Shown here: piece by piece, positions 1-64,000 of the stretch
Position numbering within the stretch: the stretch's first letter is position 1
How the letters are laid out: each line of letters starts with the position of its first letter
Source: Pseudarthrobacter psychrotolerans
GTDB taxonomy: Bacteria; Actinomycetota; Actinomycetes; Actinomycetales; Micrococcaceae
Reading direction: 5' to 3'
Length of the DNA stretch: 64,000 nt
Assembly (NCBI RefSeq): GCF_009911795.1
Contig: NZ_CP047898.1
Location: 248,001 to 312,000 of the forward strand
Notes under the pieces: model-generated
Database searches by the model: none
Told to the model about the DNA's origin: nothing
The model's input: the letters and a program-made list of their open reading frames with translations, nothing else
Made by a program: the position numbers and the translations under genes

Positions 1-178
1 GCTGCCCGGCGCGTGATGCTGCGTGGAGCGTGTTGTACGTGGCGCGCTCGGCATCGGTGCCCAGCTCGCGGAAGGACCTGAGCAGCTTGATGCCAGCGCC
101 GACGACGACGGCGATCGCCAGCACAATCACCGCAACGGCGGCGGCACTCAGCAGGGGGGAGTCCGGCATGGTGCCCAT
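1..178 (-). CDS. Sensor histidine kinase, N-terminal fragment (runs off left edge)
   Basis: Only the first 59 codons are in the window; the rest lies to the left. The visible part has a short polar start, one strong hydrophobic segment at about residues 8-28, then a charged stretch (SFRELGTDAERATYNTLHAAS) that I recall from LytS-type sensor kinases next to acetate symporters in Arthrobacter. Two ATG codons, at 178 and 169, are possible starts. The gene is divergent from the DUF485/ActP pair, so a role in sensing the transported carboxylate is plausible. The kinase domain itself is not visible, so the family call rests on the N-terminus and the context. Confidence 0.5.
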   Translation of the reverse strand, partial: MGTMPDSPLLSAAAVAVIVLAIAVVVGAGIKLLRSFRELGTDAERATYNTLHAASRAGQ

Positions 179-349
179 CGTAGCGGCGGGTGCCGTTAGT
201 CGCAGCATCGTGACCGTTGAGCGACCGTTCGCACCGATGCTCTGGAATGGAGGCCTGCCGCACCGCAGAGTGATTGTAGTCACATTGATCGCATCCTGCA
301 CGCAGGCCGCGGCCGGTGTGAACCAGGCAAGTCTCAATGAGGAGGAACG

Positions 350-730
350 ATGGGTAACGATGCCCACACTCCGGACGCAGCGGCGTCCGTGGACTTCGAA
401 CAGGTTCAGTCGACCGAGCGGTTCCAGCAACTGCGCAAACGTCACCGCAGCTTTGTATTCCCCATGGCAGTCGCATTCCTGCTGTGGTACTTCGCATACG
501 TTCTGCTGGCCGATTACGCCGTCGGGTTTATGTCCACCAAAGTGTGGGGCAACATCAACATCGGCCTGATCCTGGGCCTGCTGCAGTTCGTTTCCACGTT
601 CGCCATCACCGGCTGGTACGTCAGCTACTCCAACCGGAGGCTTGACCCCATCGCGGCTGAGATCCGCAACGAAATCGAAGGCCATGAGTTCGACAAAAAC
701 GGCAACCGAGTGGGTGGAGTCACCAAATGA
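350..730 (+). CDS. DUF485 membrane protein, partner of the acetate symporter
   Basis: This is a 126-residue protein with two membrane segments (about residues 33-58 and 70-93) flanked by charged ends, which is the usual DUF485 (YjcH-like) layout and length. A strong ribosome binding site, GAGGAGGA, lies 5-10 nt before the ATG. Its stop codon overlaps the start of the following symporter (ATGA), so the two are translationally coupled. DUF485 proteins accompany ActP-type solute:sodium symporters. Their biochemical role is not settled; they are assumed to be small accessory subunits in the cytoplasmic membrane. Confidence 0.9.
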   Translation: MGNDAHTPDAAASVDFEQVQSTERFQQLRKRHRSFVFPMAVAFLLWYFAYVLLADYAVGFMSTKVWGNINIGLILGLLQFVSTFAITGWYVSYSNRRLDPIAAEIRNEIEGHEFDKNGNRVGGVTK

Positions 731-2343
731 TCGGAATTGCCACCGCGGTGGATGTGGCCGCGCTCAAGGACACCACCCTGCTGAACATGGGCATCTTCGG
801 CCTTTTCGTTGCAGTGACCATGGTCATCGTGCTGCGCGCCAGCCGCAACAACAAGACGGCGGCCGACTACTACGCTGCCGGACGCTCCTTTACCGGTCCG
901 CAGAACGGCACCGCCATCGCCGGCGACTACCTCTCTGCCGCTTCCTTCCTGGGGATCACCGGCGCCATCGCCATCAACGGCTACGACGGATTTATGTACT
1001 CCATCGGCTTCCTGGTTGCCTGGCTCGTGGCCCTGCTGCTCGTCGCTGAGCTGCTCCGCAACACTGGCAAGTTCACCATGGCCGACGTGCTCTCCTTCCG
1101 GCTCAAACAGCGTCCGGTCCGGATCGCTGCAGCCATTTCCACGCTGGCCGTCTGTTTCTTCTACCTGCTGGCGCAGATGGCCGGCGCCGGCAGCCTGATT
1201 TCCCTGCTCCTGGGCATCAGCGACTGGGGCGGACAAGCACTGGTGATCATCGTCGTCGGCGCCCTGATGATCATGTATGTACTGATCGGCGGCATGAAGG
1301 GCACCACCTGGGTCCAGATCATCAAGGCCATGCTGCTGATTGCCGGTGCTGCCGTGATGACCTTCTGGGTGCTTGCCATCTACGGGTTCAACCTCTCCGA
1401 CCTGCTGGGCGGCGCCGTGGAAACCTCGGGCAACCCGAACATGCTGAACCCCGGCCTGCAGTACGGCAAAACCGAAACGTCCAAGCTGGACTTCATGTCC
1501 CTGGGCCTCGCCCTGGTCCTGGGTACTGCCGCGCTGCCCCACGTGCTGATGCGCTTCTACACGGTTCCGACCGCCAAGGAAGCCCGCAAATCCGTTGTCT
1601 GGTCCATCGGGCTGATCGGACTTTTCTACCTGTTCACCCTGGTGCTGGGTTACGGCGCTGCGGCGCTGGTGGGCGCCGAAACGATCAAGGCTGCCCCGGG
1701 CGGCGTCAATTCGGCGGCCCCGCTGCTGGCCTTCTATCTCGGCGGACCGCTGCTCCTGGGCTTTATCTCCGCAGTGGCCTTCGCCACCATCCTGGCAGTG
1801 GTGGCCGGCCTGACCATCACCGCCGCAGCCTCCTTCGCCCATGACATCTACGCCAGCGTCATCTCCAAGGGCAAGGCAGACGCCGGCACCGAGGTCAAGG
1901 TGGCGCGGCGCACCGTGGTGGTCATCGGTGTGATGGCCATCCTGGGCGGCATCTTCGCCAACGGCCAGAATGTGGCATTCCTGGTGGCGCTCGCCTTCGC
2001 TGTAGCGGCGTCGGCGAACCTCCCGACGATTGTCTACTCGCTGTTCTGGCGCCGGTTCACCACCCAGGGTGCTGTGTGGAGCATGTACGGCGGACTGGGC
2101 TCGGCCATCATCCTGATCGTCTTCTCGCCGGTGGTTTCCAGCCTGAAGACCTCCATGATCCCGGGCGCCAACTTCGCCTTCTTCCCGCTGAGCAACCCTG
2201 GCATTGTGTCCATCCCGCTGGCGTTCCTGCTCGGCTGGCTCGGGACGGTGCTGGACAAGAAGCGCGAGGACACTGCCAAGCAGGCCGAAATGGAAGTACG
2301 TTCCCTGACCGGTGTGGGCGCGGAGAAAGCCGTGGAACACTGA
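727..2343 (+). CDS. actP: Cation/acetate symporter, solute:sodium symporter family (ActP/MctC-like)
   Basis: This 538-residue integral membrane protein has about 13 hydrophobic segments and the length expected of ActP. Early family signatures are visible, including the AADYYAAGRSFTGPQNG and AGDYLSAASFLG stretches at about residues 38-75. It would import acetate or other short monocarboxylates with a cation. The ATG overlaps the stop of the DUF485 gene by four bases. The tail after the last membrane segment is short and charged. A clear hairpin terminator follows at 2412-2444. Substrate range (acetate, pyruvate, propionate) cannot be read from sequence. Confidence 0.92.
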   Translation: MIGIATAVDVAALKDTTLLNMGIFGLFVAVTMVIVLRASRNNKTAADYYAAGRSFTGPQNGTAIAGDYLSAASFLGITGAIAINGYDGFMYSIGFLVAWLVALLLVAELLRNTGKFTMADVLSFRLKQRPVRIAAAISTLAVCFFYLLAQMAGAGSLISLLLGISDWGGQALVIIVVGALMIMYVLIGGMKGTTWVQIIKAMLLIAGAAVMTFWVLAIYGFNLSDLLGGAVETSGNPNMLNPGLQYGKTETSKLDFMSLGLALVLGTAALPHVLMRFYTVPTAKEARKSVVWSIGLIGLFYLFTLVLGYGAAALVGAETIKAAPGGVNSAAPLLAFYLGGPLLLGFISAVAFATILAVVAGLTITAAASFAHDIYASVISKGKADAGTEVKVARRTVVVIGVMAILGGIFANGQNVAFLVALAFAVAASANLPTIVYSLFWRRFTTQGAVWSMYGGLGSAIILIVFSPVVSSLKTSMIPGANFAFFPLSNPGIVSIPLAFLLGWLGTVLDKKREDTAKQAEMEVRSLTGVGAEKAVEH

Positions 2344-2411
2344 TCGATGACTGAGCGCGGAACAAGCCGACGGCCCGGAACAAGCGGGGACTCGGGAACA
2401 ACCTGACAGTC

Positions 2412-2444
2412 AGAGCCCCTGTGCCGTACGGCACGGGGGCTCTC
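2412..2444 (+). terminator. Hairpin terminator after actP
   Basis: The arms AGAGCCCC and GGGGCTCT enclose a second pairing, GTGCC/GGCAC, around a GTAC loop. The near-perfect stem lies about 70 nt after the actP stop codon. There is only a short T-containing tail, as is common in high-GC actinobacteria. It separates the symporter operon from the convergent small gene on the other strand and may act in both directions. Confidence 0.75.
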
Positions 2445-2508
2445 TCACGTTCAGGCTGCCGGCGACGTTTAAGATGGGTGCTCTGTGGCGTTCAGGCCGG
2501 CGGTGGCG

Positions 2509-2874
2509 TCATCGCTGATGGTGGCCAGCCGGCACGGCCGGACTGCCGTGCTGGCCATGGACCTGCCGATGCAGTGAGGGCGGGTCCCCCTGTGGAACAA
2601 GGATGCTGAACCGGCAGTCGGGTTGCAGGGGATCGATGTGCAGGGGCAGGTGATGATCCCGCGAGCACGCCTTCAGCTGATCGAGTGCGTCAGGGTCAAC
2701 GGATGCGCTTGCCACGTCAATCTCCAGGTGCAGGCCTTCACGAAGGGAATTAGCCCGCTTGAGGACTGAATAGAGGGCGTGGATGCTTTTGGCCGTGACA
2801 TGGCCTCTGGCCAAAACCTGTGCGCGGGCCTCATCGAGGTCAACGCGAACAAGAATGCTGAGTTTTTCTGTCAA
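2509..2874 (-). CDS. Hypothetical small protein (STAS/ANTAR-associated type)
   Basis: This 121-residue cytoplasmic protein has no membrane segment. The first 90 residues (MTEKLSILVRVDLDEAR onward) alternate hydrophobic strands and amphipathic helices, recalling small hypothetical proteins found near ANTAR regulators in Arthrobacter, possibly STAS-like. The last 30 residues are Pro/His/Gly-rich and look less natural, so the C-terminus may be altered. The TTG start has only a weak upstream purine stretch. It is divergent from the PAS-ANTAR gene, and the shared upstream region contains a perfect 13-bp hairpin. I do not recognise a defined function. Confidence 0.55.
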   Translation of the reverse strand: MTEKLSILVRVDLDEARAQVLARGHVTAKSIHALYSVLKRANSLREGLHLEIDVASASVDPDALDQLKACSRDHHLPLHIDPLQPDCRFSILVPQGDPPSLHRQVHGQHGSPAVPAGHHQR

Positions 2875-2891
2875 GGCTGGCTGCCCTTCAT

Positions 2892-2923
2892 TTGGTGGGG
2901 CCGCGACGCTGCGGCCCCACCAA
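2892..2923. promoter_or_regulatory. Perfect 13-bp inverted repeat upstream of a divergent gene pair
   Basis: The arms TTGGTGGGGCCGC (2892-2904) and GCGGCCCCACCAA (2911-2923) pair perfectly around a 6-nt loop, GACGCT. The element sits 18 bases upstream of the TTG start of the leftward hypothetical gene, so it would fold in that gene's 5' leader. It could be a leader hairpin, for example a target of the neighbouring ANTAR protein, or a terminator. It lacks the tandem double-hexaloop layout of classical ANTAR targets. Confidence 0.6.
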
Positions 2924-3150
2924 GAGTAGGCACATAATGTGACGCGCGCAACACATTGAATTGCTCGGGCACCTTCGATGCTGGGCGCCGGGAGGTGGGC
3001 TCCGCAGAATCAGGCACGTTCAGGCACCGGCTTGTGTACAGGCCGTAGAGTTCATTGCTGGTCGGTGCGGGGAGTGCCTGGCTTTGCAGGTTCATCCATA
3101 CTTAAAGGAATCCGTTGGGGCGGGATCCGAATACCGTCCGGAGGTCAGAC

Positions 3151-3837
3151 GTGCAGAACCCGTACACCTATTCCAGTGCTCTGGGCACCTCGGACTGCCC
3201 GACGGGGACCTTTCATTTAGATGTCTCCTCCGGCCTCATGGCGTGGTCCGGTGGCCTATACCGGATTCATGGATACGTGCGTGGGGACGTCGTGCCGACG
3301 GTGGAGCTTCTGCTGGCACACAAGCATGCCGAGGCCAGGCCGCGGTGCGCAGAGGTCATAGCCCAGGTTCTGCGTACGGGCGGGTACTTCTGCATCTATC
3401 ACCGCATCATGGATGCCCGCGGACGGTTCCGCCGGGTCCTCACGACCGGGGATGGGATGCTTGACCCGGCCGGGAAGGTGACAGGGATCAGCGGTCTCAT
3501 GATCGATCTGACCGAGACGGTCCGGAATGAGACCGATCAGGCCGCACGCGATGCCGTCGCCGGGGTGACGGCAAGCCGCAGCGAAATCGATCAGGCGCGC
3601 GGCATCCTGATGGGCAGGCTCCTGATCAGTGCAGAGGAGGCCTTTGATCTCCTCGTCAGTTGCAGCAGCCGCACGAACGTCAAAGTAGCCACCCTCTCCG
3701 CAGGCCTGGTGGACATCGCCAACAGCCGCCAGGCACCCGCCGTTCTGGACAGTGTGATTCGCAAGCTCCAAGCAAATGCCCTCCCGAAGCACGGGGGAGC
3801 CGGACGCGCAGGAGCCCTGGGAAGAGAACTGGGATAG
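3151..3837 (+). CDS. PAS and ANTAR domain response protein
   Basis: This is a 228-residue cytoplasmic regulator. Residues about 15-125 form a PAS-like sensor fold (LDVSSGLMAWSGGLYRIHGY near the start, then RGRFRRVLTTGDGMLD and GISGLMIDLTE). Residues about 145-205 are an ANTAR RNA-binding domain with the typical SEIDQARGILMGRL core followed by AFDLLVSCSSRTNVKV. ANTAR proteins act as antiterminators by binding RNA hairpins. I chose the GTG at 3151 because GGAGGT lies 7 nt upstream; an in-frame TTG at 3115 is less convincing. It stands alone, downstream of a divergent hypothetical gene. The signal sensed is unknown. Confidence 0.85.
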   Translation: MQNPYTYSSALGTSDCPTGTFHLDVSSGLMAWSGGLYRIHGYVRGDVVPTVELLLAHKHAEARPRCAEVIAQVLRTGGYFCIYHRIMDARGRFRRVLTTGDGMLDPAGKVTGISGLMIDLTETVRNETDQAARDAVAGVTASRSEIDQARGILMGRLLISAEEAFDLLVSCSSRTNVKVATLSAGLVDIANSRQAPAVLDSVIRKLQANALPKHGGAGRAGALGRELG

Positions 3838-4010
3838 GGACACTACAGGGCTCCGACCCCCTGCCATTGCGGCGGTGCCCCGGGTGTTCCACCAGGAGTC
3901 CCTTTGAACCAATACCGGGAATCCGTGTCCGGATCAACGACCCACATCCGTCCGGTATGGCGATGGTGTGAAACCTCTCATCTGCATAGCCGCAGTGCGC
4001 GGGTTCAGGG

Positions 4011-5894
4011 TCATAGGAGACTGCGGGCGGCGGCGGTGATGTGGTGGGCGGAGATGCCGGCGGCGTCGAGCAGTTCCTGGGGTGTGCCGGAGGTGGGGAG
4101 CGCCTTGACGGCGAGCAATGCAAGGTGGAGCCTGGGCGTGTTGACACTGGCGAGGGCTTCGAGGACGGCTGAGCCGATGCCGCCTTCGGGGTAGTGGTCT
4201 TCAGCGATGACAATCCGGCCCCCGGTGTCGAAGCAGGTCCGGCGGAGGGTTTCTATGTCGATGGGTTTGATGGAGTAGAGGTCAATGACGCGGGCGCGGA
4301 TGCCGGCTTCAGCCAGTTCTCCGGCGGCAGTCAGGCACTCGTGCAGCGTCACCCCGGCACCGATGAGAGCCACCTCGTCGTCGGGGCCGGCGTTGTGCAC
4401 CTTGCACCCGCCCAGCGGGAATTTCTCGTCCGGTCCGTAGATGACCGGGTACGCGCCGCGGGTAGCGCGAAGGTAGGAGATTCCGGGGGTGTCGGCCATG
4501 GTCTGGATGAGTTGGGCGGTGGAGGGGGCGTCGGCCGGATACAGGACAGTGGAGGTGTGTACGGCGCGCATGGCGGCGATGTCCTCCAGCGCCATTTGGG
4601 AGGGGCCGTCCTGGCCGATTTCGACGCCGGCGTGTGTGCCGACGAGCCGGATGTTGGCTTGGGATACTCCTGCCATCCGGATGAAGTCGAAGGGCCGGGA
4701 TACCAGGAATGCGGCGAAACTCGCGGCGAACGCGATGTAGCCGCGGACCGAGAGCCCGATGGCGGAGGCGATGAGTTGCTGTTCAGCGATGAACATTTCG
4801 AAGTACCGGTCCGGGGCGGCGTCTTTGAATTCGCCGGCGTGGGTCGAGTTTCCCACTTCGCCGTCCAGAACGACGATTTCGGGACGGGCGGCCAGTGCAG
4901 ACACGGCGGCGCCGAAGGCGGCCCGGGTCGCCACCTTATCGCCCACCTCCCAACGGGGGAGGCTGATGGCTGCCCGCGGATTGGGTGTGATCTCAGGCGT
5001 GCCCTGTTCGGGGAGGGTCGTGGTGATGCGCAGGTTGCCCGGGCCGCCGAGGGCTGCCACGGCACGTTCGGCCATGTCCTTGGGAAGCGCTTTGCCGTGC
5101 CAGCCGTTCCGGTCTTCGATCTCGGGAACGCCTTTGCCCTTGATGGTTTTGGCGAGAATGACCGTTGGTTGGTCGGGCCGGGATCGTGCGCTGGTGAGCG
5201 CGTCGTCGATCGCGGAAATGTCATGGCCGTCGATGACGAGGGGATGGGCGCCGAAGGCCTCTACCCGCCGGGCGTAGCGGTCCATGTCCCATTGGAGTTC
5301 GGTGGGGCCGTTCTGGCCCAGGCGGTTGACGTCCACGACGGCGGTGAGATTGCCCAGCTTGTAATATGCGGCCTTGTCCAGGGCCTCCCAGATGGACCCT
5401 TCAGCCAGTTCGCTGTCCCCGCACAGGACCCAGGTCCGGTAGGGCAGCCGGTCCAGGTACCGTCCGGCCAGTGCCAGCCCGACCGCGTCCGGCAGGCCCT
5501 GGCCCAATGAGCCTGTCGCCACGTCAACCCAAGGCAGGAGCGGTGTGGGGTGGCCCTGCAGCCGGCTACCGAACTGCCGGTAGGTATGGATGAGTTCGTC
5601 CTCCTCGACGACGCCGACCGCCCGGTACATGGAGTACAACAGCGGGGAGGCATGGCCCTTGGAAAAAATGAGGTGGTCGTTGGTCGGCAGCGACGGCTGG
5701 TCCCAGTCATAGCGGAGGTGCCGCTCAAGCAGGACCGCCATGAGATCCGCAGCCGACAACGATGAGGTCGGATGGCCGGACCCGGCCTGTGTGCTGCACC
5801 GGATGGAATCCACCCGCAGTTGCGCCGCCAGACGCCCGATGAGCCCGGCCTGCGCGGCGGTCATCGGTGCCCGGGCCTCCTGATGTTCGGTCAT
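4011..5894 (-). CDS. tkt: Transketolase, full-length single-chain
   Basis: This 627-residue thiamine-diphosphate enzyme exchanges two-carbon ketol units between pentose-phosphate intermediates. It has the shorter form (about 620 residues) of animal-type transketolases. The N-terminal half has SGHPTSSLSAADLM (about residues 39-52), the GHASPLLYS stretch and the ThDP-binding GDSELAEGSIWEA...NLTAVVDVNRLGQ region. The central pyrimidine-binding domain carries DGEVGNSTH and FEMFIAEQQLIASAIGLS, with the catalytic glutamate in IAEQQ. The C-terminal domain ends with RIVIAEDHYPEGGIGSAV. The ATG overlaps the stop of a short upstream reading frame. A similar gene is usually secondary to the main tkt, so a specialised pentose role is possible. 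Confidence 0.9.
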   Translation of the reverse strand: MTEHQEARAPMTAAQAGLIGRLAAQLRVDSIRCSTQAGSGHPTSSLSAADLMAVLLERHLRYDWDQPSLPTNDHLIFSKGHASPLLYSMYRAVGVVEEDELIHTYRQFGSRLQGHPTPLLPWVDVATGSLGQGLPDAVGLALAGRYLDRLPYRTWVLCGDSELAEGSIWEALDKAAYYKLGNLTAVVDVNRLGQNGPTELQWDMDRYARRVEAFGAHPLVIDGHDISAIDDALTSARSRPDQPTVILAKTIKGKGVPEIEDRNGWHGKALPKDMAERAVAALGGPGNLRITTTLPEQGTPEITPNPRAAISLPRWEVGDKVATRAAFGAAVSALAARPEIVVLDGEVGNSTHAGEFKDAAPDRYFEMFIAEQQLIASAIGLSVRGYIAFAASFAAFLVSRPFDFIRMAGVSQANIRLVGTHAGVEIGQDGPSQMALEDIAAMRAVHTSTVLYPADAPSTAQLIQTMADTPGISYLRATRGAYPVIYGPDEKFPLGGCKVHNAGPDDEVALIGAGVTLHECLTAAGELAEAGIRARVIDLYSIKPIDIETLRRTCFDTGGRIVIAEDHYPEGGIGSAVLEALASVNTPRLHLALLAVKALPTSGTPQELLDAAGISAHHITAAARSLL

Positions 5895-6070
5895 CGCAAA
5901 TCACCTTTCGCCCGTTCAAGAGTCCTCGTGTCCCGGGACGCCTGATATATGTCATACGCCGATGCCAGTTCCTGCGGAAGACGCAACTTGCCCGAGCGTC
6001 CCCGCGCCGGCCGGTCTCCCCGGGACTTTGCACGCCAATGCGGCCTCTGGGCGCGCGAAGCCGCCAGCAC
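5891..6070 (-). CDS. Short reading frame coupled to transketolase (small protein or gene remnant)
   Basis: This frame encodes 59 residues from a GTG at 6070. The last 33 (starting GKLRLPQELASAYDIYQASR) read like genuine protein: amphipathic, helical and well balanced. The first 25 are Arg/Pro-rich and look non-coding. Its TGA overlaps the transketolase ATG in an ATGA arrangement, the usual sign of translational coupling in this genome. No ribosome binding site is visible at the GTG. It may be the C-terminal remnant of a gene truncated by the same events that damaged the next two genes, or a real small protein. I do not recognise the family. Confidence 0.35.
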   Translation of the reverse strand: MLAASRAQRPHWRAKSRGDRPARGRSGKLRLPQELASAYDIYQASRDTRTLERAKGDLR

Positions 6071-6170
6071 CGGGGCAGGCGACGCTGGCTGTTCTTCCGA
6101 TCAGGTGGCGCCGGCCCACCTGGGCTTGGCTGCGACCCGGTGGAGTGCCCTGTGCCGGGCGCGGGTTTCA

Positions 6171-6545
6171 CTAGCGGTACTTCCCGGTGCGCCAGCGTTC
6201 CACCCAGCCAGCATCAAGGTTTTCGCCGCGGACGCCGACGGTAACCACCACGCCGACCTCGGCAACGTCCTTCCACGGGATGCGGATCAGCCGGGAGGAG
6301 GGAGGCGTGCCTCCGAAGATCCGCGTCCCGAGGACCGGGCCGGTGAGCAGTGCGCTCAGGACCGGGGCCGGAGCTCCCTCCGCGATTCGTTCGCCGATCT
6401 CAATGCCGCTGATTTCCAGGTCGTCGACCGTGGTGACGGGCCTGCCTTCGCTGTCGAGGACCTGCCGGTCGAGCAGGTGGAGTTACGCATCGAGGGTCCT
6501 TCCGGCTGCCTGGGGCGCAGGTTGCAAGGGGCGGTGGATGCTCAT
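6171..6545 (-). pseudogene. PRC-barrel-like protein gene with in-frame stop
   Basis: The frame from ATG 6545 to TAG 6171 would encode 124 residues but is broken by TAA at codon 21 (6485-6483). After the stop the sequence reads LHLLDRQVLDSEG, TTVDDLEISGIEIGE, LLTGPVLGTRIFGG and RIPWKDVAEVGVVVTVG, a pattern I recognise from PRC-barrel-like proteins encoded next to NRAMP transporters in Arthrobacter. A single C-to-T change in a CAA codon would explain the stop. The ATG overlaps the stop of the upstream transporter remnant (ATGA), so the two were once coupled. No alternative start after the stop has a convincing ribosome binding site. Confidence 0.6.
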
Positions 6546-6950
6546 GAACCGGCTTCTGTCACGATCATCGGCGGGATCGCCGCCAGGGAGGCGGCCAGGA
6601 CGATGACGAGATAGATCATGGCCAGCACATTGACGGGCCGCCTGTTGACGTGCTTTCCCGTGTACTGCGGATCATTGGCAACGATGAGAATCGGCAGGTA
6701 TGTCAGCGGCAGCGCAACGGCGGAAAACACCACTGAATATTCGGTCACGAGCACCGGATCGATGCCTGTGGCCAGGACGCAGAGCCGATTACGAGGCAGA
6801 TGATCATGGCCAGATGGAGGCGGGCGGCCTGGACGGGCCGGCGGAACTTGCCCCAGGACCAGCCGAAAAACTGGGTCAGGGATGGCCGCTGGACAGCGTG
6901 GTTTCCAGGGCTGCACCGAAGGTGGCCACAACCCTTATGTCCAGCTTCGG
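6542..6950 (-). pseudogene. NRAMP-family metal ion transporter, C-terminal remnant with frameshifts
   Basis: Three pieces in different frames line up with the end of an NRAMP (MntH-like) divalent-metal transporter. They are VVATFGAALETTLSSGH (about 6885-6945), FFGWSWGKFRRPVQAAR through HLAMIICLVIG (about 6783-6880), and TGIDPVLVTEYSVVFSAVAL through NVLAMIYLVIVLAASLAAI (6542 to about 6775). At least two frame changes separate them, and the N-terminal two thirds of a normal transporter of about 430 residues is missing. The end is coupled to the PRC-barrel gene, which is also broken. The multiple lesions make real decay likely, unlike the single-base frameshifts elsewhere in this window. Confidence 0.65.
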
Positions 6951-6960
6951 GCTATTGGGC

Positions 6961-7293
6961 CGCTGCCGTCGATGTTTGAACCCGTCTGGCTGCGGCCAAG
7001 GTTGTCACGGCCGTTGTCCTGGTTCTACGGGAGTCCTGGCGCTGAGGGGTTACTCCTTAATGCATAACGGCCGGTCAGGATCACGCACACAGAAAGGAGG
7101 CCCCCGCCGCGGTGCTTCACATGCCTGAGCATGACCGGTCACCGCCTCCGTAAGTCCGCGCGGCGCATGCCTGGAAATTTTTGTGGTCCACGCCACGTTC
7201 GCGCCCATCCCTTGTTGGTGCTGTTCCGAAGTACTGGTGTCCCCTTCCGGGGGCGCCAACTTCACACGCGCGTGTATGAGGAGATTTTTCCAA
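6961..7293. other. Intergenic region before the CHRD gene
   Basis: No reading frame with protein-like composition was found on either strand. Its left part may contain further unrecognisable transporter remnant. The part from about 7080 is presumably the promoter and leader of the CHRD gene and includes AAGGAGG at 7094-7100 and a small CATG...CATG inverted repeat near 7119. No confident promoter boxes were identified. Confidence 0.4.
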
Positions 7294-8064
7294 ATGAATA
7301 AAACACTTCGCTTTATGGCTGTTCCCACGCTCGCTCTCGGTGCCTTGGCACTCTCCGCCGTCCCCGCGATGGCCGCCGACCAGTCCTACCAGTCCACCCT
7401 TGGTCAGATCAACGGCAGTTCGGCCTCCGGCACCATCACTGTGGACGTCAAGGGCAATCAGGCCCACGCTGTCCTGAACGTGTCAGGTCTGCCGGCCACT
7501 TTCATGAACGCACCCTACCCGCACGTCCAGCACATCCACGGCGGCGCCATGGGCCTCTGCCCTCCCGCCTCGGCTGACAAGGACGGCGACGGCGTGGTCT
7601 CCACCACCGAAGGCGCGCCATCCTACGGCGCCATCGTCACCACGCTTTCCACTAGCGGCGACACCAGCCCTGCGGCCGGGCTTGACCTTAAGCTCGCCGG
7701 CCAGGGTGCCAGCTATACCGTTGACCGCACGTTCGAGCTGAACGCCGAGACCAAGGCAGCCCTGGAAGCGGGCACCGCCGTGGTGGTTGTGCACGGCCTT
7801 GACCCCGCCACACTGAGCCCGGCAGGCCAGGCAGCCAAGTCCGACCTTGTTCCCAGTCTTCCACTGGCCGCGACGTCCCCCGCACTGTGTGGGACTTTGA
7901 AGGCCGGTCAGATGAAGATGCCGGCAGGCGGCGCTGACACCGGCGTCACGCCGGAATCCGGGACTGACACCGGTGCCCTGGCCCTTGGTGGCGGCCTGGT
8001 GCTGGTAGCACTGGCCGGCGGCGCCTACGTGGTCCGTCGCCGCGGCGCCGGTTCAGCGGCCTAA
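7294..8064 (+). CDS. Secreted CHRD domain protein with C-terminal membrane anchor
   Basis: This is a 256-residue exported protein. An N-terminal signal peptide (basic MNKTLR, hydrophobic core, cleavage after AVPAMA) is followed by a CHRD-type domain (ADQSYQSTLGQINGSSASGT, AHAVLNVSGLPATF, HVQHIHGG). Near the C-terminus a linker leads to one membrane segment (about residues 224-243) and an RRR tail. This resembles a cell-wall sorting signal but has no LPxTG motif; TPESG precedes the helix. The ATG at 7294 is preceded by GAGGAG, and upstream in-frame codons give no signal peptide. A class F sortase gene follows 25 nt later, suggesting co-expression at the cell surface. Confidence 0.88.
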   Translation: MNKTLRFMAVPTLALGALALSAVPAMAADQSYQSTLGQINGSSASGTITVDVKGNQAHAVLNVSGLPATFMNAPYPHVQHIHGGAMGLCPPASADKDGDGVVSTTEGAPSYGAIVTTLSTSGDTSPAAGLDLKLAGQGASYTVDRTFELNAETKAALEAGTAVVVVHGLDPATLSPAGQAAKSDLVPSLPLAATSPALCGTLKAGQMKMPAGGADTGVTPESGTDTGALALGGGLVLVALAGGAYVVRRRGAGSAA

Positions 8065-8089
8065 GCTCGAGCCGACTGGAGCCAGCACC

Positions 8090-8782
8090 GTGACAACGAT
8101 GAATTCCGGTCGCCGCGGAGGCCTTCTGGCCTCCGCGGCGGTTGGAGTTCTGCTCCTTTTGCCTCTGGCCGGCTGTGGTACCGGAACGCCCGACGCCGGT
8201 TCCGCACCGTTGGCTCCCACCTCACCGTCGGCGTCGGCTGCTCCCGCCACCACTCCTGCTGCGGCGCCGGCCCCGCCTGCCGCGGCTCCTGCGGCGCCCG
8301 CCGTCGGGCCCGTTCCGGCGGTACTGCCCGCCTCCGTACCAGTAACACTTGAGATCCCCGCCATCGGCGTCCGGACCAACCTCCTGAGCCTGGGTCTTCG
8401 GGAGAACCGGTCGCTCGAAGTACCGAAGGATACCGGCAGCGGCGCCCCCGCCAGCTGGTACAACGGCTCACCCACCCCCGGCGAACGCGGCCCGGCAGTG
8501 ATGCTTGGCCACGTGAATGCACTTGGCGTCGCAACGGGCGTTTTCGCCAACCTGCGCCAGCTGACCCCAGGCACCGAGATCAACGTATCCCGAACCGACG
8601 GCAGCATCGCCGTGTTCACCGTTGACCGCGGAGCTACCTACAGCAAGAACGAGTTCCCCACACTGGAGGTCTACGGGAACACCGCGGGCTCCGAGCTGCG
8701 GCTCATCACCTGCGACGGCTACGACCCCGCCACCGGACTGTTTGACGACAACTACGTGATCTACGCCAAGCTCAAAGCCTGA
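8090..8782 (+). CDS. Class F sortase, lipoprotein-like N-terminus
   Basis: This 230-residue protein begins with a hydrophobic segment ending in PLAGC (about residues 23-27), a likely lipobox. An Ala/Pro-rich linker of about 55 residues follows, then a sortase fold. Catalytic residues fit the family: His141 in MLGHVNA and Cys208 in LITCDGYD, with a downstream Arg not clearly placed. Sortases cut and transpeptidate surface proteins carrying sorting motifs; class F members in actinobacteria are poorly characterised. The neighbouring CHRD protein is the obvious partner but lacks LPxTG. Start is GTG 8090; ATG 8099 is possible. Confidence 0.85.
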   Translation: MTTMNSGRRGGLLASAAVGVLLLLPLAGCGTGTPDAGSAPLAPTSPSASAAPATTPAAAPAPPAAAPAAPAVGPVPAVLPASVPVTLEIPAIGVRTNLLSLGLRENRSLEVPKDTGSGAPASWYNGSPTPGERGPAVMLGHVNALGVATGVFANLRQLTPGTEINVSRTDGSIAVFTVDRGATYSKNEFPTLEVYGNTAGSELRLITCDGYDPATGLFDDNYVIYAKLKA

Positions 8783-8829
8783 CAACAGCCTCCCTCCCGT
8801 GACAGGGACGGGGCAAGGATGGACAGAGG

Positions 8830-9420
8830 ATGAAAAACCGAAATCACGCGCTGGTCGCGCTGGCCCTGGCCAGCGTGCTGCTGTCCGGCTGCGGGGCACC
8901 TTCAGCCAACGTTGGACCGGCTGCCGCGGTGCACGCCGGCGCCCACGGCCATGGCTCTTCGTCCCCCGCCGCCGCCGTCCCCGGCGGCCCCAGCGATGCG
9001 GCCCTGATGGTGTGCGGCGGGGAGACCATGGGCAACGTGACCTCGATCCTGGGCCTGACCTCCGAGCAGCACACCGTCAATGACTGGGCAGACGGCACCT
9101 TCACCTGCACGTACCACCTCGGCGAAGGTGCGTTGGAGATCGCGGTGAAGGAAGCGGCGGACCCTGCGGCGGCCCGGACCTACTTCGACGCCATGCAGGC
9201 CCTGGCCAAGGGCGCCACGCCCATCGAGGGCCTGGCGAACCTGGGCTTCCCGGCCTACGAAACCGCTGACGGTTCCGCCGTGTTCCAGAAAGACAACATG
9301 ATCCTTCACGTGGACGCCTCGGACCTGTCGGAAACCTTGGGGCCGGACAGCATCAGCCGCACCGCGTTCGCCTACCAGCTCTCCACCACCATCCTCGCGT
9401 GCTGGAAAGAGCACCCCTGA
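8830..9420 (+). CDS. Putative lipoprotein, unknown function
   Basis: This 196-residue protein has a short signal sequence ending in a clear lipobox, VLLSGC (Cys21). A His/Gly/Pro-rich spacer of about 35 residues leads to a small domain with two cysteines in VCGGETMG and FTCTYHLGEG and a third near the end (LACWKEH). It is probably anchored outside the membrane. It follows the sortase by 47 nt on the same strand and has AGAGG just before the ATG, so it is probably co-transcribed with the CHRD and sortase genes. I do not recognise the domain. Confidence 0.75.
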   Translation: MKNRNHALVALALASVLLSGCGAPSANVGPAAAVHAGAHGHGSSSPAAAVPGGPSDAALMVCGGETMGNVTSILGLTSEQHTVNDWADGTFTCTYHLGEGALEIAVKEAADPAAARTYFDAMQALAKGATPIEGLANLGFPAYETADGSAVFQKDNMILHVDASDLSETLGPDSISRTAFAYQLSTTILACWKEHP

Positions 9421-9689
9421 CACACCCCCTGCAAACAAACACCGGTTCCCACGAAAAGTTCATCATGAAGGCAACATCAGAAAAACCTGGGCACTCGGAC
9501 TCGGGGCAGCCCAGACCGTTTTGCCCTCTGAGGATGAGGGAACCCAGGCACGCCAGGGCTCGGCACGGCAGCAGCACCAACGCACAGGCTCCATGGACGC
9601 CATGGGATAAGCCCATTCCAGCGACTGCGTTCGAAATACGTAAGGATTACACCCACGACGGCGGCTGAGCTGGTTGGCATGATGGGGTC
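9421..9689. other. Intergenic stretch with one doubtful small frame
   Basis: A frame from ATG 9464 to 9668 (67 codons) ends with a fairly natural WDKPIPATAFEIRKDYTHDGG, but its first two thirds are Arg/Pro/His-rich and no ribosome binding site precedes it. I do not call it a gene. The right end holds the phosphorylase promoter: CATGAT at 9678-9683, 6 nt before its ATG. Confidence 0.4.
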
Positions 9690-10661
9690 ATGGCCTACCT
9701 CTCGGAACCCTTCGCCCGCATCGGCATTATTGGCGGCACCGGCCTGTACCGGCTGGCCGGCGCCGCCGTGCTGGAGACGCTGGACGCCGCGACACCGTTC
9801 GGCCCGCCTTCCAGTCCCGTCACCATTGCCCGGCTGGCCGCACCGGACGGCACAGGCGGCTCGGACGGTCCGGTCGTCGCGTTCCTGAGCCGGCACGGCG
9901 TCGGGCACAGCATTCCCCCGCACCGGATCAACTATCGTGCCAACCTCTGGGCCCTCAAGAGCCTGGGCGTGGAGGTTGTCCTCTCCTGCGCGGCAGTGGG
10001 CGGACTGGTTCCCAGCCACGGGACCGGCACCTTTGCCGTGCCCGATCAGTTTCTGGACAGGACCTGGGGCCGGGCGGATACCTTCTACGATGGCTTGCTG
10101 TCCACCGGTGTGCAGCACCTGCCCGCTGCCGAGCCCTACAGCGCCCCGCTGCGAGCAGCACTCGTCGCCGCCCTGGAGTTGCAGGGCGAAGACTTCGCAC
10201 CGACAGCCACCATGGCAGTCATCAACGGGCCACGGTTTTCCACCAAGGCCGAGTCCGCGGCCCTGATCCAGGCCGGAGCGCATCTGGTCAGCATGACCCA
10301 ATACCCCGAGCCCGTGCTGGCGGCGGAGCTGAACATGCACTTCGCTGCGCTGGCATTCATCACGGACGCCGACACCGGCCACGACGGTTCCGAGCCCGTG
10401 ACCGCGGAGCTGGTACTCGGCCGCCTGGCGGCGGCGCAGCCGCGCCTGCTGGCCGTACTGTCCGCCGCGGTGCATAGGGTGTCCGCGGCGCTGGCCGGGA
10501 TGGAGCCGGCGCACGACGGCGGATTCCCGCTGCTGGCCCTCATACCCGCCGACGCCGTGGCTACTGTGATGGGCGGCGCCGTGATGGACCCCGCCGGCCC
10601 AGCCCGATCCGGCACGGTCCGACCCGGCACTGTCCACAACGCCGGACGGAGCGCCCAGTGA
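9690..10661 (+). CDS. S-methyl-5'-thioadenosine phosphorylase / purine nucleoside phosphorylase family
   Basis: This 323-residue enzyme of the MTAP/PNP class phosphorolyses a 5'-modified adenosine or purine nucleoside to base and (5-modified) ribose-1-phosphate. Visible motifs are IGIIGGTGLYRL at the start, SRHGVGHSIPPHRINYRANLWALK (phosphate site), NGPRFSTKAESA and MTQYPEPVLAAELNMHFAALAFITDADTGHD. It is about 50 residues longer than most MTAPs because of a C-terminal extension. A CATGAT element 6 nt before the ATG suggests a leaderless message. Its stop overlaps the GTG of an NAD-epimerase, tying it to the sugar-modifying genes that follow rather than to a methionine salvage operon. Confidence 0.88.
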   Translation: MAYLSEPFARIGIIGGTGLYRLAGAAVLETLDAATPFGPPSSPVTIARLAAPDGTGGSDGPVVAFLSRHGVGHSIPPHRINYRANLWALKSLGVEVVLSCAAVGGLVPSHGTGTFAVPDQFLDRTWGRADTFYDGLLSTGVQHLPAAEPYSAPLRAALVAALELQGEDFAPTATMAVINGPRFSTKAESAALIQAGAHLVSMTQYPEPVLAAELNMHFAALAFITDADTGHDGSEPVTAELVLGRLAAAQPRLLAVLSAAVHRVSAALAGMEPAHDGGFPLLALIPADAVATVMGGAVMDPAGPARSGTVRPGTVHNAGRSAQ

Positions 10662-11725
10662 GGATTCTGGTCACTGGCGGAGCCGGTTTCATCGGCGGGC
10701 ACATCGTCGATGCCGCCTTGGCCCGCGGCTGGGAGGTCCGGATCCTGGATTCGCTGAATCCGGCGGTGCATCCGGACCGGCCGCTACCAAATCCTGGCGC
10801 GCCCTTGCTGGTGGGCGACGTTGGCGATGCATCCACCGTCGCTGTGGCTTTGGAGGGGATCGACGTCGTGGTCCATCAGAGCGCCAAGGTGGGCCTCGGC
10901 GTCGACTTCTCCGATGCACCGGAGTACATCCGCAACAATGACCTGGCCACCGCCGTGCTCCTGGCAGGCATGGCCGCCGCCGGCACGGACAAGCTGGTGT
11001 TGGCCTCCTCCATGGTGGTCTACGGCGAGGGTGCCTACACAGACTCCGCCGGCCGGCCGGTGCGGCCCGGCCCGCGCCGGGTGGAGGATCTGGAACGCGG
11101 AATCTTTGATCCCCGGGATCCGGTGACCGGCGAGCTTCTGCTGCCGGTACTGGTCACCGAAGACGCGGCGCTTGACCCGGGGAACGTCTATGCTGCCTCC
11201 AAACTGGCCCAGGAAAACCTGGCGTCGGCGTGGGCCCGTTCAACCGGAGGCGCCGCTGCGGCCCTGCGGTACCACAACGTCTATGGCCCCTGGATGCCCA
11301 AAGACACCCCCTATGCGGGCGTAGCCAGCCTGTTCCGCTCGGCCCTGGCCCGTGGGGAGGCGCCGCGGGTGTTCGAGGACGGCGGCCAGCGCCGCAGCTT
11401 CATCCACGTGGCGGATGTGGCCGAGGCAAACCTGTGCGCTGTTGAGGCGTTGGCGGCAGGCGGGGTAGTGGCGCCGGGCAGTATGAGGGCATACAACGTG
11501 GGCGCCTCGGAGGTCCACACCATTGGTGCGATGGCCGGGGTGCTGAGCGCTGTTGGCGGCGGACCGGTCCCTGTGATCACGGGGGACTTCCGGTTGGGTG
11601 ACGTCCGGCACATCACCGCCAGTTCGGCACGGGCCAAGGCTGAACTGGGCTGGGCTCCGCGGCATGGGTTTGAGGACGGCATGCGCGAGTTCGCCACCGC
11701 TCCGCTGCGCGGGGACCGGACCTAG
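10658..11725 (+). CDS. NAD-dependent epimerase/dehydratase (extended SDR)
   Basis: This 355-residue cytoplasmic enzyme has an N-terminal Rossmann motif GGAGFIGGHIV (about residues 7-17), the ASSMVVYGEG catalytic region and the Tyr-Lys pair in YAASKLAQENL (about residue 178). Near the C-terminus RRSFIHVADVAEANL and YNVGAS are typical of nucleotide-sugar epimerases. It would epimerise, dehydrate or reduce an NDP-sugar; the substrate is not predictable. Translation starts at a GTG overlapping the phosphorylase stop, and it ends overlapping the stop of the convergent histidine kinase by 4 bp. Confidence 0.88.
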   Translation: MRILVTGGAGFIGGHIVDAALARGWEVRILDSLNPAVHPDRPLPNPGAPLLVGDVGDASTVAVALEGIDVVVHQSAKVGLGVDFSDAPEYIRNNDLATAVLLAGMAAAGTDKLVLASSMVVYGEGAYTDSAGRPVRPGPRRVEDLERGIFDPRDPVTGELLLPVLVTEDAALDPGNVYAASKLAQENLASAWARSTGGAAAALRYHNVYGPWMPKDTPYAGVASLFRSALARGEAPRVFEDGGQRRSFIHVADVAEANLCAVEALAAGGVVAPGSMRAYNVGASEVHTIGAMAGVLSAVGGGPVPVITGDFRLGDVRHITASSARAKAELGWAPRHGFEDGMREFATAPLRGDRT

Positions 11726-12861
11726 ATGCCCGTTCCCGGGCTCTGCTGCCCGGCTGGTATTCGTAACAGAAACCTGCACCCACCGTCAATGTTGGCGACT
11801 TCCAGGGCGCCACGGTGAGCCTGGATGATGCCGTTGACCATACTCAGGCCAACCCCTGCGCCGCTATAGCGCGATTTGGTGCGTCCGGTGTCTTTCTGCC
11901 AGCCCGCGGTGAGCATCCGGGGAAGGTCCTCCACCGGGATCCCGCCGCAGCCGTCGCGGACCTCCACCACCGCTTCGCCGGCTGTGGAGGTTACGGCAAC
12001 GGACACGGTGCTGCCATGGACGCTGTACAGAATGCCGTTGAGGATCACATTGCGGATGGCCCGGGACAATGATGCCCCATCGGCGACAACTATGGTGGGG
12101 GCGACGGCGTCGCCGTTGATGGCAATGGCCCGGCTGGCCGCGACAGGGGCGAGGTCGGCGATGACGTCACTGACGACGTCGTACAGGTCCAATTGCTGGT
12201 GATCCAGCACCAAGGTCCCGGCCTGGATCTTGGAGAGCTCGAGCAGGTCATTGACCAGTACGGCCATCTGGTCGGCCTGGCCAATGATTCTTTGGTGGTA
12301 GCCGGACACGTCCTCGGCTACGCCATCCTCCAGCGCCTCGGCCATGGCGCGCATGCTGGCCAGCGGGGTGCGCAGGTCGTGGGAGACCCAGGCAACGAGT
12401 TCGCGCCGCGCAGCCTCCACTGCCTGCTCCCGTTGTCTGGATTCTTCGAGTTTATGGCTGGTGGCAGCCAGTTCGGCGGCCAACGCGGACAGTTCCGAGG
12501 TCATTTTCCGTTGCGGTGCCACGGGCTCGCCGCGGCCGATTCTGGCCGCATCCCCGGCCAGGCGGTTGGTGTTCCTTGCCAGCCCTACTCCCAGGAGCAC
12601 TGCGACGACGGCGGCAACGACCGAGGCGATCGCCAAGATGAACCACATCACCTGCAGATCCGCTTCCGAGATGAACATGGCGTTGAAAGCGCTCACCATC
12701 CCGGCCACCAGGATGGCCACGGTGGCAAGGACCACCAGTAGGATCTGGACCACAATGGAGGTCCTTCGGAGCAGCCGCTGCAGCACCACTGTCAAAGCGC
12801 CGATGGCCAATGCCCATGACAGCACAACGGCGACAATGGTGAACAGATCGACGCTAGTCAT
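11722..12861 (-). CDS. Sensor histidine kinase (two-component system)
   Basis: This is a 379-residue membrane sensor. Two hydrophobic segments (about residues 5-60) are followed by a third near residues 70-100 and a HAMP-like stretch (RNTNRLAGDAARIGRGE). The HisKA domain contains phospho-acceptor His161 in VSHDLRTPL. The ATPase domain has the N box (RNVILNGILY), DGCGGIP and GAGVGLSMVNGI. The ATG at 12861 overlaps the end of the response regulator gene by 8 bp; an upstream in-frame start adds only nine Arg-rich residues. It lies inside the MTAP/glycosyltransferase neighbourhood and may control it. Confidence 0.92.
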   Translation of the reverse strand: MTSVDLFTIVAVVLSWALAIGALTVVLQRLLRRTSIVVQILLVVLATVAILVAGMVSAFNAMFISEADLQVMWFILAIASVVAAVVAVLLGVGLARNTNRLAGDAARIGRGEPVAPQRKMTSELSALAAELAATSHKLEESRQREQAVEAARRELVAWVSHDLRTPLASMRAMAEALEDGVAEDVSGYHQRIIGQADQMAVLVNDLLELSKIQAGTLVLDHQQLDLYDVVSDVIADLAPVAASRAIAINGDAVAPTIVVADGASLSRAIRNVILNGILYSVHGSTVSVAVTSTAGEAVVEVRDGCGGIPVEDLPRMLTAGWQKDTGRTKSRYSGAGVGLSMVNGIIQAHRGALEVANIDGGCRFLLRIPAGQQSPGTGI

Positions 12862-13594
12862 GGCTGCCCGGCTCCGTGCCGTCGTCAAACCGATAGCCCA
12901 CGCCCCACACCGTTTTCAACAGCACGGGTGTGGTGGGGTTGGCCTCGATTTTTTCGCGCAGCCGGCGGACGTGCACGGTGACAGTGGAGAGATCGCCGAA
13001 GTCCCAGCCCCAGACGGCCTTGATGAGGACGTCGCGGCTAAAGACCTGGTTGGGGCGGCGCAGAAAGAACGCCAGGAGATCGAATTCCCTTGCCGTCAGG
13101 GTGAGGTTCTCAGTGCGGTACCTGACGATGCGCGAGGCCGGGTTGAGGACAAAGCCGGCCAGCTCCACGGGCGGCTCAGGGGTGAATTCCTTGATGCTGC
13201 GGCGAAGCACGGACTTTACCCGCAGCACCAGCTCACGGGGTGAGAAGGGCTTGGTGACGTAGTCGTCGGCACCCATTTCCAGGCCTAGGATGCGGTCGTC
13301 CTCGGTGCCAAGCGCGGTGAGCATGATGATGGGCATGGACTGGGTGAGTCGGATCCTCCGGCACACCTCCACCCCGTCCAGGCCGGGAAGCATGCGGTCC
13401 AGGATGATCAGGTCCGGGTTGTGCGTCCGGGCCAGGTGCAGGGCGCTGAATCCATCGCCTGCCATATCCACCTGGAAACCGGCCAGCACCAGATAGTCGT
13501 GCACCACCTGGGCGATGGTGGCCTCGTCTTCAACGAGCAGGATGCGCCGGTTGCCAACATCCGCGGCGTCAGCGTCGGGCTGGACAGTATTCAC
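12854..13594 (-). CDS. OmpR-family response regulator
   Basis: This 246-residue protein has a receiver domain (residues about 18-130) with the acidic pair in LLVEDEA, phospho-acceptor Asp66 in LIILDRMLPG, and Lys in DDYVTKPFSP. A winged-helix DNA-binding domain follows (LTAREFDLLAFFLRRPNQVFSRDVLI, STVTVHVRRLREKIE, VWGVGYRF). The GTG at 13594 is chosen because TATGCT lies exactly 6 nt upstream (13606-13601), as in other leaderless genes here; longer frames add Arg-rich non-protein-like residues. It is divergent from the GT2 glycosyltransferase, so it may regulate both directions. Confidence 0.93.
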   Translation of the reverse strand: MNTVQPDADAADVGNRRILLVEDEATIAQVVHDYLVLAGFQVDMAGDGFSALHLARTHNPDLIILDRMLPGLDGVEVCRRIRLTQSMPIIMLTALGTEDDRILGLEMGADDYVTKPFSPRELVLRVKSVLRRSIKEFTPEPPVELAGFVLNPASRIVRYRTENLTLTAREFDLLAFFLRRPNQVFSRDVLIKAVWGWDFGDLSTVTVHVRRLREKIEANPTTPVLLKTVWGVGYRFDDGTEPGSHD

Positions 13595-13716
13595 GTTCCC
13601 AGCATAGATTCGTGCGCGCCGCTGTGGGTTTGTTCGGGCTTGCCGGAGCGCAAGCGTCCCGGTTCCGTAAGAATTGCCGCCTGCCGCGCCGGGCCCTCGG
13701 ATTCTACGGTAGAAGA
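13595..13716. promoter_or_regulatory. Divergent leaderless promoters (response regulator / GT2)
   Basis: Leftward, TATGCT at 13606-13601 is 6 nt before the regulator GTG. Rightward, TACGGT at 13705-13710 is 6 nt before the glycosyltransferase ATG. Both fit a -10 element followed directly by a start codon at the transcription start. The 122-bp gap between two oppositely transcribed genes is the natural place for an operator of the two-component system, but I saw no clear direct repeat. Confidence 0.6.
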
Positions 13717-14547
13717 ATGGAGAAAGAGCAGAGCACCTCGCACGATGGAACCGGTGCGGCCAGCGGCCTCGGCACATCGGACGACGCCGGTGGTGCACCC
13801 GCCGTGGTGGTGGATGTTGTGCTGCCCTGCCTTAATGAGCGTTCGGCCCTTCCCCGAGTGCTGGGGGCCCTGCTGCCCGGATACCGCGCCATAGTGGTGG
13901 ACAACGGGTCCACCGATGGTTCCGGCACGCTGGCCGCCAGTCTGGGGGCCGCCGTCGTTCATGAACCGAGGCGCGGCTTTGGCGCGGCAGCCCACGCGGG
14001 ACTGGTGGCTGCCACGGCGGAGTTTGTGGCCTTCTGCGATTGCGATGGTTCGCTGGACCCTGCTCAGCTCGCCCCGATGCTGGAGCTGGTTCGCGCCGGG
14101 AGGGCCGATCTGGTCCTGGGTGCCCGGCGGCCGGCCCACGGCTCCTGGCCGATCCATGCCCGGCTGGCCAACATCGTCCTGAGCCGGCGGCTGCGCCGGT
14201 TGACGGGAATCCCCGTCACTGACCTGGGACCGCTTCGCCTGGCCCGGCGCACCGCGTTGCTGGGACTCGACCTCACCGACCGGCGCAGCGGCTATCCGCT
14301 GGAAATGTTCCTCAAAGCCCACCACGACGGCTGGCGCGTGGCCGAGATCCCGGTCGCCTATGCGCCGCGCCTGGGCAAGTCCAAGGTGACAGGCACGGCG
14401 CGTGGAACCCTGACAGCGCTCAAGGACATGAGTGCACAGCTGGACGCCGCCTCGCGGTGGGTGCCAGGGACGGGCGCCGGCGGACGGGCTAGGGACAGAA
14501 CACCGGCCGACGGACCCCCAGCCGCGCCCCGGGGAGCGACGCCATGA
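13717..14547 (+). CDS. Family 2 glycosyltransferase
   Basis: This 276-residue GT-A enzyme of the dolichyl/polyprenyl-phosphate sugar synthase type lacks membrane segments. Visible motifs are VDVVLPCLNERSALPRVL (residues about 31-48), VDNGSTDGSG, GFGAAAHAGL and the metal-binding acidic motif CDCDGSLDP. SGYPLEMFLKAHHDGWRVAEIPV follows later. The C-terminus is a Gly/Arg/Pro-rich tail. The start is supported by a -10 box 6 nt upstream. It heads a three-gene operon with DUF2064 and a methyltransferase, each overlapping the next by four bases. It probably transfers an activated sugar to a lipid phosphate or small acceptor. Confidence 0.9.
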   Translation: MEKEQSTSHDGTGAASGLGTSDDAGGAPAVVVDVVLPCLNERSALPRVLGALLPGYRAIVVDNGSTDGSGTLAASLGAAVVHEPRRGFGAAAHAGLVAATAEFVAFCDCDGSLDPAQLAPMLELVRAGRADLVLGARRPAHGSWPIHARLANIVLSRRLRRLTGIPVTDLGPLRLARRTALLGLDLTDRRSGYPLEMFLKAHHDGWRVAEIPVAYAPRLGKSKVTGTARGTLTALKDMSAQLDAASRWVPGTGAGGRARDRTPADGPPAAPRGATP

Positions 14548-15245
14548 ACCTCACCATCGCCGTCATCGCCAAAGAGTGCATCCCAGGCAAAGCCAAGACG
14601 CGCCTCACGCCACCGCTCACGCCTGCGCAGGCGGCAGCCTTGGCCCAGGTCAGCCTCAGTCAGACGCTGGAGACGGTGCGGTTCTTCCCCGCGGCCAGGC
14701 GGTTGCTGGTGTTTGACGGGACGCCGCACCACAGGGAGGCTGCGGGTTTTGAAGTGGTTGCCCAGAGCGCCGGCAGGCTCGACGAACGGCTGGCGGCCAT
14801 CTGTTCCCTGGTCACCGGCCCGCTGCTGATTCTGGGCATGGACACCCCCCAGCTTTCCTCTGCACTACTCACCGGGCTGGTGGCGGACTGGTCCGCCCGG
14901 ACGCCCTCCCAGGACGCCTGGATCGGTCTGGCCTCGGATGGCGGCTTCTGGGCCCTGGGCCTGCACCGACCCGACGGCGGCCTGGTCCGGGGCGTGGAAA
15001 TGTCCACCCCGCGGACCGGTGCGCACCAGTTGGCCCGGCTGGCCGGCGCCGGCCTGGCCGTGGGGTTGCTGCCCACTCTGACGGACGTGGATCACTTCGC
15101 CGATGCCCTGGCTGCCGCCCGGGATTGCCACGGCACTCCGTTTGCCCGCGAGGTTGACCGTCTGGCCCTGGGGCTGCCGGCGGCGGCGGGGGCGCCGGTT
15201 TCGGTGCCGGCCGACGCACCCATCGGAGGGGCGGCCCGGTCATGA
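14544..15245 (+). CDS. DUF2064 / TIGR04282 family glycosyltransferase-like protein
   Basis: This 233-residue protein has a nucleotidyltransferase/GT-A-like fold. Near the start IAVIAKECIPGKAKTRLTPPLTPAQAAAL matches the KxxxPGxxKTRL signature of this family. The central LLILGMDTPQLSSALL holds the acidic GxDxP motif, and a later WIGLASDGGFWALGL matches the family's DGGYxxxG site. Members called arsenosugar biosynthesis glycosyltransferases occur beside GT2 enzymes. The ATG overlaps the GT2 stop and its own stop overlaps the methyltransferase ATG, so the three proteins are made together. The exact reaction, nucleotide-sugar formation or transfer, is not known from sequence. Confidence 0.85.
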   Translation: MNLTIAVIAKECIPGKAKTRLTPPLTPAQAAALAQVSLSQTLETVRFFPAARRLLVFDGTPHHREAAGFEVVAQSAGRLDERLAAICSLVTGPLLILGMDTPQLSSALLTGLVADWSARTPSQDAWIGLASDGGFWALGLHRPDGGLVRGVEMSTPRTGAHQLARLAGAGLAVGLLPTLTDVDHFADALAAARDCHGTPFAREVDRLALGLPAAAGAPVSVPADAPIGGAARS

Positions 15246-15979
15246 ACACACCGGGAGCCGCCACCGATACCGGGACCTGGACAGGCAGCGCACCTTCAGG
15301 CGGCACCATCCCGGTTTCCTTCTTTGGCCAAGGAGGACACGAGCCCTACGCTGGCAGCCTGTCCGTCGGCCTGGGGCTCCTGACCCTCCGCCCGGAGTCG
15401 GACGGGCCGGAATCCGCCGGGCCGGTCCATTTCAGCATGCTCGGCTGGTCCGCCCCGGCCACCGCCTGCGAACGGGAGCTGCTGCGAACACTCCGCGGGC
15501 CGGTTCTCGATGTGGGCTGCGGCCCAGGCCGGATGCTGGCCGCTGCACGGGAACTGGGCTTGATGGCCATGGGCGTTGACACGAGCGCCCCCGCGGTTCT
15601 GCTGGCCACCAGCCTCGGGGCCGCCGCGATCCATGGCTCCGTCTTTGACCAGGTCCCGCACGAGGGAGCTTGGGGTTCGGCCCTGCTGCTCGACGGCAAC
15701 ATCGGCATCGGCGGGAACATACGGGTGCTGCTGGAGCGTATTGCCTCACTGCTGGCCCCGGGCGGGCAGGCGCTGGCAGAGGCCGAAACCTCCGATTCAC
15801 TCGACGTGGCCTACCTGGCCGTGCTGGAGGATTCGGCCGGACGGGCCAGCGCTGCCTTTCCCTGGGCCCGTGCCGGTGCGAAAGCGCTAGCCGCGCATGC
15901 GGCCCGGGCGGGGTTGGCCTCCGTCGCCACCCGGACTGTTCAGGGCCGGGTCTTCCTGACGCTGGAACGTCGGGCGTAA
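15242..15979 (+). CDS. Class I SAM-dependent methyltransferase
   Basis: This 245-residue cytoplasmic enzyme has motif I in VLDVGCGPGRMLAAARELG (about residues 90-108), an acidic residue ending strand 2 in AMGVDTSAPAV, and LLLDGNIGIGGN as the substrate-side loop. A final strand pair (ATRTVQGRVFLTLERR) is typical of the fold. It methylates an unknown acceptor using S-adenosylmethionine. It is the third gene of the GT2-DUF2064 operon. Its last 40 bases overlap, on the opposite strand, the end of the next membrane protein gene. Confidence 0.87.
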   Translation: MNTPGAATDTGTWTGSAPSGGTIPVSFFGQGGHEPYAGSLSVGLGLLTLRPESDGPESAGPVHFSMLGWSAPATACERELLRTLRGPVLDVGCGPGRMLAAARELGLMAMGVDTSAPAVLLATSLGAAAIHGSVFDQVPHEGAWGSALLLDGNIGIGGNIRVLLERIASLLAPGGQALAEAETSDSLDVAYLAVLEDSAGRASAAFPWARAGAKALAAHAARAGLASVATRTVQGRVFLTLERRA

Positions 15980-16452
15980 CGTCCGACGCCGGCAATGGCC
16001 ACCGCGGCGGCTACCGCCAAAACCAGCCAGAAGACGCCCAAGGCCTGCACATAGTCCCCCCGCAGGACGGTGACGTTGGCACCGCTTTCCGGACCGCTTG
16101 GCTGAAGCACCTGCTGGGCGCGAATCAGCGGGGCAGCCAGCAAGGTCACCATCGCCCCTATCAGCAGGGCCCCGCGCACTATCCCCTGCTGCACGGGGCG
16201 CAGCCGATACGTCAGCCGCGACAAACCGCCGCCGGCCAACGTTGTCATGGGGACCAGTACGCCGTCGTGCACCACCAACGCTGCGGCAAGCCAGGCCGCC
16301 ACGCCAATCAACTGGGCAAGCGGCACATTGGCAAGGAATCCGAAAAAGGCATAGCCGAGTGCGGCCACGCCCAGGGCACCCAGGGCTGTCCGCACCCACC
16401 AGAACGTTCCGCGCTCCACCGTTTCCGGTGGACGCATCAATGGCAGTCGCAT
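15940..16452 (-). CDS. Small membrane protein paired with molybdopterin oxidoreductase
   Basis: This 170-residue protein has four probable membrane segments (about residues 15-35, 45-62, 88-110 and 130-152) and a basic C-terminus. I chose the ATG at 16452 because a strong ribosome binding site, GGAGGTGAT, precedes it within the end of the upstream oxidoreductase gene, whose TGA shares a base with this ATG. It is therefore coupled to that gene and may be an additional membrane subunit of the same redox complex. I see no haem or metal motif and do not recognise the family. Confidence 0.75.
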   Translation of the reverse strand: MRLPLMRPPETVERGTFWWVRTALGALGVAALGYAFFGFLANVPLAQLIGVAAWLAAALVVHDGVLVPMTTLAGGGLSRLTYRLRPVQQGIVRGALLIGAMVTLLAAPLIRAQQVLQPSGPESGANVTVLRGDYVQALGVFWLVLAVAAAVAIAGVGRYARRSSVRKTRP

Positions 16453-17669
16453 CAGATCACCTCCACTTTGTGCACCCATTTGGTCTGCAGTACCCCCGGG
16501 CGGCCGGGGGCGATGATGCGTGCCGGATAACCGTGGTCAAGGTCCAGCGGCGCGCCGTTGAGCTCCAGCGCCAGCAATGTCTTCTCGTCCTGGCTATACG
16601 CGGCGGGCATGAAGGAGCGCCCATAGACGCCGCCCTGCTCCAGACTGGAAATTTGCAGTACTGCGTCCACCGGCGCCCCCACCATGGCCATCAGGTCCCG
16701 GATCCGGACACCGCGCCATTGGGCGCCCTGGCTCCAACCCTCCACGCAGGCGATGGGCAGCCCGTAGCTGTACTGCGGCAGGGCGCTCAGCTGGGCCAGC
16801 GTAAACGTCTTCTGCACCGAGCCCGAGGACACGGCCAGCACCCAGTCGGGGGCCAGCGCAGCGGCCGCGACGCCCGCCTGGGCCGCGGTCCGGTTTATCG
16901 GTACCTCCTGCGGACCCGTATCCATCCGGCGGGGCGCGAAGAAATTCAGGCCCGCCAGCCACGTGAACGACTGGCCCGCCGTCGTCAGAACGACGACGGC
17001 GGTGCTGGCGGTGATTGCCGCCAGGAACCCCCTGCGGCTCCAGCCGGGTCCGGTGGCAGGTGCCGCGGCAGCCGGAACCGATTCGCCGGCCGGCGCTGCC
17101 CCAGCAGTATCCGCAGCGAGGGCGGTCGCATCCGATCGGCGGCTCCAGTGCGCACGGACCAGCGGCAGCTTGACCGCAATGTGCAACGCCAGCGACCCGA
17201 TGATCACCCAGCCCAGCCAATAGTGGACGTCTTTGAAGGAGAACGGCCAGGGGTACCACTGGAAGGTGTTTAGCAATCCGATGGTGACTTCCACTAGCGA
17301 GGCGGACACGAAGAGGGCAATCGAGGCCCTCTCCAGGCCGTGCACCACGGATTTCAGCGGCGGCCAACGCAGCAGTTCGGGGAACACAGACCAAAGCTTG
17401 GCGGCCAGCAGCGGGATGGAAGCTATCCCGGTGGTGACGTGGATGCCCTGTGTGGCTGCATATAGCCAGACCGGACGGGTAAGGAAAAGCATCCAGCCGG
17501 GCGGATCCTGTAGGAGATGGCTGAAGAGCCCGGTCACGAAGCAGACGATGAACGCCATGCCGAGCCAGCGGCCCAGCACCACCGTCAGCCGTTTGCTCCG
17601 CAAGGGGGACGAAAACCGTCCGTTCACCGAATCCATCCGCTGCTGGAGGTGGGTGGTCAATCTGTCCAT
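16452..17669 (-). CDS. Molybdopterin-dependent (sulfite oxidase-like) oxidoreductase fused to a cytochrome-b-like membrane domain
   Basis: This 405-residue protein has two parts. Residues about 20-190 hold four to five membrane helices with histidines suited to haem binding (ATQGIHVTTG, KDVHYWLGW, ALHIAVK), like a cytochrome b561-type anchor. After a linker and a further segment with twin-Arg-like SRRGFLAA comes a sulfite oxidase molybdopterin domain with a candidate Mo-ligating Cys308 in IACVEGWS and a GYPARIIAPGRPG strand. It would carry electrons between an exported Mo site and membrane haem. The ATG at 17669 has TTTGAT 6 nt upstream; a longer start at 17753 is possible but less likely. 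Confidence 0.83.
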   Translation of the reverse strand: MDRLTTHLQQRMDSVNGRFSSPLRSKRLTVVLGRWLGMAFIVCFVTGLFSHLLQDPPGWMLFLTRPVWLYAATQGIHVTTGIASIPLLAAKLWSVFPELLRWPPLKSVVHGLERASIALFVSASLVEVTIGLLNTFQWYPWPFSFKDVHYWLGWVIIGSLALHIAVKLPLVRAHWSRRSDATALAADTAGAAPAGESVPAAAAPATGPGWSRRGFLAAITASTAVVVLTTAGQSFTWLAGLNFFAPRRMDTGPQEVPINRTAAQAGVAAAALAPDWVLAVSSGSVQKTFTLAQLSALPQYSYGLPIACVEGWSQGAQWRGVRIRDLMAMVGAPVDAVLQISSLEQGGVYGRSFMPAAYSQDEKTLLALELNGAPLDLDHGYPARIIAPGRPGVLQTKWVHKVEVI

Positions 17670-17781
17670 ACCCTGATCAAACCACCGCGCCCCGCGCCCC
17701 GTCCTGCGCCAGACCTTACGAAAGGCGAACAGTCCGTTGCTTCCCTGGTCCACCGGCGTGCATGTGGTGCAGGATCAAGGG

Positions 17782-19248
17782 GTGAGCGAACCAATACCCC
17801 GCCGTGCACATGGCAGCCAGGCGCCCGGGCAGGCGGGTGACAGCCCGGCGTCAAGCGGTCCCGGGGGTGCCGGCGCCACAGCGGCGGCACTGACGCTGGT
17901 GGCATTGCTGGCGGGTGCCGTCTGGTGGACCGTCACCACCGATCCGTCAGCGGAGTGGGTGTCACCCCTTGGCACGCTGGCGGCCTGGGTACTTTTTCTC
18001 CCGGCCGCCCTGATGGCACGCCGGATCCCCGCCCGGCATGCGGCCGCCGTCGTGCTGCTGGGCTCCGTGCTGTTGGGTACCGCGGCGATTTCTGCCCCGC
18101 CCGCCACGAGCAATGACTCCGCCCGCTATGCGTGGGACGGCATCGTCCAGAAGGTGGGAATTTCCCCCTACGCCCATGTTCCGGCGGACGAGGCGCTGCG
18201 CCCACTGCGGCCGGAATGGCTGTTCCAGGATGCCGGACCGGACGGAACCTGCCATACCAACCCCTTTCCCACCGGCACGGAGACCACCACCAACATTCCC
18301 GGCGGCGGCACCCTGTGCACGGCCATCAACCGGCCCTCCGTGCCCACCGTCTATCCGGCCGTGGCGGAGCTCTATTTCCTCGCCGTCCGGCTCATCCCCG
18401 GTGCCGAGACGGGGTTCATCGCCTTCCAGCTGGGCGGGCTGCTGCTGAGCTTGGCCGTGACGGTGATGCTGCTGGTATTCCTTCGCCGCACCGGCCGTCC
18501 GGCACACCAGGCAGTGTGGTGGGGGTGGTCACCGCTGGTGGCCTTTGAAGCCATCAACGGCGCCCACGTGGACGCACTCGGCGCGGCACTGGCGCTGGCC
18601 GCCGCGCTGCTGTTGGTGAGTCGGCGCACGCTGGGTTCCGGGATCGCTTTCGGGGCGGCGGTGGCCACCAAGCTTATTCCAGCCATCAGCGCACCGGCGC
18701 TGCTCTACCGCCGCCCGGTCCGTTTTATGGCCGCGGCGGTAGCCACCTTTGCCGTGGCGTATGTACCGTATGTCCTCGCCAGCGGCTGGGCAGTGCTGGG
18801 CTATCTGCCCACCTACCTTAAATCAGAGGGTTACGACGGAGCGGACAGCCCGCGCTTCACGCTGCTGAAGATGGTCCTCCCGGCGGACTGGGCGGCGCCG
18901 GCGGCACTGCTGCTTCTGTTGGGTCTGGCCGTGTATGTCTGGCGGACCACCGACGCCGCCCGGCCCTGGGACGGGCAGGTTTTTATGATCGGAGGGACGC
19001 TGTTGCTCGTCTCGCCCAGCTACCCCTGGTACGCCCTGCTGCTCCTGCCATTCGTGGTGCTGAGCCGGCGCTACGAGTTCACCGCCATCGCCCCTGTGCT
19101 GACAATGATGTACTTCACCGGCGCCGAACCACATGGCCAGCTGGGGGCCAGGCTGGGCCTGGCCGCCGCCGCCGCCCTTATCGCCGTGGCCACAGTGATG
19201 AGGCAACGGCGTTCCCCGGGTTCAGGGAGGACCTTCACGCCCTTGTGA
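17782..19248 (+). CDS. GT-C family membrane glycosyltransferase (GT87/DUF2029-like mannosyltransferase)
   Basis: This 488-residue protein has about 11 membrane segments and extracytoplasmic loops, as in polyprenyl-phosphate-mannose-dependent transferases. An acidic loop motif early on (SNDSARYAWDGIVQ) matches the catalytic aspartate region of GT-C enzymes. The region LVAFEAINGAHVDALGAALALAA and the late SPSYPWYALLLLPF are typical of the family. The GTG start has CAGGAT 6 nt upstream. It is divergent from the oxidoreductase and ends the cluster. It probably adds a sugar outside the membrane to a lipid- or protein-linked glycan. Confidence 0.82.
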   Translation: MSEPIPRRAHGSQAPGQAGDSPASSGPGGAGATAAALTLVALLAGAVWWTVTTDPSAEWVSPLGTLAAWVLFLPAALMARRIPARHAAAVVLLGSVLLGTAAISAPPATSNDSARYAWDGIVQKVGISPYAHVPADEALRPLRPEWLFQDAGPDGTCHTNPFPTGTETTTNIPGGGTLCTAINRPSVPTVYPAVAELYFLAVRLIPGAETGFIAFQLGGLLLSLAVTVMLLVFLRRTGRPAHQAVWWGWSPLVAFEAINGAHVDALGAALALAAALLLVSRRTLGSGIAFGAAVATKLIPAISAPALLYRRPVRFMAAAVATFAVAYVPYVLASGWAVLGYLPTYLKSEGYDGADSPRFTLLKMVLPADWAAPAALLLLLGLAVYVWRTTDAARPWDGQVFMIGGTLLLVSPSYPWYALLLLPFVVLSRRYEFTAIAPVLTMMYFTGAEPHGQLGARLGLAAAAALIAVATVMRQRRSPGSGRTFTPL

Positions 19249-19983
19249 AACGCGGCCACGGCTGCTGTCCAGATGGTTGAGGACACCGTAAAAAGTCACC
19301 ACGGCCGGAGGCATCCGGACAGGGGAAGCTTTCCTGCTGGACGTCCGCCGACACGTCCGCCCCAAGGCCGCCAACACCGCCAAAGACGCCGACGCCGGCG
19401 CGATGCGCTTTGGCGTGACGGTAACGCGCCGGGACGATCACCAAAAGTGCCTGTGAGCACGCGCGGGAGCGCTGTATCTGCAAGGATTTGCCGGCGGTAG
19501 GCAGGCGCGTAGCGCCAACATCACTTGGGGGAGCAAGAATGTCCACAGAGGCCACCGTAGACATCGACGCCGCAACCAGCAACCAGGCAGGTCGCAGACG
19601 ACGTATCGCTCGCCGGACTTTCTGGCTCCGCACAGCCCTTATTCTGGCGATGTTGTTACCTCTGGTGGTCCGGGACATCAGTACGGTTGTGGTGCTTGGC
19701 AGTTGGCTCATCTCCGGGGACGTCAGCTGTGGGCACTCCGTCTACGAAGCTGGAAGCGGCCTACGGCTGCCTTGCGTTCCTTGGCGGGCAGAACTCAGCC
19801 ATTGTCTTGAGTTTTCGTCTGGAGCATCGTCGAAAATGCCTGCCCCACAACTCGCAGGCAATGGTCTGAGCAGCCAGTTTGGCGGCACAACCCGTCAGTG
19901 ATGACCGTCCGAACTTCGGTGCAGCGGGTGGCGGCCTCACTGATAATAATCATGTCCTGCCCGGTCTGGGCTGTTCCCAGTCG
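19249..19983. other. Degenerate region without a confident gene
   Basis: This 735-bp stretch has lower GC and broken protein-like pieces. On the plus strand an uninitiated frame at about 19300-19455 reads VTTAGGIRTGEAFLLDVRRH and continues plausibly to a TGA, with TAA just upstream. On the minus strand a stretch at about 19880-19780 reads TIACELWGRHFRRCSRRKLK. Neither is recognisable to me; both look like decayed genes, possibly mobile-element debris. A small frame inside is listed separately. Confidence 0.45.
19539..19901 (+). CDS. Doubtful 120-residue frame, possible truncated membrane protein
   Basis: The ATG at 19539 is preceded by GGGGGAG and opens a plausible N-terminus: acidic MSTEATVDIDAATS, a basic patch RRRRIARR, then one membrane segment (about residues 31-58). 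From about residue 65 the sequence becomes Ser/Pro/Gly-rich and unlike a membrane protein, which suggests truncation or a frameshift. It may be the start of a lost transporter or transferase gene. No family is recognised. Confidence 0.3.
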   Translation: MSTEATVDIDAATSNQAGRRRRIARRTFWLRTALILAMLLPLVVRDISTVVVLGSWLISGDVSCGHSVYEAGSGLRLPCVPWRAELSHCLEFSSGASSKMPAPQLAGNGLSSQFGGTTRQ

Positions 19984-20676
19984 CTACGTCTGGGGCTTGA
20001 GCTTGATGTTGATCATTTTCAGCTCGTCGGTTCCTTCGAAGCGGTAGACCAGGTCGATCTTCGTGTCACCGGCGCAGGTGATGAGGCCGGCCACGTCGGC
20101 CGCCTTGGTGCCGTTCTCGGTACTGGCCTTCACTTCGTTGTAGGCGGGCTTGCAGGTGTCATCCATCTTCAGCGTCTTGATGCCGGCGATGAAGTCTTCC
20201 TTGGTCAGCTGCTCATGGAGGGCTGGGTCGAGATAGTCGTCGTAGGCTTTGGAACTGTCGCCGGCAATCACGAGCTTCGTGAAGCTATCAGCCAGTCCCC
20301 GGGCATGGTTGGTGGCTCCGTTGACAATGTTGACCAGGATGAGGACGCCGACGACCGCCAACAGCAGGACTCCGCCCACAACACCGAGGATGGTCCATAG
20401 TTTACGGTGGCCTCGCGCCGGGGGTTCCTGTCCGGGCAGGCCGAACGGCCCCTCTGATGAGTATTGGCCGGGTCCGCCGGGCTGCGCGGGTGGCCCGAAC
20501 TGGGACGGCGCACCGTATTGCCCCGGCGCACCGTACTGCGGCGGGTTGCCCGGCAACGGGGGCGCGCCGTGCCGCGCGGGGTTGCCGGGCTGCCCTGCGT
20601 TGCTGGGCTGCCCTGCCGGTTGTTCGGGCCAGGCCGCCGGCTGGCCCGGCTGGTACGGTTCCTGAGGATTGCTCAC
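19984..20676 (-). CDS. Proline-rich single-pass membrane protein, unknown function
   Basis: This 230-residue protein has a cytoplasmic Pro/Gly/Gln/Ala-rich N-terminus of about 90 residues with PGQP/GAPGQYG-type repeats. One membrane segment (about residues 100-122) follows, then an exported domain of about 105 residues with two cysteines (DDTCKPAYNE and GLITCAGDTK) that could form a disulfide. This layout is common among actinobacterial DUF4878-like or stress-associated surface proteins. The GTG at 20676 follows a purine-rich GGAAAGG. It stands alone between the degenerate region and the Lrp regulator. Confidence 0.72.
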   Translation of the reverse strand: MSNPQEPYQPGQPAAWPEQPAGQPSNAGQPGNPARHGAPPLPGNPPQYGAPGQYGAPSQFGPPAQPGGPGQYSSEGPFGLPGQEPPARGHRKLWTILGVVGGVLLLAVVGVLILVNIVNGATNHARGLADSFTKLVIAGDSSKAYDDYLDPALHEQLTKEDFIAGIKTLKMDDTCKPAYNEVKASTENGTKAADVAGLITCAGDTKIDLVYRFEGTDELKMINIKLKPQT

Positions 20677-20816
20677 GATGGAGCCTTTCCGGCAACGCAC
20701 TGGCACTGCCTTATTGTTCGGACCCGCTGAACGGTACCCATGGATTCACCTTGGAACAGCCTATAACCCAGCCCACCGGGGCTGGCTATCGGGGCAGTAA
20801 CAACGGCTGAGGGGCC

Positions 20817-21290
20817 CTACGCGTCTCCGGATCCCCGCTCTAGCAGCGGCTGGATGCGGAAGGGGATGAGTTCACCCATAGCCAGCGCGGTGTCCGTCCG
20901 GTCCACTCCATCGCACGCCAGGATTTTGCCGTTGATCCGGAAGAGGTCCTCGGCGTCCAGGGCAACCACCCGGAGCAGGAGGTCAGCGGAGCCGGTGAGG
21001 CCGTAACCTTCCAGGATTTCCGGGATGCCGGCGAGGTCATGGGCCAGCTGTCCCAGTTTCTGCTGCTGGACATGGACGGAAATGAACGCCATGAGCGGAT
21101 AGCCCAGCGACACCGGGTTGATCCGCCGTTCAAAGGACAGGAATACGTGCTTCTTCTCCAGCTGGGCCATGCGCGCCTGCACGGTGTTCCGGGACAGCCC
21201 CAGCTTCTGTGCCAATGCCACTACCGTCCGCCGGGGGTCGCGGGCGAGGGCCGAGAGCAGCCTCGTGTCTGTGCCATCCAAACCTTGCAT
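20817..21290 (-). CDS. bkdR: Lrp/AsnC-family regulator of the branched-chain keto-acid dehydrogenase operon
   Basis: This 157-residue protein has an N-terminal helix-turn-helix (TRLLSALARDPRRTVVALAQKLGLSRNTVQARM, about residues 7-40) and a C-terminal RAM/AsnC effector domain (GYPLMAFISVHV, GYGLTGSADLLLRVVALDAEDL). Lrp regulators of this kind sense amino acids and control catabolic operons. It is divergent from the E1 alpha gene, and two CATWATGCGCA copies lie between them. The ATG at 21290 is chosen over upstream codons because TAACGT sits 8 nt before it and because the family starts close to the HTH. Confidence 0.88.
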   Translation of the reverse strand: MQGLDGTDTRLLSALARDPRRTVVALAQKLGLSRNTVQARMAQLEKKHVFLSFERRINPVSLGYPLMAFISVHVQQQKLGQLAHDLAGIPEILEGYGLTGSADLLLRVVALDAEDLFRINGKILACDGVDRTDTALAMGELIPFRIQPLLERGSGDA

Positions 21291-21342
21291 AATGCGCAAC
21301 GTTAGCACGGTGAGGGCCATGCAAACAGGGCATTATGCGCAG
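21286..21342. promoter_or_regulatory. Two direct repeats CATWATGCGCA, candidate Lrp/BkdR sites
   Basis: CATAATGCGCA (21289-21299) and CATTATGCGCA (21331-21341) are identical except for one base and lie 42 bp apart, about four helical turns, in the same orientation. The first covers the bkdR start codon and the second lies in the gap towards the E1 alpha gene. Spacing on one helix face fits Lrp-type oligomer binding and autoregulation. The site assignment is inference. Confidence 0.6.
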
Positions 21343-21485
21343 TATTCGCCGCGGTGGTTGTACCCATTGAGCATTGTGAGTAGGGTCACAATTATCCGGG
21401 GCAACGGCGCCCGGGCGGCCGGCAGTTGGCGGGACCACAAGTCCCCAGGCTCCGGTCAAACGACGTGTGAAGGTTGCGTGCCATC

Positions 21486-22594
21486 GTGTCTACAGACAGG
21501 AACCTGATCCAGCTGATTACCCCGGCAGGGGAGCGGATCAGCCACCCGGAGTTCGATCCCTGGGTGCAGGACATTGGGGATGAGCAGTTGTGTTCCCTCT
21601 ACGAGGACCTGACGGTCATTCGGCGGATCGATGTCGAGGCCACCGCCCTCCAACGCCAGGGCGAGCTCGGCCTCTGGCCCCGCTGCTGGGGCAGGAGGCG
21701 GCGCAGGTCGGTTCCGGCAGGGCCCTTCGCGAGGACGACTTCGTCTTCTCCAGCTACCGGGAAAACGGCGTGGCGTACTGCCGCGGCGTGGACTTGACCG
21801 ACATCACGCGGGTGTGGCGTGGCACTGCCTCCTCCGGGTGGGATCCGTACACCGTGAATATGGCCACCCCGCAGATCATCATCGGCGCGCAGACGCTGCA
21901 CGCCACCGGATACGCCATGGGCATCCAGAACGACGGCGCGGACTCGGTGGCGGTGACGTACTTCGGCGACGGTGCCACCAGCGAAGGCGACGTCAACGAG
22001 GCCATGGTCTTTGCCGCCAGCTTCCAGGCGCCGGTGGTCTTCTTCTGCTCGAACAACCACTGGGCCATTTCGGAGCCCGTCCGGTTGCAGTCCCACATCC
22101 AGATCGCGGACCGGGCCACTGGCTTCGGCATTCCGAGCCTCAGGGTGGACGGCAATGATGTGCTGGCCGTTATGGCAGCCACCCGCGTGGCCTTGGATCG
22201 TGCCCGGCATGGTGGCGGACCCACATTCATCGAAGCGGTCACCTACCGCATGGGACCGCACACCACCGCTGACGATCCCACCCGCTACCGTGACGCCAAC
22301 GAACTGGAGGACTGGGCCGCGAAGGACCCCATCCAGCGGGTCAAGGCCCTGCTGGAACGCAAGGGCATCCTCACGGAGCAGGTCCAGCAGCACGTTCACG
22401 ACAAGGCCGAAGCCGTTGCCCGCGAAATCCGTTCGGGCTGCATCGGCATGCCGGATCCGGAGCCGATGGACATCTTCAAGCACGTGTACAGCGCGCCCAA
22501 CTCGTGGCTGGACCGGCAGCAGGACCACTACGCCCGTTACCTGGCTTCCTTCGGCGATCCCGCGGGAGCCTCCTCAGAAGAAGGTGCACGCTGA
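21486..22594 (+). CDS. bkdA: Branched-chain 2-oxo-acid dehydrogenase E1 alpha (apparent frameshift)
   Basis: This is the alpha subunit of the thiamine-diphosphate decarboxylase that starts oxidation of branched-chain 2-oxo acids. The coding sequence changes frame near 21678-21681: before it the protein reads EDLTVIRRIDVEATALQRQGELGLW, after it LLGQEAAQVGSGRALREDD. One extra C in the CCCC run restores a single frame of about 369 residues. The ThDP motif GDGATSEGDVNEAM and NNHWAIS are intact downstream. I judge the lesion a likely sequence error. The start is GTG 21486 or 21474. Its TGA overlaps the E1 beta ATG. Confidence 0.85.
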
Positions 22595-23604
22595 TGACCC
22601 AGATGACCTTTGCCCGTGCCATCAATTCCGGCCTGCGCAAATCCCTCGAAAATGATCCAAAAGTCATCCTCATGGGCGAGGACATCGGCACCCTCGGCGG
22701 CGTTTTCCGGGTGACCGACGGCCTCCAGAAAGACTTCGGCACCCACCGCGTGGTGGACACCCCGCTGGCCGAATCGGCCATCATGGGCACCGCTGTCGGC
22801 CTCGCCTACCGCGGATACCGCCCTGTCGTGGAGATCCAGTTCGACGGCTTCATCTACCCTGCTTTCGACCAGATCGTGAGCCAGGTGGCGAAGCTGCACT
22901 ACCGCACACAGGGGGCCGTAAAGATGCCCATCACCATCCGCGTCCCGTTCGGGGGCGGCATCGGCTCGCCCGAGCACCACTCCGAATCGCCCGAGGCGTA
23001 CTTTACGCATACTTCGGGGCTTCGCGTGGTCAGTGTCTCCAACCCGCAGGACGCACACACCGTGATCCAGCAGGCCATCCTGTCCGATGACCCTGTGCTC
23101 TACTTCGAACCCAAGCGCCGCTACCACGACAAGGGTGAAGTGGACGAGGGCATCGATCCGCGCACCGCGCTGTCGATGGACACCGCCCGCGTTGTAACGG
23201 AGGGCACGGACGTGACGCTGGTGGCCTACGGGCCGTTGGTGAAGACCGCCCGGGACGCGGCCACCGCCGCCGCCGACGAAGGCATTTCCATCGAGGTCAT
23301 CGACCTGCGCTCGCTGGCACCCGTGGACTACGCCACCGTTGAAGCTTCCGTCCGGAAAACGGGCAGGCTGGTGGTCACCCATGAAGCCGCCCAGTCCGGT
23401 GGCCTGGGCGCCGAAGTTGCAGCCAGCATCACGGAGCGGTGCTTCTACCACCTCGAAGCCGCACCCGTCCGCATCACCGGGTTCGATATTCCCTACCCGT
23501 TCTCGAAGCTCGAAATGCACCATCTGCCCGGCCTGGACCGGATCCTCGACGGCGTGGACCGCGCCCTCGGACGCCCGAACTCCCTCAGCGGGCTGGAAGG
23601 ATGA
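22594..23604 (+). CDS. bkdB: Branched-chain 2-oxo-acid dehydrogenase E1 beta
   Basis: This 336-residue subunit pairs with E1 alpha to decarboxylate the 2-oxo acids of leucine, isoleucine and valine. Family motifs include VILMGEDIGTLGGVFRVTDGL (residues about 23-43), DTPLAESAIMGTAVGLA, RVPFGGGIGSPEHHSESPEA and a C-terminal transketolase-C domain (EVIDLRSLAPVDYATVE). The ATG shares a base with the E1 alpha stop, and its own stop overlaps the E2 ATG, so the three subunits are translationally coupled. Confidence 0.93.
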   Translation: MTQMTFARAINSGLRKSLENDPKVILMGEDIGTLGGVFRVTDGLQKDFGTHRVVDTPLAESAIMGTAVGLAYRGYRPVVEIQFDGFIYPAFDQIVSQVAKLHYRTQGAVKMPITIRVPFGGGIGSPEHHSESPEAYFTHTSGLRVVSVSNPQDAHTVIQQAILSDDPVLYFEPKRRYHDKGEVDEGIDPRTALSMDTARVVTEGTDVTLVAYGPLVKTARDAATAAADEGISIEVIDLRSLAPVDYATVEASVRKTGRLVVTHEAAQSGGLGAEVAASITERCFYHLEAAPVRITGFDIPYPFSKLEMHHLPGLDRILDGVDRALGRPNSLSGLEG

Positions 23605-25094
23605 GCGCCACCATGATCAAGGAATTCAGGCTCCCGGACCTCGGCGAAGGCCTCACTGAATCCGAAATCCTCAGCTGGAAAGTGGCCGTAGGGGACACCG
23701 TGGCCCTGAACCAGGTCATCGCCGAGGTGGAAACCGCAAAGGCCGTGGTGGAGCTGCCGTCACCCTTCGCGGGCGTGATCACTGCCCTCCATGAAGAGCC
23801 CGGAACAATCGTGGAGGTCGGCAAGCCGATTGTCTCCTTCGAGGTAGCGGACGACGGCGGCGCCTCGCCTTCCGGGGCTACGCCCGGCGGGGCGGCCACT
23901 GCTGTGGCGGGCGCCGCGAAACGCGAGCCGAACCTGGTGGGCTACGGCGCCGTCGTCGAAAGCTCCGGCCGTCCCGCCCGCCAGGCCCGCAACTTCACAA
24001 CCCCGGTGGCTGAGCCTGCTCGTGGCCCGGTGGTTGAGCCTGGGGCCACGACCGCAGGGTTCCCTGACCGAGCTCGCGAGGTTAGGGAGCGGGTGGGGGG
24101 CGAAACGCTGCCTGTCGAAACCGAGCCGGTCGAAACGCGGCCTGTGGAAACTCTGCCCGTCGAAACCAGGTCCGCCGACACCGCTGAGCGCCCACGCTCC
24201 ACGCCGCCGGTCCGGAAACTGGCCAAAGACCTCGGCGTCGAGCTGGCCGCGGTCGCGGGCACCGGAGCCGGCGGATTGATCACGCGGGAGGATGTCCGGA
24301 ATTTTGTCGGCGGCGGGGAACTGCCGGCGCCGGCGCGCCATCTTTCCGCTGTATCGGACACGGCTTCCCGAGCGGGACTGGCAGTACAGGGCGGGCGGGA
24401 AGTCCGTACGCCCATCAAGGGGGTCCGCAAGTTCACGGCGGCCGCGATGGTGGCGAGCGCTTTCACGGCTCCCCATGCGACGGAATTCCTCACGGTGGAT
24501 GTCACGCCCACCATGGACCTGCTCGCCAAGCTGAAGGCGAGCCGGGCCTTTTCCGGCTATAAGCTCACACCGCTGACGCTGGTGGCCAAGGCTGTGCTGA
24601 TCGCGCTGCGGCGGAACCCGTCGCTGAATTCGCGGTGGGAGGAGGCAAGCCAGGAGATCGTGCAGTTCAACTATGTGAACCTGGGCATCGCGGCCGCGAC
24701 TCCCCGCGGGCTCACCGTGCCGAACATCAAGGACGCGGATGCCCTGTCGCTGATGGAACTCTCCGAAGCCCTGACGGGGCTAACGGAGACGGCGCGGGCC
24801 GGCAAGACTGCCCCGGCCGACCTGTCCGGCGGCACTATCTCCATCACCAACATCGGGGTCTTCGGCATCGATGCGGGCACGCCCATCCTGAACCCCGGCG
24901 AGGCCGCCATCCTGGCCATGGGGGCCGTGCGGAAGATGCCGTGGGAATTCCAAGATGAGGTGGCCCTGCGCCAGGTCATGACGCTGAGCCTGTCCTTTGA
25001 TCACCGCCTGGTGGATGGGGAGCAGGGCTCGCGGTTCCTCGCCGATGTTGGCGCCATCCTGGCTGAACCCGGCATGGTGCTCACGATGGTCTAG
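23601..25094 (+). CDS. bkdC: Dihydrolipoamide acyltransferase (E2) of branched-chain 2-oxo-acid dehydrogenase
   Basis: This 497-residue E2 core has an N-terminal lipoyl domain (residues about 4-78) with lipoylated Lys47 in VETAKAVVE. An unusually repetitive linker (about residues 130-200, with PVVEPG and PVET repeats) follows. The E1/E3-binding domain is PPVRKLAKDLGVELAAVAGTG...ITREDV. The catalytic domain carries His468 and Asp472 in DHRLVDG. It transfers the branched acyl group to CoA. The E3 subunit is not in this window. The linker DNA looks derived from the genome's intergenic repeat (listed separately). It overlaps E1 beta by four bases. Confidence 0.93.
   Translation: MSATMIKEFRLPDLGEGLTESEILSWKVAVGDTVALNQVIAEVETAKAVVELPSPFAGVITALHEEPGTIVEVGKPIVSFEVADDGGASPSGATPGGAATAVAGAAKREPNLVGYGAVVESSGRPARQARNFTTPVAEPARGPVVEPGATTAGFPDRAREVRERVGGETLPVETEPVETRPVETLPVETRSADTAERPRSTPPVRKLAKDLGVELAAVAGTGAGGLITREDVRNFVGGGELPAPARHLSAVSDTASRAGLAVQGGREVRTPIKGVRKFTAAAMVASAFTAPHATEFLTVDVTPTMDLLAKLKASRAFSGYKLTPLTLVAKAVLIALRRNPSLNSRWEEASQEIVQFNYVNLGIAAATPRGLTVPNIKDADALSLMELSEALTGLTETARAGKTAPADLSGGTISITNIGVFGIDAGTPILNPGEAAILAMGAVRKMPWEFQDEVALRQVMTLSLSFDHRLVDGEQGSRFLADVGAILAEPGMVLTMV
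24003..24180. repeat. Intergenic-repeat-like DNA inside the E2 linker
   Basis: The stretch contains GGTGGCTGAGCCTG (24005-24018), CCCGGTGGTTGAGCCTG (24026-24042), a palindrome-like TCCCTGACC...GGTTAGGGA (24061-24088) and several GTCGAAAC copies. These resemble the free-standing repeat at 31168-31198 and Arthrobacter intergenic repeats known to me. Here they are translated in frame as a Val/Glu/Pro/Thr-rich linker. Confidence 0.6.
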
Positions 25095-25221
25095 GGGCGG
25101 AAAACCTGCCGGACCTCCACGCCCCGGCCGGCCTGACCGGTCGGGGCCTGCGCAACTCCGGGCCTGCGCAACGTCATGGCAGCTCGTGTGTCCAGACACC
25201 CGTGACGGACCGCACTCGTGG

Positions 25222-25989
25222 TCAGGAAGCCTGGGGAACGTCCACCGTGAGCGCCGCCAGCGCCATGCTCTCGAGAAGCGGCCGGGCCGTTTTGGGCGCG
25301 ATCTTGCGTCCGTGGTTTCGCACCGAGTGCGGCGTGGAGTTGATCAGGCCGAACGTGGCGTGGGCCCGCATCCGCAGTTCGGCGGCGTCGGTGCCCGGAT
25401 GCAGCAGCGCCAGGACCTCCACCCAAATCTCCACGTAGTTCCGCTGCAGCGCCCGTACCTCGGACTGGTCCTTCTGGCTGAGGTTGCTGAAATCCCGGTC
25501 CTGCACTCGGATCACGTCGGGCTTGCCCAGCGCAAACTCCACTTGGAACCCCACCAGCCTGCGGAGAGCTGCGGGGGGGTCCGTGGTCTCGGCCACGACG
25601 CGCCGGCCGCCCTCGAGCAGCTCGCGGCTGACGGTCAGCAGCAGATCTCCCAACACCGCCTGCTTGCCCTGGAAGTGGCGATAGACGGCCGGGCCGCTGA
25701 CGCCGGCTGCGGCGCCCAGGTCTTCCAGCGATACGCGGTTGAACCCGTGCAGGGCGAAGAGGGTCGCGGCGGCGGCGAGCAGGGCCTGGCGGCGGCTCTC
25801 CTTCGCCTGGCTCCGTGGCGTTCCCGGGGCTGTTTGCGCCTTGCTGCGGGGCGTTCCGGCAATGGACTGCGTTGCCGAGGGAGCCCGCGTTGCCGAGGGA
25901 GCCCGCGTAGCTGAATCGGCCCGCGTTGCTGAACCGGGCTGGGCCGCCAGGGCCGGTGTGGACGGCTTGACCGGTCGGGTGGTGGGCAC
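25222..25989 (-). CDS. TetR-family regulator of the leucine catabolic operon
   Basis: This 255-residue protein has a disordered N-terminus of about 65 residues made of SATRAP-type repeats. The TetR helix-turn-helix follows ([45 protein letters not shown], about residues 70-115), then a helical ligand-binding domain. The GTG at 25989 has AGGAGG 7 nt upstream. It is divergent from the carboxylase operon, and a symmetric 42-bp element lies between them. By analogy it represses the operon until a CoA ester or related inducer binds; the ligand is not predictable. Confidence 0.87.
25871..25942 (-). repeat. Four 18-bp tandem repeats in the TetR N-terminus
   Basis: Units begin at 25871, 25889, 25907 and 25925. 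The first two are identical (GTTGCCGAGGGAGCCCGC); the other two are diverged. In the encoded protein each unit gives six residues of the SATRAP type. The repeat lies in a disordered tail ahead of the DNA-binding domain and is a plausible site of length variation. Confidence 0.75.
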
Positions 25990-26046
25990 GCTTTTCCTCC
26001 TAGGACCAGCAAATTCTAGCAACGTCCCGTTGTGTTGGACATCACA

Positions 26047-26088
26047 GTTAATAAAGACTAACCTGAATTCCAGTTATAAAGCATTAAC
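26047..26088. promoter_or_regulatory. 42-bp symmetric operator candidate between TetR and accD1
   Basis: Outer arms GTTAAT (26047-26052) and ATTAAC (26083-26088) and an inner near-palindrome AACCTGAATTCCAGTT (26060-26075) share exactly the same symmetry axis between 26067 and 26068. Overall 13 of 21 half-site positions match. The element sits in AT-richer DNA between two divergent genes, overlapping where promoters would lie. A TetR dimer or pair of dimers is the obvious ligand. Confidence 0.65.
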
Positions 26089-26158
26089 CGAGCTGGCTTT
26101 TTGCAGCTCTCGCCGGAGCCTTGGTGGCTTTCAAAAAAAAGATGAACGGACGCCGTCG

Positions 26159-27766
26159 ATGGAGACCCTCGCCAGCCGGCTTGATGCCGCAAGTGACGTG
26201 TTTGCTGCAAACAACGCTGCGCAGGTCGCGCTAGCCGCCGAGCTCCGGACCAGGCTGGCCGACGCCGCGTTGGGCGGGCCGGAAAAGTCGCGGGAGCGCC
26301 ACCTGGGCCGCGGCAAGCTGCTGCCGCGCGAACGGATCGACCGGCTGCTGGATGACGGCAGCCCTTTCCTGGAGATCGCGCCGCTGGCGGCTAACGGCAT
26401 GTACAACAACGAGTCGCCCGGTGCCGGGGTCATCGCCGGGATCGGCCTGGTCCACGGACGCAAGGTCCTGGTGATCTCCAACGACGCCACCGTCAAGGGC
26501 GGCACGTACTATCCGATGACGGTGAAGAAGCACCTTCGCGCCCAGGAGATCGCGCTGGAGAACAGGCTGCCGTGCATCTACCTGGTGGATTCGGGCGGGG
26601 CCTTCCTTCCGAAGCAGGACGAGGTGTTCCCGGACAGGGAGCATTTTGGCCGGATCTTCTTCAACCAGGCGAAAATGTCTGCCGCGAAGATCCCGCAGAT
26701 TGCTTCGGTGATGGGTTCCTGCACGGCCGGCGGCGCGTACGTTCCGGCGATGAGCGACGAGACCGTGATCGTCAGGAACCAGGGCACCATCTTCCTGGGC
26801 GGGCCGCCGCTGGTGAAAGCGGCCATCGGTGAAATCGTTACCGCGGAGGAGCTCGGCGGCGGCGACGTCCACTCGAGGATTTCCGGGGTCACGGACCATC
26901 TGGCTGAGAACGACGAACACGCCCTGCAGATCGTCCGCGACATCGTGGCCACCTTGCCGAAGCCGGCTGCCCCCGCGTGGGATGTGGACGCCGTCGTCGA
27001 ACCCGTCGCGGACCCGGAGGAGTTGTACGGTGCCGTGCCCACGGACGTCAACGCGCAATACGACGTCCATGAGGTCATTGCCCGGCTGGTGGACGGCAGC
27101 AGGTTCCATGAGTTCAAGAAGGAGTACGGCACCACACTGGTCACCGGTTTCGCCAGGCTGCACGGGCACCCGGTGGGGATCGTGGCCAACAACGGCGTGC
27201 TCTTCAGCGAGTCCTCGCTCAAAGGCGCACACTTCATCGAGCTGTGCGACCAGCGCGGAATTCCGCTGGTCTTCCTGCAGAACATTTCCGGGTTCATGGT
27301 GGGCAAGGACTCGGAACAGGGCGGCATCGCCAAGAACGGCGCCAAGATGGTCACTGCGGTAGCGACGGCCAGGGTGCCCAAGTTGACCGTCGTGATCGGC
27401 GGGTCCTTCGGGGCGGGCAACTACTCCATGTGCGGGCGGGCGTATTCACCGCGGTTTCTCTGGATGTGGCCCGCCAGCCGGATCTCCGTGATGGGCGGCA
27501 ACCAGGCGTCCAGCGTCCTGGCCACCGTCAAGCGTGACCAGTACGAAGCGGCCGGCCAGGAATGGTCCGCCGAAGACGAGGAAGCCTTCAAAGCCCCGAT
27601 CAAACAGCAATACGAGGACCAGGGCAGCCCGTACTACTCCACCGCGCGCCTCTGGGACGACGGCGTGATCGACCCCGCCGATACCCGCACCGTCCTGGGA
27701 CTGGCGCTCGACGTCGTCTCCCGCACCCCGCTGCCGGAGACCTCCTTCGGCCTTTTCCGGATGTGA
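26159..27766 (+). CDS. accD1: Acyl-CoA carboxylase beta (carboxyltransferase), methylcrotonyl-CoA type
   Basis: This 535-residue carboxyltransferase subunit transfers CO2 from biotin to an acyl-CoA, here most likely 3-methylcrotonyl-CoA in leucine breakdown. Visible signatures include the N-terminal [57 protein letters not shown] and, in the C-terminal half, [20 protein letters not shown] and [18 protein letters not shown]. The length fits MCC beta rather than acetyl-CoA carboxylase. The start ATG at 26159 gives the expected N-terminus, although no strong ribosome binding site is visible. It is followed 7 nt later by the biotin-bearing alpha subunit. Confidence 0.92.
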
Positions 27767-27773
27767 GCCAGCC

Positions 27774-29981
27774 ATGACCGTTTCCTCGCCCGCTCCTGCC
27801 GCAACCCGGCAGCAGCCCCTGTTCAACACCGTGCTTGTCGCCAACCGCGGCGAGATCGCCTGCCGTGTCATCCGCACCCTGCGTGCCTTGGGCATCCGTT
27901 CCGTAGCTGTCTACAGCGACGCCGACGCCGGGGCCCGGCACGTACGCGACGCTGACACTGCCGTGCGGATCGGCCCTGCCGCTGCCGCAGAGAGCTACCT
28001 CAAGATTGAGGCGATCATCCAGGCCTGCCGCGACACCGGCGCGGAGGCCGTCCACCCCGGCTACGGCTTCCTCAGCGAGAACGTCGATTTTGCCCGCGCC
28101 CTCGAAGCCGCCGGCATCACCTTCATCGGCCCCGGCGTCGAGTCCCTGAACGTCATGGGTGACAAAATCCGGTCTAAGAACCACGTGGCCGGTTACGGAG
28201 TACCGGTGGTGCCGGGCATCGCCGAACCGGGCATGACTGACGCGCAGCTGATCGAGGCCGCGGACGCCGTCGGATTCCCACTGCTCATCAAACCGTCCGC
28301 CGGCGGCGGCGGCAAGGGCATGCACATTGTGGAACGGGCCGCGGACCTGCGCGCCACCGTGGAAACCGCCCGGCGCGTCGCCGCCAGTGCCTTCGGCGAC
28401 GACACCCTCTTCCTGGAACGGCTGGTCCGCAGGCCCCGACACATCGAAGTCCAGATCCTGGCCGACAACCATGGCAACGTCATCCATCTGGGGGAGCGCG
28501 AGTGCTCGCTGCAGCGCCGCCACCAGAAAGTCATTGAGGAAGCGCCGTCGCCGCTGCTTGAGTCATTGCACGACGGCGGCGCCACCCGGGCACGTATCGG
28601 CGAGGCCGCCTGCCAGGCGGCCCGGAGCGTCCACTACAGCGGCGCGGGAACCGTGGAGTTCCTGGTCTCCGACGAGGCCCCGGACGAGTTCTTCTTTATG
28701 GAAATGAATACCCGTCTCCAGGTGGAGCACCCGGTCACCGAAATGGTCACCGGCGTCGACCTGGTCGAATGGCAGGTGCGGATCGCCGCCGGCGAGGAAC
28801 TGACCGTCCGCCAGGCCGACGTCGCGCTTAACGGGCACGCCGTCGAAGCCCGCGTCTACGCGGAAATCCCGGAGCGGAACTTCATGCCGTCCACCGGGAC
28901 GGTGCTCCTGCTGGACGAAATGCCCGGTCACGGAGCCGGCAGGATCCGCGTGGACTCGGCCCTGCTGGAGGGCCTGGAGATCTCGTCCAGCTACGATCCC
29001 ATGATTTCCAAGGTCATCGCGTGGGGCCCGGACCGCACCGTTGCCCTGGACACCCTGGACGCGGCGCTCGCCGGGTATACCGCGCTTGGCATTGACACGA
29101 ATGTTGAGTACCTGCGCCTGCTGATCAACGACCCCGACGTCCGCGCCGGGCGGCTCGACACCGGCCTGATCGAGCGCAGGATGCCGGACTTCGCGTTCCG
29201 GCGGATTGGCGACGCCGAACTGGTCGCGGCAGCCCTTTACGCGGTTGTGAGCGGGGAACCGGACGGCGCGGTGACACCCTCCGGTCCCTGGCAGGCCAGC
29301 AACGGCTGGCGGATCGGAGCGCCGGCGCCCCGGCGGATCAGCCTGGGAACGCCCGACGGCGGCATCGCAACAGTGAGCGTCACGGGCCAAGCGGCCGGCG
29401 GCCCGGTCCAGGTCCGCGTCGGCGAGGGCCCGTGGCGTACGGCTTCGTTGCGCTTTTCCAGGCGCCACCATGCGGAGGTGACCCTCGATGGCGAAGCCAC
29501 GGAGTACTCGCTGGCCCCGGGGTCGAGGGGTCCCGGCATCCCGGGCCCGAGCAACCCGGCCTCGGGCGGCCCCACGGAACTGTTCCTCGGCAACGCAGGC
29601 TGGTCCTGCCGGCTGGAGGTGCTGACCCGGGAGTCACGGCTCGTCCGGGTGCTCGCCTCGATCCATCTTGAGGAAGGCACCGCGGACCCCGAGGTCCGCT
29701 CGCCCATGCCCGGCACGGTGGTGTCCGTGGCCGTCAGCAACGGCGACACCGTGGAAGCGGGCCAGGTCCTGCTCTCCGTGGAAGCCATGAAGATGGAACA
29801 CCAGCTCGTGGCAGAGGTCGCCGGCACGGTCCACATCAGCGTCAGGGCCGGTCAGCCGGTCAAAGCGGCCCAGGTGCTGGCCACCATCCACCCTTCACTC
29901 ACGGATTCAAACGCAGATTCACCCGCGGATTCACCTCAGGATTCCAACACGGAGTCGGACAATACAGGCAAGGGAGCCTAG
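27774..29981 (+). CDS. accA1: Acyl-CoA carboxylase alpha: biotin carboxylase and biotin carrier
   Basis: This 735-residue biotin-dependent subunit begins with biotin carboxylase motifs (VLVANRGEIACRVIRT near residue 20, HPGYGFLSEN, KPSAGGGGKGMHIV for ATP binding, MEMNTRLQVEHPVTEM). A less conserved middle (about residues 480-620) leads to a C-terminal biotinyl domain with Lys673 in EAMKMEHQL. It carboxylates its own biotin for the beta subunit encoded upstream. The C-terminus ends with a Ser/Asp/Asn-rich tail made of short repeats. It lies 2 bases before the acyl-CoA dehydrogenase start region. Confidence 0.93.
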   Translation: MTVSSPAPAATRQQPLFNTVLVANRGEIACRVIRTLRALGIRSVAVYSDADAGARHVRDADTAVRIGPAAAAESYLKIEAIIQACRDTGAEAVHPGYGFLSENVDFARALEAAGITFIGPGVESLNVMGDKIRSKNHVAGYGVPVVPGIAEPGMTDAQLIEAADAVGFPLLIKPSAGGGGKGMHIVERAADLRATVETARRVAASAFGDDTLFLERLVRRPRHIEVQILADNHGNVIHLGERECSLQRRHQKVIEEAPSPLLESLHDGGATRARIGEAACQAARSVHYSGAGTVEFLVSDEAPDEFFFMEMNTRLQVEHPVTEMVTGVDLVEWQVRIAAGEELTVRQADVALNGHAVEARVYAEIPERNFMPSTGTVLLLDEMPGHGAGRIRVDSALLEGLEISSSYDPMISKVIAWGPDRTVALDTLDAALAGYTALGIDTNVEYLRLLINDPDVRAGRLDTGLIERRMPDFAFRRIGDAELVAAALYAVVSGEPDGAVTPSGPWQASNGWRIGAPAPRRISLGTPDGGIATVSVTGQAAGGPVQVRVGEGPWRTASLRFSRRHHAEVTLDGEATEYSLAPGSRGPGIPGPSNPASGGPTELFLGNAGWSCRLEVLTRESRLVRVLASIHLEEGTADPEVRSPMPGTVVSVAVSNGDTVEAGQVLLSVEAMKMEHQLVAEVAGTVHISVRAGQPVKAAQVLATIHPSLTDSNADSPADSPQDSNTESDNTGKGA

Positions 29982-29983
29982 CC

Positions 29984-31147
29984 ATGGCAGATTTTGAACT
30001 CAGCGAGGAATACCAGGACCTCAGCGACACCGTCCGGGATTTCGCGGACAACGTGGTGGCGCCGGTCTCTGCGAAGCACGACGAGGAGCACAGCTTCCCG
30101 TACGAAGTGGTGTCGCAGATGGCAGACATGGGCCTGTTCGGGCTTCCCTTCCCGGAGGAGCGCGGCGGGATGGGCGGGGACTACTTCGCCCTGGCACTCG
30201 CCCTCGAGCAGCTTGGCCGGGTGGACCAGTCCGTGGCCATCACGCTGGAGGCAGGGGTTTCCCTCGGCGCGATGCCGGTGTACCGTTTCGGCACCGAGGC
30301 CCAGAAGGAGGAGTGGCTCCCGCTGCTGGCCTCGGGCAAGGCGCTCGCCGGCTTTGGACTGACGGAGCCGGAAGCCGGCTCGGACGCCGGCGGCACCAAG
30401 ACCCACGCCCACCGCGAGAATGGCGACTGGGTTATTAACGGCAACAAGGAATTCATCACGAACTCCGGCACCGACATCACGCGTCTGGTCACGGTCACCG
30501 CGGTGACGGGCCAGAAGGAACGCAAGGACGGCAGCCTGAAGAAGGAGATTTCCACCATCCTGGTGCCCACCAGCACGCCAGGATTCAAGGCGGAGAAGGC
30601 CTATAACAAGGTGGGCTGGAACGCCTCGGATACGCATCCGCTCACGCTGAAGGATGTCCGGGTTCCGGAGGCGAACCTTCTGGGCGCGGAGGGCCGCGGC
30701 TACGCGAATTTCCTGTCCATCCTGGACGAGGGCCGGATCGCCATCGCTGCACTGGCCACGGGGGCGGCGCAGGGCTGTGTTGATCTTTCGGTGAAATATG
30801 CCAAGGAACGCAGCGCGTTCGGCCACCACATCGGCAAGTACCAGGCCATCTCGTTCAAGATCGCACGCATGCAGGCCCGGGCGCACACGGCCCGCTTGGC
30901 CTACTACGACGCCGCATCCAGGATGCTGGCCGGGAAGCCGTTCAAGACGCAGGCCGCCATCGCTAAGATGGTCGCAGGCGAGGCGGCCATGGACAACGCG
31001 CGGGATGCCACCCAGGTATTCGGCGGCTATGGCTTCATCAACGAATTCACCGTGGCACGCCACTACCGCGACTCCAAGATCCTTGAAGTCGGCGAAGGCA
31101 CCACGGAGGTCCAGCTGATGCTCATCGCCCGCGAACTCGGACTGTAA
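29984..31147 (+). CDS. Acyl-CoA dehydrogenase (isovaleryl-CoA dehydrogenase role)
   Basis: This 387-residue flavoenzyme has the family length and the signatures [15 protein letters not shown] (about residues 122-136), FITNSGTD, and the C-terminal [39 protein letters not shown]. The glutamate in VGEGTTE corresponds to the family's late acidic region. In context between carboxylase and CoA-transferase genes it most likely oxidises isovaleryl-CoA to 3-methylcrotonyl-CoA, the carboxylase substrate. The corresponding M. tuberculosis gene is fadE19 (Rv2500c). The ATG at 29984 follows the carboxylase stop by two bases. Confidence 0.92.
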
Positions 31148-31167
31148 CAAGCCCGCTGGTCGGGATT

Positions 31168-31198
31168 GCCACCCGGTGGTCGAGCCTGTCGAGACCCT
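31168..31198. repeat. Intergenic GGTGGTCGAGCCTGTCGAGACC repeat copy
   Basis: This short element, with core GGTGGTCGAGCCTGTCGA (31174-31191), lies between the acyl-CoA dehydrogenase and scoA. It contains the GTCGAG...GTCGAGAC pattern found repeatedly between genes in Arthrobacter-type genomes. Related sequence occurs inside the E2 linker. Its role is unknown. Confidence 0.65.
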
Positions 31199-31212
31199 TG
31201 AAAGGACCAACG

Positions 31213-32007
31213 ATGATCAACAAGGTTGTTGCCAGCGCCGAGGAAGCCATCGCGGACATTCCCGACGGCGCGTCCCTCGCGGTGGGAGGGTTCGGCCTCT
31301 GTGGAATCCCCGTCGCCCTGATCGATGCCCTGCACCGGCACGGCAGCAAGGACCTCGAAACGGTGAGCAACAACTGCGGTGTGGACGACTGGGGGCTCGG
31401 CGTCCTGCTCCGTGACGGCAGGATCCGGCGGACCGTCAGTTCCTACGTCGGTGAGAACAAGGAGTTCGCGCGCCAGTACCTCTCCGGTGAACTTGAGGTG
31501 GTGCTGACCCCGCAGGGAACGCTTGCGGAGAAGCTCCGTGCCGGCGGCGCCGGGATCCCCGCGTTCTACACCAAGGCGGGGGTCGGCACGCAGGTGTCCG
31601 ACGGCGGCCTGCCGCAGAAGTACGACGCCGACGGCGGCATCGCCATCGCCTCTTCCCCGAAGGAAGTGCGGACGTTCAATGAAGTGGACTATGTCCTCGA
31701 GGAATCCCTGACCCCCGACTTCGGACTGGTCCACGCCTGGAAAGGCGACCGGCACGGCAACCTGGTCTTCCACGCCACCGCCATGAACTTCAACCCGCTC
31801 TGCGCCATGGCGGGAAGAATCACCATCGCCGAGGTGGAGGAGCTGGTGGAACCGGGGGAACTGGATCCGGAGCACGTCCATACGCCCGGCATTTTTGTCC
31901 AGCGGGTGGTGGTTGTACCGGCCGGTGAGAAGCGGATCGAAAAGCGGACCGTTGCCCTTGCACAGGCTGCCGGAACCGAGAGCGCAACCGAACAGGCAGG
32001 AGCGTAG
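31213..32007 (+). CDS. scoA: 3-oxoacid CoA-transferase subunit A
   Basis: This 264-residue subunit of succinyl-CoA:3-ketoacid CoA-transferase activates acetoacetate, the end product of leucine breakdown. Motifs are [17 protein letters not shown] (residues about 27-43), [49 protein letters not shown] and [16 protein letters not shown]. The ATG at 31213 has GAAAGGA 8 nt upstream; an in-frame codon at 31198 lies in the repeat and is unlikely. Subunit B begins 2 nt after its stop. Confidence 0.92.
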
Positions 32008-32009
32008 CC

Positions 32010-32776
32010 ATGGAGTCCAACAGCACGCAGGGAGCGCCTCCCCGTCCCGAAGCCGTCCGGCCGGAATACCGGCGTGCCGCCGTCGGCCATCCGGAAGGCA
32101 CCAATCCGGAAGCCAAGGGGTGGACCCGCAACGAACTGGCCGCCCGGGTGGCCCAGGAGCTCAGCAACGGGCAGTACGTCAACCTGGGCATCGGCATGCC
32201 CACGCTCATTCCCAACTACATCCCGGCAGGCGTGGAGGTGGTGCTGCACTCGGAGAACGGGATCCTGGGCGTGGGGCCGTACCCCAGCGAGGACGCAGTC
32301 GATCCTGACCTCATCAACGCCGGCAAGGAAACCGTCACGGTCAACAAGGGAGCAGCGTTCTTCGACTCCGCCTCGTCGTTCGGCATGATCCGCGGCGGGC
32401 ATGTGGATGTGGCCGTGCTCGGCGCCATGGAAGTGGCGCAGAACGGGGACCTGGCCAACTGGATGATCCCGGGGAAGATGGTCAAAGGCATGGGCGGGCC
32501 ATGGACCTGGTTTTCGGCGCCAAGAAGGTGATCGTGATGATGGAACACGTGGACCGCAACGGCAACCCGAAGATTGTGGAGAACTGCTCGCTGCCGCTGA
32601 CCGGCAGGGCGTGTGTGGACCGGATCATCACCGACCTCGCCGTGATCGACGTCGTCACCGAAGGCGGGCGGTCCCGGCTGGTGCTCCGCGAGCTGGCCCC
32701 CAACGTGTCCGTGGAGGATGTGGCGGCGGCCACCGGCGCCGAACTGTTCGAAGAGGACCAGGAGCTCACCGTATGA
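32010..32776 (+). CDS. scoB: 3-oxoacid CoA-transferase subunit B (apparent frameshift)
   Basis: The first part, to about 32495, reads [32 protein letters not shown] and [13 protein letters not shown], with the catalytic Glu in SENG, up to MVKGMGG. The rest continues in another frame as [18 protein letters not shown] to the end. One extra G in the GGG run at 32496-32498 gives [17 protein letters not shown], the normal family sequence, and a single frame of 255 residues. I judge the lesion a likely sequence error. As subunit B it forms the active site with ScoA. Its TGA overlaps the MaoC ATG by four bases. Confidence 0.85.
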
Positions 32777-33345
32777 CGGCGGACAATCCGCGGGTCATTG
32801 AACAGCGCGGCCTGTACTTTGACGAGCTCGACGAAGGCGTTGTCTACGCGCACCGGCCGGGACGCACCGTGACCGAGGCGGACAACGTCCTGTTCACCAC
32901 CCTGACCATGAACACCCAGGCCCTGCACCTTGACGCCGCGTGGAGCGCAGGGCAGCCGTTCGGCCAGCGGCTGGTCAACTCCATGTTCACGCTGTCTACT
33001 GTGGTGGGGCAGTCCGTATCCCAGCTGACCCAGGGCACAATCATCGCCCAGTTGGGCCTGACCGACGTTTCCTTCCCGCACCCGCTGTATCACGGGGACA
33101 CGCTCTATACCGAGACGGTGATCACCGGGAAAAGGCTTTCGGAGTCGCGTCCCGGCCAGGGGATCGTGACCATGCAGCACACGGGAAAAAACCAGGACGG
33201 CACTGTGGTGGCGCTGGCCACGCGGAGCTGCCTGATGTGGACCCGGGACGCCCATGCGGCACAGTCTTCCGGACAACAGGCGCAGCCTGCAGGAGCTGAA
33301 AAGGGGAGCCGTCAGGGCCCCGAAAAGGGGACAATGTCCCTATGA
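32773..33345 (+). CDS. MaoC-type enoyl-CoA hydratase
   Basis: This 190-residue hot-dog-fold hydratase has [24 protein letters not shown] (residues about 35-58), which contains the family's conserved Asp and Asn/His positions, [30 protein letters not shown] and RSCLMW near the end. By locus similarity to Rv2499c it probably hydrates methylglutaconyl-CoA (leucine) and perhaps itaconyl-CoA. The ATG at 32773 overlaps the ScoB stop; its own stop overlaps the lyase start. The C-terminus has a Gln/Gly/Ala-rich tail. Confidence 0.87.
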
Positions 33346-34181
33346 CATTTGTGATGGGTCCTGCCCTGCTTTTCTGCCCCGCCGACCGTCCCGAGCGTTT
33401 CCCCAAGGCTGCCCAACGCGCGGACGCTGTCATCGTGGACCTAGAGGATGCCGTGGCCCCTGCCGACAAGCAGCGGGCGCGCGGCGCGATCCTGGCCCAG
33501 TTGGGCGCTGGCGGGGAGGGGCCGGAGCTCGATCCCAGCCGCACCATCATCAGGATCAATCCGGCCGGCACCGACGAGTTCGAGAAGGACCTGCACTGCC
33601 TGGCCCACACGCCGTACCGCACGGTGATGCTGGCCAAGGCGGAGAGCGCGGCACAGCTCGAAGCCCTGGCGGACTTCCACGTCATCGCCCTATGCGAGAC
33701 CGCCGTCGGAATCCTCAACGCGCCCGCCATCGCGGCAGCGCCCAACGTGGTGGCACTGATGTGGGGCGCTGAGGACCTCCTGGCGTCCCTCAGCGGCACG
33801 TCCAGCAGGACGGACGACGGCGGCTACCGCGCCGTGGCGCTGCACGCCAGATCCGCGGTGCTGCTCGCCGCACGGGCTTTCGGAAAAGAAGCCGTGGACT
33901 CCGTATACGTCAACATCCCGGACCTTGACGGGCTGGCGCTGGAGGCTGCCGATGCCGCAGCGTCAGGATTTGGCTCCAAAGCGTGTATCCACCCCACGCA
34001 GGCCGCCGTTGTCAGGGGCGCCTACGCCCCGTCCGAGGCAGACGTCGCCGCCGCCACGGAGCTGTTGCGGGCAGCGGCTGCCACCGGGTCCGGTGTGTTC
34101 CAGTACGGGGGCAAAATGATCGACGGCCCCATCCTCAAGCACGCGGAAGCCACCATCCGCCGGGCCGGCATCCACTCCTAG
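33342..34181 (+). CDS. HpcH/HpaI-type CoA ester lyase (CitE-like)
   Basis: This 279-residue beta-barrel lyase has ALLFCPADRPERFPKAAQRADAVIVDLEDAVAP (residues about 8-40) with acidic metal ligands, RINPAGTDEFEKDL, ALCETAVGILNAPAIA (with the metal-binding Glu) and GFGSKACIHPTQ near the end. In M. tuberculosis the equivalent Rv2498c cleaves 3-hydroxy-3-methylglutaryl-CoA and citramalyl-CoA, linking leucine and itaconate catabolism. The same role is expected here because no classical HMG-CoA lyase lies in the operon. It is the last gene of the operon. Confidence 0.87.
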   Translation: MTFVMGPALLFCPADRPERFPKAAQRADAVIVDLEDAVAPADKQRARGAILAQLGAGGEGPELDPSRTIIRINPAGTDEFEKDLHCLAHTPYRTVMLAKAESAAQLEALADFHVIALCETAVGILNAPAIAAAPNVVALMWGAEDLLASLSGTSSRTDDGGYRAVALHARSAVLLAARAFGKEAVDSVYVNIPDLDGLALEAADAAASGFGSKACIHPTQAAVVRGAYAPSEADVAAATELLRAAAATGSGVFQYGGKMIDGPILKHAEATIRRAGIHS

Positions 34182-34241
34182 GGCCACAGGGTAGGAATCA
34201 CCCGACTCCGAATCACCCGGGACGGAATCACCGGACCCGAG
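34182..34241. repeat. Imperfect tandem GAATCACC repeats
   Basis: Copies of GAATCACC(CG) occur at about 34194, 34211 and 34225, followed by GAGTCACC, at 14-17-bp spacing in the gap between two convergent genes. No hairpin typical of a terminator was identified. It may be a local duplication without function. Confidence 0.4.
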
Positions 34242-35717
34242 TCACCGCCGCCGGCCGCGTGAACCGCGGAGGGACCGCGGCGGTATGGCCTCGTACAGCG
34301 GCATCCGGACCCAGCGCTCGCCCGTCTCCTGGAACTCAGCCCTGGTGGCGAAGCGGTACAGGTAGCTGCTGGCACGCACCCAACGCGGCGGACCGCCGTC
34401 GAACGGGTCCGTACGGAGAAGCCGCAGCGTCCGCTGGTCCGCCTCCAGCAGTTTCGTGAGGAACGCGTAAAACCACTCCTCGTGGACGGTGCGCAACGGC
34501 AGGAACCACATCAGCCAGTCCAGCCGCAGGTGGTACGGCGCCCACTGGCGCGGCAGCCGGCGCACATCTCCGGGTTTGCCTTTGAACCCATATTCGCGCC
34601 ACTCGGCCGTGTCCCCAGGTTCCTCGTCCAGGGTGCCCTCCACTACGATCTCGACGCGGTGTTTCGTCACCGTGCCGAACGCTCCGTATGTGTTGACCAG
34701 CTGCCAGCGGTTGAAGCTGGCATTCATCAACTGCCCCTTGGAAAGCAGGTTGCGCAGCGGCCAGTAGCTGAGCGCCACCAGCAGGAAGGTGGCCACCAGG
34801 GTGATGGCAAGCCAGTACGGGGGATTGCCGCGGACGTCGCCCCCGGGATCGCCATCCAGCGGCAGGAACGGCAACATGGCGTGGGCCACGGGATCGCTGA
34901 CCGCGGCGAAGGCCAGCACAATGGCCATCCAGTTAAGCCACGCAAAATTGCCGCTGGCCACCAGCCACAGCTGGGTGAAGATGATGATGCCGGCGGCGGT
35001 GCTTGCCACAGGCTGGGGTGCGAAGAGGAAGAACGGCACCACCAGCTGGGCGAAATGGTTCCCCAGGACCTCCAGCCGGTGGAAGGGTTTGGGCAGGAGA
35101 TGCGCCTGGCGGCTCAACGGCCCCGGCATGGGCTGGGTTTCGTGGTGGAAGTAGAGGGCCGTCAGGTCACGCCACTCCCGGCCGCCGCGGATCTTGATCA
35201 TCCCGGCGCCGAACTCCAGCCGGAAGACGAGCCAGGCCAGCAGGATCAGGATGGTGCGCGGCGGCTCCGTCTGGTCCGAGCCAAGGAACGCCACCGTGAA
35301 CCCGGCCTCCAGCAGCAGCATCTCCCAGCCGAAGCCATAAAACGTCTGCCCCACGTTGACGATCGACATGTAAAGCAGCCACAGGGCCAGAAAGGCGATC
35401 AGCGGAACCCACGGCGGCCCGAGCTGGGGGATGCCGGCCACCAGGAGGACAGAAATTGCCAGTCCGGTGCCGCAGACACTACGCAGCAGCCGGTCCGAAT
35501 AACGCCAACGGAACAGCGTGGGGCGCCGGCGCGCGCTGAACCCTTCCAGATAGTCCGGAACCGGAAGCAGGCCGCGTTCGCCCAGCAGCGCAGGGAACTG
35601 GTTCAGGGAGGACAGGAACGCAACAAAGAACAGTGCCGCCACACCTCGCTGCAGCACCTGCCGGGCGAATCCGTACTCCGGCGCATCGAACCAGGAAACC
35701 CAGTCCACGCATTCCAC
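34242..35717 (-). CDS. Lipase maturation factor family membrane protein
   Basis: This 491-residue protein has about ten membrane segments. Near its start it reads WFDAPEYGFARQVLQRGVAALFFVAFLSSLNQFPALLGERGLLPVPDYL, and later EFGAGMIKIRGGREWRDLTALYFHHETQPMPGPLSR. The C-terminal soluble domain reads YGFKGKPGDVRRLPRQWAPYHLRLDWLMWFLPL. These are hallmarks of the LMF1-like family. In animals LMF1 folds secreted lipases; the bacterial role is unknown. It is convergent with the CoA lyase and divergent from the next permease. Confidence 0.87.
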   Translation of the reverse strand: MECVDWVSWFDAPEYGFARQVLQRGVAALFFVAFLSSLNQFPALLGERGLLPVPDYLEGFSARRRPTLFRWRYSDRLLRSVCGTGLAISVLLVAGIPQLGPPWVPLIAFLALWLLYMSIVNVGQTFYGFGWEMLLLEAGFTVAFLGSDQTEPPRTILILLAWLVFRLEFGAGMIKIRGGREWRDLTALYFHHETQPMPGPLSRQAHLLPKPFHRLEVLGNHFAQLVVPFFLFAPQPVASTAAGIIIFTQLWLVASGNFAWLNWMAIVLAFAAVSDPVAHAMLPFLPLDGDPGGDVRGNPPYWLAITLVATFLLVALSYWPLRNLLSKGQLMNASFNRWQLVNTYGAFGTVTKHRVEIVVEGTLDEEPGDTAEWREYGFKGKPGDVRRLPRQWAPYHLRLDWLMWFLPLRTVHEEWFYAFLTKLLEADQRTLRLLRTDPFDGGPPRWVRASSYLYRFATRAEFQETGERWVRMPLYEAIPPRSLRGSRGRRR

Positions 35718-35757
35718 GTTACGCCCGGCGGCGCCGTCCGCCCACTAGGATCGGATG

Positions 35758-36501
35758 GTGTTTGCATTGGTGCTCATTGCCGTCGTTGCGGGGGCACTGG
35801 CCCAGCGGCTGGCCGGCCTCGGATTCGGCCTCCTCGTCTCGCCCGTCCTGGTGGTTCTGCTCGGACCCTTCGACGGCGTGATGATCATCAACCTGTGCGG
35901 CGCGGCCTCATCCCTCCTGATCCTTTCCAGGGTCTGGCGGCACGTGGACTGGAAGCGCTACCTCGGGCTGGCGCTCGCCGCCCTCGCGGGGGTGCTGCCG
36001 GGCGCCTGGCTGGCCAGCAACGTCCCCGAAGCGCCGCTGGAGATCTGCATCGGCATCCTCCTCATCATCGCCCTGCTGGCCTCGCAGCGGCTGACCCGCA
36101 GCACATGGCGCGCCAACGGTCCCGTGCCCATGGTGTCCCTCGGGTTCACGAGCGGACTGATGAACGCGGCAGCCGGCGTCGGCGGACCGGCCATCACCGC
36201 CTACGCCATTGCCACCCGCTGGGAGCAGAAGAGTTTCGGCGCCACGCTCCAGCCCTATTTCGTGACCACCGGACTGTCTTCCCTGGTGATCAAGTACGTA
36301 CTATCCGGTGGACATGTTCCCGGCCTGGATGGCTGGCAATGGCTCAGCATCCTGGCCGCCATGGTGGCCGGAATCATCGCGGGCGACCTGCTCTCCGGCA
36401 AGGTCAAACCGGCCTCCGTCCGCCGGATCGTTGTGGCCATCGCCTACATCGGAGCCGTATCCACGCTGGCCAAAGGTTTCATCGAGCTGGCGGCGGGCTG
36501 A
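35758..36501 (+). CDS. TSUP-family permease (TauE/SafE)
   Basis: This 247-residue protein has about eight membrane segments and an internal duplication typical of TauE/SafE permeases. The N-terminal RLAGLGFGLLVSPVLVVLLGP and the central GFTSGLMNAAAGVGGPAITAYAIATRW carry the Gly-rich family signatures. Such proteins export sulfur-containing or organic anions such as sulfite or sulfoacetate. I chose GTG 35758 because TAGGAT (35746-35751) lies exactly 6 nt upstream; ATG 35755 would add one residue. Substrate is unknown. Confidence 0.85.
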   Translation: MFALVLIAVVAGALAQRLAGLGFGLLVSPVLVVLLGPFDGVMIINLCGAASSLLILSRVWRHVDWKRYLGLALAALAGVLPGAWLASNVPEAPLEICIGILLIIALLASQRLTRSTWRANGPVPMVSLGFTSGLMNAAAGVGGPAITAYAIATRWEQKSFGATLQPYFVTTGLSSLVIKYVLSGGHVPGLDGWQWLSILAAMVAGIIAGDLLSGKVKPASVRRIVVAIAYIGAVSTLAKGFIELAAG

Positions 36502-36535
36502 CCGGACCGCCGGCCGGGTGCGGGATACTTAACCA

Positions 36536-37720
36536 ATGCAGCCTCGCAGAATCGTCCTCCTCGGATCCACCGGTTCCATCGGCACCCAGGCAATTGACGT
36601 CGTCGACGGCGCACCCCACCTTTTTGAGGTGGTGGCGCTCAGCGCCGGCGGAGGAAACCTGGAGCTCCTGGCCCGCCAGGCCGTCCACACCGGTGCCGCC
36701 GCTGTGGGCATCGCCACGGGGGATCCGCGGCAGCTGCGGGACCTGATCTCCGAGGCCGCACGCCTCGCCGGACGGCAGGACTATCGCCCCGAAATCATCG
36801 CCGGCCCGGACGCCTCGGCCCGCATCGCCGCAGTAGAGGCGGACGTGGTGCTCAACGGGATTACCGGGTCCATCGGGCTCGCCCCGACGCTCGCCGCCCT
36901 GAAGTCAGGTGCAACGTTGGCGCTGGCCAACAAGGAATCGCTGATCGTGGGCGGAGCGCTCGTCAAGGCCGCCGCGCGTGAGGGGCAGATCGTACCGGTG
37001 GACTCCGAGCACTCAGCCATAGCGCAGTGCCTGCGCTCCGGCGCCGCGGCCGAAGTTGAGAAGCTCATCCTGACGGCGTCCGGAGGACCGTTCCGCGGCC
37101 GGACGCGGGAGCAGCTCCACGACGTAACACCGAAAGAGGCCCTGGACCACCCCACATGGGACATGGGTCTGATGGTCACCACCAACTCGGCCACGCTGGT
37201 CAACAAGGGCCTGGAGCTCATCGAAGCCCATTTGCTTTTCGACGTGCCGCTGGACCGGATCGACGTGGTGGTCCACCCGCAGTCCGTGGTCCATTCCATG
37301 GTCCAGTTCATCGACGGCTCCGTCATCGCCCAGGCCTCCCCGCCGGACATGCGCCTGCCTATTGCCTTGGGGCTGGGCTGGCCTGACAGAGTCCCCAAAG
37401 CGGCCTCGCCGTGCGACTGGACCAAGGCCACCAGCTGGACGTTCGAACCGCTGGACACGGCCGCCTTCCCGGCCGTGGACCTGGCTAAGGACGCCGCCAA
37501 GCAGGGGAGCACGTTTCCCGCCGTCTTTAATGCGGCGAACGAGGAAGCGGTCATGGCGTTCCATGCGGGGCGCATCCGCTTCACCGAAATCGTGGACACC
37601 ATTGATGCTGTCCTCAGCGAACATTCAGGATCCTCCGGGCTGACGCTGGAGTCGGTACTGGATGCTGAAAACTGGGCACGTACGCGCGCCCACGAACGTT
37701 TAGCAGTCAGCAGTCTCTAG
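36536..37720 (+). CDS. dxr: 1-deoxy-D-xylulose 5-phosphate reductoisomerase
   Basis: This 394-residue enzyme makes 2-C-methyl-D-erythritol 4-phosphate, the committed step of the non-mevalonate isoprenoid pathway. The N-terminal NADPH site is [18 protein letters not shown] (residues about 5-22). Active-site stretches are [41 protein letters not shown] and [17 protein letters not shown] lies 6 nt before the ATG, suggesting a leaderless message. It is followed by the rseP gene, and ispG lies 4 kb further, the usual actinobacterial grouping. Confidence 0.96.
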
Positions 37721-37738
37721 GAAGCAGCAGATCCACGT

Positions 37739-39070
37739 ATGAGCCCCGTCCTCCTTTTTATCCTCGGCGTCGTCTTTGTGGCGATCGGCATTGCCGTGTC
37801 CATTGCGCTGCACGAAGTCGGCCACCTGGTGCCCGCCAAGCTGTTCAAGGTCCGGGTCACCAAGTACATGATCGGCTTCGGCCCCACCCTGTGGTCCAAA
37901 CGTAGGGGCGAAACTGAATACGGCGTGAAGGCGATTCCGCTGGGTGGCTATGTGTCCATGATCGGCATGTATCCGCCCAACAAGGACGATGGAACTGTAC
38001 GTCCTTCCAGCACCGGCATGTTCCAGACCCTGGCCACGGAAGCCCGGTCCATGGCACACGAGGACGTGGGTCCGGAGGACGCAAACCGCGTGTTCTACCG
38101 GCTGCCGGTGTGGAAGAAAGTCATTGTGATGCTGGGCGGTCCGGCCATGAACCTGCTGATCGGCGTGGTCCTGACCGCCGTCCTGCTGATGGGCTTCGGC
38201 GTGGCCACGGCCACCACCACCATCGCCGACGTCTCCAAATGCCAGGTGGCTGCCGGCCAAACGGTTGATCCCGATTCCCCGGACTGCCAGCTGACCCCCG
38301 CCGCCGCTGCCGGGCTCCTGCCCAACGACGTGGTCACGTCCTTTGACGGGAAAGCTGTCACCGGCTGGGACCAGATGACCGAATGGATCCGTGCCTCCGC
38401 CGGCAGGGAAGTCAGCATTACCGTTGAGCGTGACGGCGCCCCCGTCACCACCACGGTGACACCGGTGCTCTCCGCGCGCCCCGTCGTCGGCGTGGACGGA
38501 CGCCAGGCCAAGGACGACGCCGGCAATCTCCGCTACCAGGACGTCGGCTTCCTGGGCATCGGCGCGCAGACCGAACTGGTTCCCCAACCGGCGTCGTCCG
38601 TCCTGCCCCTGGCGGGCGAAAACATCAAACAAGTGGCCGGCGTCGTCTTCAACCTCCCCGCGAGGGTGGTGGGCGTGGCCAAGGCGGCCTTCAGCGAGGA
38701 AGAGCGTGACCCCAACGGCCCCATCAGCGTGGTGGGGGTCGGGCGTGTGGCCGGTGAAGTGGCTGCCATGGAGGAAGTACCGCTCCAGTCCAGGATTGGC
38801 GCCCTGGTGGGGCTGCTCGCCGGCCTGAACTTTGCGCTCGCGGTCTTCAACCTGATCCCGCTGCTTCCGCTCGACGGCGGCCACGTGGCCGGAGCGCTGT
38901 ATGAAGGGGCGCGGCGGCGGGTGGCCAAGCTGTTTGGCAAACCTGATCCGGGCGCTTTCGACATCGCCAAGCTGCTCCCCGTTACCTACGTGGTGGCCGC
39001 GTTGCTGATGGGCATGAGCCTCCTGCTGATCTATGCCGACATCGTCAAGCCCGTGAACCTGTTCGGCTGA
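37739..39070 (+). CDS. rseP: Site-2 intramembrane zinc metalloprotease (RseP/RIP family)
   Basis: This 443-residue M50 protease has a first membrane helix containing the zinc motif HEVGH (His25 and His29, with catalytic Glu26). A cytoplasmic loop leads to the second helix, a PDZ domain (AAAGLLPNDVVTSFDGKAVTGWDQM, about residues 185-270), and a C-terminal helix with the third zinc ligand in LIPLLPLDGGHV. It cleaves membrane-embedded substrates, such as anti-sigma factors. It follows dxr by 18 bases on the same strand. Confidence 0.94.
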   Translation: MSPVLLFILGVVFVAIGIAVSIALHEVGHLVPAKLFKVRVTKYMIGFGPTLWSKRRGETEYGVKAIPLGGYVSMIGMYPPNKDDGTVRPSSTGMFQTLATEARSMAHEDVGPEDANRVFYRLPVWKKVIVMLGGPAMNLLIGVVLTAVLLMGFGVATATTTIADVSKCQVAAGQTVDPDSPDCQLTPAAAAGLLPNDVVTSFDGKAVTGWDQMTEWIRASAGREVSITVERDGAPVTTTVTPVLSARPVVGVDGRQAKDDAGNLRYQDVGFLGIGAQTELVPQPASSVLPLAGENIKQVAGVVFNLPARVVGVAKAAFSEEERDPNGPISVVGVGRVAGEVAAMEEVPLQSRIGALVGLLAGLNFALAVFNLIPLLPLDGGHVAGALYEGARRRVAKLFGKPDPGAFDIAKLLPVTYVVAALLMGMSLLLIYADIVKPVNLFG

Positions 39071-39118
39071 CTCCTGCGGACGCCTGGCTGGACGGAGCCC
39101 CCGGATCTACCATGAAAC

Positions 39119-39814
39119 ATGGGCACCTTCGCCGTCCAATCGCAGAACATCGGCCGCTGGATCCGGGCAGGGTTATGGGCGCTGCCTGTCTCGTGGGTCG
39201 TCACCGCCTTGTCCACGCTGGAGCCGCAGCCGGACCAGGTAAAGGACCCGGAGGCCTGGGCCCGTTTTGTCAGCTCCGACCCGTACCAGTTCAGGCATCT
39301 GTTCGGCAGTACCGCAGGCACCATACTGGCCCTCTTCGGTGTCTTCGCCTTGGGCTGTTCAATGGCCAACAGCCGGTCAGGACGCCTGGCGCTGGCCTCG
39401 ATGGTGACCACTGTCGCCGGTATGGCTTTGCTGCTGGTGCCGGCCGTGATTTCAACGTTTGCCACTCCCGCCATTGGAAAGGCATACCTGCGCGGAAACC
39501 GAGACGTGATGCAGCTGGAATTCCCGGGGTCCATGACCGGGGCGTTCCTGCTGGGCCTGCTGCTCGCATTGGTTGGCAGCGTGCTGCTGGGGATCTCGGT
39601 ATGGCGTTCCCGCCTGCTGCCGCGCTGGGCCGGGGCACTCTGGGCGGCGGGTGCCGTGGTGTTCTACGTCCTGGGCGTTGTCCTGGGGCAGGCAACAACG
39701 GGAAGCAGCCTGCCGACCCAAACCGCCGGCGCCCTGCTGATGGCCGTGGCCGGTGGATGGATCGCCTGGAGCGGACCCCGTCAGGCCACGGCAGCACGTG
39801 ACGAAACCGGATGA
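39119..39814 (+). CDS. Hypothetical six-helix membrane protein
   Basis: This 231-residue protein has about six hydrophobic segments (first helix about residues 12-30, last about 207-222) and short loops. TACCAT lies 5 nt before the ATG, suggesting its own leaderless promoter. The alternative overlapping frame is Arg/Gly-rich and cannot be a protein of this kind. It interrupts the rseP-ispG neighbourhood. I do not recognise a family; it resembles small DUF-type membrane proteins of Arthrobacter. Confidence 0.75.
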   Translation: MGTFAVQSQNIGRWIRAGLWALPVSWVVTALSTLEPQPDQVKDPEAWARFVSSDPYQFRHLFGSTAGTILALFGVFALGCSMANSRSGRLALASMVTTVAGMALLLVPAVISTFATPAIGKAYLRGNRDVMQLEFPGSMTGAFLLGLLLALVGSVLLGISVWRSRLLPRWAGALWAAGAVVFYVLGVVLGQATTGSSLPTQTAGALLMAVAGGWIAWSGPRQATAARDETG

Positions 39815-39823
39815 TTCCCATTA

Positions 39824-39874
39824 ATCAGCCCTTATTGGCTGATATTTGATAATCAGCTATTTTTGATTGATTAT
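39824..39874. promoter_or_regulatory. AT-rich operator with ATCAGC/GCTGAT half-sites
   Basis: ATCAGCC (39824-39830) pairs with GGCTGAT (39837-39843), and GCTGAT (39838-39843) pairs again with ATCAGC (39852-39857), making two overlapping palindromes. They are followed by TTGATTGATTATT. The 55 bases are far more AT-rich than anything nearby. It lies directly upstream of the SatD-like gene, which ends in a helix-turn-helix, so autoregulation is plausible. Confidence 0.65.
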
Positions 39875-39901
39875 TCCGGATCACCTGCGTACGGTTGAGG
39901 C

Positions 39902-40567
39902 ATGTACGTACTGACCATTGACCAGCGAGGCAGCACTGCCGACGTCGACCGCGTTCCCGATCTGATCGCCGCGCTGCGCAGCCTCACATCGGAGCCCTTT
40001 GAGCGGTCCGTGGGCGATGAGCTCCAGGGTGTGGTGGAACGTGCCGAAGAGGTGGTGGAGATTGTTTTGTACGCACTCCGGAGCGGGCGCTGGTACGTCG
40101 GGATCGGGATCGGCGCAGTGCAGCTCACCCCGGGCGGAAGCCCCCGGGAAGGTTCCGGGAGCGGCTTTGTGGCAGCGCGAAAGGCCGTTGAACTCGCCAA
40201 GGGCTCGGCCGGTCAGGTTCCATTGTCGGTGGTGTCAGGCAGTATTGGCCGTGGACGGGAGATGCCGCCCCACGCCAAGGAAGGAGCCATGACCAGTGCA
40301 AATGCCCAGGCGGTGCTTCGCCTGATCGGACGGCTGGTGCAGCAACGCACACCAGCCCAGTGGCGGGTGGTGGACCGGCTGCGCGCGCGCCAGGGCAGCG
40401 ATGGAAAGCACGGCAGCCAGAAACACGTGGCCCGGGAATTGGGAATCACGGAGCAGTCGGTGAGCCGTGCTGTGCTCAGGTCCGGCTGGCAGGAGGAGTG
40501 GGCCGCCAGGCCTGCCGCGGCCATGCTCCTCGACTACGCCCATTCCCAGATTGAAGGAGACCGGTGA
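39902..40567 (+). CDS. SatD-like protein with C-terminal helix-turn-helix
   Basis: This 221-residue cytoplasmic protein has a first part (MYVLTIDQRGSTADVDRVPDLI, RSVGDELQGVVERAEEVVEIVLYAL, WYVGIGIGAVQ) resembling the SatD family and nucleotide-cyclase-like ferredoxin folds. A C-terminal HTH follows (SQKHVARELGITEQSVSRAVLRSGWQEE, about residues 170-198). It could bind the AT-rich palindromes just upstream. A GAGG precedes the ATG. Its stop overlaps the start of a membrane protein gene, forming a two-gene unit. The function of SatD proteins is uncertain. Confidence 0.75.
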   Translation: MYVLTIDQRGSTADVDRVPDLIAALRSLTSEPFERSVGDELQGVVERAEEVVEIVLYALRSGRWYVGIGIGAVQLTPGGSPREGSGSGFVAARKAVELAKGSAGQVPLSVVSGSIGRGREMPPHAKEGAMTSANAQAVLRLIGRLVQQRTPAQWRVVDRLRARQGSDGKHGSQKHVARELGITEQSVSRAVLRSGWQEEWAARPAAAMLLDYAHSQIEGDR

Positions 40568-41088
40568 ACGCACTTTGGATCACAGTTGCCCTGTTGGTGG
40601 CCGGATTCGCAGGGTGGCCTGTGACCGCGCTCGTGTTCCGGCTCGCGAGGACCATAGATGACAGAGCGGACGCGGCCAGGAAACCGGACCAGGACACATC
40701 AGCCCGGGACCCCTCAGCCGATGTCACGGTAGACACGGTTTCGGAGGCCCCGCGGGCCGGCACGGGGCAAACCGTCGACGGCGAGCTGACGGCGGGTGGC
40801 GGCCAGCCGCCGTCGGACGTTCCCCAAGCGGCGCCCACGCTCCCGGCCCAGCGGATCCTGCGCGGCGGGGCAATCATCGGGGTTCTGGAACGCCTGGGCG
40901 TCTGCGTCGCCATCCTGACCGGACAGCCGGTGGCCATTGCCTACATTGTGGCGATCAAAGGCCTGGGCAGGTTCGCCGAATTGAAGGAAACCCCCGTGGC
41001 TGCGGAGCGGTTCATCATCGGAACGCTCACGTCCATGCTGTGGGCCGCGGGAACGGCGGCAGTTATCAAGGTGGTGTTCCTGCAGTGA
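40564..41088 (+). CDS. Membrane protein coupled to the SatD-like gene
   Basis: This 174-residue protein has an N-terminal membrane helix (about residues 4-28) and a polar Pro/Asp/Thr-rich middle of about 65 residues. Two further hydrophobic segments (GGAIIGVLERLGVCVAILTG and MLWAAGTAAVIKVVFLQ) follow. The first of these resembles the repeat found in DUF3307-type partners of SatD proteins. It starts at a GTG overlapping the SatD-like stop. The pairing suggests a regulator or sensor with its membrane partner; a defined function is not known. Confidence 0.75.
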   Translation: MNALWITVALLVAGFAGWPVTALVFRLARTIDDRADAARKPDQDTSARDPSADVTVDTVSEAPRAGTGQTVDGELTAGGGQPPSDVPQAAPTLPAQRILRGGAIIGVLERLGVCVAILTGQPVAIAYIVAIKGLGRFAELKETPVAAERFIIGTLTSMLWAAGTAAVIKVVFLQ

Positions 41089-41144
41089 GTCTTGCAATCC
41101 TGCCCGGATCGGCGCCAGCCCACCCCTGGGGATAGGGTGTCCTT

Positions 41145-41438
41145 ATGACTGTTTTTGCCGTTGAGTATGTGTACGCCGCCGATTCCTCCACCGTCCGTGA
41201 TGACCACCGCCCCGCGCACCGCGCCTGGCTGGCGGGTCTGGCGGATGAGGGCCAACTGCTGACCAGCGGACCCTACGGGGACGGGGCAGGCGCCCTGCTG
41301 ATCTTCAAGGTCCAGGACGAAACCGAGCTGAACGAACTCCTCAAGCAGGACCCGTTCGCCGTCGCTGGCGCCATTGCCGGGATCCGGACCACCGAGTGGA
41401 CTCCCGTGATCGGCCTCCTGGCCGCACACGCATCCTGA
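41145..41438 (+). CDS. YciI family protein
   Basis: This 97-residue protein has a dimeric alpha+beta (ferredoxin-like) YciI fold: [39 protein letters not shown] and [23 protein letters not shown]. His and Asp near residues 24-27 and 46-50 match the putative catalytic residues. TAGGGT lies 6 nt before the ATG. YciI proteins may have a dehydrochlorinase-like or muconolactone isomerase-like activity, but the substrate is unknown. Confidence 0.88.
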
Positions 41439-41484
41439 TTCCCGGACCTTTTTCACTACTGAAACACCTATCCAAGGAGTCCAC

Positions 41485-42651
41485 GTGACCTCGGTCAGCC
41501 TGGGAATGCCGTCAGCACCGCCGCCCGTCCTCGCCCCCCGCCGCAAGACGCGGCAGATCAAAGTGGGTTCCGTCGGGGTCGGCTCGGACTCGCCCATCAG
41601 CGTGCAGTCCATGACCACCACGCCCACCACGGACATCAACGCCACCCTGCAGCAGATCGCGGAGCTCACCGCCTCCGGCTGCGACATCGTGCGCGTCGCC
41701 TGCCCGTCGGCGGATGATGCAGAGGCCCTGCCCATCATCGCGCGCAAGTCCCAGATCCCCGTCATTGCGGACATCCACTTCCAGCCCAAATACGTCTTCG
41801 CGGCGATTGAGGCCGGCTGCGCGGCAGTGCGCGTGAACCCGGGCAATATCCGCAAGTTCGATGACCAGGTCAAGGAAATCGCCCGCGCCGCGAAGGACCA
41901 CGGGACCTCCATCCGGATCGGCATCAACGCCGGATCCCTGGAGCCCGGAATCCTGAAGAAGTATGGCAAGGCCACCCCCGAGGCCCTCGTGGAATCGGCC
42001 GTCTGGGAAGCCTCGCTGTTCGAAGAGCACGGTTTCAACGACTTCAAGATCTCGGTCAAGCACAACGACCCGGTCATCATGGTTGCTGCCTACGAAATGC
42101 TCGCCGAGCAGGGCGACTGGCCCCTGCACCTGGGTGTGACCGAAGCCGGGCCCGCCTTCCAGGGAACCATCAAGTCCGCCACGGCCTTCGGGGCGCTCCT
42201 GGCCAAGGGCATCGGCGACACCATCCGGGTTTCCCTCTCGGCGCCGCCCGTCGAGGAAATCAAGGTAGGCAACCAGATCCTCCAGTCCCTGAACCTGCGC
42301 CCGCGCAAGCTGGAGATCGTCTCTTGCCCGTCATGCGGCCGCGCCCAGGTGGACGTGTACACCCTTGCCGAGCAGGTCACCGCCGGGCTGGAAGGCATGG
42401 AAATTCCGCTCCGCGTGGCAGTGATGGGCTGCGTTGTCAACGGACCCGGCGAAGCCCGCGAAGCCGATCTGGGGGTAGCGTCCGGCAATGGCAAGGGCCA
42501 GATCTTTGTGAAGGGCAAAGTCATCAAGACTGTGCCTGAGAGCGAGATTGTTGAGACACTGATCGAAGAGGCCATGCGCATAGCTGAAGAGATGGGGGAG
42601 GCCGATGGCGAAGATGCTGTCAAGGGTAGCCCCGTGGTTAGCGTCTCATAA
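41485..42651 (+). CDS. ispG: 4-hydroxy-3-methylbut-2-enyl diphosphate synthase
   Basis: This 388-residue iron-sulfur enzyme (GcpE) carries out the penultimate step of the non-mevalonate isoprenoid pathway. Cluster ligands are Cys281 and Cys284 in CPSCGR and Cys316 in [11 protein letters not shown]. The N-terminal TIM barrel has [19 protein letters not shown] and [19 protein letters not shown]. The GTG start follows AAGGAG at 41474-41479. The 3' end overlaps the next gene by 47 bases, an unusually long overlap. It belongs with dxr and rseP although a 2.4-kb insert separates them. Confidence 0.95.
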
Positions 42652-43504
42652 AGAGGACGCCGCGCCGGCGGGAATATCCGTCCGGACCCTCGCCGGCACG
42701 GACACCGCTGCCCTGCGGCGCCTTGCATCGGAGGACCCGGTGGCCAATGTCTTTATCCTGGCGCACCTCCGGGCGGTGGGATCTGCTGCGCCAACCGCTG
42801 GGGGCGCCGGCGTCCTGGGAGTTTTCGACGACGGCATCCTGGCGGGAGCGTGCTGGGCAGGGGCCAACCTGGTCCCTGTCCAGCTTGACCCCGAATTTGC
42901 CGGGCTTGTCGCTGCCGCAGCAAGCACATCCGGACGCCGCTTCGCCTCCGCTTTTGGCCCCGCGGATGCCGTCCTTGCCCTTCATGCTGAGCTTGCCGAA
43001 CTGGGGCATGCGGCCCACGAGGTCCGGGATGAACAGCCGCTGATGACTCTGTGCGGGCCGCCGTCGGTGGAGCCCAACGCGGATCTGGGGCTTGGCAGGC
43101 TGGCCGATTTTGACCGGATCCTTCCGGCCTGCGCCGCAATGTTTGAAGAGGAAGTCGGCTACTCGCCGTTCCTCGGGGGCAAGGAGTTTTACAGCCGCCG
43201 TGTGGAAGGCCTCATCCGGCAAGGCCATTCATTGGCGCACGTCAACGAGTCCGGCGACGTTGTGTTCAAGGCCGAGCTGGGAGCTGTGACAGCGGACGTC
43301 ACCCAGATCCAGGGTGTGTGGATGAACCCCGGCTACCGCGGACAGGGTCTGAGCGCGGGCTACATGGCTGCCGTCGTTGAGAAGGCGCGCACGCTTGCCC
43401 CCGTCACCAGCCTCTACGTCAACGGCTTCAACCTGCGGGCCCGGTCCACGTACGAGCGCGTGGGCTTCCGCCAGGTTGGCACCTTCGCCACGGTTCTGTT
43501 CTAG
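42605..43504 (+). CDS. GNAT acetyltransferase with DUF4081-type N-terminal half
   Basis: This 299-residue protein has an N-terminal half (about residues 25-150) of the DUF4081 type. The C-terminal GNAT domain carries acetyl-CoA motif A in [22 protein letters not shown] and ends with [24 protein letters not shown]. It sits at the ispG-proS junction, as in many actinobacteria. The start lies inside ispG; ATG 42605 and ATG 42614 are both possible. The substrate is not known. Confidence 0.88.
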
Positions 43505-43569
43505 CCGCCAGGTGATCGCCTGAGCCGCAAGGGCACCGCCACTCGTCAGATGACGCGCCAGCCCGCACA

Positions 43570-44277
43570 TCACCCGTCCGGGTTCAGGTCACCCGTGAGG
43601 TAGTGCTGGACGTTCGGCGCCACGAGCCGCACAACGTCGTCGGGGGAGGCGGACGCGAGCGGTTCCAGCCGCACCACATACCGGACCAGCATCACGCCCA
43701 CCATCTGCGTGGCCACCAGGTTTCCGCGCATGGCCACTTCCGCAGGCGGTCCGGGGACTCCTGCCATGATCCGGCTGAGGACGGTGCGCTGAACAAGTTC
43801 CCGGAGCAGCATCGTCTTGGCCCTGGAGCCGATGGTTCCCCTCAAAAAGGCCACCAGGCTGTGCTGGGCCGGGCTCTCCCACAGGCGCAGCACCGCCCGC
43901 ACGATCGCCTCGGCACGGTCCTCCGGCGAGTAGCCGTCGACGCCGGCCAGGACTGTTTCCGGGTCGGCCGGCAGTGCCACGCTCAGCGCAAAAAGCTCGT
44001 CCTTGCCCTTGAAGAAGTGGTGAACCATGGCGGGGTCCACACCGGTTTCCCGGGCGATCTGGCGCAGGCTGGTTCCGTCGAAACCGTGTTCCGCGAACAG
44101 CCTACGGGCAGTATCCAGGATCTGATCCCTCGACCCTGATGCTCCGCCGCGCCGGCCCCGCCTGCCCGAACCAGCCGGGCTGCCTGCGGGATCCGCGGCG
44201 CCCGCCGCGCCCGCGCCAGCCAGTTCGCCAGTGTCTCCGGGACCAGCGCTGCCCGCGGGATCACGTGGTCCGTTCAC
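43570..44277 (-). CDS. TetR-family regulator of an ABC exporter
   Basis: This 235-residue protein has a Gly/Ala/Pro-rich N-terminus of about 50 residues. The helix-turn-helix (DQILDTARRLFAEHGFDGTSLRQIARETGVDPAMVHHFFKGKDELF, about residues 52-97) and a TetR_C-like ligand domain follow. The GTG at 44277 overlaps the permease stop (GTGA), so it is the last gene of a three-gene operon with the exporter it presumably represses. A longer frame upstream is Arg-rich and rejected. Confidence 0.88.
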   Translation of the reverse strand: MNGPRDPAGSAGPGDTGELAGAGAAGAADPAGSPAGSGRRGRRGGASGSRDQILDTARRLFAEHGFDGTSLRQIARETGVDPAMVHHFFKGKDELFALSVALPADPETVLAGVDGYSPEDRAEAIVRAVLRLWESPAQHSLVAFLRGTIGSRAKTMLLRELVQRTVLSRIMAGVPGPPAEVAMRGNLVATQMVGVMLVRYVVRLEPLASASPDDVVRLVAPNVQHYLTGDLNPDG

Positions 44278-45029
44278 GCGGTCCGCCGCCGCAGGGTCAA
44301 CGATGCGAGGACCAGGACGGCAAGGACAATGGCCACGATGACGCCGGCGTCCGTCCACAGCTGGTCTGTGGGCTCGGTGTTGGTGGCGATCTCCTGCAGA
44401 GCATCCACCGAAAAGGTCAGTGGCAGGATATTCGACACGGCCTCCAGGGCCTCGTTCATCCTCTCGCGGGCCACAAAGAGGCCACAGAGCAGGATCTGCG
44501 GGACCACCACCACCGGCATAAACTGCACGGCCTGGAATTCGGTGCGGGCGAAGGCTGAACAGAGCAGTCCCAGCGCGACACCCAGAACCGCGTTGAGCAC
44601 GGCAACCATGACCACCAGTCCCGGGCTGCCTTGGATGTCGAGCCCGAAAATCCAGTAGGCAACCGCGGTAGCCACCAGCGACTGCAGCCCGGCCATGATG
44701 GAAAATGCCAGCCCGTAGCCAAACAGCAGATCGGCCTTGTGGATGGGAGTGGTCAGCAGCCGCTCCAAGGTTCCGCTGGTGCGTTCGCGCAGCATCGTGA
44801 TGGAGGTCACCAGGAACATCACCACAAACGGGAAGATCGCCAGCATCATGAGGCCAACGCGGTCAAAAGTCCGGGGCACTCCCGGCGGCAGCGTTTCGTT
44901 CTCGTAAAGGAAGTAGACGGCGGTGAGGAGCAGGGCAGGGACCACCAGGATCAGCGCGACGCTGCGGTGGTCGTGCCGGAGCTGGTCCAGGACGCGCCGC
45001 GTGGTGGCCAGCATCATCATCAGGTTCAT
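44274..45029 (-). CDS. ABC-2 type exporter permease
   Basis: This 251-residue protein has six membrane segments and the ABC-2 signature ITMLRERTSGTLERLLTTPIHKADLLFGYGLAF (about residues 82-115). Other features are the inner loop CSAFARTEFQAVQFMPVVVVPQ and a last helix ending in LTLRRR. It would export a drug or lipid with the ATPase encoded just upstream; the two genes overlap by four bases (ATGA). Substrate cannot be predicted. An upstream in-frame extension has Arg/Gly-rich sequence and was not used. Confidence 0.9.
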   Translation of the reverse strand: MNLMMMLATTRRVLDQLRHDHRSVALILVVPALLLTAVYFLYENETLPPGVPRTFDRVGLMMLAIFPFVVMFLVTSITMLRERTSGTLERLLTTPIHKADLLFGYGLAFSIMAGLQSLVATAVAYWIFGLDIQGSPGLVVMVAVLNAVLGVALGLLCSAFARTEFQAVQFMPVVVVPQILLCGLFVARERMNEALEAVSNILPLTFSVDALQEIATNTEPTDQLWTDAGVIVAIVLAVLVLASLTLRRRTA

Positions 45030-45814
45030 GACCGTACCGTCTTTTCGGGGGAACCGCCGGGCGTTTTGGCGGCGTCCTGGATAATATGCAGGAAGGCTTT
45101 TTCCAGATCGGCACTGTGCCCGCGTTGGCTCAATTCCGCCGGCGTCAGCTGCGCCAGGAGCTTCCCTTCCCGCAGCAGGAGCAGTGATCCACAATGGCTG
45201 GCTTCCTCCATTACGTGGCTGGAAACCAGCAGGGTTGTCCCCGCCTCGGCCATGGACCGGAACCGGTCCCACAGGTCAGCCCGGAGTACCGGATCAAGGC
45301 CCACGGTGGGCTCATCCAGGACCAGCACGCTGGGACGCGCCACCAGGGCACAAGCCAACGACACCCGGCTCAGCTGTCCACCGGAGAGGTCGCCGGTTTT
45401 CTGCCTCGCCTGCGGTTCAAGCCCGACGGCGGCAATCGCCTCCGCAGCTTCGGCGCGGCCCTTGCGGTGCATGGCGCCGAAGTAGCGGACGTTGGCTTCG
45501 ACGGTGAGGTCCGGATACACGCTGGGGGACTGGGTTACGTACCCCACCCGGTGCCGCAGGTCAGGGTGCCCGGCGGGTTGGCCAAGGACCTGGACTGAGC
45601 CTGACGTGAGCACCTGGACGCCCATGATGGCCCGCATGAGTGTGGTCTTGCCGCTGCCGGATGGGCCCAGCAGCCCGGTGATCCGGCCTGCCTGGATGGA
45701 AAAGTCCAGGCCCCGCAGCACGGGAACCTTGCCCCGGGTCACGTGAAGCGCGGACGCGGTCACGGCCATGCCGACTGCCGGGACGGCTGTGGATGTTGCT
45801 GCTGAATGGGACAT
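45026..45814 (-). CDS. ABC exporter ATP-binding protein
   Basis: This 262-residue nucleotide-binding subunit has Walker A GLLGPSGSGKTTLM (residues about 48-61), Q-loop VGYVTQSPSVYP, signature DLSGGQLSRVSLA, Walker B VLVLDEPTVGLDP and the switch His in LLVSSHVME. The ATG at 45814 is preceded by GGAGG, which decides the start; the longer frame contains no better site. It heads the ATPase-permease-TetR operon, transcribed leftwards. Confidence 0.93.
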   Translation of the reverse strand: MSHSAATSTAVPAVGMAVTASALHVTRGKVPVLRGLDFSIQAGRITGLLGPSGSGKTTLMRAIMGVQVLTSGSVQVLGQPAGHPDLRHRVGYVTQSPSVYPDLTVEANVRYFGAMHRKGRAEAAEAIAAVGLEPQARQKTGDLSGGQLSRVSLACALVARPSVLVLDEPTVGLDPVLRADLWDRFRSMAEAGTTLLVSSHVMEEASHCGSLLLLREGKLLAQLTPAELSQRGHSADLEKAFLHIIQDAAKTPGGSPEKTVRS

Positions 45815-46242
45815 TAATGCCTCCGAATGCGGGTATTTCTCCCAGAATTCACCACATGATGAATTAAATCTAGACCTGCCGCAGGAACCCGTCAACAACT
45901 TCGAATGGAGAAAACCCTTGTCAACGTGTCGGCTATCACATAGGTTCGAACTAGCTGCGCTGGAGTGGGTGGGCGGTCTCACCAGTCCTCACCAGTACCT
46001 AGGCGTCGACGGCCATGGAGCCACGTCCGCATGTAATGACCAGCCGTTTACGGCCAGGGGCTTTGCATTGCCGGGCGTGGCTCTATTGCGTCCGGCCCGG
46101 CGTCAGTCCCTGGCCCGGCTGTCTCCGGCCCGGCTCAGGTTCCGCCGCCGGGCGGGGCGTGGATTGCCGGTAGATTAGTACCCAGAAGAATTGCCCCGTC
46201 CTGCTTTTCCAGCAGCCAGTCCCCAGAAACGGATACCCACCC
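45815..46242. other. Intergenic region between the ABC operon and proS
   Basis: These 428 bases hold the ABC-operon promoter at the left, in an AT-richer stretch around 45845-45870 (ACATGATGAATTAAATCTAG). At the right lies the proS promoter, with TAGATT at 46171-46176 giving a leader of about 60 nt. A CGGCCCGGC-type repeat occurs near 46095-46135. No reading frame, tRNA or T-box signature was seen. Confidence 0.5.
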
Positions 46243-48051
46243 TTGGTCACAAGAATGTCCCAGCTTTTCCTGCGCACCTTGCGTGAAGATCCCGCCGATG
46301 CCGAGGTGGCCAGCCACCGGCTCCTGATCCGGGCGGGGTACATCCGCCGGGCCGCGCCGGGCATCTACACCTGGCTGCCGCTGGGCCTCAGTGTGCTGCG
46401 CAAGGTGGAGCAGGTCATCCGCGAGGAAATGGCGGCCATCGGCGCCCAGGAAGTCCACTTCCCGGCGCTGCTGCCCAAGGAACCCTACGAGGCCACCAAC
46501 CGCTGGACGGAATACGGCGAGGGCATCTTCCGGCTCAAGGACCGCAAGGGCAACGACTACCTGCTGGCACCCACGCATGAGGAAATGTTTGCCCTGCTGG
46601 TCAAGGACCTGTACTCGTCCTACAAGGACCTGCCGCTGAGCCTTTACCAGATCCAGAACAAATACCGCGACGAAGCACGTCCCCGGGCAGGCTTGATCCG
46701 CGGCCGCGAATTCATCATGAAAGACTCCTACTCCTTCGACGTGGACGACGCCGGCCTGGACGCCAGTTACGCCGCCCACCGCGTTGCCTACCTGAAGATT
46801 TTCGAGCGCCTGGGCCTGGAAGTTGTTCCCGTTGCGGCCACCGCCGGTGCGATGGGCGGGTCCAAGAGCGAGGAATTCCTGCACCCCACCGAGATCGGCG
46901 AGGACACGTTTGTGCGCTCCGCCGGAGGGTACGCAGCCAACGTTGAAGCCGTCACCACGGTAGTTCCCGCGGACATCGACTTCACCGGCGCCCCCGCCGC
47001 GGAGGTCCGCGACACCCCGGACACCCCCACCATCGATACGCTCGTGGAGGCTGCCAACCAGCTCGCTCCGCGGACAGAGGCCGACGGCGGCGCCTGGACC
47101 GCCGCTGACACGCTCAAGAACGTCGTCCTCGCCGTGACACTGCCGACCGGGGAGCGCCAGCTCGTCGTCATCGGTCTCCCCGGCGACCGCGGCGTAGACC
47201 TCAAGCGCGTCGAAGCTAACATCGGGTCGTTCCTGCCGATCGGCGGCGAAATCACGCTCGAAGCCGCCAACGACGACGACCTCAAGAAGCAGCCCCTCAT
47301 CGTCAAGGGCTATCTCGGCCCCGGCATGTCCCTGGACGCGCCGCTGCTGGGCACCGAGGGCACCGCCAAGATGCTCTACCTCGTGGATCCCCGCGTCGTC
47401 AGCGGCTCCGCTTGGGTCACCGGCGCCAACGAGGCCGGCAAGCACGTCTTCGGCCTCGTAGCCGGACGCGACTTCGGCTGGGACGGCGTCATCGAGTGCA
47501 CCGACGTGCGCGCCGGTGACGAGGCTCCGGACGGTTCCGGTCCGCTCGAGACCGCACGCGGCATCGAAATGGGCCACATCTTCCAGCTGGGCCGGAAGTA
47601 CGCCGCGGCCCTGGACCTGAAGGTCCTGGACCAGAACGGCAAGCAGGTGGTGGTCACCATGGGCTCGTACGGTGTTGGCGTCACGCGCGCTGTCGCGGCG
47701 TTGGCCGAATCCAACCATGATGACAAGGGCCTGATCTGGCCCCGTGCTGTCGCCCCAGCTGATGTCCACGTAGTGGCCGTCGGGCGCGGCGAGGAAATCT
47801 TTGCCGCCGCCGAGCAGCTGGCCCTGGAGCTGGAAGCCGCCGGACTGGACGTCATCTACGACGACCGGCCCAAGGTCTCCCCGGGCGTTAAGTTCGGTGA
47901 CGCGGAATTGGTCGGAGTTCCCACCATCCTGGCCGTCGGCCGCGGCCTGGTGGACGGCGTTGTGGAAATCAAGGACCGCCGCAGCGGCGAAGCGGAGAAC
48001 GTGGCCGTGGACAAGGCTGTTGACTATGTGGTCACCGCCGTCCGCAGCTGA
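46243..48051 (+). CDS. proS: Prolyl-tRNA synthetase
   Basis: This 602-residue class II synthetase of the bacterial long type charges tRNA-Pro. The N-terminal [44 protein letters not shown] contains motif 1 context. Motif 2 is [25 protein letters not shown] (about residues 145-170). The editing (INS) domain covers about residues 230-385, and motif 3 is [18 protein letters not shown]-terminal anticodon-binding domain ends the protein. I chose TTG 46243 because homologues start with MVxRxSQLFLRT; ATG 46255 would drop four residues. Confidence 0.95.
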
Positions 48052-48060
48052 CCTGCAGCG

Positions 48061-48855
48061 GTGATCTCGGGGTTCGAGTCGATCCAGCTCACCACAATCA
48101 TCCTGATTGTGGTGGCTGGATTTGCTGCCGGCTGGGTGGACGCCGTGGTGGGTGGCGGCGGTCTGCTCCAGCTGCCGGCCATGCTTCTGGTACCCGGGAT
48201 CACGCCGGTCCAGGCCTTGGCCACCAACAAGATGGGGTCTATTTTCGGCACCACCACGAGTGCGGTGACGTACTACGGGCGGGTGAAACCGGACCTTCGG
48301 ACCGCCGTGCCCATGGCGGTGATCGCCCTTGCCGGCAGCTTCGCCGGGGCGGTGCTGGCCGCCAACCTGCCTGCGAGTGTCTTCAAGCCGATCATCGTGG
48401 TGGCGCTGGTCGTCGTCGCGCTTTTTACGGCGCTGAAGCCCAACGTCGGTGACATCACCGTGCTGCGGCACGATGGTCGCACGCACTACGTGGTGGCGTG
48501 CCTGATCGGGGCGGTGATCGGCTTCTATGACGGCCTGATCGGTCCGGGCACCGGTTCCTTCCTCATCATCGCGCTCGTCTCGGCGATGGGCTACGCCTTC
48601 CTGGAGGCAAGCGCCAAGGCCAAGATCGTGAACATGGCCACCAACGCAGGCGCCCTGCTGTTCTTCCTGCCCCATGGATCAATCCTGTGGGGCGTCGGCC
48701 TGCTGCTTGGCCTGGCCAACATGGCCGGCGGATACCTGGGCGCACGGACCGCGGTGAAGCAGGGCAGCCGCTTCATCCGCGTTGTATTCCTCCTGGTGGT
48801 GGGTGCCCTGATCATCAAACTCGGCCTCGACGTCTGGCAGGAAAACTTCGCCTGA
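48061..48855 (+). CDS. TSUP-family permease (TauE/SafE)
   Basis: This 264-residue membrane protein has eight helices. The family duplication is visible as AAGWVDAVVGGGGLLQLPAMLLVPGITPVQALATNKMGSIFGT (residues about 21-63) and GFYDGLIGPGTGSFLIIALVS...KAKIVNMATNAGAL. These are the canonical TSUP repeats and are closer to the family consensus than the permease at 35.8 kb. It starts at GTG 48061, 9 nt after the proS stop, so it is probably co-transcribed with it. Substrate unknown. Confidence 0.9.
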   Translation: MISGFESIQLTTIILIVVAGFAAGWVDAVVGGGGLLQLPAMLLVPGITPVQALATNKMGSIFGTTTSAVTYYGRVKPDLRTAVPMAVIALAGSFAGAVLAANLPASVFKPIIVVALVVVALFTALKPNVGDITVLRHDGRTHYVVACLIGAVIGFYDGLIGPGTGSFLIIALVSAMGYAFLEASAKAKIVNMATNAGALLFFLPHGSILWGVGLLLGLANMAGGYLGARTAVKQGSRFIRVVFLLVVGALIIKLGLDVWQENFA

Positions 48856-48908
48856 CAGGGTAGCCGAAACCCTCGCAGCCCCCGGCCGGCCGGGCGTACC
48901 ATGCAGGT

Positions 48909-50306
48909 ATGTCCGCAGGTGGGGAACCCTATTCGGAGGCATTGTCAGCAGCGGCCCGTCGCGCCGCCGAGTGGCTGGCGAGCCTGCCGGACAGGCACGT
49001 CGGGCCCGCCCAAAGCGCCCACGATCTCGCGGCCGACTTCGGCGGGCCCCTTCCCGAGCAGGGCATGCCCGCGGCAGCTTTGGTTGAGTACCTGGCGGAC
49101 AAGGCTGAACCCGGGCTGATGGCCATGCCCTCCGGGCGCTTCTTCGGCTGGGTGATCGGCGGGACGCTGCCTGCCGCCCTGGCCGCAGACTGGCTGGTCA
49201 GCGCCTGGGACCAGAACTCCGGCCTGCGCTACGCCACCCCCGCCATAGCCGCCATCGAAGAGGGTGCCGGCCACTGGCTGCTGGATCTCCTCGGGCTCCC
49301 GCCAGACTCCGACGTCGGCTTCACCACCGGTGCCACCATGGCCAACTTCACCGGGCTGGCCGCTGCCCGGTGGCGGTTGCTGGCCGACGCCGGCTGGGAC
49401 CTCGACGGCGACGGCCTGGCAGGCGCCCCGCGGATCAGATGCTTTGTGGGCCAGGAACGCCACGAGACCATTGACCTGGGCCTGCGGTACCTCGGCCTCG
49501 GCCGGCCCATCGCCGTCCCAGCGGATTCCCAAGGCAGGCTGGTCGCCGCAGAGCTGGACCGGCTGCTGTCCGAAGGGACCGGGCCCGCGCTGGTCTGCCT
49601 CCAGGCCGGCAACCTCCATTCCGGGGCCTTCGACCCCTTCGACGCCGCCATTAGGGTTGCCCGGCGGCATGGTGCCTGGGTCCACGTGGACGGCGCGTTC
49701 GGACTGTGGGCCGCGGCAGTGCCTGAATTCGCCGACCTCACCCGCGGCATGGCCCTGGCCGATTCGTGGGGGACCGACGCCCACAAGACGCTCAACGTCC
49801 CGTACGACTGCGGCATTGCCATCGTCAGGGATTCAGCAGCGCTACGCAGCGCCATGGGACTGCAGCACACAAGCTACTTGATCCACGACGTCGAAGGCCC
49901 GGGCGACCCGTTCGAAAAAGCGCCGGAGCTGTCGCGGCGTGGCCGCGGCGTTCCGGTGTGGGCCGCCCTCCGTTCGCTGGGCAGGGACGGCGTGGCAGCC
50001 CAGGTCCGCGGCCTCGCCGACGCCGCTTCGAAGATCGGCAGCCGCCTGGCTGAGGTGGACGGCGTCGAGGTGCTCAACACGGTGGACTACACCCAGGTTT
50101 CGCTCGCCTTCGGGGACGACGCCACCACGCGCGCCGTCACAGCCCGGGTGATCGAGGACGGTAAGGTCTGGATGTCCGGTTCACGCTGGCAGGGCAGGGA
50201 TGTCCTGCGCGTCTCGGTCAGCAACTGGAGCACGGACGCGGACGACGTCGGCACTGCAGTCGAGGCGGTCAGCTCCGCTTTGGCAGCGGTGCGGGCTATG
50301 GACTGA
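48909..50306 (+). CDS. Pyridoxal-phosphate-dependent decarboxylase
   Basis: This 465-residue group II decarboxylase-like protein has GFTTGATMANFTGLAAARWRLL (residues about 136-158, phosphate and cofactor contacts) and WVHVDGAFGLWA with the cofactor-binding Asp. The Schiff-base lysine Lys293 lies in WGTDAHKTLNVPYDCG. The family includes glutamate, aromatic and diaminobutyrate decarboxylases and related lyases; the exact substrate is uncertain. TACCAT lies 6 nt before the ATG. It stands alone, convergent with the kinase gene. Confidence 0.88.
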   Translation: MSAGGEPYSEALSAAARRAAEWLASLPDRHVGPAQSAHDLAADFGGPLPEQGMPAAALVEYLADKAEPGLMAMPSGRFFGWVIGGTLPAALAADWLVSAWDQNSGLRYATPAIAAIEEGAGHWLLDLLGLPPDSDVGFTTGATMANFTGLAAARWRLLADAGWDLDGDGLAGAPRIRCFVGQERHETIDLGLRYLGLGRPIAVPADSQGRLVAAELDRLLSEGTGPALVCLQAGNLHSGAFDPFDAAIRVARRHGAWVHVDGAFGLWAAAVPEFADLTRGMALADSWGTDAHKTLNVPYDCGIAIVRDSAALRSAMGLQHTSYLIHDVEGPGDPFEKAPELSRRGRGVPVWAALRSLGRDGVAAQVRGLADAASKIGSRLAEVDGVEVLNTVDYTQVSLAFGDDATTRAVTARVIEDGKVWMSGSRWQGRDVLRVSVSNWSTDADDVGTAVEAVSSALAAVRAMD

Positions 50307-50343
50307 ACGTCTGGGGGCACCGGTCCCGCCAGTGACCCGTCGC

Positions 50344-51375
50344 TCAGCCGTCGCCCTGCCCCGGTTCAGGCAGTGCGTGCGCCGAGGGCAGACCGTCGAG
50401 GGTCCGCCCGGCCAGAGTGCTGGCCACCCAGAGGGACCGGGCCAGATCGCCTTGGTGGCGCGGCATGGCCGCGTAGCCAAGGGCGTTCTCCACTTCGCGT
50501 GCCACGGCCCATTGGCGCGCAGCCTCGGCATCAAGGCCTGCCGCGGCGCTGAAGTCCTGGCAGCGCCGCCTCAACCCTCCGGCCGGATCGCTCCGGGGCA
50601 GGTCGCTGAGGCGGTTCCACAGCAGTGGTGCCACCGCGAATTCCGGTTCGCCGATCATGGGCTGCGGGTCGATGGCGGCGAAGGCCGGCCCGGGCAGCGC
50701 CCCGCTGCTGGTCTGGGGCCGGGCCAGGATGTTCAGGAAATGCAGGTCCGTGTGGACCAGGACATCGCGGCCCGAGCGGCGGCCCACGGCACCGCGGGTC
50801 TGGCAGACTTCCAGGGCCGCCTCCAGCAGCCAGCGCGGGAAGGGGCGGCCCTGCTGTTCCCAGTCTGCGGGCAGGTCATCGCTCCACTGTTCGGCCCGCC
50901 CGGCGATGTGGTCGAATTCCTGCCATTGCGGCCGTCCGTCCTGCGCCAGGCTCAACTCGTGCATGATGCTGCCCCAGACAGCAGCTGCGTCATCCAGCGG
51001 CAGGGTTTGGAGGGAGCAGTCCGCATTCAGCCGCTCGAGCAGCATTGCGCACGTTCCGGCGTCGGATTCCAACAGCCGGACGGCGCCGGCTCCGCCCCAC
51101 AATGCCAGCGCATGGCGTTCCACGCGTGCCTCGTCGTGGGGAAACGCGATTTTGAGCGCAGCCGGGGTCCCGTCCTGCTGGCGGACGGGGACCACCACGC
51201 CCCCGTGGCCATGCCACGGAAGGGCGCCGGCCGCCAGGTCAACTGTCAGTTCCCAATGTTCCAGCCGCCCCTGGACCAGCCCCGGGAGTGAGGCGAGCCA
51301 GGCCCGTCCTGCGCTGCTGTGGCTGTAGCGCACGCTGAGGGCGGGAGGGATCGGCACGCCAATCCGGACGCTCAC
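50344..51375 (-). CDS. Aminoglycoside/hydroxyurea resistance-type kinase (APH(6)/Hur family)
   Basis: This 343-residue kinase-like protein has a lysine in AALKIAFPHDEARVERHALALWGGAGAVRLL (N-lobe, residues about 69-99) and GTCAMLLERLN. The catalytic loop is DVLVHTDLHFLNIL, with Asp and Asn, and the metal-binding Asp lies in AIDPQPMIGEPEFAVAPLLWNR. Family members inactivate streptomycin or hydroxyurea by phosphorylation, but many are uncharacterised. Its GTG overlaps the stop of the VIT-family gene. Antibiotic resistance is not implied by sequence alone. Confidence 0.85.
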   Translation of the reverse strand: MSVRIGVPIPPALSVRYSHSSAGRAWLASLPGLVQGRLEHWELTVDLAAGALPWHGHGGVVVPVRQQDGTPAALKIAFPHDEARVERHALALWGGAGAVRLLESDAGTCAMLLERLNADCSLQTLPLDDAAAVWGSIMHELSLAQDGRPQWQEFDHIAGRAEQWSDDLPADWEQQGRPFPRWLLEAALEVCQTRGAVGRRSGRDVLVHTDLHFLNILARPQTSSGALPGPAFAAIDPQPMIGEPEFAVAPLLWNRLSDLPRSDPAGGLRRRCQDFSAAAGLDAEAARQWAVAREVENALGYAAMPRHQGDLARSLWVASTLAGRTLDGLPSAHALPEPGQGDG

Positions 51376-52100
51376 AGGACGCCGCTTGCGCCGAGCAGGT
51401 TGCCGATGGAGTAGGTGGCGGCCAAGGCCAACGCGCCGCCCACCACTACCCTGACGGCGGCCCGCATCTTCGAGCCGCCGCCGATCCAGGCACCCAGAGC
51501 TCCCGTGGCAGCAAGGGCCGCCAGCACGGCCCCGAAGGTCAGGGGGACCCGGATGTTCTCGGGCGGCAGCAGGATGGCGAGCATCGGCAGAATGGCGCCG
51601 GCAATGAACGCAACAGCGGAAGCAAAGGCCGCGTGCCAGGGGCTCACGATGTCCTTTTCATCGATGTTCAGTTCGGCGGAGAGGTGTGCGCTCAGCGCGT
51701 CGTGGGCCGTCAGTTCCCGCGCTACTGTCCTGGCTGTGTCCAGGCTCAGGCCCTTGCCCCGGTAGATCGCCGTGAGTTCCTCCAACTCTTCCTCCGGTTG
51801 TTCCCGGAGTTCCAGGCGTTCCTTTTCGATTAAGGCTTCCTGGCTGTCCTTCTGGCTGCTGACGGAGACATACTCGCCCAGGGCCATGGAGACTGCTCCA
51901 CCCACGAGGCCGGCGGTGCCGGCGACGAGGATTGGTCCGGACTGTGTGGTGACACCGGCGACGCCCACCACGATCGCGGCGACCGAGACGATGCCGTCGT
52001 TGGCACCGAGCACCCCGGCGCGCAGCCAGTTCAGGCGCTGCGCGCTGTCGTTTTGGTGTGGCTCATTTTCGTGAAGGGCGGGGGCGCTGGCACTGTCCAT
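51372..52100 (-). CDS. VIT1/CCC1 family iron/manganese transporter
   Basis: This 242-residue protein has five membrane segments: the first pair is LGANDGIVSVAAIVVGVAG and GTAGLVGGAVSMALGEYVSVSSQKD, matching the family signature. A cytoplasmic metal-binding-type helical loop (EKERLELREQPEEELEELTAIY...DEKD, about residues 92-150) follows. These proteins move iron or manganese across membranes. The ATG is preceded by GGAGG. It is co-transcribed with the kinase gene and lies downstream of a DUF4439 ferritin-like protein on the same strand. Confidence 0.92.
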   Translation of the reverse strand: MDSASAPALHENEPHQNDSAQRLNWLRAGVLGANDGIVSVAAIVVGVAGVTTQSGPILVAGTAGLVGGAVSMALGEYVSVSSQKDSQEALIEKERLELREQPEEELEELTAIYRGKGLSLDTARTVARELTAHDALSAHLSAELNIDEKDIVSPWHAAFASAVAFIAGAILPMLAILLPPENIRVPLTFGAVLAALAATGALGAWIGGGSKMRAAVRVVVGGALALAATYSIGNLLGASGVL

Positions 52101-52151
52101 GCCTCCAGCAAAGCATTAGTGCCCGCGACTGGCCAGTGTGCCTGGCCTTGG

Positions 52152-53303
52152 CTACGAATTGCCGGTTGGACGGGCACTGGTGGAGGAAGGCGCCGGGGTC
52201 GGGGCAGCGTCCGGCAGGTGCGGCAGCACGGCTTCGTCCAGGAGCACGCCGGGAACCGGGCCGGGAGAGGCGCCCCAATAGGCGGTCCGCCGGGCCGCTG
52301 ACTGAAGCGCGGAGAGTGCCCAGGCCCGTTCCGGTCCTTCGCTGAGGGCCACCAGATCGCCGAACAACGGAAGGGTCCCTGCCTCGAGCGTTCCCAGCGC
52401 CGCTGCCGGGTCTGCCAGGAATGCCTGGCTCAGTGCGTAGCCGGGCCGCCTGATGGGTACCTCGGTGCAACGGGACCTGCTCAAAGCTTCCGCCTGGCCC
52501 CGGAGGGCGCTGTGCTGGGTGAGAAATCCCGACGCCGGAACAGCGGACCCGGGATTAAGCCTGGTCAGTGCGGCCTGGTACGCGTAGATCAGTTCCAGCT
52601 CACCCTCCACAGTTGAGGCCAAGGCTGAGCCGAGGTCCGCGCCGGTTCCGGCGCCGGCGGCGGCCGCTTTGCTGGCACAGCGCGTGGCCGCCGGGGCCGT
52701 GACAGGTGCGGTGGGCGCCGTGGATGAGGGGAAGGAGGAGCCAGCGCCTGGCAGTGGTGCCAAAGCGATCCCGTTGGCTGATGCGAGGTCCTCTGCGGCC
52801 AGAAGCTGGGCAGTGCCGGCGCCGGCGAGAAGGCGGGCGATGCCGCCGTCGGCCGTTTCAGCGTCCCGGAGCCGCTGCGCCCCACTTGCCAGGAGGGCTG
52901 CGGCGAGGTCCGCCGTCGTCGACGGCGGGACACTGGCCGGCGCACTGGCGGAGGAACGGACTGTGCCGGCCGTGGCAGGACCGCCGGCCACGTCAGCCGG
53001 CAGCATCAACGCCTGGGCCTGGAGAGTCAGCAAAGTCACAATCCGAGCCAGGGCTGCGGCTTGCGGGGCCGGCGCAGTGGCGTCGGCAGCGCCGGCAAGG
53101 TCCAGGCCCGCGACCCTAAGGCTCAGGGAATCCGCGAACGCGGATGCCCTTGCCTGCTCGGAAAACGGCGGCGCCGCAGGCGGGGAGGGCTCGCGGGGGA
53201 TGAGAACGGCTCCCAGGCTCACCACGAGAAGGGCGGCCAGCGCAAAAACGGCGTACTGGAAATAGCGGCTACGGCGGCCGGTCTCCTGCGTGTCGTCTTT
53301 CAC
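52152..53303 (-). CDS. DUF4439 ferritin-like domain membrane-anchored protein
   Basis: This 383-residue protein has a short cytoplasmic N-terminus and a membrane anchor (about residues 14-36). Then come Ala/Pro-rich helical regions and a C-terminal DUF4439 domain (STVEGELELIYAYQAALTRLNPGS...ARRTAYWGASPGP, about residues 235-360). The domain is a four-helix bundle related to ferritins, exposed outside the cell; no confident iron site was seen. It is divergent from rimP, its usual place in Arthrobacter. The start is GTG 53303; an in-frame GTG at 53321 is also possible. Confidence 0.83.
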   Translation of the reverse strand: MKDDTQETGRRSRYFQYAVFALAALLVVSLGAVLIPREPSPPAAPPFSEQARASAFADSLSLRVAGLDLAGAADATAPAPQAAALARIVTLLTLQAQALMLPADVAGGPATAGTVRSSASAPASVPPSTTADLAAALLASGAQRLRDAETADGGIARLLAGAGTAQLLAAEDLASANGIALAPLPGAGSSFPSSTAPTAPVTAPAATRCASKAAAAGAGTGADLGSALASTVEGELELIYAYQAALTRLNPGSAVPASGFLTQHSALRGQAEALSRSRCTEVPIRRPGYALSQAFLADPAAALGTLEAGTLPLFGDLVALSEGPERAWALSALQSAARRTAYWGASPGPVPGVLLDEAVLPHLPDAAPTPAPSSTSARPTGNS

Positions 53304-53409
53304 AACAGACCATGTTCTCACGCCTGATGCGGATCTTCGTGCACCACTGCGGCCGGAAAATCGTTACGCTAGTAGTCACAACATCATCTATTGGAAGGCG
53401 GCCGGCATC

Positions 53410-54024
53410 GTGAGTAATGCAGAAGCCACGACTTCATCAGACGCTACCGGATCGGGTACCGCTGTTGCTGCGCCCGCCAACAATCCCGAAGCCATCCGGC
53501 TCCGGGCGCTGCTGGAACCCGCGGTCCAGGCCAACCGCCTGTATCTCGAGGACGTATCGATCCTCGCCGGTTCCCACCGCGTGGTCCACGTAGTGGTGGA
53601 CCTGCCGCAGGAAGAAACCGGCGGCGTAAACCTCGATGTCATCGCGGACATTTCCAGGGTCCTCTCCGACCTCCTGGACAATGATCCTGCCGATGACGGG
53701 CGCCCCTACGACCTCGAGGTTTCCTCCCCGGGCGTCGCGCGTCCCCTCACCGAAGTCCGGCACTGGCACCGTGCCCGGGGCCGTATGGTCAAGGTCAACG
53801 TCATCCAGGGTGAAAATGTCACCGGCAGGGTCCAGTCCGTGGATGATTCCGGCGTCACCATCATCCCGGAGATCGCCGTCAAGAAGGGCATGAAGCCCAA
53901 GCAGGGCGAGCCCCAGATTCTTCCTTTCGACAGGATCCGCACCGGAAAAGTCGAGATCGAATTCAGCCACCTTGAAAAAGCTGGTTTGGAACCTGAGCAC
54001 AATGGACCTTCTGAGGAGGCCTGA
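53410..54024 (+). CDS. rimP: Ribosome maturation factor RimP
   Basis: This 204-residue protein needed for 30S subunit maturation has the core [38 protein letters not shown] (residues about 60-97) and [22 protein letters not shown]-terminal SH3-like domain follows ([14 protein letters not shown]). The N-terminus has a 25-residue low-complexity extension. The GTG at 53410 follows GGAAGG. TACGCT near 53365 is the likely -10. It heads the rimP-nusA-ylxR-infB-rbfA transcription unit. Confidence 0.94.
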
Positions 54025-55004
54025 TGGATATTGACATGAGCGCGCTAAGACTTCTGGAGCGTGAGCGCGAAATCCCGCTGGACCTCCTGATCCCCACCAT
54101 CGAGCAGGCGCTCCTGGTGGCGTACCACAAGTCGCCCGGTGCCTTCGAGAAGGCCCGGGCCGAACTGGACCGCAAGAGCGGCCACGTGACCATTTGGGCC
54201 GTGGAGATCGACGACGACGGTGCCCCCATCGGCGAGTTCGAGGACACCCCTGCCGGCTTCGGCCGTATTGCGGCGAGCACGGCACGCCAGATCATCCTGC
54301 AGCGCCTGCGCGATGTCGAGGACGACAACGTCCTGGGTGAGTTCAAGGGCCGCGAGGGTGAACTTATAGCCGGCCTGATCCAGCAGGGCAACAACCCTCA
54401 CATGATCCAGGTCAACCTGGGTTCGGTGGAGGCCCTGCTGCCGCCGCCCGAACAGGTGCCCGGGGAAAAGTACATCCACGGCAACCGGCTCCGCGCCATC
54501 GTTATTGATGTCCACCGCGGCACCAAGGGCCCGTCCGTAACCCTGTCCCGTTCACACCCGGGCCTCGTCCGGAAGCTCTTCGAACTGGAGGTCCCGGAGA
54601 TCGCGGACCGCTCGGTGGAGATCGTGGCACTGGCCCGCGAGGCCGGTCACCGTACCAAGATCGCGGTCAAGGCAAACATCCAGGGCATCAACGCCAAGGG
54701 CGCCTGCATCGGCGAAATGGGTTCCCGCGTCCGCGCTGTTATGACGGAACTGAACGACGAAAAAATCGACATCGTCGACTTCAGCGAGGATCCGGCAACG
54801 TTTATTGCCAGCGCACTTTCCCCGTCTCGTGTGAATTCCGTCACCATCGTGGACGAGGCCACCCGCTCCGCACGCGTGGTGGTTCCGGACTACCAGCTCT
54901 CGCTTGCCATCGGCAAAGAGGGCCAGAACGCCCGGCTGGCGGCCAAGCTGACCGGCTGGCGGATCGATATCGTCTCGGACGCTGCCCCGGCGCGCGAAAG
55001 CTGA
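54024..55004 (+). CDS. nusA: Transcription termination/antitermination factor NusA
   Basis: This 326-residue protein is the short actinobacterial form. It has an N-terminal RNA polymerase-binding domain ([32 protein letters not shown]), an S1 domain (about residues 108-180) and two KH domains. Visible KH sequence includes [44 protein letters not shown] and [24 protein letters not shown]. The ATG shares bases with the rimP stop (TGATG), so translation is coupled. Confidence 0.95.
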
Positions 55005-55011
55005 ACCCGTT

Positions 55012-55055
55012 CCGGGGCAACGGCCAACGGGGGATACCGTCGGCCGATGCCCCGG
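55012..55055 (+). promoter_or_regulatory. Hairpin between nusA and ylxR, possible attenuator
   Basis: CCGGGGCAACGGCC (55012-55025) pairs with GGCCGATGCCCCGG (55042-55055) with one mismatch around a 16-nt loop. It begins 8 nt after the nusA stop and is followed by TTTCGG but no long U tract. It may partially terminate or process the operon transcript between nusA and infB. Confidence 0.55.
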
Positions 55056-55200
55056 TTTCGGGCAGAACTGCGCCGAGGGGCTAGACTAGACATGACCGCG
55101 CCTAACGGCCGGTATTCGTGTGCCCTGAGTATTCCCGTTCCGCCAATGTGCGGTGGGGGCCTTAGGACCGGCAGTTATGAACGTCAGGAAGATACTCACC

Positions 55201-55554
55201 GTGGCAGAAGTGCTTCACACCGAGGATCAACCGCATCGTACCTGCATCGGATGCCGGAAAAAGGGTGCGCGGTCTGAGTTACTCCGGCTCGTCGCCGAAG
55301 GCAGCGGTTCCACCGCAGTGCTGGTAGACGAACGACGCCGGATGGCTGGCAGGGGTGCATGGCTGCACCCCAGCGAAGCGTGCCTGGCCCTGGCGGTCAA
55401 GCGGCGAGCATTCGGAAGGGCCCTCAACGGCGCTACCGGGTCCACCGCCGTCGAACGCCGGATCATGGCAGGCAAGCAGGACGCCGGCCCGTTGCAGATA
55501 CCCCTGGTAGCTGCAGCAAAAACCGTCCAACCTGAAAGCGGGTCAGAAAACTGA
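55201..55554 (+). CDS. ylxR: YlxR family (DUF448) nucleoid/RNA-binding protein
   Basis: This 117-residue basic protein has a conserved core HRTCIGCRKKGARSELLRLV (residues about 11-30) followed by GRGAWLHPSEACLALAVKRRAFGRAL, the DUF448 signature. Family members bind RNA or DNA and always sit between nusA and infB. The GTG at 55201 is chosen because GGAAG lies about 9 nt upstream and because homologues start near VAEVLHTEDQP; ATG 55177 would add eight residues. It has a 35-residue C-terminal tail. Confidence 0.88.
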   Translation: MAEVLHTEDQPHRTCIGCRKKGARSELLRLVAEGSGSTAVLVDERRRMAGRGAWLHPSEACLALAVKRRAFGRALNGATGSTAVERRIMAGKQDAGPLQIPLVAAAKTVQPESGSEN

Positions 55555-55706
55555 TGGAAACCCGATGAGTTCCCAGCGATGAGTGCGCAACGATGACAAC
55601 TTTGTTGCGCTCTGCAATGGGCCCTTTAGTTGCAACCGCGGCTGGGGCCCGCAGTAAGAAGTAGACGGTTCGTGCCTGGCTCGGTGCGGACCGAGACAGG
55701 AGAAAT
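55555..55706 (+). promoter_or_regulatory. infB leader region with two hairpins
   Basis: GCGCAAC (55585-55591) pairs with GTTGCGC (55604-55610), and GGGCCC (55619-55624) pairs with GGGCCC near 55645-55650. The 152 bases separate ylxR from infB. The ribosome binding site of infB, AGGAGAAA, is at 55697-55704. The hairpins could regulate infB expression, but I cannot identify a known element. Confidence 0.5.
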
Positions 55707-58615
55707 GTGGCCAAGGTCCGCGTACATGAGCTTGCTAAAGAGCTCGGTATTACTTCCAAAGATGCAGTAACCAAACTGCAGGAACTGGGCGAATTCGTTC
55801 GCTCCGCCTCTTCAACTATTGAGGCCCCGGTGGTGCGGAAACTCCGCAACGCCTACCCCGACGCAGCTGCCAAGACCGCAGCTCCGGCAGCCGCGCCCAA
55901 GGCGCCTGCCCCGTCGGCCGACACCCGACCCGCAGCACCTGCTCCGGGCCCCGCAGCTCCTTCAGCCCCGGCAGCACCAGCTGCTACGGCTCCGGCTGCA
56001 CCCGCTCCCGTTTCCGCGGCTCCTTCAGCCCCGGCGGCACAAGCTGCTGCGGCCCCGGCCGCAAGTGCACCGTCCACCGGCGCCAAGCCCGGTGCCCGTC
56101 CGGCACCGAGGGCTGAAGCCCCGGCCGCACCGACCCGCTCCGGCGGATCAGCGCAGGGTGGTTCGCAGGGCGGCTCCGCACCGCGTCCCGGCGGTCCCCG
56201 TCCGGGCAACAACCCGTTCGCCACGTCCCAGGGCATGCCCCGCGGCCGCGGTGGCGACGGCGAGCGTGCTCCCCGTCCGGGTAATAACCCGTTCGCTCCC
56301 TCGCAGGGCATGCCCCGCGCGGGTGGCCGTCCCGACGGCGACCGTCCGGGTGGTCCGCGTCCCGCAGCCGGTGCAGGTGGCCCCCGTCCGGGTGGTCCGC
56401 GTCCCGCAGCCGGTGCAGGTGGCCCCCGTCCGGCTGCTGGCGCAGGTGGACCCCGCCCGGGTGCACCCCGTCCCGCGGGTGCCGGTGGAAACCGACCTAC
56501 TCCGGGCATGATGCCCAACCGCACTGAGCGTCCCGCACCCGCTGGTGCAGGACGTCCCGGTGGCGGCGCACGTGGTCCCGGACGTCCGGGTGGAGCACCG
56601 GGTACCGGTGGAGCTCCGGGTGCCGGTGGCGGCGCTCCGGCCGGCGGCGGCTTCGGTAAGGGTGGCCGCGGTCGCGGTGGCACCCAGGGTGCCTTCGGTA
56701 AGGGCGGCGCAGGCCGCGGCAAGCAGCGCAAGTCGAAGCGTGCCAAGCGCCAGGAACTCGAGCAGATGAGTGCTCCGTCGCTGGGTGGCGTGAGCGTACC
56801 CCGCGGCGACGGCAACACCGTAGTCCGGCTTCGCCGTGGCTCGTCCATCACGGACTTTGCCGACAAGATCGAGGCAAACCCCGCAGCATTGGTGACGGTC
56901 CTCTTCCACCTCGGCGAAATGGCCACGGCCACGCAGTCGCTGGATGAAGAGACCTTCGCACTGCTCGGCGAGGAGCTTGGCTACAAGCTCCAGGTTGTGT
57001 CGCCGGAGGACGAGGAGCGCGAGCTGCTCTCCGGCTTCGACATCGACTTCGAAGCAGAGCTCGAAGCTGAAGGCGACGACGACCTCGAGGCACGTCCTCC
57101 GGTTGTCACCGTCATGGGCCACGTTGACCACGGTAAAACCCGCCTGCTCGATGCCATCCGCAAGTCCGACGTTATGGCGGGCGAGCACGGCGGCATCACG
57201 CAGCACATCGGTGCTTACCAGGTCACGCACACCCACGAAGACATCGATCGTAAGATCACCTTCATCGATACTCCGGGCCACGAGGCGTTCACCGCCATGC
57301 GTGCCCGTGGTGCGAAGGTCACCGACATCGCCATCCTGGTGGTCGCAGCGGACGACGGCGTAATGCCGCAGACCGTTGAGGCGCTCAACCACGCGCAGGC
57401 CGCAAATGTGCCGATCGTGGTGGCTGTGAACAAGATCGACAAGGAAGGCGCCAACCCGGAGAAGGTCCGCGGCCAGCTGACCGAGTACGGCCTGGTTCCG
57501 GAAGAATACGGTGGCGACACCATGTTCGTGGAGGTCTCTGCCCGCCAGAACCTCAACATTGACGAGCTGCTCGAGGCTGTCCTGCTCACCGCGGACGCTG
57601 CCCTGGACATGCGCGCCAACCCGAACAAGGACGCCCGCGGTATCGCGATCGAAGCCAACCTGGACAAGGGCCGCGGTTCCGTGGCCACCGTCCTGGTGCA
57701 GTCCGGCACCCTGCGTGTCGGTGACACGATCGTGGCCGGTACGGCTCACGGCCGTGTCCGCGCCATGTTCGACGACGACGGCAGTGTCCTGACCGAGGCT
57801 GGCCCGTCCCGCCCGTGCAGGTGCTGGGTCTGTCCAACGTGCCGCGCGCCGGCGACACCTTCTTTGTGACCGCTGACGAGCGCACCGCCCGCCAGATCGC
57901 CGAGAAGCGTGAAGCAGCCGACCGCAACGCCGCCCTCGCCAAGCGCCGCAAGCGCATCAGCCTGGAAGACTTCGACCAGGCCGTCGCCGACGGCAAGATC
58001 GACACCCTCAACCTCATCCTCAAGGGTGACGTGTCCGGTGCCGTGGAAGCCCTCGAAGACGCACTGCTCAAGATCGACGTCGGCGAAGGCGTGCAGCTGC
58101 GCGTCATCCACCGCGGCGTTGGTGCTATCACGCAGAACGACGTCAACCTGGCAACAGTCGACAGCGCCGTTATCATCGGCTTCAACGTCAAGCCTGCCGA
58201 GCGTGTTGCCGAACTGGCAGACCGCGAAGGCGTGGACATGCGCTTCTACTCCGTCATCTACGCTGCAATTGATGACATCGAGATGGCCCTCAAGGGCATG
58301 CTCAAGCCGGAGTACGAAGAGGTCCAGCTGGGCACCGCCGAGGTTCGCGAAGTCTTCCGCTCTTCCAAGTTCGGAAACATCGCCGGTTCCATCGTTCGCT
58401 CGGGCATTATCCGACGCAACACGAAGGCCCGCATCAGCCGCGACGGCAAGACCATCGGTGACAACCTCACCGTTGAGACGCTCAAGCGCTTCAAGGACGA
58501 CGCCACTGAGGTCCGCACGGACTTCGAGTGTGGTATCGGTCTTGGTTCGTTCAACGACATCACCGAGGGCGACATCATCGAGACCTTCGAGATGCGCGAA
58601 AAGCCGCGCGTCTAA
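55707..58615 (+). CDS. infB: Translation initiation factor IF-2 (apparent frameshift)
   Basis: This essential GTPase brings initiator tRNA to the ribosome. It has an N-terminal IF2_N domain ([25 protein letters not shown]), a Gly/Pro/Arg/Ala-rich linker of about 280 residues and a second IF2_N. The G domain starts near residue 471 (GHVDHGKT, then DTPGHEAF and NKID). Near 57811-57820 the frame changes: [10 protein letters not shown] continues as [17 protein letters not shown] only after adding one base (GG instead of G at 57815). Restored, the protein is 969 residues, normal for Arthrobacter. A true inactivating mutation would be lethal, so a sequence error is likely. The GTG follows AGGAG. 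Confidence 0.93.
56348..56431 (+). repeat. Two tandem 42-bp repeats in the IF-2 linker
   Basis: The unit starting at 56348 is repeated almost exactly at 56390, each encoding 14 residues of the [14 protein letters not shown] type. Related but diverged units flank them. Such repeats expand and contract easily and explain length variation of the IF-2 linker among strains. Confidence 0.8.
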
Positions 58616-58641
58616 GTCGGTTTAGGTGTACAGGGTCGGGG

Positions 58642-58760
58642 CCGTTGGGATTTTTCCGGCGGCCCCGCCCCTTCGCTGGGTGGCCAACGTCTTACGACGT
58701 CGGCCACCCAGCTTCGGCAGGCCCGATGCCACTCCCAGGCCGCCGGAAAAAACCCAACGG
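58642..58760. repeat. Large nested inverted repeat between infB and rbfA
   Basis: The outer arms (58642-58664 and 58738-58760) pair over 23 bases with one mismatch; each contains a T5/A6 stretch next to CCGGCGGCC/GGCCGCCGG. Inside, arms 58675-58691 and 58696-58712 pair over 17 bases with one mismatch around a TTAC loop. The structure fills most of the gap between the two genes. It may act as terminator, processing site or mobile palindromic repeat. Confidence 0.85.
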
Positions 58761-58861
58761 GAGTCCGTCGTAGACTCGCCTTAGGCGCGTGGCAACCAAC
58801 CAAACGTGTGTACGCAAGCCGCTAGCGCGCCGTCGTACATCCAAAATTTTTAGGAGTGGAA

Positions 58862-59371
58862 ATGGCTGATCCCGCACGGGCTGCCAAGTTGGCGCAGCGG
58901 ATTAAGGTTGTTGTTGCCGAGGCTTTGGGCCGGAAGGTTAAGGACCCTCGGCTGGAGGGCATTACTGTTACCGATGCCCGGGTGACCAATGATCTGCAGC
59001 ATGCCACGATCTACTACACCGTTTTCGGCGACCCGGCTGTGCAGGCTGATGCTGCCAAGGGCCTGGAGAAGGCCAAGGGTGTGCTCCGCCAGGAGGTGGG
59101 GCGCAACGTTACTGTTCGCCTGACGCCCACGCTGGAATTTGTGGCCGACCAGATCCCCGTGGTTGCCTCGAACCTGGAGGAACTGCTCCGGGCCGCCAAG
59201 AAGCGCGACGCCGAGGTGGCTGCCCTGGCCGAAAACGCCAAGCACGCCGGCGACGCCGATCCGTACAAGAGCGACATTCCCGCCGATGTGGAGATCGACG
59301 AGGACGACTTCGACGAAGAGGATATTGACCTCACCGACGACGAAGATCTCGACGAAGACGCCGGCAAGTAA
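58862..59371 (+). CDS. rbfA: Ribosome-binding factor A
   Basis: This 169-residue protein has an N-terminal KH-like domain with ARAAKLAQRIKVVVAEALGRKVKDPRLEGITVTDARVTNDLQHATIYYTVFGD and LRQEVGRNVTVRLTPTLEFVAD, the RbfA signature. A C-terminal acidic tail (about residues 135-169, DEDDFDEEDIDLTDDEDLDED) follows, common in actinobacteria. It helps 30S maturation and cold adaptation. The ATG at 58862 follows AGGAG at ideal spacing; GTG 58856 is too close to that site. Confidence 0.95.
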   Translation: MADPARAAKLAQRIKVVVAEALGRKVKDPRLEGITVTDARVTNDLQHATIYYTVFGDPAVQADAAKGLEKAKGVLRQEVGRNVTVRLTPTLEFVADQIPVVASNLEELLRAAKKRDAEVAALAENAKHAGDADPYKSDIPADVEIDEDDFDEEDIDLTDDEDLDEDAGK

Positions 59372-59383
59372 CTGACACGGGTC

Positions 59384-59425
59384 GAAGGCCCGGTCCGCAG
59401 TTTCAACTGCGTTCCGGGCCTTCTT
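59384..59425 (+). terminator. Rho-independent terminator after rbfA
   Basis: GAAGGCCCGG...CCGGGCCTTC forms the stem, with an inner CGCAGTT/AACTGCG pairing, followed by TTT. It starts 13 nt after the rbfA stop and ends the translation-factor operon before the convergent ScyD/ScyE-type gene. It may work in both directions. Confidence 0.85.
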
Positions 59426-59455
59426 TCGTCTGCCGGGCGGGACACCCGGCACGAC

Positions 59456-60568
59456 CTACTTGATGTGGGCCTTCAGCACTGTTCCGGTCGGTTGCCCGAA
59501 ACTGAAGCCGGCCGTGGCGTAGAGCGTCTTCCCGCTCAGCTCGACGGCCGCAGGACCGTCCACTGCCAGGAACTGTGAAGCCTCTCGGGTCCGGGCGTCG
59601 ATCTTGACGATCTCATTACCGAACATCGAGGCCGCGTAGACGTCCCCGTTGTCGGATACTGCGATGCCGGTGGGGCTCAGGATGTCCTCCGCCCACAGAC
59701 GAGTTGTGCCGGTCCAGGGGTTGACCCGGAAGATGGCACCACGGGCGCCAAGGGACGGATCCTCGGGACCGCCGGGGAGTGACGAGACGTAAAGCCAGCC
59801 GTCGGGGCCGATCTCGACGTCCGTTGGCACCGGTTCAAACGCGTATTCGTGGCCAACGACACATGCAGGGACTTCGACCGTTCCGCCGGCCATGTCGATC
59901 GGGATCCTCGTACCGGCGGGAACGACGGCAGGCCGTGGCGGCAAGACAGCGACTGTCGAGACGTCACCGGAATCCACGTCGACTTCGAGGATGGCATTCG
60001 CGCCGGCGTCAGCAACGTACACGGTAGAGCCCTTGACGGCGGTGGCGTAGGGATGGGAATCCACTGCCCCCGTGTACCGGGCGGGCGGGAATACGGGCCA
60101 GTCCTTCAGGCAGTCGGCCGAGACATCGGACCCGAAGCCATACTCCTGGTCGCCGTCAGGATTGTGGGTGCGTTCATGGCTCGCGAGGTCGGCAATGGTA
60201 TGCACGTCGCCTGACCGGTCGATTGACTTCAGGTAGCCCTCGAGCGCATCGGGATTGCCTCCGCCGGCGCCTACGCTCTCCACGAAGTAGGTCGTCCCGC
60301 GTGTGGTTTCGACACCACCGACGTCCCAGTCCGCCTTCGTGTAGACGTTGGTGAGTTTGCCGTCTTCTTCCACGCGGTCAAGCTTGCCCACAAAATTCTG
60401 GGTGACCAGGACAGAGCCGTCCCTGCCGACGGTGAGGCTCAAGGGCGTGACCAGCCCGTTGGCCAGGATCTTCGGCTCCGGCGACGGGTGGCCCGCCGCG
60501 GCCGGCCCGACAGGAATGACTAGCGCCGCGGCAGCAAGGCACGCGACCAAGGAAAACTTCTTCTTCAT
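59456..60568 (-). CDS. ScyD/ScyE family secreted beta-propeller protein
   Basis: This 370-residue exported protein has a signal peptide (MKKKFSLVACLAAAALVIPVGPAAAG). Repeated propeller-like units follow, such as GLVTPLSLTVGRDGSVLVTQNF, HPYATAVKGSTVYVADAGANAILEVD, PTDVEIGPDGWLYVSSLPGGP and SPTGIAVSDNGDVYAASMFGNEIVKID. The family is named after cyanobacterial scytonemin-cluster proteins, but actinobacterial members are secreted proteins of unknown role. The ATG is preceded by GGAGGA. It is transcribed towards rbfA and isolated. Confidence 0.9.
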   Translation of the reverse strand: MKKKFSLVACLAAAALVIPVGPAAAGHPSPEPKILANGLVTPLSLTVGRDGSVLVTQNFVGKLDRVEEDGKLTNVYTKADWDVGGVETTRGTTYFVESVGAGGGNPDALEGYLKSIDRSGDVHTIADLASHERTHNPDGDQEYGFGSDVSADCLKDWPVFPPARYTGAVDSHPYATAVKGSTVYVADAGANAILEVDVDSGDVSTVAVLPPRPAVVPAGTRIPIDMAGGTVEVPACVVGHEYAFEPVPTDVEIGPDGWLYVSSLPGGPEDPSLGARGAIFRVNPWTGTTRLWAEDILSPTGIAVSDNGDVYAASMFGNEIVKIDARTREASQFLAVDGPAAVELSGKTLYATAGFSFGQPTGTVLKAHIK

Positions 60569-60757
60569 TGCATCCTCCGGAATTTGAGGTGCGCCGCCCC
60601 GCTGACGGGGCTGGGCAATGAGACCAAAGTAGATATGGATTTATACAGCCCCCGGGCGCCAGACTAGTCCTCCGGGCGGGCTGCGTCGATGGAAATTTCC
60701 CCTTGTAAGCCCTCTATTTTTGAACCGGAAATCCTGGGTCATGGCTAGGATCTAGTT

Positions 60758-61243
60758 ATGACGCAGGCGAGCGACAACCACGAGGCCACCGGATACCTGG
60801 AACGTGCCATTGAGCTGGCTGTCCGCAACGTCGCCGACGGCGGCGGCCCGTTTGGTGCACTGGTGGTGACCCCGGACGGCCGGGTCCATCAAGGCATCAA
60901 CCGGGTCACCCGGGACTGCGACCCCACCGCGCATGCCGAAGTAGTGGCCATCCGCACAGCGGCAGCCGCAAGCGCCACGTTCGACCTGAGCGGCGCCGTG
61001 CTTTACACCAGCTGCGAGCCGTGCCCCCTATGCCTGTCAGCCGCACTGTGGGCGCGGATTGATCGTGTCTATTTTGCGGCCGACCGCCATGGTGCAGCCG
61101 CAGCCGGTTTCGACGACGCCGTATTCTACGAGTACTTCAATGGCACCCGTCCGGAACTGCTGCCGGTCGCCCAAACCGCCATTCCGACGTCGGACGCTCC
61201 GTTTGACGCGTGGCGCGCCCATGCGCACCGCACTAAGTACTGA
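60758..61243 (+). CDS. Nucleoside/guanine deaminase (CDA-fold)
   Basis: This 161-residue zinc hydrolase has zinc His59 with catalytic Glu61 in HAE and zinc cysteines Cys89 and Cys92 in PCPLC. The C-terminal DDAVFYEYFNG resembles guanine deaminases (GuaD), which convert guanine to xanthine. Other tRNA or cytosine-type deaminases cannot be excluded. TAGGAT (60746-60751) lies 6 nt before the ATG, pointing to a leaderless transcript. The thioredoxin gene follows 15 nt later. Confidence 0.9.
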   Translation: MTQASDNHEATGYLERAIELAVRNVADGGGPFGALVVTPDGRVHQGINRVTRDCDPTAHAEVVAIRTAAAASATFDLSGAVLYTSCEPCPLCLSAALWARIDRVYFAADRHGAAAAGFDDAVFYEYFNGTRPELLPVAQTAIPTSDAPFDAWRAHAHRTKY

Positions 61244-61258
61244 GCCCGGAGGCACCCG

Positions 61259-61693
61259 GTGGAACCTGCGCTGATCAAATGCCCCGGTTGCGGCAAGACG
61301 AACCGCGTCCCGGCCGCCGCCTCCGGCCGTCCGCGCTGCGGTAACTGCAAGCTGGGGCTGCCTTGGATCACCACCGCGGGGGATGATGACTTCGCCGCCG
61401 TGGCGGAGCAATCCCCGGTACCTGTGCTCGTTGATTTCTGGGCAGCCTGGTGCGGGCCCTGCAGGATGGTGAGTCCGGTCCTGGACAGGTTGGCCACGGA
61501 ACGGGCCGGTGCAATCAAGCTTGTCAAAGTTGATGTTGACCGGGCGCCGCGACTTTCCGGCCGGTTCGATGTACAGGCCATTCCCACCCTGATGGTCATG
61601 GACGGGGGCAAGGTGCTGGCCAAGCAGGCAGGGGCAGCACCCGCCGCGACCCTGCGGTCCTGGCTCGATTCAGCGCTGGCCGGCCGAGGCTAA
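61259..61693 (+). CDS. trxC: Thioredoxin with N-terminal zinc ribbon (TrxC-like)
   Basis: This 144-residue protein has an N-terminal CxxC pair (Cys8/Cys11 and Cys27/Cys30) forming a zinc ribbon, as in thioredoxin 2. The thioredoxin fold carries the active site WCGPC (Cys65/Cys68) and the cis-Pro in IPTLMV. It reduces protein disulfides in the cytoplasm and may be oxidation-sensitive through its zinc site. The start is GTG 61259. It converges with the aminotransferase gene, overlapping its stop by four bases. Confidence 0.92.
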   Translation: MEPALIKCPGCGKTNRVPAAASGRPRCGNCKLGLPWITTAGDDDFAAVAEQSPVPVLVDFWAAWCGPCRMVSPVLDRLATERAGAIKLVKVDVDRAPRLSGRFDVQAIPTLMVMDGGKVLAKQAGAAPAATLRSWLDSALAGRG

Positions 61694-62864
61694 ACGCCGA
61701 GGTCCCAGTTGCGCTTTGGCAAGCGGCCCAGGCCTTCGACGAGCTCCGTTCGGCTGCCGCACAGCGCGATCCGCACCCAGCCCTCGCCAATCGAGCCAAA
61801 GGCAGTTCCCGGCGCGAACGCGACGCCGGAATCACCCAGGAACCTGCGGGTCCAGCTGCGGACGTCCCCGTCGCTGGCGTGGGAGACATCGGCCCAAAGG
61901 TAGAAGGCTCCCTGTGCAGTCAGGTACGGGATTCCTTTGGTTTCCAGCACTGCTGAGGCGGCGTCCCGGTTGGCCCGGTAGTGGTCATGGGCGTGCCGGA
62001 CGTAATCCTGCGGGCCTGTCAGTGCCGCGAGGGCGGCGTACTGCGAGGGGGTGGCAACACAGGAGACAATCGCTTCCATCACGTTGTTCATCTTCTGTTC
62101 CAGCCCAGGCGGACAGACCAGGGCGCCGATCCTCAGGCCGGTCAGGCCGTACGTCTTGGAGAGAGTCAGCGACGTGAACACCCTCGCCTCGCCGGGCACG
62201 TCGCTGTCGAACCGGGCCGGGCTGACGTGGGGGACGTCGTAGGTGAAGGCCTCGTAGCATTCGTCAGAAATGATCCAGAGATCGTGCTTGCGGGCAAGGT
62301 CCACAAGTTGCCGGGTCAATTCCTCGCCGAGGACGGCGCCCAGCGGGTTGGACGGGGAATTCAGGACGAGCACCCGGGTCCGGTCCGTGATGAGCGCCTC
62401 AACGTCCTGGATCCGCGGCTGGAAGTCATGCTCGGGATACAGCGGGTAGCCCACCGGCACGGCGTTCAGGAGCCGGCTGGTCATGGCGAATGTGGGGTAG
62501 CCGGGGTTGGGGATCAGGATCTCGTCGCCGGGGGAGAGCAGAAGGCTCATGGCGAAGTGCAGGCCCTGCTGCGCGCCGTCCACCACGTACACCCGCTCGG
62601 CACCAAGGCTGGTGCTAAGTCCGGCGCGTTCACGGAACCTGGCGGCGAACGCTTCACGGAGGACCGGGATGCCGGCGTTGGGCGTGTAGTTCGTCTCGTC
62701 CCGGTCAAGGCACGCCATGCCGGCTTCAAGGATGTGGCGGGGGAGCGCGAAGCCCGGCTCGCCGATGCTCAGGACGATGGCCCCGGGGTGTGCCAGGCGG
62801 CCTCGGTGATTTCCCGGATCTGGTTAACGGGGACGTCGCGCGCGTGCGCCGCAAGCTCAGGCAT
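61690..62864 (-). CDS. Class I/II PLP aminotransferase (apparent frameshift)
   Basis: The main frame covers DETNYTPNAGIPVLREAFAARFRE to the end with NSPSNPLGAV, the cofactor site SDECYEAFTY, and the Schiff-base lysine in SLTLSKTYGLTGLRIGA. The first 30 residues (PELAAHARDVPVNQIREITEAAWHTPG) are in another frame. Adding one G to the run at 62781-62784 joins them as AIVLSIGEPGF, the normal family sequence, giving 391 residues. A sequence error is likely. TAGGAT 7 nt before ATG 62864 marks a leaderless start. It probably transaminates an amino acid; the substrate is not known. Confidence 0.85.
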
Positions 62865-63001
62865 GGTTGCCATCCTAGCCGCCGGACTCCAGTCCCGGAG
62901 CGGCCACACCGGGGTGCGTGCCAGGGGCGGGGCCTGCGGGCAAGTCGTGGGGGCAGGGCTTGTGGGCAAGGGCGACGGCCAGCGCCGATATACTGGGAAG
63001 C

Positions 63002-63997
63002 GTGCTTTCTGGACTGGTGATAGTGGACAAACCGCAGGGATGGACCAGCCATGATGTGGTTGGTCGGATGCGGCGTCTCGCCGGGACCCGGAAAGTGGGG
63101 CACGCCGGCACCCTCGATCCCATGGCCACCGGCGTTCTGGTAGTGGGCATCAACAAGGCCACCCGGCTCCTGACGTACATCGTGGGCACGTCCAAGACGT
63201 ACACGGCAACCATCCGGCTGGGCCAGTCCACCATCACGGACGACGCCGAAGGTGACGTGATTGCCGCCGTCAGTGCCGCCGCCGTCGTCGACGAAGCAAT
63301 TCACGACGGCGTCGCCGCCCTCACGGGTCAAATCCAGCAGGTGCCCAGCAGCGTCAGCGCCATTAAGGTCAACGGTGAACGCGCTTACGCCCGGGTCCGC
63401 TCCGGTGAAGAGGTAAAGCTCGCGGCGCGCCCGGTCACCATCCACCGTTTCGAAGTTCACGCCATCAGCCGGGAAGCCGGCGGTGACGTTGTGGACATTG
63501 ATGTCACGGTGGAGTGTTCCTCCGGCACATACATCCGGGCCCTCGCCCGCGACCTCGGCGACGGGCTGGGAGTGGGCGGCCACCTGACCGCCCTCCGCCG
63601 GACCCACGTTGGCCCGTACTCACTGGAGCAGGCCCGGACGCTGGAACAGCTGGCCGAGGAGCTCAATGTCCTGGAAATGTCCCAGGCAGCCAGGGCACTG
63701 ATGCCCAACCGCGAACTCACGGCGGAGGAGACCACCGAGATTTCCTTCGGACGCCGGATCGCCGCCGGAGCGGAAGCGGGCGATCCCGCGGCCGCCACCA
63801 CTGAGCACCCAGCGGCGGCGTTCGCGCCGGACGGCAGCCTCGTGGCGCTCCTGGCGGACTCCGGAAACTTTGCCAAGCCCGTTCTGGTGTTCGCGCCGGG
63901 CAACGGTGCGCCCGGAAGTACTGCGCCCGGAACTACCGCGTCCGGGAAGGCTGCGGGCGGGGATACTGCGCCCGATACTGCGGGCGGGGACGCCTAG
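63002..63997 (+). CDS. truB: tRNA pseudouridine(55) synthase
   Basis: This 331-residue enzyme makes pseudouridine 55 in tRNA. Family motifs are GLVIVDKPQGWTSHDVV at the start, GHAGTLDPMATGVLVVG with the catalytic Asp, TKxYxA-type SKTYTATIRLG and SSGTYIRALARDLG. An extra C-terminal tail of about 40 residues is Gly/Ala/Thr-rich with short PGTTA-type repeats. TATACT (62989-62994) lies 7 nt before the GTG, indicating a leaderless message. It ends 3 bases before the right edge of the window. Confidence 0.94.
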   Translation: MLSGLVIVDKPQGWTSHDVVGRMRRLAGTRKVGHAGTLDPMATGVLVVGINKATRLLTYIVGTSKTYTATIRLGQSTITDDAEGDVIAAVSAAAVVDEAIHDGVAALTGQIQQVPSSVSAIKVNGERAYARVRSGEEVKLAARPVTIHRFEVHAISREAGGDVVDIDVTVECSSGTYIRALARDLGDGLGVGGHLTALRRTHVGPYSLEQARTLEQLAEELNVLEMSQAARALMPNRELTAEETTEISFGRRIAAGAEAGDPAAATTEHPAAAFAPDGSLVALLADSGNFAKPVLVFAPGNGAPGSTAPGTTASGKAAGGDTAPDTAGGDA

Positions 63998-64000
63998 GCA

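What the first reader, a model, noticed from the sequence alone, without database searches (positions are those of the whole stretch)
9690..19248. Uncharacterised MTAP-epimerase-GT2-DUF2064-methyltransferase-molybdoenzyme-GT87 neighbourhood with its own two-component system
Seen: ten genes in 9.6 kb with four-base overlaps and shared promoter gaps, including an MTAP-type phosphorylase overlapping an NAD-epimerase, a GT2-DUF2064-methyltransferase operon, a molybdopterin enzyme and a membrane mannosyltransferase. Known: in arsenosugar biosynthesis a nucleoside phosphorylase, TIGR04282-type and GT2 proteins act on a 5'-deoxyadenosyl adduct. Inference: the phosphorylase here releases a 5-modified ribose-1-phosphate that is activated, epimerised or methylated and attached to a lipid or glycan. 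No radical-SAM ArsS or ArsM was seen, so arsenic itself is not implied.
Basis: partly seen in the sequence, partly recalled or inferred. Interest (0 to 1): 0.7.

Follow-up and report, generated by a model that had tools for sequence, protein, structure and literature searches.

The report
Thio-sugar glycan-decorating gene cluster
A soil-type actinobacterium carries a relative of the gene set that tubercle bacilli use to cap a surface glycan with a rare sulphur sugar, here with a different final transferase and an exported sulphur-redox-type enzyme, which suggests that this sugar may not be confined to the tuberculosis glycan.

Summary
The ten genes are there as described. In four genomes that look like slow-growing mycobacteria, MTAP, epimerase, GT2 and DUF2064 homologues lie beside a GT-C in the order I recall for M. 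tuberculosis Rv0535-Rv0541c (MtxS = Rv0539, MtxT = Rv0541c in print).

Co-occurrence is strong. Of 149 genomes of the order, 16 have a close DUF2064 relative; the same 16, and none of the other 133, have the molybdoenzyme with its membrane domain. MTAP occurs in 15 of 16 against 12 of 133. The window genome shows no MtnA, so classical methionine salvage is unlikely, and no Emb arabinosyltransferase.

Two things look new. The terminal transferase is swapped: of 71 core loci, 40 carry an MtxT-type GT-C, 30 a GT87-type (as here), none both, one neither. And the molybdoenzyme resembles a fused MsrPQ; MTX sulfoxide is known from LAM, so it may act on MTX or its sulfoxide.

Best reading: MTA to MTR-1-P to NDP-sugar to NDP-MTX to polyprenyl-P-MTX to an unknown non-arabinan glycan. 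All chemistry, the acceptor, the methyltransferase's role and the redox direction are inferred. New variant of a known kind.

The parts
9690..10661 (+). MTAP-like 5'-deoxy-5'-methylthioadenosine phosphorylase; proposed MTA + Pi to MTR-1-phosphate
   Evidence: PNP_UDP_1 1.5e-31; NCBIfam MTAP models 236-249 bits, under their cut-offs; the best solved matches are MTA phosphorylases, the two shown having TDYD where the window has TDAD at 225-228; D226 and D228 invariant in 18 of 18 aligned cluster MTAPs
10658..11725 (+). Extended-SDR NAD epimerase; proposed C3 inversion ribo to xylo
   Evidence: Pfam Epimerase 8.6e-43; Yxx[ST]K in 71 of 71 and GxxGxIG in 70 of 71 cluster epimerases; 52% identity to the one in L100
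11722..12888 (-). Sensor histidine kinase with N-terminal hydrophobic segments
   Evidence: HisKA, HATPase_c; four hydrophobic segments; a kinase of this profile in 45 of 71 core loci
12854..13552 (-). OmpR/PhoB-type response regulator (start uncertain)
   Evidence: Response_reg + Trans_reg_C; in 46 of 71 core loci
13717..14547 (+). GT2, relative of MtxS; proposed polyprenyl-phosphate-MTX synthase (start uncertain)
   Evidence: Glycos_transf_2; 54% identity to the GT2 in L100; own-genome paralogues 29-36% apart from a second copy at 71%; cluster GT2s are one side of a starred branch against 7 paralogues; best solved matches dolichol-P-mannose synthase and ArnC
14544..15245 (+). DUF2064 nucleotidyltransferase-like protein; proposed MTR-1-P nucleotidylyltransferase
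   Evidence: PF09837 4.7e-16; CofC model TIGR03552 1.6e-6, below cut-off; closest solved 3cgx, then CofC/FbiD-type chains weakly; confident AF2 model, pLDDT 93
15242..15979 (+). Class I SAM methyltransferase, role unknown
   Evidence: Methyltransf_23 1.2e-7; in 60 of 71 core loci, absent from the four slow-grower-like mycobacterial loci
15940..16479 (-). Small four-segment membrane protein beside the molybdoenzyme
   Evidence: no Pfam/NCBIfam match; four hydrophobic segments
16452..17753 (-). Membrane-fused molybdoenzyme of Sco3746 architecture; proposed MTX/MTX-sulfoxide oxidoreductase (a start at about 17669 is also possible)
   Evidence: Oxidored_molyb 5.5e-23; H105, H177, H191 and C336 invariant in 21 aligned; CVEGWS loop like CVEAWS of 1xdq; SRRGFL Tat-like motif at 239 before a hydrophobic segment
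17737..19248 (+). GT87-type polytopic GT-C, the terminal transferase here in place of MtxT (start uncertain)
   Evidence: PF09594 1.7e-11; eight hydrophobic segments; no detectable similarity to the MtxT-type GT-C

Best explanation
The cluster is a non-mycobacterial variant of the methylthioxylose (MTX) pathway. Proposed steps: the phosphorylase turns 5'-methylthioadenosine into 5-methylthioribose-1-phosphate; the DUF2064 protein activates it to an NDP-sugar; the epimerase inverts C3 (ribo to xylo); the GT2 moves the sugar to polyprenyl phosphate; after flipping, the GT87-type GT-C places it on an extracytoplasmic glycan that is not an Emb-type arabinan. The heme-molybdenum enzyme, exported by Tat, acts on the methylthio/methylsulfinyl group of the finished residue, as MsrPQ does on methionine sulfoxide in proteins. 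The two-component system is its likely regulator. Shown here: homology of the core to the mycobacterial locus, co-occurrence, no MtnA match, no Emb match, swapped GT-C, MsrP-like cysteine loop. Inferred: all chemistry, step order, glycan acceptor, export route, redox direction, regulation, methyltransferase role.
For: Eight genomes taken to be Mycobacterium (PPE and Emb content; names not given) carry MTAP, epimerase, GT2, DUF2064 and a GT-C together (8 of 8); L100 also has FabH-type, UbiA, AMP-ligase, PHO4 and enoyl-CoA hydratase family flanks, the order I recall for Rv0533c-Rv0548c. MtxS = Rv0539 and MtxT = Rv0541c, and MTA as the start, are in print. Order sample of 149: DUF2064 16, molybdoenzyme with membrane domain the same 16 (Fisher 8e-22), MTAP 15 of 16 vs 12 of 133 (2e-12), MtnA 7 in all and not in the window genome. 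GT2-DUF2064 and DUF2064-methyltransferase fused ORFs. Cluster GT2s, mycobacterial ones included, are one group against paralogues (96*). MTX and its sulfoxide MSX occur in LAM. The four mycobacterial genomes without a linked molybdoenzyme have an unlinked one.
Against: The GT-C is not MtxT, so the last step and acceptor are not covered by the homology. MTAP is within the fetched stretch in only 39 of 71 core loci and on another contig or megabases away in f21 (Streptomyces-like by size) genomes; 12 of 133 non-cluster genomes have MTAP, 9 of them without MtnA, so MTAP without MtnA is not peculiar to the cluster. 2 of 16 cluster genomes have MtnA. Fisher values ignore shared ancestry. The molybdoenzyme's profile matches sulfite oxidases better than MsrP and is below all four NCBIfam cut-offs listed; the window's copy and the mycobacterial unlinked ones lie in different main subclades; the Sco3746 family also occurs in other phyla. 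The extra methyltransferase has no place in known MTX chemistry.
Confidence: 0.67

Rival explanations
1. The cluster makes another 5-modified or plain pentofuranose donor (for example 5-deoxy-pentose from 5'-deoxyadenosine, or an O-methylated sugar), with the same enzymes but a different sugar.
For: MTAP not found in the fetched stretch in 32 of 71 core loci (some stretches end early, e.g. in G116 it lies about 11 kb away); a methyltransferase in 60 of 71 that is absent from the slow-grower-like mycobacterial loci; MTAPs also accept 5'-deoxyadenosine (recall).
Against: GT2, epimerase and DUF2064 are alignable with the mycobacterial ones at 36-54% identity and the GT2s form one group; MTAP is in 15 of 16 cluster genomes of the order and in 34 of 37 genomes with a DUF2064 match that were asked.
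Confidence: 0.22
2. Ordinary neighbours: MTAP for methionine salvage beside an unrelated polyprenyl-phosphate-hexose glycosylation operon and a sulfite dehydrogenase.
For: All families have housekeeping members; NCBIfam's sub-threshold matches include galE and sulfite dehydrogenases.
Against: No MtnA match in the window genome; co-occurrence in the order sample; recurrence in rearranged orders.
Confidence: 0.07
3. The molybdoenzyme is a general periplasmic methionine-sulfoxide reductase or sulfite dehydrogenase that is merely co-regulated with an MTX-type pathway. (This concerns one part only and can be true together with the best explanation's core.)
For: Architecture as described for Sco3746, with MsrPQ as distant relatives; sulfite oxidases are the top solved matches.
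Against: The form with membrane domain is in exactly the 16 cluster genomes and none of 133 others, while plain molybdopterin-domain matches are common (97 of 149 genomes have some match); an unlinked copy is present where the cluster lacks one in mycobacteria.
Confidence: 0.45

Closest known systems
Methylthioxylose (MTX) capping locus of mycobacterial LAM (MtxS Rv0539, MtxT Rv0541c)
   Same: MTAP, epimerase, GT2, DUF2064 and one GT-C; window to L100: MTAP 41%, epimerase 52%, GT2 54%, DUF2064 36% identity
   Different: GT87-type GT-C instead of MtxT; methyltransferase, molybdoenzyme and two-component system inside the cluster (as in the four rapid-grower-like mycobacterial loci); no Emb match
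Sco3746 family / MsrPQ (PMC5449189)
   Same: membrane domain with conserved His, RR motif before a hydrophobic segment, Moco domain; CVEGWS loop
   Different: below NCBIfam MsrP cut-off; one polypeptide, unlike MsrP/MsrQ, though two overlapping ORFs in G031, G038, G120; not aligned with Sco3746 itself, for which the passages seen give no substrate
Arsenosugar biosynthesis proteins TIGR04282/TIGR04283
   Different: both below curated cut-offs (99 vs 134; 36 vs 182), no ArsS or ArsM match among the ten proteins
Three-component pentofuranose systems (PMC11127046)
   Same: polyprenyl-P pentofuranose donor, GT-C, optional epimerase
   Different: start from PRPP with a UbiA-type synthase; that paper names MTX as a different route and says it is unclear whether it exists outside LAM

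Membership tests
Mycobacterial MTX pathway | MTA phosphorylase with adenine-type residues | tested here: inconclusive
   best solved matches are MTA phosphorylases, TD-x-D shared (meaning of the two Asp recalled); but under all NCBIfam MTAP cut-offs
Mycobacterial MTX pathway | MtxS-type GT2 paired with DUF2064 and epimerase | tested here: met
   the mycobacterial loci stand for Rv0535-Rv0541c by recalled gene order, no M. tuberculosis sequence was compared
Mycobacterial MTX pathway | MtxT-type GT-C | tested here: not met
   GT87 instead; no significant blastp match, hhalign probability 0.6%
Mycobacterial MTX pathway | LAM-type arabinan machinery in the genome (Emb, PF04602) | tested here: not met
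   0 matches in G000; found in the control Corynebacterium glutamicum and in all 9 f22 genomes asked; other LAM genes not searched
Mycobacterial MTX pathway | MTX found in the glycan | not testable with these tools
   needs glycan analysis
MsrPQ / Sco3746 family | Moco cysteine in a C-V-E-x-W-S loop | tested here: met
   CVEGWS aligned with CVEAWS of 1xdq (E 0.068; that 1xdq is E. coli MsrP/YedY, and that sulfite oxidases have another loop, is recalled); CVEGW in 61 of 65 rows
MsrPQ / Sco3746 family | NCBIfam MsrP cut-off | tested here: not met
   21.5 vs 207 bits
MsrPQ / Sco3746 family | five TMDs with RR before TMD5 | tested here: inconclusive
   SRRGFL at 239 before a hydrophobic segment at 242; a simple hydropathy scan found four segments, not five
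Arsenosugar biosynthesis | TIGR04282 / TIGR04283 cut-offs and ArsS | tested here: not met
   below cut-offs; no radical SAM match among the ten proteins
Methionine salvage | MTR-1-P isomerase MtnA (TIGR00512) in the genome | tested here: not met
   no match in G000; 7 of 149 in the order have one

The most novel reading that the evidence does not exclude
MTX-type thio-sugars are a widespread extracytoplasmic glycan decoration of Actinomycetota, made by a conserved donor core with interchangeable, unrelated terminal GT-C transferases, and kept in a chosen redox state by a dedicated Tat-exported heme-molybdenum methyl-sulfoxide oxidoreductase (the Sco3746 family); the M. tuberculosis pathway is a reduced branch of it.
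Probability: 0.4. Interest if true: 0.78.

Novelty: new variant of a known kind. Interest (0 to 1): 0.6.

Why it matters
A 2023 review calls MTX a unique residue of ManLAM of the M. tuberculosis complex (passages), and an assay on an MTX-LAM epitope is listed (title); a 2024 paper says it is unclear whether the reaction exists outside LAM. This cluster makes that testable in environmental bacteria, proposes a substrate for the Sco3746 family and a role for DUF2064 (sugar-1-phosphate nucleotidylyltransferase), and gives candidate enzymes for the MTX/MSX redox pair seen in LAM.

Tried and rejected
Arsenosugar reading: both diagnostic models below cut-off, no ArsS/ArsM match in the cluster. Methionine salvage: no MtnA match in the window genome, although 2 of 16 cluster genomes have one. 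Common origin of GT87 and MtxT-type GT-C by profile comparison: no support; a shared GT-C fold is not excluded. The GT2 tree is set aside: three of its eight outgroup rows (loci L145, L148, L154, matches on the minus strand) had been translated on the wrong strand, as a check showed. With the strands put right and L147 left out (a stop inside the match), 78 cluster GT2s are one side of a starred branch against 7 paralogues (quick method, long branches warned of). On that GT2 tree the GT-C type changes 8 times; on the concatenated tree (quick method, SH-aLRT only) 5 times. Fold comparison of the DUF2064 model and a model of the molybdoenzyme could not be done (tools switched off). Literature: 10 searches used; in their listings I saw no MTX work in bacteria other than mycobacteria, but they list at most 40 papers each, and the 10 papers listed hold neither MTX term. 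The key paper (Angala 2017) is not held and was seen only in reference lists and citing passages. Any statement that this is unpublished rests on these searches only.
Full report
Observation. The small membrane protein at 15940-16479 has no family. The MTAP scores 236 bits against a cut-off of 275 and the DUF2064 protein 99 against 134, so neither reaches its curated model.

Recurrence. In 149 genomes of the order, the window's DUF2064 protein found 18 genomes at E<=1e-3. I left out two weak ones (G059 3.7e-4, G092 8.9e-4), leaving 16. A profile of the molybdoenzyme matched 97 of 149 at E<=1e-10, but the strong matches over membrane domain and Moco domain (E<1e-70) are in exactly those 16 genomes; in G031, G038 and G120 the two halves are separate overlapping ORFs, in 13 one match spans both. 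All other matches are weaker than 1e-25. MTAP-profile matches number 127 of 149, of which I count 27 as MTAP (E<1e-60; the rest, E>1e-21, I take for purine nucleoside phosphorylases): 15 of 16 cluster genomes (not G087) and 12 of 133 others. Fisher values are 8e-22 and 2e-12; they ignore kinship, the thresholds were set after seeing the gap in scores, and profiles A3 and A4 were built partly from the same loci. None of the other 10 genomes of the window's family in that sample has a DUF2064 match. Yet the named scan (26 loci, DNA patterns from this one protein) returned 25 relatives in Micrococcaceae, Microbacteriaceae and Brevibacteriaceae (families as given), nearly all with most of the cluster (L061 is partial; L066, Tepidimonas, is not a relative). 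The cluster is patchy.

Loci. I fetched 15 order loci, 26 named loci, and 40 further stretches from 39 of the 110 phylum genomes with a match (110 of 396), chosen mostly by score; the choice favours strong matches. Of these 81, 71 are at least 13 kb long and hold GT2 and DUF2064 above threshold (dropped: L037, L058, L061, L066, L105, L112, L123, L126, L129, L136). Of 71: epimerase 68, methyltransferase 60, molybdoenzyme 59, MTAP 39, kinase 45, regulator 46. The HMMs were trained on 26 of the order and named loci, so the mycobacterial, class and phylum loci are the independent part: of 34 there, epimerase 32, methyltransferase 24, molybdoenzyme 23, MTAP 10.

Mycobacterial link. Family f22 genus g66 I take to be Mycobacterium by PPE (2 to 79 matches; g67 has 8 too), Emb and gene order. 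Four of its eight genomes have 36-79 PPE matches (slow-grower-like, recalled), four have 2-6. All eight carry MTAP, epimerase, GT2, DUF2064 and a GT-C of about nine segments; the four with few PPE also have kinase, regulator, methyltransferase and molybdoenzyme in the locus. In L100, one of the former, a DUF7937 protein lies between, and the flanks are FabH-type, UbiA, AMP-ligase, PHO4 and enoyl-CoA hydratase families. That this is the M. tuberculosis order Rv0533c-Rv0548c is recalled; no M. tuberculosis sequence was compared. Window to L100 identities: MTAP 41%, epimerase 52%, GT2 54%, DUF2064 36%. Cluster GT2s, these included, are one side of a starred branch against 7 paralogues. MtxS = Rv0539 and MtxT = Rv0541c are in a figure legend of PMC8780516 (passages). 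PMC11127046 (passages) states that MTX starts from 5'-methylthioadenosine, uses a decaprenyl-P donor and a GT-C, and that it is unclear whether the reaction exists outside lipoarabinomannan. The primary paper is not held.

Salvage and arabinan. MtnA matches are in 7 of 149 genomes and not in the window's; of 16 cluster genomes G033 and G093 have one. MTAP without MtnA is also seen in 9 non-cluster genomes, so this alone does not prove the link. Emb-type PF04602 was sought in 42 genomes: it is in all 9 f22 genomes and in G087, not in the other 32, the window genome included (15 of the 16 order cluster genomes were asked). Mannan or lipomannan genes were not searched. MTAP was found in 34 of 37 genomes with a DUF2064 match that were asked, in f21 far from the cluster.

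Swapped last step. The window GT87 and the mycobacterial GT-C show no significant similarity by blastp or profile comparison (probability 0.6%). Of 71 core loci 40 have the MtxT type, 30 the GT87 type, none both, one (L125) neither (the two GT-C profiles were built from these same loci). On a concatenated GT2+DUF2064+epimerase tree (window and 70 loci) the type changes at least 5 times by parsimony, 3 changes of the GT87 label being forced by starred branches; on the GT2 tree 8 times. Both types occur in family f21. This suggests a shared donor given to different acceptors (inference).

Molybdoenzyme. The 433-residue protein has conserved His in its membrane part, a Tat-like SRRGFL before a hydrophobic segment, and a Moco domain, the architecture described for Sco3746, whose distant relatives are MsrP and MsrQ (PMC5449189, passages); my hydropathy scan found four segments, not five. 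Its cysteine loop CVEGWS aligns with CVEAWS in 1xdq (a weak match, E 0.068, though the best in that search); by whole profile, sulfite oxidases rank first. The four slow-grower-like genomes have unlinked copies. Of six unlinked mycobacterial sequences put in a tree (five from these four genomes, one from G499), five fall in a starred subclade with linked copies L097, L098 and L104, and L166 lies just outside; but the window's copy, and the linked copy of G499, belong to the other main subclade. LAM of four M. tuberculosis strains contains both MTX and its sulfoxide MSX (PMC8531672, passages), and PMC10503756 cites, for anti-oxidative properties of MTX, a paper titled as describing a natural carbohydrate substrate of MsrA (passages and reference list). 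Hence the proposal that the enzyme acts on the CH3-S(O)-CH2 group of the sugar; direction unknown. Rv0218, a transmembrane molybdopterin protein called a possible sulfite oxidase (passages), is a likely counterpart by recall only.

Other steps. DUF2064: closest solved chain 3cgx, a putative nucleotide-diphospho-sugar transferase, with weak matches to CofC-type enzymes; good AF2 model but no fold search. GT2: best solved matches are dolichol-P-mannose synthase and ArnC. The stereochemistry is consistent (recall and inference): phosphorolysis gives an alpha-1-phosphate, an inverting GT2 a beta-lipid phosphate, an inverting GT-C the alpha-linkage known for MTX. The methyltransferase is unexplained: it is absent from the four slow-grower-like loci, so it may add a further methyl group.

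Verdict. A new variant of a known kind: homologous to the mycobacterial MTX core, not a member in its last step. The chemistry is not shown. On re-checking I lowered the best explanation from 0.68 to 0.67 and raised the other-sugar rival from 0.20 to 0.22 and the general-reductase rival from 0.40 to 0.45, because MTAP without MtnA also occurs outside the cluster and because the window's molybdoenzyme is not in the same subclade as the unlinked mycobacterial ones.

Noticed in passing
L024:8591-10014 (G000:C1:3087590-3089013): A second GT2+DUF2064 pair in the same genome lies beside an Rv1678-Rv1681-like cassette (acyl-CoA dehydrogenase, SBP-like, radical SAM NF049973 515 bits, DoxD-like, Rv1678-like membrane protein) and an ISL3-type transposase ORF; no other window-cluster gene was found in that stretch.
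   Followed up: partly
L050, L059, L060; L031, L037: GT2 and DUF2064 lie in one ORF of 461-473 aa in the first three; DUF2064 and methyltransferase in one ORF in the last two.
   Followed up: no
L111 and L112 (G315): A genome of f21 (Streptomyces-like by size) has a cluster and a second locus with only DUF2064 and methyltransferase found.
   Followed up: no
L100:13051-14718 and 10945-12762: In this mycobacterial locus a DUF7937 membrane protein and a 606-aa protein without Pfam match sit between epimerase and GT2.
   Followed up: no
window 8090-8782: A sortase-domain protein is encoded just upstream of the cluster.
   Followed up: no
G087 (L028): The one non-f22 genome of those asked with an Emb-type match (4.1e-64) is also the only one of the 16 order cluster genomes without MTAP.
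   Followed up: no
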